Positions 1 through 27,106 of a DNA stretch of 27,106 nt are shown one piece after another. The position numbers and the translations under genes are program-made. The number at the start of each line of letters is the position of its first letter. The stretch's first letter is position 1. The DNA is from a virus. Below the pieces are notes generated by a model that saw only the letters and a list, made by a program, of their open reading frames with translations, did not search any database and had not been told where the DNA came from. The stretch is taken from IMG/VR virus record IMGVR_UViG_3300044675_003800, positions 1 to 27,106 of that record; one strand, given 5' to 3'.

Positions 1-1756
1 CAAGCATGCGAGCCAGTTCGGCGTTCTCCAACTTTAATGGATTAATACTTCTATTCATAGGATCTTTTCCGCCACCGCCCAACCCCGCGCCACCGCCCAT
101 GCCACCGCCACCAGTCATTCTGCTGGTAGCACTGCCGCCGCCCTTTTGAATACTCTTGGGAATATCGCTGCCTTGTTTGGCACCAAATGTGTTCATTGGT
201 ATACGGTCTACTTTTGTATCAGTCACTGCTGGTACAACTTTTGAAGCGAGTCGACCAGAGCCATCTGGGCTAACAACTTCTTTTCCACTTTGTTTGAAAC
301 TGGGATTCTTGTCATAAAAATCTTGATGTTGTTTATTCATCTTAGAGGTATCCAAGTCTGGCTGTCCGTATCGTTTATTCATTGAATCTTTGTATTCTTG
401 ATTGCTGAGTTTTCCTGGATTGGACATGCTGCCATAACCGTAGTTATAGGTGTCGGGGAAAAATCTCCCTTCTGGAGCTTCATTCATTGGGGGTGCCTCA
501 TCTTGATCAACGTCGGCAGGTTCTGCTCGAGTGCTTTCGGGAGTTTGAACGCCCAGTTCAGCCAGTCTGCGTTGTACATCTGAGTCGTCCCAAATGTTGG
601 CACGGCCTTCTGATCGGTCAGCCAAGTCGTTGAGAATATCAAACAGTTCATCGTCGCCCACAATGTCATACAACTGCTCTGTGGCATTGGTAGCATCAGG
701 ACCAACGATCAGTTCGCCACTCATCAACTCATTGAGTTTTTCCATTTGCTCAGGAGTTTCTGGCAATGCCCAGGTGCCTTCACTGAGATTGTTGATCCAG
801 TTTTCAAATATTTGCGCTTCTTTCATGTTGTTTCCTTGTTGTTGTATCTTGGCCAGTGTGGGCAAGGCAGCTTCAATTCTAGCGTCCAAGGTCTGTTCTA
901 CAAACAGGTCGCGTAGATTTTCTACCAGGGCTTCGGCTTCACCAACTTGGTCAGGAGCCCAGGATTCAAAGTATGCTTGATAGCCACGTGGGCTGCCAAG
1001 ATGCTTGATTGTTTCTTGTAGGTTGCGATAGTATTGCTGTGCGCTTTCTACCAGTTCTTGTGTGACACCTTCGTACACACGATGGTGTTGGGCACGATTG
1101 AATCGGCTCAGCACAGCCATTTCTCCGACAATTTCTGCAATGTGATTGCCACGTACATCGTAGGGACGACCACCTGATCGCACATGTTCCAGCATGGCTC
1201 TACCGCCTGCTAAACTTTTGAATGACAGTCGAAAACGTTCTTGGTCAGCCGTTTCAATAAACAAACTTTCCACATAGCGAAAACGCTTGTCATTTTCGCC
1301 CAACACACGATTGTGATTGATCACCAATCTGGCTTGGGTTTGCTCGCCCATGTAACTGACTTTTCTGTTGCCATAGTAGCCTTCAAACAAGCCTTCTTTG
1401 ATGGCAGCAATGCCGGCCAAGTTGTGTTTGAGTTTGTTGATTTCTGTAGGGCTCCAGGTGGCTGAATGACTGGCTGCTTGGTTGCTGAGTTGTTCCAAGA
1501 AACTGTACCATTCGTCTTTGTCTTCAGGCTCCATGCCCCGACCCAAGTTGTCTCCGTAATACAAACTCAGCTCATCATTGGATATCACACACACTGCTGT
1601 GCCGTAGTTCTTGCCCGAATCTGCCACATAATCAAATTTTATAGTGGTAGCTTCGCCGGCTTCACTGGGCTGGCCTTGTTTGTCAAAGTATTCCGGGTCA
1701 AAGTTCTTTGTAACCAGAAAGTCTGCTAGATCTTGAGGTAATGCTTCCATTGTCAT
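1..1756 (-). CDS. Conserved phage protein of unknown function, partial at its C-terminus
   Basis: An open frame of 585 codons starts at an ATG (MTMEALPQDLADF) and runs off the left edge without a stop. I do not recognise a named domain. The first half is a mixed charged, probably globular region including a GKNYGTAVCVISNDE stretch and a GGRPYDVRGNHIAEIVGE stretch. The part nearest the edge is low complexity, with a glycine run (positions about 62-126) followed by NPLKLENAELARML. It lies directly downstream of the large terminase, where T4-type genomes encode head and tail proteins, so a virion or head-assembly role is possible but not shown. It resembles proteins I recall from uncultured aquatic T4-like phages, none with an assigned function. 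The start is supported by a late promoter element 7 nt upstream that overlaps the terL stop codon. Confidence 0.88.
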   Translation of the reverse strand, partial: MTMEALPQDLADFLVTKNFDPEYFDKQGQPSEAGEATTIKFDYVADSGKNYGTAVCVISNDELSLYYGDNLGRGMEPEDKDEWYSFLEQLSNQAASHSATWSPTEINKLKHNLAGIAAIKEGLFEGYYGNRKVSYMGEQTQARLVINHNRVLGENDKRFRYVESLFIETADQERFRLSFKSLAGGRAMLEHVRSGGRPYDVRGNHIAEIVGEMAVLSRFNRAQHHRVYEGVTQELVESAQQYYRNLQETIKHLGSPRGYQAYFESWAPDQVGEAEALVENLRDLFVEQTLDARIEAALPTLAKIQQQGNNMKEAQIFENWINNLSEGTWALPETPEQMEKLNELMSGELIVGPDATNATEQLYDIVGDDELFDILNDLADRSEGRANIWDDSDVQRRLAELGVQTPESTRAEPADVDQDEAPPMNEAPEGRFFPDTYNYGYGSMSNPGKLSNQEYKDSMNKRYGQPDLDTSKMNKQHQDFYDKNPSFKQSGKEVVSPDGSGRLASKVVPAVTDTKVDRIPMNTFGAKQGSDIPKSIQKGGGSATSRMTGGGGMGGGAGLGGGGKDPMNRSINPLKLENAELARML

Positions 1757-1763
1757 AGTTGTG

Positions 1764-1770
1764 TATTTAG
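1764..1770 (-). promoter_or_regulatory. T4-type late promoter element CTAAATA
   Basis: The minus strand reads CTAAATA, then 7 nt, then the ATG at 1756. It resembles the T4 late consensus TATAAATA and overlaps the terL stop codon. The promoter role is inferred from recurrence of the motif at gene starts in this window. Confidence 0.5.
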
Positions 1771-3356
1771 CGTAGCATTGATATGAACGGCATTGGCTCA
1801 ATGATGTTATCGCCGTGATCTTTCATTTGTGTGTCTAATTCTGCGTGGTATGTTTGCAACATCATCAGCATTCGCACAGCCAACAGCGAACTCATAACAA
1901 GATCATCAGTTTCTCCGGGTTTGGCAGCATAACTACCACCGGCAGCAACAAAGGTTTTGAGCTCACTGATCAAGGGTCTGCTGTACAGTCGCATGCGTCC
2001 AGATTCTACCAAGACTTTGAACTTGTTGCAAGCAGTGAGTTTGGCTTTGTTTGTGGTGTTGAATCCTTTGCGGAATCTGCGCCCTGTTGTGCCTGTTACA
2101 GAATTATCACTTAGAAAGTAACCCCGGATGTTCTCTTCTCCGTACTCATTTATTGAGATCAGTGCTGCTTCACCAATGGTGTTGTTTTCCACTGAGTAGT
2201 AGATCTTTTTGTCGTCTTTGGTGATTTCGTACAGTTCATTCACAATGTCCGCCAACAGTTTGACCTGTGTAGGGATGTCTGTTTTGTTGTGCCGCCACTC
2301 AGCCACTTGCTCTGTGGTATCTGCTTCAAACACTTGTATGGCAGCAGGGTCGCCGCCGGTGCCTAAACTAGGATCCAAGGCCACAATGTATATCTTGTCT
2401 TTAGTGGGTGTTTTGTACCAGCGTACTTGCCCAGTTCTGCGATTGGGTTCTACTCCCTCTAGGTCCAACAGTTTGGTAGGCGCAATTAGTGTTTCATCAT
2501 TGATAACAAACTCGCATTCCATTTCTCTACGGAATCGATCTTCACCTAACTGTGCCAGTTGTTCCAGCCCCCACTTTTCATCCCTGTCAGGATGTTCGCG
2601 CCAATTGCTTCTAAATGCACGGAATCCGTTGATGCCTAGTTCAGTGGTGTTACCATGCTCGTCTTCAGTCTTGTTGGCACCTTTCCACAAGTATGCAAAC
2701 TGATCTTCGTCTGAGTTGGGGGTACTTGTAATAATTGCTTTACCACCCGTGGCCAATGTAGGACTGATAGAAGTCCAGAACTCTCTGGCAATAGTGGGTC
2801 GCACAAACGCAAATTCGTCAGCGTACAGCAAGGATATACTCATACCCCGTCCAGTTGTTTCGGTTGTGGTCTGTGCTACAATACGACTGCCGTTTTCGAA
2901 CTCTAGTGAGTTTTTGTTGTAACTGGTAGCACCTGCTCGGATGTGATTGGGACACAGTTCATATGCATATCTAATACGTTGCATGATCTCCTGCGCACCT
3001 GTGTATTTGTGTGCTGCTACTAGAATAGTCGAATCTGGCACAAACATTGCATACCATAATAAGTAACCAGCAGCCGAAGTTGATTTGCCGGTTTGTCGAG
3101 GCATTAGCGATATCGAATACCTGTAGTTGTGATAAGTTTCAATCAGTCTGGTTTGATATTCAAACGGATGATACAGCATTTTGCCACGTGTGGGATGCTG
3201 AATAAAGAAAAAGTTATCCATGAAGTACAGTGGCCCAGTTACAGGGTCTGCACATTTTGCAAATTCAATTAATTCATCTTCAGTGTAGACTTCTTTGCGG
3301 TGCGGTGCTTTGACCAACACTGTTTCTAAATTTTTACTTGATGGTGGCGAAATCAT
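1767..3356 (-). CDS. 17: Large terminase subunit (T4 gp17-like packaging ATPase/nuclease)
   Basis: This is the DNA-packaging motor, which translocates concatemeric DNA into the prohead and cuts it. The 529-aa protein has the full two-domain architecture. The ATPase domain has Walker A MPRQTGKST (residues 85-93), Walker B LLYADE with the catalytic Glu (176-181) and coupling motif STPNS (211-215). The RNase H-like nuclease has D328 in ALDPSLGTGGD, E390 in SVENN and the acidic pair in ETDDLVMS near 484-485. It is somewhat shorter than T4 gp17 (about 610 aa). The start overlaps the end of the SGNH gene by 23 nt, and no other Met occurs before residue 46, so this start is favoured. The small subunit candidate is about 10.7 kb away rather than adjacent as in T4. 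Confidence 0.96.
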   Translation of the reverse strand: MISPPSSKNLETVLVKAPHRKEVYTEDELIEFAKCADPVTGPLYFMDNFFFIQHPTRGKMLYHPFEYQTRLIETYHNYRYSISLMPRQTGKSTSAAGYLLWYAMFVPDSTILVAAHKYTGAQEIMQRIRYAYELCPNHIRAGATSYNKNSLEFENGSRIVAQTTTETTGRGMSISLLYADEFAFVRPTIAREFWTSISPTLATGGKAIITSTPNSDEDQFAYLWKGANKTEDEHGNTTELGINGFRAFRSNWREHPDRDEKWGLEQLAQLGEDRFRREMECEFVINDETLIAPTKLLDLEGVEPNRRTGQVRWYKTPTKDKIYIVALDPSLGTGGDPAAIQVFEADTTEQVAEWRHNKTDIPTQVKLLADIVNELYEITKDDKKIYYSVENNTIGEAALISINEYGEENIRGYFLSDNSVTGTTGRRFRKGFNTTNKAKLTACNKFKVLVESGRMRLYSRPLISELKTFVAAGGSYAAKPGETDDLVMSSLLAVRMLMMLQTYHAELDTQMKDHGDNIIEPMPFISMLR

Positions 3357-4113
3357 TTATGATTCTCTCTGCAAATAACTCATGTCCCTTTGGGCCAGCA
3401 TGCATGCGATCTCTAGCATACTCAACTTCTTCTCGACTTTTAGCAAACCAATCATGTGCATTGTATGTCAGGCAACGTATGCCTAACCGTGAACACAGGC
3501 CTTCTACTGCCAGTCGATTCCGTGCATTATTTAAGTCTGCATTACGATCATTCAAAAACCAAGTCTTGATAAAATTGTCAGTGTCTGCACCGCTGATTTC
3601 ACTGGCAGGCAAGTAAGTATCATGTTTGTTGCTGTTATCTTCATTTACTAGATCAAAACGATGTTTTGGTGGTGCGGCCATTACTACCAATTGTGGTTTT
3701 AAAACTGGTACCCAATATTCAGCCAGCATAAAACAAGTATCTGCACTGGTGCCGCCCCAGGCAAGATTGTAATTTTTTAACCCCAATGATTGTGCGACCA
3801 AATAACTCCAAGTAGATTTTTCGGGCAATCCAAGCCCAATGGTATAACTACACCCCAATGACACCACACTGGCTGCTTGCGGGTCAAACTCTTCAGATCT
3901 AAAGCCTTGACTATTGATACAATAAGTTATGGCATCTGGTTCGAGCCAGCCTTTGCTGCGAAAATATTCTCGATACTCGTCGACCTGCACAAGACGTTGA
4001 AAACTTTCTTCAGTGTCAGTGGGCATCCATTTTAGTGTTTGACCAGCAGAGTTTGTTCCAAAGTGCCACGGTGCTTTGTTTATATTATGTGTTCTTTGTA
4101 ATTGATTAATCAT
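3334..4113 (-). CDS. SGNH/GDSL-type hydrolase-like protein
   Basis: A 259-aa protein with the outline of an SGNH hydrolase. Block I is SLGCSYT (nucleophile Ser89, in a GCS rather than GDS context). A glycine block AWGGTSADT lies at 118-126. Block V is DRMHAGPKGHELFAERI, with Asp235 and His238 in the DxxH arrangement. The usual block III Asn is not obvious, since the equivalent strand reads VVMAAPPKHRFD. Such enzymes typically act as O-acyl esterases or lipases, and a role in deacylating or acylating a glycan fits the glycosyltransferase-like gene just upstream. This is inference. The ATG at 4113 is chosen because GGGAA lies 8 nt upstream. A longer TTG-initiated form (4128) lacks such a signal. 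The start overlaps the upstream gene's stop by 8 nt and the end overlaps terL by 23 nt, so it is probably translationally coupled. Confidence 0.8.
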   Translation of the reverse strand: MINQLQRTHNINKAPWHFGTNSAGQTLKWMPTDTEESFQRLVQVDEYREYFRSKGWLEPDAITYCINSQGFRSEEFDPQAASVVSLGCSYTIGLGLPEKSTWSYLVAQSLGLKNYNLAWGGTSADTCFMLAEYWVPVLKPQLVVMAAPPKHRFDLVNEDNSNKHDTYLPASEISGADTDNFIKTWFLNDRNADLNNARNRLAVEGLCSRLGIRCLTYNAHDWFAKSREEVEYARDRMHAGPKGHELFAERIINDFATIK

Positions 4114-5251
4114 ATAAAAAATTCCCAAGTTTGTTGTTTATTTTTTGTTGCATTTGTTGCAAATGGCTAGTCTGCCATTTTGTGCTCATTACTAAGCTAT
4201 GGTTGTGTTCAATACGAGCAGAAATTTTTTCCAATACTTCGGCTTGGTTCATATCACACAATCTTGTTACTTGTTCAAAAGCGGCTGTCCATCTTTCTTT
4301 GTCATCAAGAATCTGGTCATAACTTTCATCAATAACATTGTCAAAAGTTTGAAACCCCAGTTTACGAAGATTTTCTAAATATTTCCAACCCGAGAATACC
4401 ACAAACAATCTACGTGCTATCATGGGTTTGAAAGTTTTTTCAGTAAAAAAACTGTATCGATTGTCAATATGAGTTTCGGCTATTATGCTGTATGCAGTTT
4501 GATTGTATATTTGTATTGGCACAATCACACTCAATGCCAGTTGTTGCCCGTGGTATCCTACTTGCATTGCAGAATGTGTAATGGTCTCGTGAAAATTTTC
4601 AATGTCTGGTTCATGTAAAAATTCTTTTTTGAAATCATTTTTCACCCCCGGAACAACCCAACGACTGGTATTTTTTGTGTAGGTAGTCAAAATCTTTTGT
4701 TGTAAATGATTTTCTTCAATGGCATTGAATACAAAATCTCTATGCGGTCTTTCTAGTCCCAACAGTGCGTCAAAGTACAATGGTTTAACTGTTCCATGAT
4801 TTATTTGTTGTAACTTGTGTGTCAACTGTTGATACGGTCCTGCTGATCTTTCAATGTGGGATGGATAAAAAATCAAATTTTCATGGTTGATTCCTGTGTT
4901 ATGATTTATTTGTATGGGAACCATCCAGTACACATTGTCTTGAGAATTTTGTTGAAATATGTTCAAATGATAAGGGTGCATCTCATTGTCAAATGCAAAC
5001 AATAAATCACTGACCAATTTTAATTGCATTATATCCTGACAGAATTTATTACCGTTGACTATTTGCTCCATGTATTGTTGCTCGTCCGCTGGACGATTGT
5101 AACTGTCTAAATGATTGACAAATGCTATTTTAAATTTAGCTGTTGAATTGGTATATTCGTTGATTGAATGGTAAACTTGATACGGTTGCAAGAAATTCAA
5201 CTGACTAATATATGTGTCCATGATTATATTGTTGCTGTAAATTGAAATCAT
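4106..5251 (-). CDS. Glycosyltransferase-like protein (FTEK motif), paralogue of the gene at 23017-24087
   Basis: A 381-aa protein. Its C-terminal third has a pattern seen in fucosyltransferase/exostosin-like families: Glu259 in IIAETH, then FFTEKTFKPMIARR (268-281), a hydrophobic strand LFVVFSG, a YLENLRKLGFQTF helix and VIDESYD. A central segment LYFDALLGLERPHRDFV (158-174) is also typical of these families. Activity would be transfer of a sugar from a nucleotide donor, with the acceptor unknown. It sits between radical SAM and SGNH genes in one tight minus-strand unit. The region looks AT-richer than the flanking structural genes by eye. The start is uncertain: ATG 5251 lies 22 nt after the radical SAM stop. 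A GTG at 5317 would add 22 residues inside the upstream gene, and an ATG ten codons in (MDTYISQ) is also possible. Confidence 0.75.
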   Translation of the reverse strand: MISIYSNNIIMDTYISQLNFLQPYQVYHSINEYTNSTAKFKIAFVNHLDSYNRPADEQQYMEQIVNGNKFCQDIMQLKLVSDLLFAFDNEMHPYHLNIFQQNSQDNVYWMVPIQINHNTGINHENLIFYPSHIERSAGPYQQLTHKLQQINHGTVKPLYFDALLGLERPHRDFVFNAIEENHLQQKILTTYTKNTSRWVVPGVKNDFKKEFLHEPDIENFHETITHSAMQVGYHGQQLALSVIVPIQIYNQTAYSIIAETHIDNRYSFFTEKTFKPMIARRLFVVFSGWKYLENLRKLGFQTFDNVIDESYDQILDDKERWTAAFEQVTRLCDMNQAEVLEKISARIEHNHSLVMSTKWQTSHLQQMQQKINNKLGNFLYD

Positions 5252-5273
5252 TTTGGTATAAATTCTGATAGCA

Positions 5274-6398
5274 TCACAAGCACGATTGTATTTCCGGCCA
5301 TAAACGCTCAAACTCACCCAGTGTGTTAGGGTGATATTGTTGTTCTATTTGTACAGTATGTTCACGCAGTTGCGGTCTCAAGTCTTGTTTTGATTGTATG
5401 TTTTGCGACACTGTTTCAAAGAACTGTTGCTCTGCTGGCAAACAAATGTTGTGAGACAACAATTTTTTAATTTCATCCTGTGCCAATGCCACAACATCAG
5501 CACCTAGATTACTAGGGTCAAGGCATTCGGGTTGATACAGACTTTGCCAGTGTATGGTCAGATCACGCTGTCTGGCAAACTCAGTCAGTTCCTGTAAATT
5601 GGTAGCATTGTATATGTTGTACACAGCATGTACACCGCCCCAGTGACCTTGATCACGCATGAGTTGTTGTATAGCGTCCAAATTTTTTAGCAACAATGAC
5701 CACAAACCGCCGTGTCGTACATATTCAAATCTGTCACCAATATTGTCAAAGCTCAAGCTCCACCCAACTTTGTTACGCAGGGCTAGTTTTTTAAATATGC
5801 GATTGTTTTCCAGTTCAACACTAGCATTGGTTATCAGTGTGACCACACAGTCCTCTGGAATCACATCCAGCAGTCGATCATTTTCAGGCAGCAACAAAGG
5901 CTCTCCGCCTACCAAGGCCACTTCACGTATGTGGCCATGATGCTGTTCAAGATAATCACACACTGCTTCATAGTAAGGTCTTGCTCCTGATGCCACAGAC
6001 ATGTTCTTCAGTGCGGCCCATTTGCTACTGCATGCTTCTGCACAGTAGTTGCAACTGAGGTTGCAAGTGGTATTCCAACGCACATCAATCAAGGTAGGTA
6101 CGTGTTTGGTGTTGTCAGCCGTGGTGGGATCAAATTCGGGACTTACTGAATTGTGCCAATCACGTTCACTGCGCCCATAACGTTCGGCCTGCACACAGTT
6201 GTAACAGTAGGCATGTGGTTCCCCACGCTGTATGCTTTGACGTATTTCAGCCATTAGATCGCTGTTGAGCACTTGTTCAATGGTTTGAGAATTGAGGTTG
6301 CCCAGCATGTTGGGGTTGCCAGCACAGCATGTTTTAACGTCACCTCGGGGATTGATGTGCAGGCCACGCCAGGGGGCTGCACAGTAGAAATTGCTCAT
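5274..6398 (-). CDS. Radical SAM protein with N-terminal Cys clusters (Twitch/SPASM-like)
   Basis: A 374-aa radical SAM enzyme. The signature CNLSCNYC (C112, C116, C119; CxxxCxxC) would bind the [4Fe-4S] cluster that cleaves S-adenosylmethionine, and GGEP at 164-167 is the usual SAM-contact motif. Upstream of the barrel are C6, the pair C24-C25 and C65/C68 (YCYNC), which suggest an extra Fe-S or zinc site as in Twitch/SPASM proteins but N-terminally placed. The substrate is unknown; peptide or sugar modification are the common roles. It heads a cassette with the glycosyltransferase-like and SGNH genes. The ATG is preceded by GTAAATA and 4 nt (CGGT), a late-promoter arrangement seen at three other genes here. 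No Shine-Dalgarno is visible. Confidence 0.9.
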   Translation of the reverse strand: MSNFYCAAPWRGLHINPRGDVKTCCAGNPNMLGNLNSQTIEQVLNSDLMAEIRQSIQRGEPHAYCYNCVQAERYGRSERDWHNSVSPEFDPTTADNTKHVPTLIDVRWNTTCNLSCNYCAEACSSKWAALKNMSVASGARPYYEAVCDYLEQHHGHIREVALVGGEPLLLPENDRLLDVIPEDCVVTLITNASVELENNRIFKKLALRNKVGWSLSFDNIGDRFEYVRHGGLWSLLLKNLDAIQQLMRDQGHWGGVHAVYNIYNATNLQELTEFARQRDLTIHWQSLYQPECLDPSNLGADVVALAQDEIKKLLSHNICLPAEQQFFETVSQNIQSKQDLRPQLREHTVQIEQQYHPNTLGEFERLWPEIQSCL

Positions 6399-6412
6399 AC
6401 CGTATTTACGGT
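6399..6412 (-). promoter_or_regulatory. Palindromic late-promoter-like element before the radical SAM gene
   Basis: The minus strand reads ACCGTAAATACGGT, a perfect inverted repeat (6-bp arms, AA centre) that contains GTAAATA and abuts the ATG at 6398. It could be a late promoter, an operator, or both. Confidence 0.45.
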
Positions 6413-6416
6413 GCGG

Positions 6417-6854
6417 TCATTGGCACCAAGACGTTTTGGCTTCGCCGTAGTATTCTCTGGCATAGCCATTCACAATCAGCATCTGGCGCAGACTTTGACC
6501 ATTTAGAATGACATCTCCCAGTACACGACCACCGTACTTGTCCCAATCCATGAGAATGATCTGACGCTGGGTGGACTGTGCAATTGCATTTTTAGTGAAA
6601 GCGGTAGCGGCTTGGCCTCGTTGGTTTTCACTTTCGCATTGAGCTCGATGTCCTTTTTCTGGAGTATCAACGCCAAACACTCGGATTGACAGTTCTTTTT
6701 TAAGGGGGTCGGGTAGAAAGGGTGCGTGAAAGGCCACTGTGTCGCCGTCTATGACTCTGGTGATTTCAGCGTCATAGGTCACACCAGGTTTTTGTTTGCC
6801 TTGTGCTAGAGCCAATACAGGAACGACAAGTAAGAGTAGGATGAGTTTTTTCAT
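6417..6854 (-). CDS. Secreted thermonuclease-like protein (staphylococcal nuclease fold)
   Basis: A 145-aa protein with a signal peptide: MKK, then a leucine/valine-rich core (residues 4-16), with probable cleavage after ALA at 15-17. The mature part is an SNase domain. IDGDT (35-39) supplies the calcium-binding Asp, IRVFGVDTPE (57-66) supplies the catalytic Arg58, Asp63 and Glu66, and GGR (108-110) supplies the second catalytic Arg. All key residues are present, so it should be an active Ca-dependent sugar-nonspecific nuclease exported to the periplasm or outside. The start is set by the signal peptide; the upstream in-frame start at 6881 would put nine residues before MKK and overlap the fibre gene. 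An AATAAATA element lies 5 nt upstream. Possible roles are degrading extracellular or incoming DNA. Confidence 0.9.
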   Translation of the reverse strand: MKKLILLLLVVPVLALAQGKQKPGVTYDAEITRVIDGDTVAFHAPFLPDPLKKELSIRVFGVDTPEKGHRAQCESENQRGQAATAFTKNAIAQSTQRQIILMDWDKYGGRVLGDVILNGQSLRQMLIVNGYAREYYGEAKTSWCQ

Positions 6855-6859
6855 GTCAA

Positions 6860-6867
6860 TATTTATT
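6860..6867 (-). promoter_or_regulatory. T4-type late promoter element AATAAATA
   Basis: AATAAATA on the minus strand, 5 nt before the nuclease ATG at 6854 and overlapping the tail-fibre stop codon. Confidence 0.5.
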
Positions 6868-9271
6868 AGTTGCAATACCACACTCCGCCCACATAGGTGG
6901 CCAACACAATTTGTCCTTGTTGTGTTAATCCGGTGTTGCCCACTACAGTTGCTGGACTTTGGGCAGTGACTGTGTCGTTGGGAGAACCTAAGTGTACTGT
7001 GTCGGCGATTTGATATTGTCTTCCGTTGTAGGCACCATTGGCTGCATTGGGCAAGGTAACAGTTAAATTTTTAGCAGTAAGACCAATCCAGTAATCCGTT
7101 GTGGTGGCTGTGGTATTGGCTGCTGACAGCCTGGTGTTCACTGCCCAGGCATTGACATTGATAGCACCATATTGATCACGTACCACAATGGTGTTGGCTG
7201 TGTTGGCCGTGGTGGCATCTGTTATGATGTTGGCTGTGTTACCTGTGGTGGTTGCTGCAATATGAACTGTGCTACTCAGTGCAGTAGGGGTGATTGTGGT
7301 GATCACGCCTGTGAGTTGACTGCCGTTGCCCAGGAAGTAGTTGCCAGTGACATTGCCTGTGGTGCTGATGCCTGCGTTGATCACAGTGTTGCCACCAGAG
7401 AATATGCCGTAGGCACCAACTACATTTCCAGCGGTACTGACATTGCCAGTGGTAACAATATTACCGTAGAATGTGCCATTGAAGTTGGTGGCGTTGACAT
7501 TGCCCACAACACTGAGCACATTGGCTGCGGCATTAAAAGTAAGAAAACCAATGTCAGAAACTTGCTTGCCTGACCCAACAATGGCAATGCGTCCTGGTGT
7601 GAGATTTTGCCCAATCAAGTTGCCACCAGTGACATTGCCGGCTGCACTGACTATACCCCCTATGGTGGCATTGGTGCTGATTATGTTGTTGCCAGTTATG
7701 TTGCCCACAACACTGGCACCAGTGCTGTTGATGGTCATGCGCACATTGCTGACATTGTCTGTGCCGTCAGTGAAGAACTTGATGACTCGGGCAGCAGTTT
7801 GTGTGCCTATCACAAGGTTGCCACCGTTGATGTACAAGTAGCCGTCATTGGCACCGGTCACAGCATAGTCCACGTTGGCATACACGTTGGAGTTGATGCC
7901 CATGTCAATGTAATACGTGCTGTCATCACCGTTGTTGGCCACTGCTACAATGTCTGATGACGCATTGGCAGTTTGACTGTGATTCTTCAGGACAATCTGG
8001 CTGTAGTTGTCCACACTGGTATCACCTTGCAATAATGCATTGGTAAAATCGTAATTGTTGTAGGCATTGCCTAAATTTATTCGGCCATTGGCTATGACAT
8101 CAGCAACATATATTGTGTCAGCGGTGATGCCAACTGAGTTGCCAACGTCCATTTGCCAGGTGTTGCTGGTGGTGTTGTACAGCATGCCAGCATACACGCC
8201 ATTGGCTATGTTACCAGTGACAATACCGCTGACGTCAATGCCAGCAAAGTTGGTGGCAGTGTTGGCCACGTACACAATCTTGCCCCCAACAACACTTGGA
8301 ATAACGTTTGACACGTTGCCCAAGATGGTAAGGTCATTCACTGTGAGTGAATACAACTGTACGTTGGCTGTGGTGTTGAAGTTTTGTGGCAAACTCAAGG
8401 TAAGCACATTGCCTACATTGGCCACATTGATCTGATTTGTGGTGCCGTTCACGCCCAGTACGCCTGTGCTGCCAATGGTGATGGCACCTGTGCTGCTACT
8501 TAGACTAATACCTGAGGCTGCTGTGAGACTGTTGACCACATTGCTGAGTTGAGCACCTGTGCCGTAGATGTTGCCGCCCACATAAAGATCTTTGGCAATG
8601 CCTCCACCGCCTGCTGTTTGCAAGGATCCTGATGTGACATTGGAACTGTTGTTGACGTTGGCAATGATTGTTTCAGCATTGCTGAATATTTGACCAGTAA
8701 TGGTTTCAATACGAAAGATTGGATCAGTGGTACCAAATGTGTTGATGGTAAAACCAGTGGTGCTGATCACAATGTTGGCTGCAAGGTTTTCAATAACCAC
8801 CGAGTTAGCAATATTGCCGCTTGCGTCAAGCACAGTGATACTCTGTGGGCCAAAGTATGCATCTTGCCAAGGCACAGTGGGCAGACCTAAACTGTAACCG
8901 CTGTTGGTGGGCAACAAGTTACCGGTGTGATAGATATTGCCTGTGCCAGTGTCTGCTATGAAATCTGTGACTATGGTATCACCAGTTTCGATGTTGCCCA
9001 CAGAACTCAATCCAGTGCTGGTGACCACTAGATTGGGTGTTCCGCCAAAGTTTGCACCATCAAGATTGAACTGTATGTTGTTGACTGATCCGCCGGGTAC
9101 ACCATTGCCTGAACCACCACCAGTGATTAAAACGCCGCCGGGAGTTGATCCGTCGCTGTAGTAAAAAGCATTGGTATCAGGATTCCACCAGATACGCTCT
9201 TGTTGCCCTACATAGGTAGCACCATTTGCGTTGTTGTCTCGGCTGGTAAAAAGATTTTGGAGGAAACTCAT
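6866..9271 (-). CDS. Repetitive tail fibre / receptor-binding-type structural protein
   Basis: An 801-aa protein rich in Gly, Asn, Thr, Val and Ile with very few charged residues, typical of beta-structured phage fibres. The N-terminus (MSFLQNLFTSRDNN, then ERIWWNPDTNAFYYSDG) probably anchors it to the virion. The centre and C-terminal half carry many copies of short motifs such as GNVTG, GNxxGxGSQL and TGNxxS. The end (TVTLPNAANGAYNGRQYQIAD) resembles the C-terminal domain of other phage fibre or collar proteins. There is no catalytic motif and no obvious intramolecular chaperone. It is followed immediately by the nuclease gene. The start has AAGGTGG 4 nt upstream. Host recognition is inferred from composition and family resemblance; a structural spacer is an alternative. 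Confidence 0.82.
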   Translation of the reverse strand: MSFLQNLFTSRDNNANGATYVGQQERIWWNPDTNAFYYSDGSTPGGVLITGGGSGNGVPGGSVNNIQFNLDGANFGGTPNLVVTSTGLSSVGNIETGDTIVTDFIADTGTGNIYHTGNLLPTNSGYSLGLPTVPWQDAYFGPQSITVLDASGNIANSVVIENLAANIVISTTGFTINTFGTTDPIFRIETITGQIFSNAETIIANVNNSSNVTSGSLQTAGGGGIAKDLYVGGNIYGTGAQLSNVVNSLTAASGISLSSSTGAITIGSTGVLGVNGTTNQINVANVGNVLTLSLPQNFNTTANVQLYSLTVNDLTILGNVSNVIPSVVGGKIVYVANTATNFAGIDVSGIVTGNIANGVYAGMLYNTTSNTWQMDVGNSVGITADTIYVADVIANGRINLGNAYNNYDFTNALLQGDTSVDNYSQIVLKNHSQTANASSDIVAVANNGDDSTYYIDMGINSNVYANVDYAVTGANDGYLYINGGNLVIGTQTAARVIKFFTDGTDNVSNVRMTINSTGASVVGNITGNNIISTNATIGGIVSAAGNVTGGNLIGQNLTPGRIAIVGSGKQVSDIGFLTFNAAANVLSVVGNVNATNFNGTFYGNIVTTGNVSTAGNVVGAYGIFSGGNTVINAGISTTGNVTGNYFLGNGSQLTGVITTITPTALSSTVHIAATTTGNTANIITDATTANTANTIVVRDQYGAINVNAWAVNTRLSAANTTATTTDYWIGLTAKNLTVTLPNAANGAYNGRQYQIADTVHLGSPNDTVTAQSPATVVGNTGLTQQGQIVLATYVGGVWYCN
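7290..7715 (-). repeat. Degenerate GNVTG / GNGSQL repeats in the tail fibre gene
   Basis: The translated segment repeatedly shows GNITGN, AAGNVTGGNLIG, VGNVNATNFNG, TTGNVSTAGN, STTGNVTGNYF and GNGSQLTGV. At DNA level the plus strand shows recurrent acattgcc and ttgcc(a/c) blocks. These are short imperfect repeats of the beta-fibre type, likely recombination-prone. Confidence 0.7.
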
Positions 9272-9280
9272 AGCACCACC

Positions 9281-9619
9281 TTATTCTAGTGGCTCGTCGT
9301 TGCTGAGTTCGTGTGTGATCAATGCATTGACGCCAGCGGCCTTTTTCATGCGTTCCAAAGCGTCAGTTTCTTCTGGTTCCATGGGAGTCACACGATAGTT
9401 GCTGGCTTCTGGATTGTTGGCCAATTCGTCAACGTTTTCATCAAATTCGTTTTCAACGCCCACTGCTTTTTTCAACAGTTCGTATTTGCCTTGTAATGGC
9501 GGCAAAAATACATCAGTGGGCACTGGAATCAAGCCTGATGTATGCGGTGCATGATCCACAGGTTGTGACTTTGCGTCGATCATGTCAGCCATTTGGCGAA
9601 GTATTTCTGCGGCTCTCAT
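9281..9619 (-). CDS. Small phage protein with MRAxEIL N-terminus, unknown function
   Basis: A 112-aa acidic protein beginning MRAAEILRQMADMIDA, the same MRAxE opening as its two upstream neighbours, and ending HELSNDEPLE. It has two short matching helices, ELLKKAVGV (around 48-56) and RMKKAAGV, that resemble the REMAGI motifs of the 815-aa protein at 10960-13407. It is hydrophilic, with no membrane segment. The start has AAGGAA about 6 nt upstream and a CTAAATA late element 21 nt upstream. It resembles unannotated proteins I recall from uncultured aquatic phages. I infer a minor head or internal virion protein from the company it keeps. Confidence 0.75.
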   Translation of the reverse strand: MRAAEILRQMADMIDAKSQPVDHAPHTSGLIPVPTDVFLPPLQGKYELLKKAVGVENEFDENVDELANNPEASNYRVTPMEPEETDALERMKKAAGVNALITHELSNDEPLE

Positions 9620-9640
9620 TGAAGTTCCTTGTTCTAGTAT

Positions 9641-9647
9641 TATTTAG
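9641..9647 (-). promoter_or_regulatory. T4-type late promoter element CTAAATA
   Basis: CTAAATA on the minus strand in the intergenic gap, 21 nt before the ATG at 9619, leaving room for a leader with AAGGAA as ribosome binding site. Confidence 0.5.
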
Positions 9648-9679
9648 CAGAAAAAGGACTAATGCTAAAATGTGATGAT

Positions 9680-10066
9680 TTAACGTGGGTAGCCAGCAAA
9701 GGCCTTGACTGGACTTTGTTTCAACACAGACGCAGGTTCTACGCTGTTGGGTGTGCTGACCTGTACTTTTTTAGCGGGCAAGCCGGCCATTTTTAATGCT
9801 TGATCAATTATGGGTTCAACACTGGCATTGAACCCACCAATCACAGCGTCTTCACCAAATGCTGCTGCCGGACTCCAGTCGGGCATGAATGGTATTGGAT
9901 CTTTGACTCCAGCGTCACTTCTGGCACGAGCCATGGCCACACCCAGTCGATAGATCTGGTATGGATCGCTAGAGTTCACGCCAGGCAACACAAACACATG
10001 ATTCATGGGATCTGCTTGCTCTGGAGGCAGCGTTGTTTCTTCTTTGAGGAATTCGCGGGCTCTCAT
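9680..10066 (-). CDS. Small phage protein with capsid-targeting-like N-terminus and SPVKAFAGYPR tail
   Basis: A 128-aa protein of unknown function. The N-terminus MRAREFLKEE resembles the T4 capsid-targeting peptide (MKTYQEFIAEA), including an L-x-E triplet where the T4 prohead protease would cut (L7-K-E9). The C-terminus is SPVKAFAGYPR, identical over 11 residues to the end of the upstream neighbour. The middle (HVFVLPGVNSSDPYQIYRLG, then MARARSDAGVKDP) shows no recognised domain. The start overlaps the upstream stop by 4 nt (ATGA), so it is translationally coupled. A packaged internal head protein is my inference; direct evidence is limited to the termini. Confidence 0.78.
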   Translation of the reverse strand: MRAREFLKEETTLPPEQADPMNHVFVLPGVNSSDPYQIYRLGVAMARARSDAGVKDPIPFMPDWSPAAAFGEDAVIGGFNASVEPIIDQALKMAGLPAKKVQVSTPNSVEPASVLKQSPVKAFAGYPR

Positions 10067-10434
10067 CTGGGATACCCCGCAAAGGCTTTGACTGGGCTTG
10101 TGACATGAACAGCAGGATGTTCTTGACTGCGTAGGTCACCTTTGTTTAAATCTTCATGATGACTGCCCACGGCCTTGTAGGCCATTTTCAACATGTCTTG
10201 TTCTTCAGGAGTGTAAGGTGCTGCAATGTTGTTGCGGCCTGCCCAACTCTCGCCATCAAGTTCAGGCACAAATGAGCCATCAGTTGACGCCACAGCCATC
10301 ATGATACGGTTGAGTTCGTACACCCGGTCAGCAAACTGTGCATCACGAAATTTGTTCAAGCCCACTGTGGCTTGATTCTGTCGTTTGCTCATTTTACCAA
10401 CCTTGTCTTCAGTGACGAACTCAGTTGCTCTCAT
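10063..10434 (-). CDS. Small phage protein with capsid-targeting-like N-terminus and SPVKAFAGYPR tail
   Basis: A 123-aa protein of unknown function. The N-terminus MRATEFVTED parallels its downstream neighbour (MRAREFLKEE) and the T4 capsid-targeting peptide, with V-T-E at residues 7-9 as a possible prohead-protease site. The C-terminus SPVKAFAGYPR is the same 11 residues as in the neighbour, although the bodies between the two ends are unrelated. The middle is basic then acidic (KMSKRQNQATVGLNKFRD; YTPEEQDMLKMAYKAVG). The pair looks like different cargoes between the same two terminal tags. Confidence 0.78.
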   Translation of the reverse strand: MRATEFVTEDKVGKMSKRQNQATVGLNKFRDAQFADRVYELNRIMMAVASTDGSFVPELDGESWAGRNNIAAPYTPEEQDMLKMAYKAVGSHHEDLNKGDLRSQEHPAVHVTSPVKAFAGYPR

Positions 10435-10435
10435 G

Positions 10436-10783
10436 TTAGGTGGCTGGAGTTGCTATACCATTGCTGGCTGCTGTGGCACTTGAGGCTGTGCCCAGGGCAG
10501 TGGCAGTGAAGCCGCCAGCACCTGTGAGAATGTTCAAATAGTTGCCTGCACCCACGTAGTATTGGGCTACAGCGTTGCCTGGCACAGCAATAGCGTTGGC
10601 ATACAAATTGCCCACAGGAGTAGTCATTGTGGCGTTGGCCGTATTGCCATTAGTTTGTTTATAGGTCAATTGCACTGCACTGACTTGAAATGTCACATTG
10701 CTGAGTGTGGTAGCAAATTCTACTTTGTCCGTGGTCCAAAGAGTGTTGCCAATTGCATTTACAACTTGTGTTGTGGTAGCCAT
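10436..10783 (-). CDS. Small Ala/Thr/Asn-rich probable virion protein
   Basis: A 115-aa protein almost free of charged residues, rich in Ala, Thr, Val and Asn. It has a predicted beta-type body (VEFATTLSNVTFQVSAVQLT, then YYVGAGNYLNILTGAGG) and a low-complexity alanine/serine tail. This composition is typical of small virion surface or decoration proteins. I recognise no family. The start codon overlaps the stop of the upstream 57-aa gene by one nucleotide (TAATG), so the two are likely translated together. Confidence 0.72.
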   Translation of the reverse strand: MATTTQVVNAIGNTLWTTDKVEFATTLSNVTFQVSAVQLTYKQTNGNTANATMTTPVGNLYANAIAVPGNAVAQYYVGAGNYLNILTGAGGFTATALGTASSATAASNGIATPAT

Positions 10784-10956
10784 TATTTGTCACCTTGAGG
10801 TTTGGAGACTATGGGTTGAAATAGTTCTCGTGCTTGATACATAACACCTGGGATTTCCACAGGTGTTTGTTTCACGGCTGGGATAGCGGGCGGTACATAA
10901 TTGTTGGCGTTACGCTGTGCAATTTCTGCTGCCACTTCACTGTATGGTCTCATCAT
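10783..10956 (-). CDS. 57-aa small protein, unknown function
   Basis: A short frame encoding MMRPYSEVAAEIAQRNANNY and ending VSKPQGDK. It fills the gap between the 815-aa gene (stop at 10960) and the 115-aa gene. A ribosome site (AAGGGG) lies 6 nt before the first of two tandem ATGs, and the stop overlaps the next start as TAATG. The opening MRPYSEVAAEI is loosely like the MRAxEF leaders of its neighbours. It is proline-rich in the middle (VPPAIPAVKQTPVEIPG) and without membrane segments. The tight spacing on both sides and the ribosome site are the evidence that it is real. Confidence 0.7.
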   Translation of the reverse strand: MMRPYSEVAAEIAQRNANNYVPPAIPAVKQTPVEIPGVMYQARELFQPIVSKPQGDK

Positions 10957-10959
10957 GAT

Positions 10960-13407
10960 TTACCCCTTGTATGCTTTCCATTGGTTGGTGAGAGCAAAAA
11001 TGCTTTCATCAATGTCTTTTTTCTTGATTGCATTTGTTCCAGGAATCTTGTCACCAATTTTTACATCATCGTCTTCGAGTCCTTTGGTGAACAAGTTGCC
11101 TTCTTCAGTTTTTTCTTCGTCAACTGCTTTTTTGGCTTCTCGAATGCCAGCCATTTCTCGCATGCGTTGAATGCTGTCTTTGCTAAATTCAGCATTGGCT
11201 GAATCAGAATTCATGTCAGAGATGTCTGGACTCATACCTGATTTCAATGCAGAATTGACTTCGTCGTTTGACATAGCAGCAATGTCAGGACTCATGCCCA
11301 ATTTTAATGCAGCATTGACTTCGTCCTTTGACATAGAAGCAATTTTAGAAGATGTTGGGCCTAGAGGGTTACGAATTTTGATGCCGGCCATTTCTCTAAT
11401 TCTTTGCAGGTCATCATCATTGTGTGGTCGAGTAGCCACAACAGGCACAGTGGATTGTCCGTTGCCGGCAACGTCTGCTTTGGGCTTGTTTAGACCGCCA
11501 GCATATTGCAATGCATCGCTAGAAGTTTCTGTGTTGGTAGGCCAGTCAGGAGCATTTTCGTCCACTGCTTCTTGTACATCGCCACAACCACAATCTGGCA
11601 TTCCGCATGTTGAGCATGATTCATCACTTTGCAGTTCACGTCCCTGACCGCCCAGGCCTGCTGACTTCAGCATCATGGCCAATTTCATTGCGTCATCATC
11701 AGTGGCTGTGACTGTGAGGCTTTTGTTGCCTTCTGTTGAGTCGCTCATGTTGATACTCATTGACTCAGCAATCATTTGTTCTAGTTCACGATTCATTGAG
11801 TCGTAAATGCCTTTACCGAAACTCATGCCGCTGCTGGATTTGGCTGGACTGGTATCCTTGTTGGACACGGATGCTGTGTCTGTGTCATCGTCCATTTGTT
11901 TTTCTGGTTTGCCTGGTTTGACAGACATTTTACCGTTGCCAATGGTTGCACTGACTCTTCCAGTACTGGAAGTGGTCAAAGTCTTCCCAGGACCAGTACG
12001 TGTGGTAGTGATTCTGCCTTCTTCAGAAGTCTCATCAACTTCTTCTTTGTTTTTAGAAACTTTTTTAGGCAGGCCTTTGGTACTACCCTTGGCAAATTTA
12101 TTCAATTCTTTGGGTTGCATTTTGGCCATTTCTGCACTGGCAGAACCTGGTTTGGCTTTGGCTGTGCCTTTTTGTACACCACGTGCAATACGAGCAGCAA
12201 CGGCTTGATTCTTGCTCTTTGGTTCTTCAGCAATTGCTTCGTCGTCGTCGGCTTGATTCTGCATGTATTCGTCCACAGAGATCATCATGCCTTCAATCTT
12301 GGCCAGTTTGCTTTGTACCCATTCTGGCAAATTATCGTCGTCGCCTAGAACTTTGCTCAAGGCCTGTGCATGACGCACAATGGTCTTGATGTCGTTTTTG
12401 GCCATGTCGCCTTCTTGATCGTATTCACCTTGATCACGAATGTCTACTTCGCCTTCCTTGGTCATCAACTTAGACTTGCCACTAGGTCCTTTGGCACCAA
12501 TAGCACCCTTTGTGCCTTTGGGTCTGCCACGTCCACGTGGTCCTGCTTGTGTGTCAGCATCATCATCTGCACCCACTGAATTACCTTGGTCGTCCACTCT
12601 GCGTGTGACCATGCGGCCTGTAGCAGTGTGCTTGATATCGTGTTTGTGACCACGTTCTACTGAACCAACTTTGGGTTTGGCAGCTCTTGGTGTGCTCATG
12701 TCAAACGCAGTGCCTTTGGAACGTTCTTCGTCCATTTCAGGCTTGGCACCTTTACGTAACATGGCAAAATCGTTGGCATCTAGTTTGCCATTCTTGTTCA
12801 TGTCAATTTTCTTTTGTTTGGGGCTCAATGCATTACGCATGGCTTCAGCAGCCACATCGCCCAGCATTTCGTCAACTTCTTTTTTGGCACCGGCAATCTT
12901 GTCGGCAAAGGTGATTTTGTTTGCAGGAGGTGCCAATTTGGCAAATGACTTTTGTTTAGGCGTCATGCCAGCTTCTTTCACACCTTCAGGATCCATTGGT
13001 ACAGGTACTCCTTTTTCACCTGGCTTGGGTGGATCAGCAGTCCATACACCACCTTTGATGGTGCCCATAAATTCTCCTTTGGGAGCTGGACGAGTACCGC
13101 GAGTCATTCCTTTTTCTTTTTGTTGTGGTCGTTTTGGTTCAATTTCTAAATCTTTATAGACACCACCTTGATTGTACATGTCTTCATCCACTTGGTCGTT
13201 GTCATACTTGTCATATTTTTTTCTAACAGGATCAAGGGCTTTGCCTTCGCGACCGGCCTTGGCCAATGCTTGCATGCCTTGTTTGCCGTACTTTTCATAG
13301 CCTTTGGCAGCACGACTCATGTCACGCTCATTCAATTGCTGGTGTGTGACTTCAGGTGTGGCACGAATGCTGTCTAGTTTTTTGTTTAAATCGTAAAAGA
13401 AACTCAT
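10960..13407 (-). CDS. 815-aa multi-motif charged protein (AT-hook, EF-hand-like loop, Cys-rich knuckle)
   Basis: A long, mostly hydrophilic protein of unknown function starting MSFFYDLNKKLDSIRATPE. In order: basic region 30-70; EF-hand-like loop DMNKNGKLDAND (202-213); AT-hook-like PRGRGRPKGTK (290-300); a conserved-looking helical block (338-385) around LPEWVQSKLAKIEG; basic linkers 400-455; a Cys-rich knuckle CSTCGMPDCGC (598-608); and APDWPTNTETSSDALQYAGG (619-638). RIREMAGI (669-676) and RMREMAGI (748-755) flank two 20-residue repeats (690-729). The C-terminus NQWKAYKG slightly resembles the KAFAGYPR tails of neighbouring proteins. The DNA-binding motif, charge and position among capsid-targeting-like genes suggest a prohead core or DNA-associated internal protein. 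This is inference. The ribosome site AGAGGA lies within the end of the upstream gene. Confidence 0.85.
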   Translation of the reverse strand: MSFFYDLNKKLDSIRATPEVTHQQLNERDMSRAAKGYEKYGKQGMQALAKAGREGKALDPVRKKYDKYDNDQVDEDMYNQGGVYKDLEIEPKRPQQKEKGMTRGTRPAPKGEFMGTIKGGVWTADPPKPGEKGVPVPMDPEGVKEAGMTPKQKSFAKLAPPANKITFADKIAGAKKEVDEMLGDVAAEAMRNALSPKQKKIDMNKNGKLDANDFAMLRKGAKPEMDEERSKGTAFDMSTPRAAKPKVGSVERGHKHDIKHTATGRMVTRRVDDQGNSVGADDDADTQAGPRGRGRPKGTKGAIGAKGPSGKSKLMTKEGEVDIRDQGEYDQEGDMAKNDIKTIVRHAQALSKVLGDDDNLPEWVQSKLAKIEGMMISVDEYMQNQADDDEAIAEEPKSKNQAVAARIARGVQKGTAKAKPGSASAEMAKMQPKELNKFAKGSTKGLPKKVSKNKEEVDETSEEGRITTTRTGPGKTLTTSSTGRVSATIGNGKMSVKPGKPEKQMDDDTDTASVSNKDTSPAKSSSGMSFGKGIYDSMNRELEQMIAESMSINMSDSTEGNKSLTVTATDDDAMKLAMMLKSAGLGGQGRELQSDESCSTCGMPDCGCGDVQEAVDENAPDWPTNTETSSDALQYAGGLNKPKADVAGNGQSTVPVVATRPHNDDDLQRIREMAGIKIRNPLGPTSSKIASMSKDEVNAALKLGMSPDIAAMSNDEVNSALKSGMSPDISDMNSDSANAEFSKDSIQRMREMAGIREAKKAVDEEKTEEGNLFTKGLEDDDVKIGDKIPGTNAIKKKDIDESIFALTNQWKAYKG
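11221..11340 (-). repeat. Tandem 60-bp coding repeat (two 20-residue units)
   Basis: Residues 690-709 (ASMSKDEVNAALKLGMSPDI) and 710-729 (AAMSNDEVNSALKSGMSPDI) are tandem copies differing at four positions. A third, decayed unit (SDMNSDSANAEFSKD) follows. The DNA copies are clearly similar, suggesting recent slippage or duplication within the 815-aa gene. Confidence 0.85.
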
Positions 13408-13411
13408 TGTA

Positions 13412-14020
13412 TTATCCTCTTGGGTTGGCGCCAGTTGCTGGCTTGGGTGGACGAGTGATCTTGGTCATTGGGCTTTGTGTGCCTTGAGCAATTTCATTTG
13501 TGGTTTTAGCAGGTGGTGTCTTGCCACCAGCAATGGTGAAGTCACTGCGATATGCATTTTTCAACACAGCATGGTCATAAGGACCAGTTGCGTAGTCTTT
13601 CTTCAATGCACGTTGTTCGGCATCAGGGGCAGGATAATCTGTGTCATCCAACAGGTCTTTGTTTTGATCGTCAATCTTTTCGTACTCATCTACCAGGCCA
13701 TCCACGTATGGTGTGGTCTGCATGATGATGTGATTGGGGTCCATGCCCAGCAACTGTGCCAGTTGTTTGATCTGTGGCTCAATGGCTGGATACTTGAAAC
13801 TCACATCAAACATTGTTACTGAATCGTTTTTGTTGTTGGGAAAGTCAGTGGGAATGATCTGTATAGGCGTGGTCCGGGGATCACTCATTTTAACAGGATC
13901 AAATTGATCCAACTTTTTCTTCAACTGCGATACCAAATCACCAGGCGGTTTGCCCAGCATTTTGATACGATAGTTGTAGGTACGTTCGCTTTCGGCGAGG
14001 TAATGGGCAAAATTTTTCAT
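13412..14020 (-). CDS. 202-aa phage protein with capsid-targeting-like N-terminus, unknown function
   Basis: The protein begins MKNFAHYLAESE, a close match in layout to the T4 capsid-targeting peptide MKTYQEFIAEA, with L-A-E at residues 8-10 exactly where T4 prohead protease cuts its internal proteins. The body appears folded (YRIKMLGKPPGDLVSQLKKK; TMFDVSFKYPAIEPQIKQLA; LDDTDYPAPDAEQRALKKDY), and the C-terminus is proline-rich and disordered-looking (TKITRPPKPATGANPRG). ATG 14020 is chosen because AGGAA lies 7 nt upstream; an earlier in-frame ATG (14038) would swallow that site. A late element AATAAATA precedes it. I recall similar unannotated proteins in uncultured aquatic phages. A head-internal or head-associated role is inferred. 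Confidence 0.8.
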   Translation of the reverse strand: MKNFAHYLAESERTYNYRIKMLGKPPGDLVSQLKKKLDQFDPVKMSDPRTTPIQIIPTDFPNNKNDSVTMFDVSFKYPAIEPQIKQLAQLLGMDPNHIIMQTTPYVDGLVDEYEKIDDQNKDLLDDTDYPAPDAEQRALKKDYATGPYDHAVLKNAYRSDFTIAGGKTPPAKTTNEIAQGTQSPMTKITRPPKPATGANPRG

Positions 14021-14037
14021 ATCAGGTTCCTGTAACA

Positions 14038-14045
14038 TATTTATT
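14038..14045 (-). promoter_or_regulatory. T4-type late promoter element AATAAATA
   Basis: AATAAATA on the minus strand, 17 nt before the ATG at 14020, overlapping the gp16 stop codon; AGGAA lies between it and the start. Confidence 0.5.
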
Positions 14046-14559
14046 CTTTTTTATCTTTTTGATCTTTGCTGAGCAATCGTTCCAGCAGATCATTACGACT
14101 CAACACCATGCCCTGTGCTGTTTGCATGGCTTCACCTGTGCCTGCATCTGCGGCTTTGGCGTCAATTACACTTTGCTGTTGATCCAGTCGCATCTTTTTC
14201 AACTGTAGATCAATCATTTTCAACTTCTTGTCCATTTTGGCTGTTTTTGCTGTGATAGCATGTCCCAACATGTTGCTGGCCACTGAGAATATTTCGCTGG
14301 CAAATCTTGAGTCTACTTGCATGCCAAGATCCATGAGATCATTGTAACTGCTTTTGGCCAGGTCAGCCAGGCCGTCCATTTCTTCGTCGTTGGCTTCTAG
14401 GCCACGCACTCCGGGCAGGGCTTGATCAATTTTGTCTATGTTGTCGTCTAAGGTTTGTAGTTGACTACGCAGGTCTTGTGCAGGGGTGGATCCAGCATCA
14501 TTGACAGGGGCGTCTTCAGATGGGGGTAATTCAAAAAGTTCTTCGAGTTTACGGGTCAT
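14041..14559 (-). CDS. 16: Small terminase subunit, T4 gp16-like (candidate)
   Basis: A 172-aa protein matching T4 gp16 in size (164 aa) and helical plan. It has an acidic, flexible N-terminus, then SYNDLMDLGMQV and RFASEIFSVASNMLGHAI (85-102), corresponding in layout to the gp16 stretch that begins SPRHMEVFATLMGQ. A long amphipathic Lys-rich coiled-coil helix (about 103-130, KMDKKLKMIDLQLKKMRLD) follows. In T4, gp16 forms rings that recognise viral DNA and stimulate the gp17 ATPase. The N-terminus MTRKLEELFELPPSE also faintly resembles the Alt leader (MELITELFDE). The large subunit is not adjacent here. Divergent sequence makes the call moderate; a head-scaffold coiled-coil protein is the alternative. 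CTAAATA ends 4 nt before the ATG. Confidence 0.65.
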   Translation of the reverse strand: MTRKLEELFELPPSEDAPVNDAGSTPAQDLRSQLQTLDDNIDKIDQALPGVRGLEANDEEMDGLADLAKSSYNDLMDLGMQVDSRFASEIFSVASNMLGHAITAKTAKMDKKLKMIDLQLKKMRLDQQQSVIDAKAADAGTGEAMQTAQGMVLSRNDLLERLLSKDQKDKKE

Positions 14560-14563
14560 GCCC

Positions 14564-14570
14564 TATTTAG
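14564..14570 (-). promoter_or_regulatory. T4-type late promoter element CTAAATA, 4 nt from the start codon
   Basis: The minus strand reads CTAAATA-GGGC-ATG. With T4 late-promoter geometry, transcription would begin at or next to the start codon. Confidence 0.5.
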
Positions 14571-14573
14571 TGG

Positions 14574-15005
14574 TCAAGCACGACCGTTGTGAAACATATC
14601 CGATTCTGTTATCACTCTAAAACTTAACCCGTTTTTTCTGGCCCATTTGGTGGCTGCGTCCCATTTGGCATAGTTGATTGCTACTACAGCACGGTCTCTG
14701 CTGTTCATTTTTGACTCGATCACACTTTGACTTTTGGGTTTGATTTCAATCAACTCGGCTCGCACAGTGTTGTCTCTGTTGCGATAAGTGATCAAAAAGT
14801 CTGGAATGTATTGTGTCATCTTGCCTGTTATGGGATGACGATAAGGGATAGCAATGCTTTCGCTGGCCCATTGCAACACATGATCGTTGGTGTCGCAGAA
14901 CTTCATAAAACTCAGTTCCCAACCTGATCTGTAGCGAGGCGTTCCATTGCCCGCATACTTTTCACGATTGAGTATGACATAGTTGCCCTGTGCCCAACGA
15001 CTCAT
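14574..15005 (-). CDS. 4: Head completion protein, T4 gp4-like (endonuclease-like fold)
   Basis: A 143-aa protein closely following the T4 gp4 pattern: RYRSGWELSFMKFCD (24-38), WASESIAIPYRHPITGKMTQY (46-66), PDFLI (68-72), ELIEIKP (84-90). Glu30, Asp69 and the E-I-K triplet at 87-89 form a PD-(D/E)xK nuclease-like set. In T4, gp4 is needed to complete the filled head before tail joining and may trim or seal the DNA end. Length matches the family (about 150 aa). The start overlaps the upstream stop by 4 nt (ATGA), so it is coupled to the 119-aa gene. Confidence 0.88.
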   Translation of the reverse strand: MSRWAQGNYVILNREKYAGNGTPRYRSGWELSFMKFCDTNDHVLQWASESIAIPYRHPITGKMTQYIPDFLITYRNRDNTVRAELIEIKPKSQSVIESKMNSRDRAVVAINYAKWDAATKWARKNGLSFRVITESDMFHNGRA

Positions 15006-15361
15006 AGCAACACGTTTCTGGCCTGATAAAAGTTAGGTACTACTGCAACACCCACACCCAACAGTGTGGCAGCACTGCGAATGGCATTGAGATAGTAGGC
15101 CAGGCTGGCACTGAGATTGATACCGTTTTGTCCTTTGAACTCGTCCAGCAAGGTCAGTGGCGATATACCAGTGGTCTCTGCCACCCTAAACAAACTCACA
15201 GTAAAGTTGCCAGCAGCCTGACGAGTGCTCATTGTGCTTAAAAAATAACTGTACACAATGTCATATTCTGCAGCAGGCACATTGGTGTCGTAGGCATAAA
15301 AGTTGTCAAAAACTCTGACAGTTAAATCTACATTGGGATTGGTATAATTTACAGTGCTCAT
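15002..15361 (-). CDS. 119-aa probable virion protein of unknown function
   Basis: The protein begins MSTVNYTNPNVDLTVRVFDN and contains SYFLSTMSTRQAAGNFTVSLF and a hydrophobic helical C-terminal part (LSASLAYYLNAIRSAATLLG). It looks like a small folded protein; I do not recognise a family with an assigned function. It lies between the second tube-fold protein and gp4, overlapping both neighbours by 4 nt, and so is co-expressed with tail and head-completion proteins. A connector or tail accessory role is plausible by position only. A TTAAATA element lies 7 nt before the start, inside the end of the upstream gene. Confidence 0.75.
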   Translation of the reverse strand: MSTVNYTNPNVDLTVRVFDNFYAYDTNVPAAEYDIVYSYFLSTMSTRQAAGNFTVSLFRVAETTGISPLTLLDEFKGQNGINLSASLAYYLNAIRSAATLLGVGVAVVPNFYQARNVLL

Positions 15362-16596
15362 CGTCTTGTATTTAATAATCTGTTGGTTTCGGCTTGACTT
15401 TGATTGGGACCGGTGTTGTTTCTATTGAATGTTTGTGTGGGAAAGATCCAGCCGTCAGCCTTGTTGGCCACGGCTCTAGTGGCTGCAGGTAATCCTTGTT
15501 GCAGCGTTTGTGTGCCAAGTGCCACAGCCTCACTCTTGGCAATGGCAGCAAGATTTTTGCCTTTGAATGTTTTGTCAAGACGTGCGGCTTTTTGTGCAGC
15601 ACCAATCAAGCCCAACACACTGCCACTTTGCAAATCGCCGATGATACCAGCACCTGTTTCCAGCAACCCGCCTTGCCCAAACACTGTGGCGTTTGAACCT
15701 GGTCTAGCAATGGGACTGAGTTCTTTGTCGTAGTGTGCATCTGTAGCAAACCCTTGCACGTTGGGATCACCGCCCGATTGTGCTCGACCCACTGCACCTG
15801 AATAGTATTTCACTGTTTCATAAGCAATGGTCATTGAATTTTGCATGGTACCACCACCTTCAGAGTAGTTGTACTGATCATGGCTCCAACTGGTGATCAA
15901 TGGGTTGATCAGCACGTATTCAGCAAACTTGCGTTGATCCATGCCATAGATCCTGATGTCCCTGAAGAACGCAGGCTTGCCGCCGGCAACACCATTGGTT
16001 GATCCATCATTGAATGCTTCGCCAATAAATCCCCAGTCGTTGACATTGCCCACACGTTCTTTGGCATAGATGTCTCTGGCATTGTAGCCAAAACCTGCTT
16101 GACGCTGTGCATCAGCACCATTGCTGCCATTGGTGTTGTTGGGATCCAAGTAACGTTGTGATGAATCTTTGTAGTAATAATTCATGTAGTAATACCACAT
16201 CTTGCGAATCAAATCGCCACTGGTATCATGTAGTGTTACATTGATTGGATCGTAGTTGAGTTTTTTCTGTATGATTCTTTTGCGATTGTATTGATTTAGG
16301 GTTTCTGTTTCAATATTGTACTTTGGCAAATCAATGGTTTTTACTGCCAGACTGAGATTGGTTATATCATCATTGCCAAAAGCACCACGCAAAAAAGGAA
16401 TCTCTGCCAAGTTAAGTGTAAAACTCACATGGAAGAGAAACTTGTATCGAGGTTTTAGTTCGTAGGCATTAGTGGTAAAAGTTTTGCTTGCGTGAGTGTA
16501 ATCACGCAAAATGTTGTCACCTAGGAACCCGCTTTTAAAATTGTTGCCGAAATTTGGATCTATAGCCTTAAGGAAATTTTGTCCAAAAAATGACAC
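15358..16596 (-). CDS. Tail tube-fold protein, candidate tube initiator/cap (gp54/gp48-like)
   Basis: A 412-aa protein whose N-terminal half follows the T4 gp19/tube domain pattern: PRYKFLFHVSFTLN (49-62), LSLAVKTIDLPKYNIETETLNQYN (81-104), IIQKKLNYDPINVTLHDTSGDLIRKMWYYYMNYYY (108-142). A later strand block NPLITSWSHDQYNYSEGGG (about 231-249) completes the fold. The C-terminal 130 residues (QSGSVLGLIGAAQKAAR onward) are Ala/Gly-rich and helical. In T4, gp54 (320 aa) and gp48 (364 aa) share the tube fold and start the tube on the baseplate, so this is a reasonable candidate, though its place directly after gp19 is unusual. The start codon is GTG, supported by AGGAA 8 nt upstream. Confidence 0.72.
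   Translation of the reverse strand: MSFFGQNFLKAIDPNFGNNFKSGFLGDNILRDYTHASKTFTTNAYELKPRYKFLFHVSFTLNLAEIPFLRGAFGNDDITNLSLAVKTIDLPKYNIETETLNQYNRKRIIQKKLNYDPINVTLHDTSGDLIRKMWYYYMNYYYKDSSQRYLDPNNTNGSNGADAQRQAGFGYNARDIYAKERVGNVNDWGFIGEAFNDGSTNGVAGGKPAFFRDIRIYGMDQRKFAEYVLINPLITSWSHDQYNYSEGGGTMQNSMTIAYETVKYYSGAVGRAQSGGDPNVQGFATDAHYDKELSPIARPGSNATVFGQGGLLETGAGIIGDLQSGSVLGLIGAAQKAARLDKTFKGKNLAAIAKSEAVALGTQTLQQGLPAATRAVANKADGWIFPTQTFNRNNTGPNQSQAETNRLLNTRR
15369..15375 (-). promoter_or_regulatory. Late-promoter-like element TTAAATA
   Basis: TTAAATA on the minus strand, 7 nt before the ATG at 15361, but inside the coding end of the upstream gene, so chance occurrence is possible. Confidence 0.3.
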
Positions 16597-16598
16597 GT

Positions 16599-17225
16599 TT
16601 AAATTCCTGCAGCACTTACTGAGCCAGCGATGGTACGTGCAATTTTTGTAGCAACACCAACACCAACTGGGCTTTGATTAGCATTGTCATAAATGATGCC
16701 CATGGTAATTGTTACAGGAGCATTTTCACTGTAGTTCAATGCACCATAGTCAGCACTATTAAGATAGCAGCCATACAATTCCCAAGTTTCTAACACAACT
16801 GGAGCAGTAGCACCATTACCACCGTCAAGGATTTCAACTTTGGTTGTGAACTTGTAATCGACTCCAGAAGCAGCACTACTCATTTCTAAGAAGTCCATTT
16901 GTTTCTGTAGCTGTTCGCCAACTAACTTGCTCACAGCACCCGACGCATCGTCACGGATTTCGCAAGAAGTAGGTGCCCATGCGTGTTTGCCAGCTAAGTT
17001 CAATTTTGAATTGTAGATAGGTATCTCTATGTTCTCAAATGTTAAGTTAGGACGAGCAAAACTTATTACCTGTTTGGTCAATTCTGTTCTTGGTGTACTG
17101 ACACCAAAGTTTTCAAACATCACTCTAAAGCGATATTTAAGTTTGGGCATCAACAGACCTTGTGTTGTCGAACTCTGATCGCTGGCCAAAGGTACTGTCA
17201 TTTTGTTTAATGATGCTGATGGCAT
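16599..17225 (-). CDS. 19: Tail tube protein, T4 gp19-like
   Basis: A 208-aa major tail tube protein that stacks as rings inside the contractile sheath and conducts DNA. Features: KLKYRFRVMFENFG (28-41), VISFARPNLTFENIEIPIYNSKLNLAGKHAW (53-83), TSCEIRDDASGAVSKLV, LETWELYGCYLNSADYGALNYSEN and VTITMGIIYDN near the end, all typical of gp19, although longer than T4 gp19 (163 aa). It lies directly after the sheath gene as in T4. It has a strong ribosome site (AGGAG), a GTAAATA element and, before that, a 10-bp hairpin separating it from the sheath gene, consistent with separate high-level expression. Confidence 0.93.
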   Translation of the reverse strand: MPSASLNKMTVPLASDQSSTTQGLLMPKLKYRFRVMFENFGVSTPRTELTKQVISFARPNLTFENIEIPIYNSKLNLAGKHAWAPTSCEIRDDASGAVSKLVGEQLQKQMDFLEMSSAASGVDYKFTTKVEILDGGNGATAPVVLETWELYGCYLNSADYGALNYSENAPVTITMGIIYDNANQSPVGVGVATKIARTIAGSVSAAGI

Positions 17226-17247
17226 TTGTTATATCTCCTGTTGTGTT

Positions 17248-17254
17248 TATTTAC
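17248..17254 (-). promoter_or_regulatory. Late-promoter-like element GTAAATA before the tail tube gene
   Basis: GTAAATA on the minus strand in the sheath-tube gap, 22 nt before the ATG at 17225 and upstream of the AGGAG ribosome site. Confidence 0.45.
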
Positions 17255-17261
17255 CTAATTC

Positions 17262-17285
17262 AATGACCGGTCGAAACCGGTCATT
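17262..17285 (-). terminator. Strong hairpin between sheath and tube genes
   Basis: A perfect 10-bp inverted repeat AATGACCGGT / ACCGGTCATT with a 4-nt loop (TTCG on the minus strand) begins 6 nt after the sheath stop. No U-run follows on the minus strand, so it may act as a weak terminator, an RNA-processing or stability element, or a spacer. On the plus strand it is followed by TTAGA only. Confidence 0.6.
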
Positions 17286-17290
17286 TTAGA

Positions 17291-20200
17291 TCAAGCATTA
17301 AGTCCTGAAATTTCTCCAGTGTTCTTGATACGCAATGGAATGTAGATAAATTCAACTGCTTTGACTGGTTCAATAGCAACGTCAACCCACAACTCGTTGC
17401 GGTCAATACGTGCAGGAGTGTTGTTACTCAAGTCGCAAACAACCAAGTAGTCATAAAGAGCACGTTTGGCCACAAGGTCAATCATCAAACTGTTAACAGT
17501 GTTGGTGATCTCATTGCGTGTGATTTGATCATTGGGTTCAAACAAGTACAGTTTGCCAATTTCTTCCAGGCGTCCACGCAAGAAGCAGATCAATCGTGCA
17601 ACGTTGATGCGATCCAATGCTGTGGTGGCACCTTGACGTGTTTTGTTGCCAAAGTTTGTGATACCAATACCTGGAATAAAGGTAATGGGGTTGATGTTGT
17701 TTTCATACAATATGTCACGTACACTTTGTCCCACTGCCAACTGTACAAACTCACCAGTTTGTGCATTGATGTACCCAATAGCCTCAGCATTGTCTACCAC
17801 GCCTCGACGTGTGCCAGCAGGTGCCAGCCATGGATAACTCACTGCATCACTACGCAAGATTGTGCGTACCATCATGTGTGTGGGCGGTGCAACAACAGTA
17901 TTGCCACTCAAGTCTGTGGTCTGGCAGCTGGGATAGAACACAGCAGCATAAGCACTGCCAATTGTCAAGCCGTCATCTGTGGGCACACCAAGACCGTTGT
18001 TGTTGGTTGCATGTGTCACTAGATCATTGCCTGTGTTTGGCAATCGCATTGGTGTGTCTCCTACCACAAACAATGTGTTGGCACGTTCGTTGCTGAGTGC
18101 CACCAAGTTGACCAACAACTCAGGATAAGCAGGTGCAGCAATCAAGTTGAATTGATTTTGTTCTTCACGTGCAGCCAGACTGGTATCAATGCCTGCCTTC
18201 ATTGCAGCCACAATCAGTTTGCGTTGTGCCAATCGTCCAGCGTACATGGCACCGTCGTCTTTGTTGCCTGATGCTGTGAGCCATGTGTTGGTCACTGTGG
18301 GTAATATATCATCTGGGAATGTGGTTGAGTTAAAATAATTGCTTTGATAACTCTTGACATTGTACCCTGAACGGCGTGTGTTGAACAACAACATACCTTG
18401 GGGATACAGTGCAGGATCGGGTGCATCCAAATCCAAATAATCACTGATCAACAAACTTTCAATTGTGGGGAATGGATCGGCCACAGGATCTGTGGTGCCA
18501 TTTGGTGCCCAACGTGCATCTGCAAACAGGATACCGTTTGAAGTGATTTGATCAGTGGTGTCAACTGCAACCCATTGATCTGTGCCGCTGACTTGTTCCC
18601 AACGATACAACAAGGGATAGTTTTCAAGATCACTGCTGTCAATCCACAGGTCACCGTATTGCAATGGGCTTTCGGCTGCATCGTTCTGTGTCAGTGGTTC
18701 TGAGGCAGCAACAATGGGTCCTGACGCATTGGTCAATGTAAGATCAAACCCTCGTGTGTCGTTGGTGACATTCTGATAACCTTGCCATGTGCCGTTGTCT
18801 TGGATCATGATATCTACATCGCTTACTGAACTGTAGTACCACAAACGACCATCAGCTGGATTTTGATCAGGGGCAACATCGCTTGCTGTGTAAGAGAACA
18901 AATCAGTGCTGACCCAATTGCTCAATACCAATTGATTTGCAATTTGAGCCTGACGCACTTTGGGAGTAGCTGTGGTAAATCCAGCAGTGGTCACTGGTGT
19001 ACCAGTGAAATTTTGTAAGTATATCGAGCCGCCTTGGCTGTGTGTGAACACAATATTGCCAGCACTGTTTACGCTGGCACTAACATAAGGCACGTTAGCA
19101 GCACTGACAGAAGTTATAAAAGCAGCAACACTGGTTCCACTCAATGTCACAACATAAGGTGTATTTGGTTGCAGATCATAATTGGTCAATGACTGTCCTG
19201 CTTGTGTAGCATAGATATAAAAAACATTATTTTGCACAAACAATGCATCGCCACCAGATCCAGGAGTGGTAGTACCAGTTACAACTGTGGCACCCAACGC
19301 AGTTCTTTCCAACAACAAGAAACTGGCATTTGAATTGGGAGTTGTATTGTATAGTTCAGAATTGTATTGCACATAAGTGCTGCCAACTGGAATATTCTTG
19401 CCGCCACCAGTGGGATCAAGACCATAGTTTGCTGTGCCATCGTATGAATATACAGGACTGTTTTGTGCAACAAAGGTATCCAATGCAGCACTGTATTGTT
19501 TTACTTTCAAACTCATGCCAGTACTGGCAGTGCTGAGATTTTGCCAAACGGATCCTGTGGGAGCAGAATCTGTGTCTGTGGTTCTCCAGCGAGGTGCTTG
19601 ATAACTGTAACCTGGGAAATAACTTGGAGCACGATATTCACCAGATGTAATACCCAGTGTGGTCAACAAGTTAGCGGTTGTTGCAGGAATTGTGCCTGTT
19701 TCAATGCTAATAACACCACCGCTGTCTGTGGATCCGTCATTGGAAGCAACACTGGTTGCATACAATGTCAACTTGTTGTTGACTGCGGCAGCAGTAACGC
19801 CCGGAATAGCTTGACTGTTAATAACCGCAGCAAATCCTGTTACGGTGTTGGTAGCACTAACAGTACACAACACATCATTGATGTACATGTTGGCACCAAC
19901 TGGCAAACCGCTGCCAGACACTGAGTTTGTGCCTTGCAAGGCAGGCCATGATGTTTTCCATGCATCTGTGCCCAGTAATACCCAGGTGTTGTTTGAGTTT
20001 TTGTACCAATTCTCATTGTTCAAACTCACTGCACTCACCGCATAGTCGCCAATGCTGCCAATGGTGCTGATGGGAGTATAATCACCGCCAGCATAGTCAA
20101 CCACATCTGCTGTGTCTGTAATCACAATAGGCACTTGGTTGGTAAATGTTGCGGATGTTTGATCCCATTCAAATATGCCCCAGAGACTAGTGCTAGTATC

Positions 20201-20611
20201 TAACCAGTATGTGCCGTTGTTGGGGTTGCCTGTGGGACGACTCAAACTTGCAGTCAATTCTGTTAGGTCAATGTCCACACGTTGAACATACGCACGATTG
20301 GTAACGCCCAGGGCTGAGTAAGCTGCCAACAATCCGTACTCGTTGAGTTCGTATCCGTTAATAGGGGTACCAGTGGTGGTGTTGTAGAAGAACGGCACAC
20401 CAAATGTGGCTGCCAAATCACGCTGACTGGTAATGAGATAAGTTTTGTTTGCATTGGCAGCGGTTGTGCCGGCTGCAACTCCGACTCCAGCAGCGTCAGC
20501 TTTGTTTTGTGCTGTTGCTACTAGAAAGTAAGGGACTGTGTTTACAGCGGAAGGGATATATTGACTCTCGTCAATTACTGTTACTTCTACGCCTGGTGAT
20601 ACTAGTGCCAT
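17291..20611 (-). CDS. 18: Tail sheath protein, T4 gp18-like, with a large insertion
   Basis: An 1106-aa contractile sheath subunit. The N-terminus (MALVSPGVEVTVIDESQY) and the C-terminal third are classic gp18: ISDYLDLDAPDPALYPQG, GYINAQTGEFVQLAVGQSVR, FIPGIGITNFGNKTRQG, RINVARLICFLRGRLEEIG, FEPNDQITRNEITNTVNS and IEPVKAVEFIYIPLRI. T4 gp18 is 659 aa; here about 570 residues (about 125-700) are inserted between the conserved ends. The insert is Ser/Thr/Asn-rich and includes several modules with a G-x-x-W ... Y ... W pattern (128-164, 350-388, 584-614, 648-685). It probably projects from the tail surface. A perfect late promoter TATAAATA and AAGGA ribosome site precede it. Confidence 0.95.
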   Translation of the reverse strand: MALVSPGVEVTVIDESQYIPSAVNTVPYFLVATAQNKADAAGVGVAAGTTAANANKTYLITSQRDLAATFGVPFFYNTTTGTPINGYELNEYGLLAAYSALGVTNRAYVQRVDIDLTELTASLSRPTGNPNNGTYWLDTSTSLWGIFEWDQTSATFTNQVPIVITDTADVVDYAGGDYTPISTIGSIGDYAVSAVSLNNENWYKNSNNTWVLLGTDAWKTSWPALQGTNSVSGSGLPVGANMYINDVLCTVSATNTVTGFAAVINSQAIPGVTAAAVNNKLTLYATSVASNDGSTDSGGVISIETGTIPATTANLLTTLGITSGEYRAPSYFPGYSYQAPRWRTTDTDSAPTGSVWQNLSTASTGMSLKVKQYSAALDTFVAQNSPVYSYDGTANYGLDPTGGGKNIPVGSTYVQYNSELYNTTPNSNASFLLLERTALGATVVTGTTTPGSGGDALFVQNNVFYIYATQAGQSLTNYDLQPNTPYVVTLSGTSVAAFITSVSAANVPYVSASVNSAGNIVFTHSQGGSIYLQNFTGTPVTTAGFTTATPKVRQAQIANQLVLSNWVSTDLFSYTASDVAPDQNPADGRLWYYSSVSDVDIMIQDNGTWQGYQNVTNDTRGFDLTLTNASGPIVAASEPLTQNDAAESPLQYGDLWIDSSDLENYPLLYRWEQVSGTDQWVAVDTTDQITSNGILFADARWAPNGTTDPVADPFPTIESLLISDYLDLDAPDPALYPQGMLLFNTRRSGYNVKSYQSNYFNSTTFPDDILPTVTNTWLTASGNKDDGAMYAGRLAQRKLIVAAMKAGIDTSLAAREEQNQFNLIAAPAYPELLVNLVALSNERANTLFVVGDTPMRLPNTGNDLVTHATNNNGLGVPTDDGLTIGSAYAAVFYPSCQTTDLSGNTVVAPPTHMMVRTILRSDAVSYPWLAPAGTRRGVVDNAEAIGYINAQTGEFVQLAVGQSVRDILYENNINPITFIPGIGITNFGNKTRQGATTALDRINVARLICFLRGRLEEIGKLYLFEPNDQITRNEITNTVNSLMIDLVAKRALYDYLVVCDLSNNTPARIDRNELWVDVAIEPVKAVEFIYIPLRIKNTGEISGLNA

Positions 20612-20636
20612 GGTTGGTTCCTTTTCAAGTTATTGA

Positions 20637-20644
20637 TATTTATA
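20637..20644 (-). promoter_or_regulatory. Consensus T4 late promoter TATAAATA for the tail sheath gene
   Basis: An exact TATAAATA on the minus strand, 25 nt before the sheath ATG, with AAGGA near the start. It has the best position for a classical late promoter in the window. Confidence 0.75.
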
Positions 20645-20696
20645 GGCATACCCAAAAAAAGCCAGTTTACACCACCCTTTGGCAAAGGTCCAAGTA

Positions 20697-20703
20697 CTAA
20701 ATA
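20697..20703 (+). promoter_or_regulatory. Late promoter element CTAAATA, 4 nt from the start codon
   Basis: The plus strand reads CTAAATA-CCCC-ATG, directly before the HNH-like gene; it lies back to back with the sheath promoter about 55 nt away. Confidence 0.5.
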
Positions 20704-20707
20704 CCCC

Positions 20708-21052
20708 ATGAGACCCATATGTAAAGCCTGCAATCAACGACCATGTGCTGTGAATTATATTAAGGAAGATGTAACACATTATCGCAGTAGGTGCGAGACT
20801 TGTCAACGCAAAGGTCGGGGAATCAAACCCAGAGAGCCAAGATGGAAGTCCGCAGGCTACAAGAAAAAACCCGCATGTGATAGATGCGGGTTTCGAGCAA
20901 GATTTGCCAGTCAGTTGTTGGTGTATCACATTGATGGTGATCTCAACAATGCCACTGTGAGAAACTTACGAACAGTTTGTCGTAATTGTGTAGAAGAAAT
21001 TTCCCGTACAGAAGTTACTTGGCGAGCGGGTGATCTTGAACCAGACGCTTGA
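20708..21052 (+). CDS. HNH endonuclease-like zinc protein
   Basis: A 114-aa basic protein with four Cys pairs: C5/C8 (CKAC), C29/C32 (CETC), C57/C60 (CDRC) and C91/C94 (CRNC). Between the last two, VYHIDGDLNNATVRNLRTVC has the His-Asn-Asn spacing of an HNH-type beta-beta-alpha metal fold (H74, N80/N81, N86). Related phage proteins are annotated as HNH family, but the N-terminal CxxC pairs make it more than a minimal nuclease. Start ATG 20708 (MRPICKACNQ) is chosen over a start at 20633 because CTAAATA ends 4 nt before it and the earlier residues overlap the divergent promoter. It is oriented opposite to both neighbours, and its 3' end overlaps the dNMP kinase end by 38 bp (convergent). Confidence 0.82.
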   Translation: MRPICKACNQRPCAVNYIKEDVTHYRSRCETCQRKGRGIKPREPRWKSAGYKKKPACDRCGFRARFASQLLVYHIDGDLNNATVRNLRTVCRNCVEEISRTEVTWRAGDLEPDA

Positions 21053-21665
21053 CTTGTTGATATAGATCATCTAGTGTACTGTTGTTGTCCAGTACCACAT
21101 CAAATTTCGTACCTACCCAAGACGTTTCTGATGCATGTACTCCCAACTGCTCTAGTCGACGCCCGCTCAGTGCCCAGGTTGAGTTGCCGTCAGGGCCACG
21201 ATTGAGACTCACAGCCGCATCGTACCACTCAGGTTCAGGGCCACGCACCACACGCACCACAATACCGCCCGACTGTTTGATAGCACGGATTTCGTTGGGG
21301 AATCTGCAGTCACTGATCACAACATCGTCCCTGCTGTTACGCAGTTTGTTTTCCAAACTAGCAATCCAGATATCGTCGTGAAAGTTCTTGCGGCACACTT
21401 CTGTGCCCCACTGCTGTAGAATGTAACGTGGAGTCAAGTGTGGTATTCCTAAACGTTGGGCCCACCATGGATCAACTTGCTCACGCCACTCACGGGCCAT
21501 TTTTGTGCGGCCCTCCAGCATGGTTCTGTCCCAACCAAACACCTGTGCTACTGCGTCTTTTAATGTGTTGGCAAAACTTTCTCTGCGAAAGTGATGTAGA
21601 TTCACAAGATAGTCTGCAATGGTATCTTTGCCTGAGCCAATAAATCCACAAATTCCAATGATCAT
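21015..21665 (-). CDS. 1: Deoxynucleoside monophosphate kinase, T4 gp1-like
   Basis: A 216-aa P-loop kinase. The P-loop GFIGSGKDT at 7-15 is typical of the T4 gene 1 / dNMP kinase family. Other family-like segments are RRESFANTLKDAVAQVFGWDR (27-47), LQQWGTEVCRK and VVISDCRFPNEIRAI. It converts dNMPs (in T4: dGMP, dTMP and 5-hydroxymethyl-dCMP) to dNDPs for phage DNA synthesis. The start overlaps the exonuclease stop by 4 nt (ATGA) with AAGGAA upstream, so the two form an early/middle operon embedded among late genes. The tail of the gene overlaps the convergent HNH-like gene. Confidence 0.9.
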   Translation of the reverse strand: MIIGICGFIGSGKDTIADYLVNLHHFRRESFANTLKDAVAQVFGWDRTMLEGRTKMAREWREQVDPWWAQRLGIPHLTPRYILQQWGTEVCRKNFHDDIWIASLENKLRNSRDDVVISDCRFPNEIRAIKQSGGIVVRVVRGPEPEWYDAAVSLNRGPDGNSTWALSGRRLEQLGVHASETSWVGTKFDVVLDNNSTLDDLYQQVKRLVQDHPLAK

Positions 21666-22183
21666 GCCAGTTCCTTGATGTTTAAATGAGTCAAGGTTGC
21701 TTGCAACATGTCAATTTGTCTGCGGCAGTCTTCCAACGCATGATGGCTGGTAGGCGGCCGGGGCAACCCTGGATACAGCTTATATACCGTTCGTGCATCA
21801 CAGATCTTATAATATTGCCATGGTAATGGTTTACCATAACTCTTGTAGGCATGCTCAAGGATGTTGGCATCGTATGTGGGACCGTTCATCCAGATGCGAT
21901 TGCACTTCCAGCACAACTTGTGCAATTCATCAAGTGCTTGGTCTAGTGGGATACGGTCCACCTCATTGAACGCTTCTTCACGTGCGGCTGCGGGTTGCGT
22001 GGCCCACCAGTTTATAGTGCCTTGTTCAATGGTACGGTTCTCTTGGCTTTCAAAATCAACCCTGGCATAGTATTGTTGCTGGTAGTAGCCAGTGCCAAGA
22101 GGGTCAAATGCCTGAGCCGCAATGGTTAAAATTGTGGTTTCAGGGCCTGTTGCCAAACCTTCAATGTCGATCATCAAGTCCAT
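21662..22183 (-). CDS. 3'-5' exonuclease, DEDDh type (T4 DexA-like)
   Basis: A 173-aa exonuclease of the DnaQ-like superfamily. Motif I is IDIEG (D6, E8), motif II is GPTYDANIL (D105), and motif III has SHHALEDC (H148, D152). All four acidic/His catalytic residues are present. It is most like the small phage exonucleases related to T4 DexA and the Rv2179c-type exoribonucleases, so the substrate could be DNA or RNA. It is translationally coupled to the dNMP kinase. An extended -10 promoter (TGTTATAAT) ends 5 nt before the ATG, suggesting host sigma70-type early expression and a near-leaderless transcript; no Shine-Dalgarno is obvious. Confidence 0.88.
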   Translation of the reverse strand: MDLMIDIEGLATGPETTILTIAAQAFDPLGTGYYQQQYYARVDFESQENRTIEQGTINWWATQPAAAREEAFNEVDRIPLDQALDELHKLCWKCNRIWMNGPTYDANILEHAYKSYGKPLPWQYYKICDARTVYKLYPGLPRPPTSHHALEDCRRQIDMLQATLTHLNIKELA

Positions 22184-22188
22184 GCTTG

Positions 22189-22197
22189 ATTATAACA
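22189..22197 (-). promoter_or_regulatory. Extended -10 sigma70-type promoter for the exonuclease/dNMP kinase unit
   Basis: TGTTATAAT on the minus strand (TGn plus a perfect TATAAT) in the gap after gp13. No good -35 is visible at 17-18 nt spacing, as allowed for extended -10 promoters. Confidence 0.55.
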
Positions 22198-22223
22198 GAA
22201 TTTTAGATATTTGTGCGAGCAGT

Positions 22224-22994
22224 TTAGCCAATAACAAATGTAAGAGGCTGGCTTCCGTCCACATACATTACCAATTGATTGATCAACAGGTCCATTTCCA
22301 CTTTGGCTTCTGCCTTCATGGCTGCACCGTTTAGACTACCGCCGCCTTGCGGTCCGGCGATAGTGCCAAATTTTTCACGTGCTTCGCCAATGATCATTTT
22401 GCAGTTGGCCACCATGTAGTCCTTGATCCATTGCTGTATTTGGTGATCGCTCAGCAAGTTGAACTCGGGTTTCAAGTTGTAGGTCCACAACAACACCGTT
22501 TCGCCTGAACCTTTGGGATCGCGGATCAATTGCAGTTTTTTGGTCACAGGATTCCAGGTGTAGTTCATGTAGGCACCAAACATTCGCCCTGCCAATTCAA
22601 TGTACTGACTGTAGAAGTCGTAAGTGGCCAAGCCGCCAGCCACGTTGAAGTTCATCAAGTAAACGTTGATTGACGCTTGTGCAAACGGATCAAAGTTACT
22701 AGCAAAAGGCCCTGAACTATCGCCAAATGTTCTGCGAAATATTTGACGCACACTAACAACTTCTTGTGGCAGTTCGTAGATGTTGACATCTTGTACCAAC
22801 TGCATGAAGCTGTAACTTTCTTCATATGCATTGTTGGCTCGTTGGCGATAAGTGCCAATGGTTTTTTGATAAGCCGCTTCGTAGTGTGAAGGGTCTAGTT
22901 CTAAGTCAATTATATCTCCGCCCAACTGTAGCTTGACATACTCTATCAAGTTTTGCTTCAGTGTGGGCAGTGATTGTTGTTGCTGTTCTGGCAT
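22224..22994 (-). CDS. 13: Neck protein, T4 gp13-like
   Basis: A 256-aa protein following the gp13 layout. An N-terminal helical region has TLKQNLIEYVKLQLGG and LDPSHYEAAYQKTIGTYRQR. A beta strand pair follows (NIYELPQEVVSVRQIFRR), then a middle region ending in PVTKKLQLIRDP. The C-terminal helices are QQWIKDYMVANCKMIIGEAREKF, GPQGGGSLNG and KAEAKVEMDLLINQL. In T4, gp13 and gp14 form the neck that closes the filled head and accepts the tail. It is a little shorter than T4 gp13 (309 aa). ATG 22994 is chosen over TTG 23006 because GGAG lies 6 nt upstream. That site sits in a small hairpin. gp14 lies 2.7 kb away on the opposite strand. Confidence 0.72.
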   Translation of the reverse strand: MPEQQQQSLPTLKQNLIEYVKLQLGGDIIDLELDPSHYEAAYQKTIGTYRQRANNAYEESYSFMQLVQDVNIYELPQEVVSVRQIFRRTFGDSSGPFASNFDPFAQASINVYLMNFNVAGGLATYDFYSQYIELAGRMFGAYMNYTWNPVTKKLQLIRDPKGSGETVLLWTYNLKPEFNLLSDHQIQQWIKDYMVANCKMIIGEAREKFGTIAGPQGGGSLNGAAMKAEAKVEMDLLINQLVMYVDGSQPLTFVIG

Positions 22995-22996
22995 GT

Positions 22997-23011
22997 GGGA
23001 CTCCAAGTCCC
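22997..23011 (-). promoter_or_regulatory. Hairpin over the gp13 ribosome binding site
   Basis: GGGACT / AGTCCC inverted repeat with a 3-nt loop (TGG) on the minus strand, 2 nt from the ATG, with the GGAG Shine-Dalgarno spanning loop and 3' arm. It could restrict gp13 translation. Confidence 0.5.
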
Positions 23012-23013
23012 TG

Positions 23014-23021
23014 TATTTATT
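23014..23021 (-). promoter_or_regulatory. T4-type late promoter element AATAAATA for gp13
   Basis: AATAAATA on the minus strand, 19 nt before the gp13 ATG and overlapping the stop of the upstream glycosyltransferase-like gene. Confidence 0.55.
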
Positions 23022-24087
23022 GAAGTTTTGCTATCGTATTAGACAACCAATTGGCAAAATCCGCAGGCCATCGACGTTGCATTTGTGCCAACAGTTGTTG
23101 ATTGTGTGTGGCAGCGTCCTGACATTTTGCTGCCAATTTGACTTGATCAGAATTTTTTATGTTGTGATAATTTTGTATGTTGAGTTTGACAAATTCTGAA
23201 ATTTTTCCATGACCGTACATGCTATTGCTTTGTATCAAATTGTCATAACTGTGGTCTACCACATCTTCTAACACATCAAACCCCAGTGTTTTCAAGTACC
23301 CCACCGCATGTTTTGCTGAAAACACAGCCCAAGGTGCCGGAGTTACCAGTGCTCTAAATATCTTTTCACTGAATGCTATGCTAACATCTCCAGCATAGGT
23401 TTCAATTACCAAATTGAGATACGCACCAACCTGTGTTTGCTCAACTGTCAATGCATGATTTCTAATGGGTATGTGCGGCCGAGTTTGATCAAACCACTCA
23501 GCATATTCAGTATTGTGCAATTGATTCAACTGTGTCCAACACTGTGCAAAACTGCGTTGAGCATGTTCAGCAGTGTGCTCATTGCCATGTGCTCGTGCAT
23601 TGAAATTCACATGGTCTAATTGTTGTACTTGATCAATCCCACCTGACTGTTTTATTAACTCTAACAAAATCAGTTGTCGTTGACTGTCTAGTCGGTTGAC
23701 TGAAAAATTAAATCGCCGACTTGGTGTCCAATTTTGATCTGCTGGCACATAACTAAACACTCCAAAGTAACTTGATGGCAACTTCAGTATTTGATAATTG
23801 GTAGCAACGGACATGTAATTGTCAGTGATGATTGTGGTGTCTTCATCAAACCACTGATTTGGTGGCAGGCTCCAATCATCTCTGTTGACTCCAAAGTCGT
23901 CAGCCAGGCACACAATGACCTTGCGATTGCCACGACCCCATCCTCTGGCACTGCCGGGTATTTTTTGATAGCCCATGTGCATCAACACACTTGAGAACAA
24001 ATGAACCATTGCATGTTCATGATACATGCAATGGCTTTGCTGAAATATTTCTCCTAAGTGAGTTTGATAAAATACATCATCAAACAT
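23017..24087 (-). CDS. Glycosyltransferase-like protein (FSEK motif), paralogue of the gene at 4106-5251
   Basis: A 356-aa protein whose C-terminal third shares the pattern of the 381-aa protein at 4106-5251. The shared elements are Glu229 in LVIETY, AFSEKIFRALVTP (238-250), WAVFSA, GYLKTLGFDVL (263-273) and VVDHSYDNL. Upstream, RRFNFSVNRLDSQRQLIL (124-141) matches the LERPHRDF block of the paralogue. The layout is that of GT10/exostosin-like glycosyltransferases; donor and acceptor are unknown. The N-terminal half (GSARGWGRGNRKVIVCLADDF) could be the acceptor domain. AAAGGAT precedes the ATG. It lies between an early-type gene and gp13, so its timing is unclear. Possible roles are modification of virion proteins or host surface glycans. 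Confidence 0.72.
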   Translation of the reverse strand: MFDDVFYQTHLGEIFQQSHCMYHEHAMVHLFSSVLMHMGYQKIPGSARGWGRGNRKVIVCLADDFGVNRDDWSLPPNQWFDEDTTIITDNYMSVATNYQILKLPSSYFGVFSYVPADQNWTPSRRFNFSVNRLDSQRQLILLELIKQSGGIDQVQQLDHVNFNARAHGNEHTAEHAQRSFAQCWTQLNQLHNTEYAEWFDQTRPHIPIRNHALTVEQTQVGAYLNLVIETYAGDVSIAFSEKIFRALVTPAPWAVFSAKHAVGYLKTLGFDVLEDVVDHSYDNLIQSNSMYGHGKISEFVKLNIQNYHNIKNSDQVKLAAKCQDAATHNQQLLAQMQRRWPADFANWLSNTIAKLQ

Positions 24088-24126
24088 TAGTTAGATCCTT
24101 TGAGTAGGACTACGTGCATTTACCAC

Positions 24127-25263
24127 TTACCAGGCTTTTAGGATGACCAGGTTCTCGGTACCACGCCCGTTGAACGGGGTTTCTGTAGTAGAGAGATCCT
24201 TGTAGATCTTACGTGCGGCCGGCTTGCCTGCGGCTTGCACTGCTTTCACAACATCTGCTGGCTTGCGCACAGTTTTCTGCATGGTCTCAATGGTGCTAAA
24301 ACCAATGATGCTGTTGCTTTTTACAGTGAATGCCTGTGTATGGCTGTCAGCTACAAGGTGTATCAACTTGCGTTTCTTGGTGTCGTACAACCAAGCTTCT
24401 GCTTTGTCCACAAGACTTGCGGCTGGTAAACCTTTGAGCTTGAGTTCGGCAAATTCCATTAACACTTTGAATTTTGCGGCACGTTTCTCTGGCGGCACTG
24501 CCTTGACCTTGCGTGGTTTGCGTTCCACCTTCTTTATCTGCACATACGCACCGCAATCATTGATCACTGCTTCGCAAAACTTCACAATGTTACGCATTTG
24601 GATTTTGCTGAAATTGCTGTAGCCTTCTACAATCTGTGCATCTTTGCCTTCTATTGCTGTTTCAAACTCTGACAGTTTGTGCTTCCACAAATTGGCAATG
24701 TCAGAAATCATTTGAGGTGCTACATTTAGTCCGCGGATCACTGTGATAGGTTTGTAGTCCGCACTCATCTTGGCACCTGCAACCACAAACTCATCAAACA
24801 TGCCGTCCAGTTCTCCTGCACATTCGCTGACCTTTTCACGCAACCGGTCTTGAATGTTGGGTTTGGCCACCACAGGCACTGCCTCAACAACCACCACTTC
24901 GGGTTCACGTGCAGTTAATATTTCTTGGATGTAGCCTTCCAGGCGAACTGTCTCAGTGTCTGTGAGTTCCAAGCCCACCATGCTCATACGGCACAGCCAT
25001 GCAGTGGTCAGTCGAACTGCTGAGTCTGGTACGCCTTTCAATGCACGAACATCTGCTTTGCGTCCGTTGTGCTCCAAATAAGCCACCAGCATTTCACGTG
25101 CATCTTTTTTGCCGTAAAAATAATTGTACCATGAAAAGGCAGCACTGAGTTGGCTGGTGCGATCATCTGTGGGTTGCACACGCCATGTGGGTTCCAGTCC
25201 TGTGTATTTGGTATCAGGACTACGGGGGTTCAATGGCTTGACAGCGGCTCGTGTTGCGTTCAT
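24127..25263 (-). CDS. 378-aa phage protein of unknown function, early-type promoter
   Basis: The N-terminal region (SAAFSWYNYFYGKKDAREML, 40-59) and a mid region (RNIVKFCEAVINDCGAYV, 224-241) look helical. Then comes a strongly basic segment KKVERKPRKVKAVPPEKRAAK (244-264) and a beta-rich C-terminal domain (EAWLYDTKKRKLIHLVADSH, then FTVKSNSIIGFS). I recall similar unannotated proteins in aquatic T4-like phages but no function. The basic linker would suit nucleic acid binding; that is inference. A near-consensus sigma70 promoter (TTGACC, 17 nt, TATAAT) and AAGGAG precede it, so it is likely expressed early by unmodified host polymerase, unlike the flanking structural genes. Confidence 0.85.
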   Translation of the reverse strand: MNATRAAVKPLNPRSPDTKYTGLEPTWRVQPTDDRTSQLSAAFSWYNYFYGKKDAREMLVAYLEHNGRKADVRALKGVPDSAVRLTTAWLCRMSMVGLELTDTETVRLEGYIQEILTAREPEVVVVEAVPVVAKPNIQDRLREKVSECAGELDGMFDEFVVAGAKMSADYKPITVIRGLNVAPQMISDIANLWKHKLSEFETAIEGKDAQIVEGYSNFSKIQMRNIVKFCEAVINDCGAYVQIKKVERKPRKVKAVPPEKRAAKFKVLMEFAELKLKGLPAASLVDKAEAWLYDTKKRKLIHLVADSHTQAFTVKSNSIIGFSTIETMQKTVRKPADVVKAVQAAGKPAARKIYKDLSTTETPFNGRGTENLVILKAW

Positions 25264-25286
25264 CAGGGCTCCTTAAATTATATGTA

Positions 25287-25315
25287 ATTATAGCAGAATG
25301 GCAATTGTTGGTCAA
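25287..25315 (-). promoter_or_regulatory. Sigma70-type promoter (TTGACC-17-TATAAT) for 24127-25263
   Basis: On the minus strand: -35 TTGACC at 25310-25315, a 17-nt spacer and a perfect -10 TATAAT at 25287-25292. It closely resembles the promoter at 25639-25667, including most of the spacer. Confidence 0.85.
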
Positions 25316-25339
25316 CCCAAAGCCCTTTCGGGCTCAGGG
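25316..25339 (-). terminator. Hairpin after the 89-aa gene, probable terminator
   Basis: On the minus strand: CCC, then GAGCCC, a GAAA loop, GGGCTT, then GGG. The G-U pair forms only in the minus-strand RNA, so the structure favours that direction. It begins just after the stop at 25342. The U-tract is poor because the next promoter's -35 follows immediately. Confidence 0.6.
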
Positions 25340-25341
25340 TT

Positions 25342-25611
25342 TTAGAACACATGCCCTTTGAATTGCTCGTAATCGTAAAATGCAACCAAAGTACTACCAC
25401 GGAAAAACACTGTGAGCCCACCCAAGTCCTCACGCACATCTGCCCCGGTAGTCTCTGCAATAAAGTCCGTGGCACGAGTCTCTAGTACTTCCATCAAGTC
25501 ATCGCCGGTGGCTTCAAAACTTGCAAGAGCCTCTGCTTCATAATTGATACTGTAATTTGGTGCTACACTGTTGATCATCTCACTGTGCAAATCGGTAACT
25601 AAATCACTCAT
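25342..25611 (-). CDS. 89-aa acidic protein, early-type promoter, unknown function
   Basis: A small acidic protein, MSDLVTDLHSEMINSV, then a central segment ending DLMEVLETRATDFIAETTG and the hydrophobic strands LTVFFRGSTLVAFYDYEQF. No family is recognised. ATG 25611 is chosen because AAAGGAG lies 6 nt upstream; an earlier ATG at 25638 is at the transcription start predicted from the sigma70-type promoter and encodes only a short extension over the ribosome site. It forms its own early unit: promoter, gene, hairpin. Such short, strongly promoted early genes in phages often encode host-takeover factors, which is inference only. Confidence 0.78.
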   Translation of the reverse strand: MSDLVTDLHSEMINSVAPNYSINYEAEALASFEATGDDLMEVLETRATDFIAETTGADVREDLGGLTVFFRGSTLVAFYDYEQFKGHVF

Positions 25612-25638
25612 TACTGGCTCCTTTGTTGTTAAGTCCAT

Positions 25639-25667
25639 ATTATAGCATTAGGGCAATTATTGGTCAA
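25639..25667 (-). promoter_or_regulatory. Sigma70-type promoter (TTGACC-17-TATAAT) for the 89-aa gene
   Basis: On the minus strand: -35 TTGACC at 25662-25667, a 17-nt spacer and -10 TATAAT at 25639-25644. It is the near-twin of the promoter at 25287-25315. Confidence 0.85.
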
Positions 25668-25693
25668 CCCGTTTTATGGTAAACCCAAAGTAC

Positions 25694-25701
25694 TATAAAT
25701 A
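25694..25701 (+). promoter_or_regulatory. Consensus T4 late promoter TATAAATA, 4 nt from the gp14 start
   Basis: An exact TATAAATA on the plus strand followed by TACC and ATG (25706). It is divergent from the sigma70-type promoter of the 89-aa gene. Confidence 0.7.
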
Positions 25702-25705
25702 TACC

Positions 25706-27046
25706 ATGCCTCGCTTATCCCTATTCCGCCCCAATCGCACCAGAGACTATCAATTTTTGGACCGCACTATCAGTGAAATGTACACTGTGGGCGGCTTGGA
25801 CATTTATGTTCACAAGTACAAAGGACCACAAGCCGGCGGCAACGACTCTGCACTAAGTGGCAATTTTGATGCCACACAGCCTACGTATGAAACAGTGGAT
25901 GTGCTGAACATTCAAGACTTGCTGTTGTTGGAAAACCGTGACAGAGTTTATGACCCCGACGTGTATGTCATGCGTGGGGTGTACAACACACAAGACGTAG
26001 ACTTTGATTTAACCCAGTTTGGCCTGTTTCTAAACAACGATACCATATTCATGACCTTTCACTACAACGACATGATTGATGCATTTGGTCGCAAACTCAT
26101 GAACGGTGATGTGATAGAGATTCCCAATTTAAAAGACTACCATCCGCTGAATCAAAACATACCTAGAGCACTGCCTAGATACTATGTTATTCAAGACGCT
26201 GACTTTGCGTCGGAAGGATTTTCAGTAACATGGTTGCCGCACTTGTGGCGGGTGAAATGCACACCCATGAAGGATCAACAAGAATTCAATCAGATCACCA
26301 ACAAGCCTTTTGTGGCAGAGAACATTTGGGATCCAGGCAACTTCTATCCCACAGGTAGCATTGTAAACTATGGTGATACCTATTACCAAGCACAAAGCAA
26401 TGTGCCTGCGGATACTGCTATTACAAACACTGTGTTTTGGCAAGAGTACACACCCAGCACCATCAGTGATGTACAAGGCACACGTGAGAAAGATTACGAA
26501 ATCAACGATGCTATTTTGGCACAAGCAGATGCAGAAGTACCGTTGTCCGGCTACGACAATACCACATTCTACATTGAGGCTACCACGCCCACAGGCGGAC
26601 CTGCTAATCCTACCAGTTTGACTGCTGATGAAAGTCTCACTGTTGATGGCACACAAGGCGGCATGAGCACCACACCCACAGGCGAAGGCTATGCCTCAGG
26701 ATACCTTACCGGTGGCGGCACAGCACCCAATGGGTTGCCAGTTACTCCTGCTGTGAACTTTCCACCGAACCCTGTCACAGGAGACTATGTGTTGCGTTTG
26801 GATTACAAACCCAATCGACTGTTCCGTTATGATGGAGCCCGTTGGGTCAAAGTTGATGACAAGGTCCGCACCAATCTCAACAACGGGCCAACAAATAAAA
26901 CACTGCGTAGCGGCTTCGTAAATAACACTGCTACTGTTAATACCAAAGACTTGGGCAACATTCCAAGTCGTCAGAGTTTGAGCGAAATTCTTCGTCCCCG
27001 AGCAGACAATGGTGATCAAGGTGGCTTCTTACCGCCAGGAACATAA
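25706..27046 (+). CDS. 14: Neck protein, T4 gp14-like, with C-terminal binding-module-like extension
   Basis: A 446-aa protein. Residues 1-190 follow T4 gp14 (256 aa): RDYQFLDRTISEMYTVGGLDIYVHKY, DLLLLENRDRVYDPDVYVMRG, LTQFGLFLNNDTIFMTFHYNDM and LMNGDVIEIPN are typical neck-protein blocks. The remainder is extra. Residues 207-248 resemble a CBM5/12 (chitin-binding type 3) module with spaced aromatics (W208, Y214, Y222, Y226, W245). A Thr/Gly-rich linker follows, then a GDYVLRLDYKPNRLFRYDGARW module (359-380) and a basic tail. ATG 25706 is chosen over one at 25676 because a perfect late promoter ends 4 nt before it. The next gene, gp15-like, starts at the stop codon (TAATG). Confidence 0.82.
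   Translation: MPRLSLFRPNRTRDYQFLDRTISEMYTVGGLDIYVHKYKGPQAGGNDSALSGNFDATQPTYETVDVLNIQDLLLLENRDRVYDPDVYVMRGVYNTQDVDFDLTQFGLFLNNDTIFMTFHYNDMIDAFGRKLMNGDVIEIPNLKDYHPLNQNIPRALPRYYVIQDADFASEGFSVTWLPHLWRVKCTPMKDQQEFNQITNKPFVAENIWDPGNFYPTGSIVNYGDTYYQAQSNVPADTAITNTVFWQEYTPSTISDVQGTREKDYEINDAILAQADAEVPLSGYDNTTFYIEATTPTGGPANPTSLTADESLTVDGTQGGMSTTPTGEGYASGYLTGGGTAPNGLPVTPAVNFPPNPVTGDYVLRLDYKPNRLFRYDGARWVKVDDKVRTNLNNGPTNKTLRSGFVNNTATVNTKDLGNIPSRQSLSEILRPRADNGDQGGFLPPGT
26324..26449 (+). other. CBM5/12-like module within the gp14 gene
   Basis: Residues 207-248 of the neck protein: NIWDPGNFYPTGSIVNYGDT, then YYQAQSN, then VFWQEY. The W...Y..G..V.Y.G..Y.A...W pattern is that of carbohydrate-binding modules of the chitin-binding type 3 superfamily. 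Binding is unproven; such modules also occur as generic protein-surface folds in phage tails. Confidence 0.55.
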
Positions 27047-27106
27047 TGCAACAATTTTTTTATGACGAACAGATACGCAGATTCTTGTTGCAGTTTACAA
27101 GAATCT
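27046..27106 (+). CDS. 15: Tail completion/sheath stabiliser protein, T4 gp15-like (partial, 5' end only)
   Basis: The first 20 codons (MQQFFYDEQIRRFLLQFTRI) resemble the start of T4 gp15 (MFGYFYNSSFRRYATLMGDL): an aromatic-rich opening, then I/F-R-R and a hydrophobic helix. In T4, gp15 caps the finished tail and binds the neck, and its gene follows gp14, as here. The start overlaps the gp14 stop (TAATG). The rest lies beyond the window. Confidence 0.68.
   Translation, partial: MQQFFYDEQIRRFLLQFTRI

Follow-up and report, generated by a model that had tools for sequence, protein, structure and literature searches.

A nine-residue N-terminal leader as a probable capsid-targeting propeptide in a group of large uncultured phages

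Which proteins a phage carries in its head and delivers to the host first can normally be established only with cultured phages, by virion proteomics. T4 packages the ADP-ribosyltransferase Alt, the sequence of which starts MELITE, and the leader of T4 ipII and ipIII reads MKTYQEFIAE. According to a review of the T4 work, the first ten residues of IPIII suffice for incorporation; targeting depends mostly on residues 4 and 7, and processing on residues 8 and 10 (PMC9026906). In SPN3US, the paralogues gp53 and gp54 have identical N-termini and a diverged remainder (PMC5694885).

The DNA analysed in this study is a 27,106-bp IMG/VR virus fragment (IMGVR_UViG_3300044675_003800), the whole of which is referred to as the window; it is without the gp21 (S77) protease region. 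The minus-strand late genes follow the order of the Pseudomonas jumbo phage PA5oct: sheath, two tube proteins, a 119-aa protein, a gp4-type head closure protein, a 172-aa, a 202-aa, and a large (815-aa) protein, after which come the genes for 57- and 115-aa proteins, genes B and A, and a gene for a 112-aa protein, with others, and then the terminase large subunit (TerL). The late cluster of PA5oct likewise contains the sheath, tubes, gp4, gp283, gp282, gp281, and TerL; unlike the window, its gp281-TerL interval lacks A, B, and the 57-, 115-, and 112-aa genes. In PA5oct, the genes corresponding to those for the 202-aa and 815-aa proteins carry a structural annotation, the proteins having been detected by ESI-MS/MS. 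The features of the window are as follows.

1767..3356, minus strand: terminase large subunit (context; phrog_36964, E 6e-115; 51% identity to PA5oct)
9281..9619, minus strand: 112-aa protein starting MRAAEILRQM; MRAxE present, Glu9 absent
9680..10066, minus strand: gene A, 128 aa, starting MRAREFLKEE; predicted internal head protein, mature pI 5.2
9683..9715, minus strand: C-terminal tail of A, SPVKAFAGYPR, common to B
10040..10066, minus strand: leader of A, MRAREFLKE (pattern match), cut predicted after Glu9
10063..10434, minus strand: gene B, 123 aa, starting MRATEFVTED; likely paralogue of A, mature pI 7.1
10066..10098, minus strand: C-terminal tail of B, SPVKAFAGYPR, common to A
10408..10434, minus strand: leader of B, MRATEFVTE (pattern match), cut predicted after Glu9
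10783..10956, minus strand: 57-aa protein starting MMRPYSEVAAEI, not a leader; N-terminus variable in homologues
10960..13407, minus strand: 815-aa protein, placed by synteny as PA5oct gp281 (virion protein)
13412..14020, minus strand: 202-aa virion protein starting MKNFAHYLAESE (phrog_14802, E 8e-4); leader reading doubtful
14574..15005, minus strand: gp4-type head closure protein (context; phrog_218, E 3e-40)

Genes B and A lie in tandem and overlap stop-to-start. In the A family (83 sequences), R2, A3, E5, F6, and E9 are conserved at 96-100% and residue 10 is variable, while the same five residues reach 99-100% in the B family (87 sequences); E9 itself stands at 99-100% in both families, with residue 10 free. 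At the other end, S-P-[VI]-x-x-F-x-G-Y-x-[RK], which is absent from the first-pass annotation of this DNA, is common to A and B, and its residues S, F, G, and Y are conserved at about 100% in each family. This tail suggests a second binding partner. No match to a named family was found for A or B in PHROGs, Pfam, or phage records, and tblastn of the mature proteins gave no match to any phage record, T4 included. The AlphaFold2 models are weak (pLDDT 73 for B and 64 for A), with no significant fold match for either. Since A and B are conserved across the group and are not basic, their role is likely that of internal head (core) proteins rather than effectors.

It is probable that MRAxEF[IVL]xE is a capsid-targeting propeptide cleaved by gp21 and represents the form that the T4 CTS takes in this lineage; A and B would be two conserved carriers. 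A comparison of the leaders across related phages alongside gp21, which had been proposed earlier as a check, agrees with this in two respects: conservation stops at Glu9, where the leader ends in hydrophobic-x-Glu, a prohead-protease motif, and a gp21 homologue co-occurs. Among the matches listed (80 loci) for a scan pattern that left positions 8-10 unspecified, 89 of 98 proteins have Glu9, as do 26 of 35 cluster representatives, and positions 8 and 10-14 are diverse. Glu9 was absent from the other nine of the 98 listed matches, and this counts against the CTS reading. When aligned on the glutamate, F7, I8, and E10 of T4 correspond to F6, [IVL]7, and E9 of the leader; T4 Tyr4, one of the two targeting residues, has no obvious counterpart, which was also weighed against that reading. 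As a positive control, a pattern of T4 length was run on the T4 genome and matched only ipII, ipIII, and gene 61.1.

In these phages the Peptidase_S77 (gp21) gene is found within a portal-core-gp21-scaffold-capsid cluster. Every tested leader-bearing contig of at least 190 kb has a gp21 homologue, with the exception of G001, which lacks it because the contig starts at the capsid gene and misses the usual gp21 stretch. Any T4-like jumbo phage would be expected to show this association to some degree, and it was to that extent set against the CTS reading. The T4 capsid protein gp23 reads SFLTE-AEIGG and is cut within this stretch. In 12 genomes of the present group, the capsid arm YLKE-NASAGSTASGNIAT is nearly invariant, and it may be regarded as the capsid cut site from its position and by analogy with gp23. 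Two short carriers of the leader continue FIKE-TASAGATTSGNIAV and FIKE-NASVGATSSGSVAT, resembling this arm with 11 and 10 identities, respectively, against a best background of 9 among 5,140 hydrophobic-x-Glu sites. The best background site belongs to the same small-protein family and has a second, 8-residue leader, MKIQEIME-NASVGGTSAGSIAP. Since the one family carries either the MKIQEIME or the FIKE leader, two leader types alternate before one mature N-terminus. The predicted mature N-terminus of this carrier family is like that of the capsid protein, and these observations are strong but indirect backing for Glu9 as the cut site.

The cargo of the leader is biased. In a comparison of 110 non-A/B carriers with 110 length-matched genes of the same phage group, the carrier Pfam matches among the 25 commonest families were chiefly to GNAT acetyltransferases, GH19 chitinase, LysM, and other wall hydrolases, and further included ADP-ribosyltransferases, polyvalent-protein kinase, ParB, LPD22, and DUFs, whereas the control genes matched Radical SAM, AAA, and metabolic families among their 25 commonest. 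The non-A/B carriers were also basic (median pI 8.9 vs 6.1, p 5e-8). A PADLOC scan of the carriers gave a single weak PglW match only. Wall hydrolases are usually regarded as lysis or tail enzymes, and their presence among the carriers speaks against the CTS reading. Directly after Glu9, a Tat-type signal occurs in three carriers and in none of about 1,075 background genes. It is tentatively proposed that the leader marks out the proteins that this large uncultured jumbo-phage group packages and injects, and that in the peptidoglycan hydrolase MRAVEFIAE-IDRRGFLGALGAGAMAAAG the predicted cut after Glu9 exposes an N-terminal Tat signal. If true, this hydrolase would have two consecutive address tags and could be exported after injection to the periplasm via the host Tat system.

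Alternatively, the leader may be a tag for sorting elsewhere (the tail, the membrane, or a phage compartment) or a general binding helix, with Glu9 being no protease site. An N-terminal export role is conceivable for the three carriers with a Tat-type signal, and the 112-aa protein of the window retains MRAxE without Glu9. However, a tag of this kind leaves three observations unexplained: conservation breaks off sharply at Glu9, the leader agrees with T4 at the functional positions, and in one carrier family it is followed by capsid-like residues. Overall this alternative appears unlikely.

It could also be argued that A and B share their start simply through duplication, and that the leader has no separate function. 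The profiles of A and B align end to end (E 1.7e-20) and the genes are in tandem; with leader and tail trimmed, the alignment drops to E 0.0027 and a probability of 11%. A and B are probably tandem duplicates (paralogues), the ends of which have been held far more strictly than the middles. Since they look like tandem paralogues, their common start is no independent evidence, and therefore the window probably contains only one leader family; this, like the mature A and B not being basic, weighs against the CTS reading. As a full account, plain paralogy is contradicted by the leader being much better conserved than the A/B middle and by its standing at the head of at least 35 other clusters, and it is given very little weight. 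By DNA-pattern scans of IMG/VR, together with loci already collected, at least 366 distinct leader ORFs were gathered, of which at least 250 are A/B relatives and at least 116 are others, forming at least 35 BLAST clusters with no similarity detectable beyond the leader. Accessory domains in common may be what unites the largest non-A/B cluster (at least 50 members). As is asked of a CTS, a single phage bears the leader on several proteins that are otherwise unrelated (at least six leader genes in G014 and four in G001). In seven related contigs (117-364 kb), all 19 occurrences of a relaxed motif lie at gene starts, and about 8,080 internal methionines gave none. The modularity is also seen in DUF6267: the cyanophage proteins start directly at the domain (MAKNTHLEHLED), and the carriers prepend MRAFEFLTE and a few residues. 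Among cultured phages, the closest relatives searched (PA5oct, Phosso, Atu_ph07, and Kaldavass) have no MRAxEF leader, which is a point against the CTS reading, and none was found in the virion proteins of PA5oct. A literature search found no description of the MRAxEF leader, a result that is not proof that no description exists, and no phage paper was found for the string MRAREF.

Resemblance of short N-termini by chance is a poorer explanation still for A and B. The M-R-x-x-E-F-[ILVF]-x-E DNA pattern matches exactly two sites in the window, the starts of A and B, and has no matches in 100 dinucleotide shuffles; together with the lack of internal occurrences and the conservation of Glu9, this contradicts chance for MRAxEFxxE. 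For other starts in the window chance appears to be the correct account. The first-pass annotation had grouped five N-termini, all of which are present on the minus strand, as one set of T4-like leaders; this set was rejected, since only A and B fit M-R-A-x-E-F-[IVL]-x-E. MRAAEIL of the 112-aa protein does not have glutamate at position 9 and therefore no cut is predicted there, and the MRPYSEV start of the 57-aa protein is not conserved in its family. Hence these two were dropped, and their likeness to a leader is ascribed to chance. A T4-like leader with a cut after Glu9 is well supported by the comparative data for A, B, and many unrelated carriers in related phages, and is not supported for MRAAEIL and MRPYSEV.

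Chance is probably also the explanation for MKNFAHYLAESE, which remains doubtful as a leader. The 202-aa gene has its ATG at 14020 in an ORF open from 14038. The L-A-E triplet noted earlier is indeed near-invariant in close relatives; it is so in the close group only, and the conservation continues into S-E-R with no boundary. Homologues start MKSFRDYYDAS (PA5oct gp282, found in the virion by mass spectrometry) and MKNFYEYLSSV (Phosso), and neither has the triplet.

Least of all can the start be attributed to a nucleotide-level element acting in translation or regulation, which was rejected at both the DNA and the RNA level: ATGAGAGC is a frequent spelling of the first codons, but R2, A3, E5, F6, and E9 are spelled by varied synonymous codons with variable residues in between, and therefore the peptide, not the DNA, is selected.

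If the leader is a capsid-targeting propeptide, a possible scheme is as follows. In these uncultured T4-like jumbo phages, the nine N-terminal residues would dock a carrier into the prohead core during assembly. The leader would then be cut off after Glu9 by the S77 prohead protease (gp21 homologue) and leave. The mature carrier would stay in the head with the DNA, and the host would receive many of the carriers on ejection. A and B would be small internal head proteins, a conserved pair that probably arose by duplication, with SPVxxFxGYPR as a second element common to both, and other carriers may be injected effectors, namely ADP-ribosyltransferases, kinases, acetyltransferases, basic proteins, and peptidoglycan hydrolases. 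The packaged set of uncultured giant phages could then be read straight from a nine-residue pattern, which already singles out kinases, ADP-ribosyltransferases, acetyltransferases, basic proteins, and wall hydrolases. The leader would further illustrate diversification of the T4-style loading tag and, being compact, may itself be of use for loading large capsids with chosen proteins.

The cargo resembles the polyvalent proteins of Iyer et al. (2017) in domains such as ART-PolyVal, Kinase-PolyVal, LPD22, GNAT, ParB, and lysozymes; there, packaging was predicted from domains and context rather than from a leader, and a term search of the text found no shared short leader (PMC5512222). Compared with the T4 CTS (IPI, IPII, and IPIII, and the short propeptide of Alt), the leader has nine residues rather than ten, starts M-R-A rather than M-K-T-Y, and has many more carrier families, for which we infer cleavage and packaging. 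A and B do not resemble the T4 internal proteins in sequence and, although small like IPI-IPIII, are not basic (mature pI 5.2 and 7.1). In common are a short N-terminal leader on unrelated head proteins, the E-F-I-x-E core with its terminal glutamate, a gp21-type protease, and a cargo that includes an ADP-ribosyltransferase. The inner-head proteins of SPN3US and phiKZ are likewise numerous head-packaged proteins of giant phages cut after glutamate, although their propeptides, unlike the leader, are mostly long (more than 100 residues) and have the motif A-x-E or S-x-E (PMC5694885). With identical N-termini and a diverged rest, SPN3US gp53 and gp54 are much like A and B.

A second type of leader, eight residues long and of the form M-[KR]-[IV]-x-E-I-[LMV]-E, heads a family of proteins of 60-82 amino acids in the related phages.

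G013 (contig of a related phage) 47889-48101, minus strand: gene with the eight-residue leader, in locus L301
G001 (contig of a related phage) 211651-211869, plus strand: gene with the eight-residue leader, in locus L159
L363, L377, L392 and L481: further loci of the family

By sequence comparison, the predicted mature start of these proteins, NASxGxTSxGSIA, resembles the arm of the capsid protein, and in L405 and L417 a like protein bears MRAxEFIKE in place of the eight-residue leader. In three other loci, a twin-arginine (Tat-type) signal starts directly past residue 9 of the MRAxEF[IVL]xE leader.

L340, 2992-3612: Tat-type signal after the leader, with a GH19 or SLT peptidoglycan-hydrolase domain
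L484, 413-1297: the same arrangement, with a GH19 or SLT peptidoglycan-hydrolase domain
L388, 3858-4493: Tat-type signal after the leader

At G001 195757-205546 (L158, L159), a protein of 1,638 amino acids, which by eye appears nucleotidyltransferase-, peptidase- and acetyltransferase-like, is clustered with two leader genes and with several protein starts such as MKYREILEA and MRNYINLIEA.

Within the window, the gene at 5274-6398 (minus strand) looks radical-SAM-like by eye; Radical SAM is the commonest Pfam family among random genes of these phages (7 of the 110 in the control set). Between it and a fibre-like gene lies 6417-6881 (minus strand), whose product by eye looks similar to staphylococcal nuclease and seems to carry a signal peptide. 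The tRNA-Thr (tgt) predicted by ARAGORN at 13441-13532 (plus strand), antisense within the 202-aa gene, is probably a false positive.

PA5oct gp281 (NC_071039.1 127321-128817; L489), a virion protein confirmed by mass spectrometry, contains KVEE-TASAGASSAGGIASV near residue 42, which resembles the capsid-arm sequence and is a possible internal protease site. The hypothetical protein of T4 gene 61.1 (NC_000866.4 18966-19130, minus strand) begins MKTFKEFIKE, similar to the leader of IPII and IPIII; it could be an internal head protein that has so far been overlooked.

Follow-up and report, generated by a model that had tools for sequence, protein, structure and literature searches.

Why should two small, adjacent phage proteins that look dissimilar along most of their length begin almost alike and end in exactly the same 11 residues? 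The question is raised by two genes, referred to here as A and B, in a viral stretch of 27,106 nucleotides (IMG/VR record IMGVR_UViG_3300044675_003800; henceforth the window). A sequence-only reading of the window had taken the two proteins for different cargo carrying a common tag at either end, i.e., a modular targeting or assembly signal. The features that bear on this question are the following.

10063..10434, minus strand: gene A, paralogue 1, 123 aa (open reading frame and family of 59 unique sequences).
9680..10066, minus strand: gene B, paralogue 2, 128 aa (open reading frame and family of 58 unique sequences).
10408..10434, minus strand: first nine residues of A (MRATEFVTE), a putative capsid-targeting sequence ending in protease site VxE (pattern conservation; same start on unrelated proteins).
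10040..10066, minus strand: first nine residues of B (MRAREFLKE), a putative capsid-targeting sequence ending in protease site LxE (pattern conservation; same start on unrelated proteins).
10066..10128, minus strand: A residues 103-123, conserved C-terminal tail S-x-E-x7-SPVKAFAGYPR (tag alone 10066-10098).
9683..9745, minus strand: B residues 108-128, conserved C-terminal tail S-x-E-x7-SPVKAFAGYPR (tag alone 9683-9715).
10436..10783, minus strand: 115-aa protein directly upstream of A, conserved and so placed in many loci.
10960..13407, minus strand: S, 815 aa, with a conserved tail ...ESIF.LTNxW+xYKG weakly like the tag (KAYKG at 10963-10977).
13412..14038, minus strand: D, 208 aa, head or virion structural protein that has an LxE-type N-terminus of its own (PHROG 14802, E 8e-4).
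14574..15005, minus strand: TnsA-like endonuclease, presumably with a role in head completion, which marks the head/neck gene cluster (Pfam PF08722, E 1.8e-20).

A and B, which overlap by four bases (ATGA), are thus located after the TnsA-like nuclease, D and S in a head/neck cluster that also contains tail tube and sheath genes; the PHROG category of D is head and packaging. The open reading frames bear out what had been read at their ends: both proteins finish in SPVKAFAGYPR, both start with MRAxEF (in its fuller shared form, MRAxEF[VL]xE), and the 815-aa protein S ends in NQWKAYKG.

The bodies between these ends are nevertheless not unrelated, as had been supposed. When profiles of the A-group (62 sequences) and the B-group (75 sequences) were compared with HHalign, they aligned over 121 columns with a probability of 99.9 (E 1e-31), and after removal of both ends (residues 1-10 and everything from S-x-E on) they still aligned collinearly (probability 97.0, E 1e-10, score 56.7), while none of 300 shuffles scored as well (best 20.9) and the reversed control reached 9.6. 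An earlier and narrower body-only profile comparison had been weaker (30.4 versus a best of 28.5 in 100 shuffles; score 22.0 and probability 14% without S-x-E), and it was the more diverse alignments (56.7 versus 20.9) that settled the paralogy. Body-only BLAST (sequences minus 10 N-terminal and 12 C-terminal residues) joined all 189 sequences, through intermediates, in one network at E<1e-6; at 1e-10 the network fell apart into three groups, and A and B were no longer in the same one. Landmarks common to both are Y-x3-R-x5-A, which lies in the first helix, and the terminal S-x-E-x7-S-P-x3-F-x-G-Y, and AlphaFold2 models of modest confidence (pLDDT 75 and 79, pTM about 0.5) place two main helices in the same order (A 37-50 and 76-89; B 35-52 and 83-94); fold searches with these models matched no known fold. 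Given the homology of their bodies, A and B are ancient, diverged tandem paralogues over their full length, and their identical ends are explained by common descent, i.e., ordinary paralogy, and not by tags added to unrelated proteins.

A recent duplication of whole genes had been thought less likely. In the window, 7 of the 11 tag codons differ between A and B (counted by eye), so the identity of the two tags does not stem from recent copying of DNA. Across the family, the idea that the tag was lately duplicated or spread by gene conversion was rejected: codon identity at matching tag residues was 0.47 within genomes and on average 0.43 between them (shuffle maximum 0.49), and tag residue identity was equal within and between genomes (0.746). 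The 9-mer S....F.GY was identical between A and B in 3 of 97 unique A+B pairs, so exactly matching tags are a peculiarity of few genomes. The suffix after GY was the same in A and B of one genome in 70 of 94 cases (permutation mean 45, maximum 55); with binning by relatedness as the sole correction, the effect was gone among the closest pairs, and we set this covariation aside.

Neither protein is peculiar to the window. A search with protein A found 138 related stretches, from which 80 loci were kept for the A and B families, and across these viral loci the tag is kept in both families far beyond chance; it is widespread in related phages. Within the 59 and 58 unique sequences, four tag residues (S, F, G and Y) never vary and the other tag positions are strongly conserved, as are M1, R2, F6 and E9 at the other end (in an alignment without one B sequence cut at its start). 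A broader survey of members by family HMMs, covering the window, 160 loci (from the protein-A search and the tag scan described below) and four whole records, gave at least 326 member ORFs, 322 of them tagged, in counts that are not independent as the sources overlap; the four untagged ORFs are the same gene in four loci, and the number of copies per source ranged from 1 to 4. Searches for relatives of A, B and three diverged members found no convincing one among 50,697 phage records. Nor did A, B or the three diverged members have convincing homology in PHROG or Pfam. Weak matches were limited to one of 62 A-group members, which hit a virion structural PHROG at E 0.0018, and to two of the 75 in the B-group, which hit other PHROGs (E 0.007-0.009). 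We found no description of the family in the literature searched, which lay largely outside subscription journals. The family is therefore nameless in the Pfam and PHROG searches made, yet common in uncultured phage contigs.

The conserved C-terminal tail is longer than the tag, with the consensus S-x-E-x7-S-P-h-K-x-F-x-G-Y-x-R. For the counts that follow we used 280 unique members (those of the HMM survey plus those of the N-terminal scan described below, with the start motif required). Among the matches listed, S-x-E-x7-S was found in 278 of the 280 and the FxGY tag in 265: all 265 had tag and core, 13 had the core alone (one cut by the locus end) and two, both cut, had neither. Twelve complete members among the matches listed thus do without FxGY, meaning that the tag is not essential to all members. 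The tag also differs from the body in mean net charge (+2.8 and -2.9, respectively). An alternative ending, KKNKYG[VI], considered as a candidate second modular tag, was seen in five ORFs, four of them in the family (L303, L318, L322 and L334, where it stands in place of FxGYxR) and one an S protein (that of L055, ending in KGKYGV).

We then scanned the viral collection independently of the body, using the DNA pattern of PVKxFxGYxR followed by a stop (at least 120 stretches, 80 loci examined). This gave at least 98 matches, each with a true stop, five of them running off the locus at the 5' side; the remaining 93 carriers listed all had the family start (M[RK]xx[ED]F in 92, and GTG as the start codon in L162). 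The same pattern occurred in 21 stretches of prokaryote genomes, 15 with a true stop and four representing one Flavobacterium-type protein, and a family-type start was found in none of the 21. With 93 of 93 complete carriers showing the family start and none of the prokaryote stretches doing so, the tag belongs to one family.

The N-terminus behaves differently. The start of the family, MRAxEF[ILV]xE, is almost invariant (position 7 is I, V or L and position 9 is E in 268 of the 280 unique members among the matches listed, which at motif level marks a putative cleavage site) and it is also found on many unrelated phage proteins. A scan for the DNA pattern of MRAxEFIxE (at least 120 stretches, 80 loci examined) gave at least 95 matches, of which 51 belong to the family and 44 are outsiders. 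We clustered the outsiders of at least 60 aa together with seven proteins from the whole records G001 and G005; once the first nine residues had been trimmed, these non-family leader proteins (at least 47) fell into at least 22 body clusters, and G005 alone encoded five of them besides A and B. By PHROG and Pfam, they include endolysin/GH19-like proteins (L349, L352, L305, L357) and a ParB-like one (L311). The notion of two end tags around different cargo therefore stands for the N-terminus, with its many unrelated bodies, and fails for the C-terminus, which is confined to one family: the modular part of A and B is the N-terminus alone. Two of the leader proteins are small, at 65-66 aa (L354, minus strand, near 11838; L362, minus strand, near 7597), and continue from MRAxEFIKE into [NT]AS.GAT..G, a context that the major capsid protein shows as YLKE-NAS.GST..G close to its own N-terminus, around its probable cleavage site. 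In L305 (2992 onward), the leader appears by eye to be followed directly by a Tat-type-like export signal. The endolysin-like leader proteins are possibly lysins delivered with the virion.

A leader of this kind resembles the capsid-targeting sequence of phage T4 with its prohead-protease site. In T4, the gp21 cleavage motif is hydrophobic-x-E, with which the conserved residues at positions 7 and 9 agree. According to the available parts of the papers, that sequence is N-terminal and removed by the gp21 prohead protease (PMC9958956, PMC3012670, PMC10229621) and is the sole sequence common to the T4 internal proteins (PMC3012670, PMC10229621). Like these proteins, the leader carriers have some 10 N-terminal residues in common on otherwise different proteins, with several such proteins per phage, and a hydrophobic-x-E site ending the leader (at motif level only); a gp21-type protease (peptidase S77) is present in six of 10 related records, and a gp23 capsid protein in seven of 10. 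Two records, G004 and G005, show the T4-like head-cluster order portal, acidic core protein, gp21, scaffold-like protein and gp23, where gp21 and gp23 were identified by family search and the others named from position and sequence. No gp21-type protease was seen within the 27-kb window, which is a fragment, and S77 was not detected in six records with non-family leader carriers, which are fragmentary and in which the controls were equally silent. A and B differ from the T4 proteins (IPI-IPIII and Alt) in that no homology of their bodies was detected at the level of PHROG and Pfam matches, in an extra invariant C-terminal tail and in the tandem arrangement of their genes in a head/neck cluster.

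Two other phages offer partial parallels. The SPN3US ejection proteins gp53 and gp54 are, like A and B, paralogues that have diverged strongly (34% identity) and that have prohead-protease motifs within an identical N-terminal stretch; they differ in having propeptides of more than 100 residues and an AxE motif, and the available part of the paper mentions no common C-terminal tail (PMC5694885). PA5oct resembles the window in the order of its genes around tail sheath, head-completion-like and D genes, and ESI-MS/MS accompanies the structural annotation of two of its proteins, a distant relative of D and the one that occupies the place of S; it differs in that no relative of A or B was found in the phage collection containing PA5oct and in that S is not significantly similar to its positional counterpart.

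We propose, with rather more confidence than doubt, that A and B represent an undescribed family of small (about 125 aa) internal head proteins of T4-like phages, which would be targeted and clipped at the N-terminus and would dock through the C-terminal tail. The nine N-terminal residues would act like the T4 capsid-targeting sequence and bring the protein into the prohead core, where a gp21-type protease would cut after E9 and leave the two-helix body in the head. The extended tail would be exposed and dock on a shared partner, be it the capsid shell, the core or a structural neighbour; in this proposal, the docking is the reason why the tail is conserved while the body drifts. Tandem duplication and divergence of the bodies would then yield several different internal proteins per phage, as in T4. 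Both ends thus likely serve as a targeting or assembly signal, as had originally been suggested, and the tail is a conserved hallmark of the family and most likely a docking peptide. Against the proposal stand the facts that no family member has yet been seen in a virion and none has a cultured relative, the six fragmentary leader-carrying records without detected S77, the twelve complete members without the tag, the modest models and the lack of PHROG, Pfam or fold matches; the endolysin/GH19-like leader carriers, one with a Tat-like signal, do not sit easily with a role restricted to the head. If correct, the leader provides a simple sequence rule for predicting head-carried proteins, among them enzymes that the virion may deliver into the host. 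The tail would open a fresh approach to a question still described as mysterious (PMC9958956), namely how certain proteins find their place in the scaffolding core of T4.

The strongest alternative, which we consider unlikely but worth keeping in mind, is that the tail belongs to the structure of the protein itself or to the interface of an A:B (or A:A) pair and owes its conservation to the oligomer, not to a third partner. The fixed spacing of S-x-E-x7-S and the mostly side-by-side arrangement of A and B favour it, as does the moderate confidence of the B tail (pLDDT 72-82); against it, the models predict no secondary structure in either tail, the A tail has low confidence (pLDDT 51-67), and strict A:B pairing is contradicted by the three to four copies in some loci.

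Another reading starts from the neighbour S. The pattern K-x-[YF]-[KRAQ]-G near the C-terminus, drawn after S had been seen, was found in 9 of 1282 ORFs in four records, and eight of the nine were A, B or S; in profile comparison, 4-5 of 300 shuffles matched the tag as well as the S tail did. The kinship is a weak, post hoc resemblance and serves as a lead only. The tail of D was rejected as a third tag (146 and 116 of 300 shuffles equally good); in its own right, this tail, TTN[DE]....G.[KT]SPM[TS].[IV][KN]R, is very conserved among 39 homologues. Taken together with the leader, the S tail allows a two-ended code for head assembly, in which a cleaved MRAxEF[ILV]xE would load unrelated proteins (even lysins and ParB-like nucleases) for delivery and a retained motif K-x-aromatic-[+]-G, placed at or close to the C-terminal end of A, B and S, would bind one capsid site; we regard this as improbable.

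It is improbable to a slightly greater degree that A and B belong to the neck, to the tail or to early host takeover, with MRAxEF as a leader of another kind: the tail tube and sheath genes in the cluster and the endolysin-like carriers would suit this, and it is opposed by the fit of the leader to the pattern of targeting sequence plus protease site and by the assignment of D to head and packaging.

Very improbable, in our view, is a propeptide at both ends, with the prohead protease cutting after E9 and again after S-x-E and the tail being a removable assembly peptide. The two residues flanking E vary whereas S and E themselves are conserved, a pattern like that of a protease site, and S-x-E is the phiKZ protease motif and A-x-E that of SPN3US in the available parts of PMC5694885 and PMC10052503. 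By contrast, P3 is occupied by I, L or V instead of S in the putative N-terminal sites, the fixed seven-residue spacing to SP suggests one binding unit, and the cleavages by SPN3US gp245 reported in the available text, self-cleavage aside, all yield N-terminal propeptides (PMC10052503). Least probable of all, and largely refuted, is a modular C-terminal tag on unrelated proteins, for which the identical 11 residues despite poor pairwise similarity and the KAYKG end of the unrelated S could be cited, and against which stand the homologous bodies, the family start and length range of all 93 complete carriers listed, the shuffles that equal the post hoc S match and the non-significant D tail.

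Some further observations concern the surroundings. After B, the window encodes a different small conserved protein of 112 aa (9281-9619) with the start MRAAEILRQ and an acidic, DEPLE-like end. The genes at 4106-5317 and 23017-24087, glycosyltransferase-like by eye, seemingly have a C-terminal stretch in common (SEK.F, LGF, D.SYD), and a radical-SAM-like gene (5274-6398) and a secreted nuclease-like gene (6417-6881) were also noted by eye. Ribosomal protein bS21 is encoded in all four of the records G001, G004, G005 and G008.
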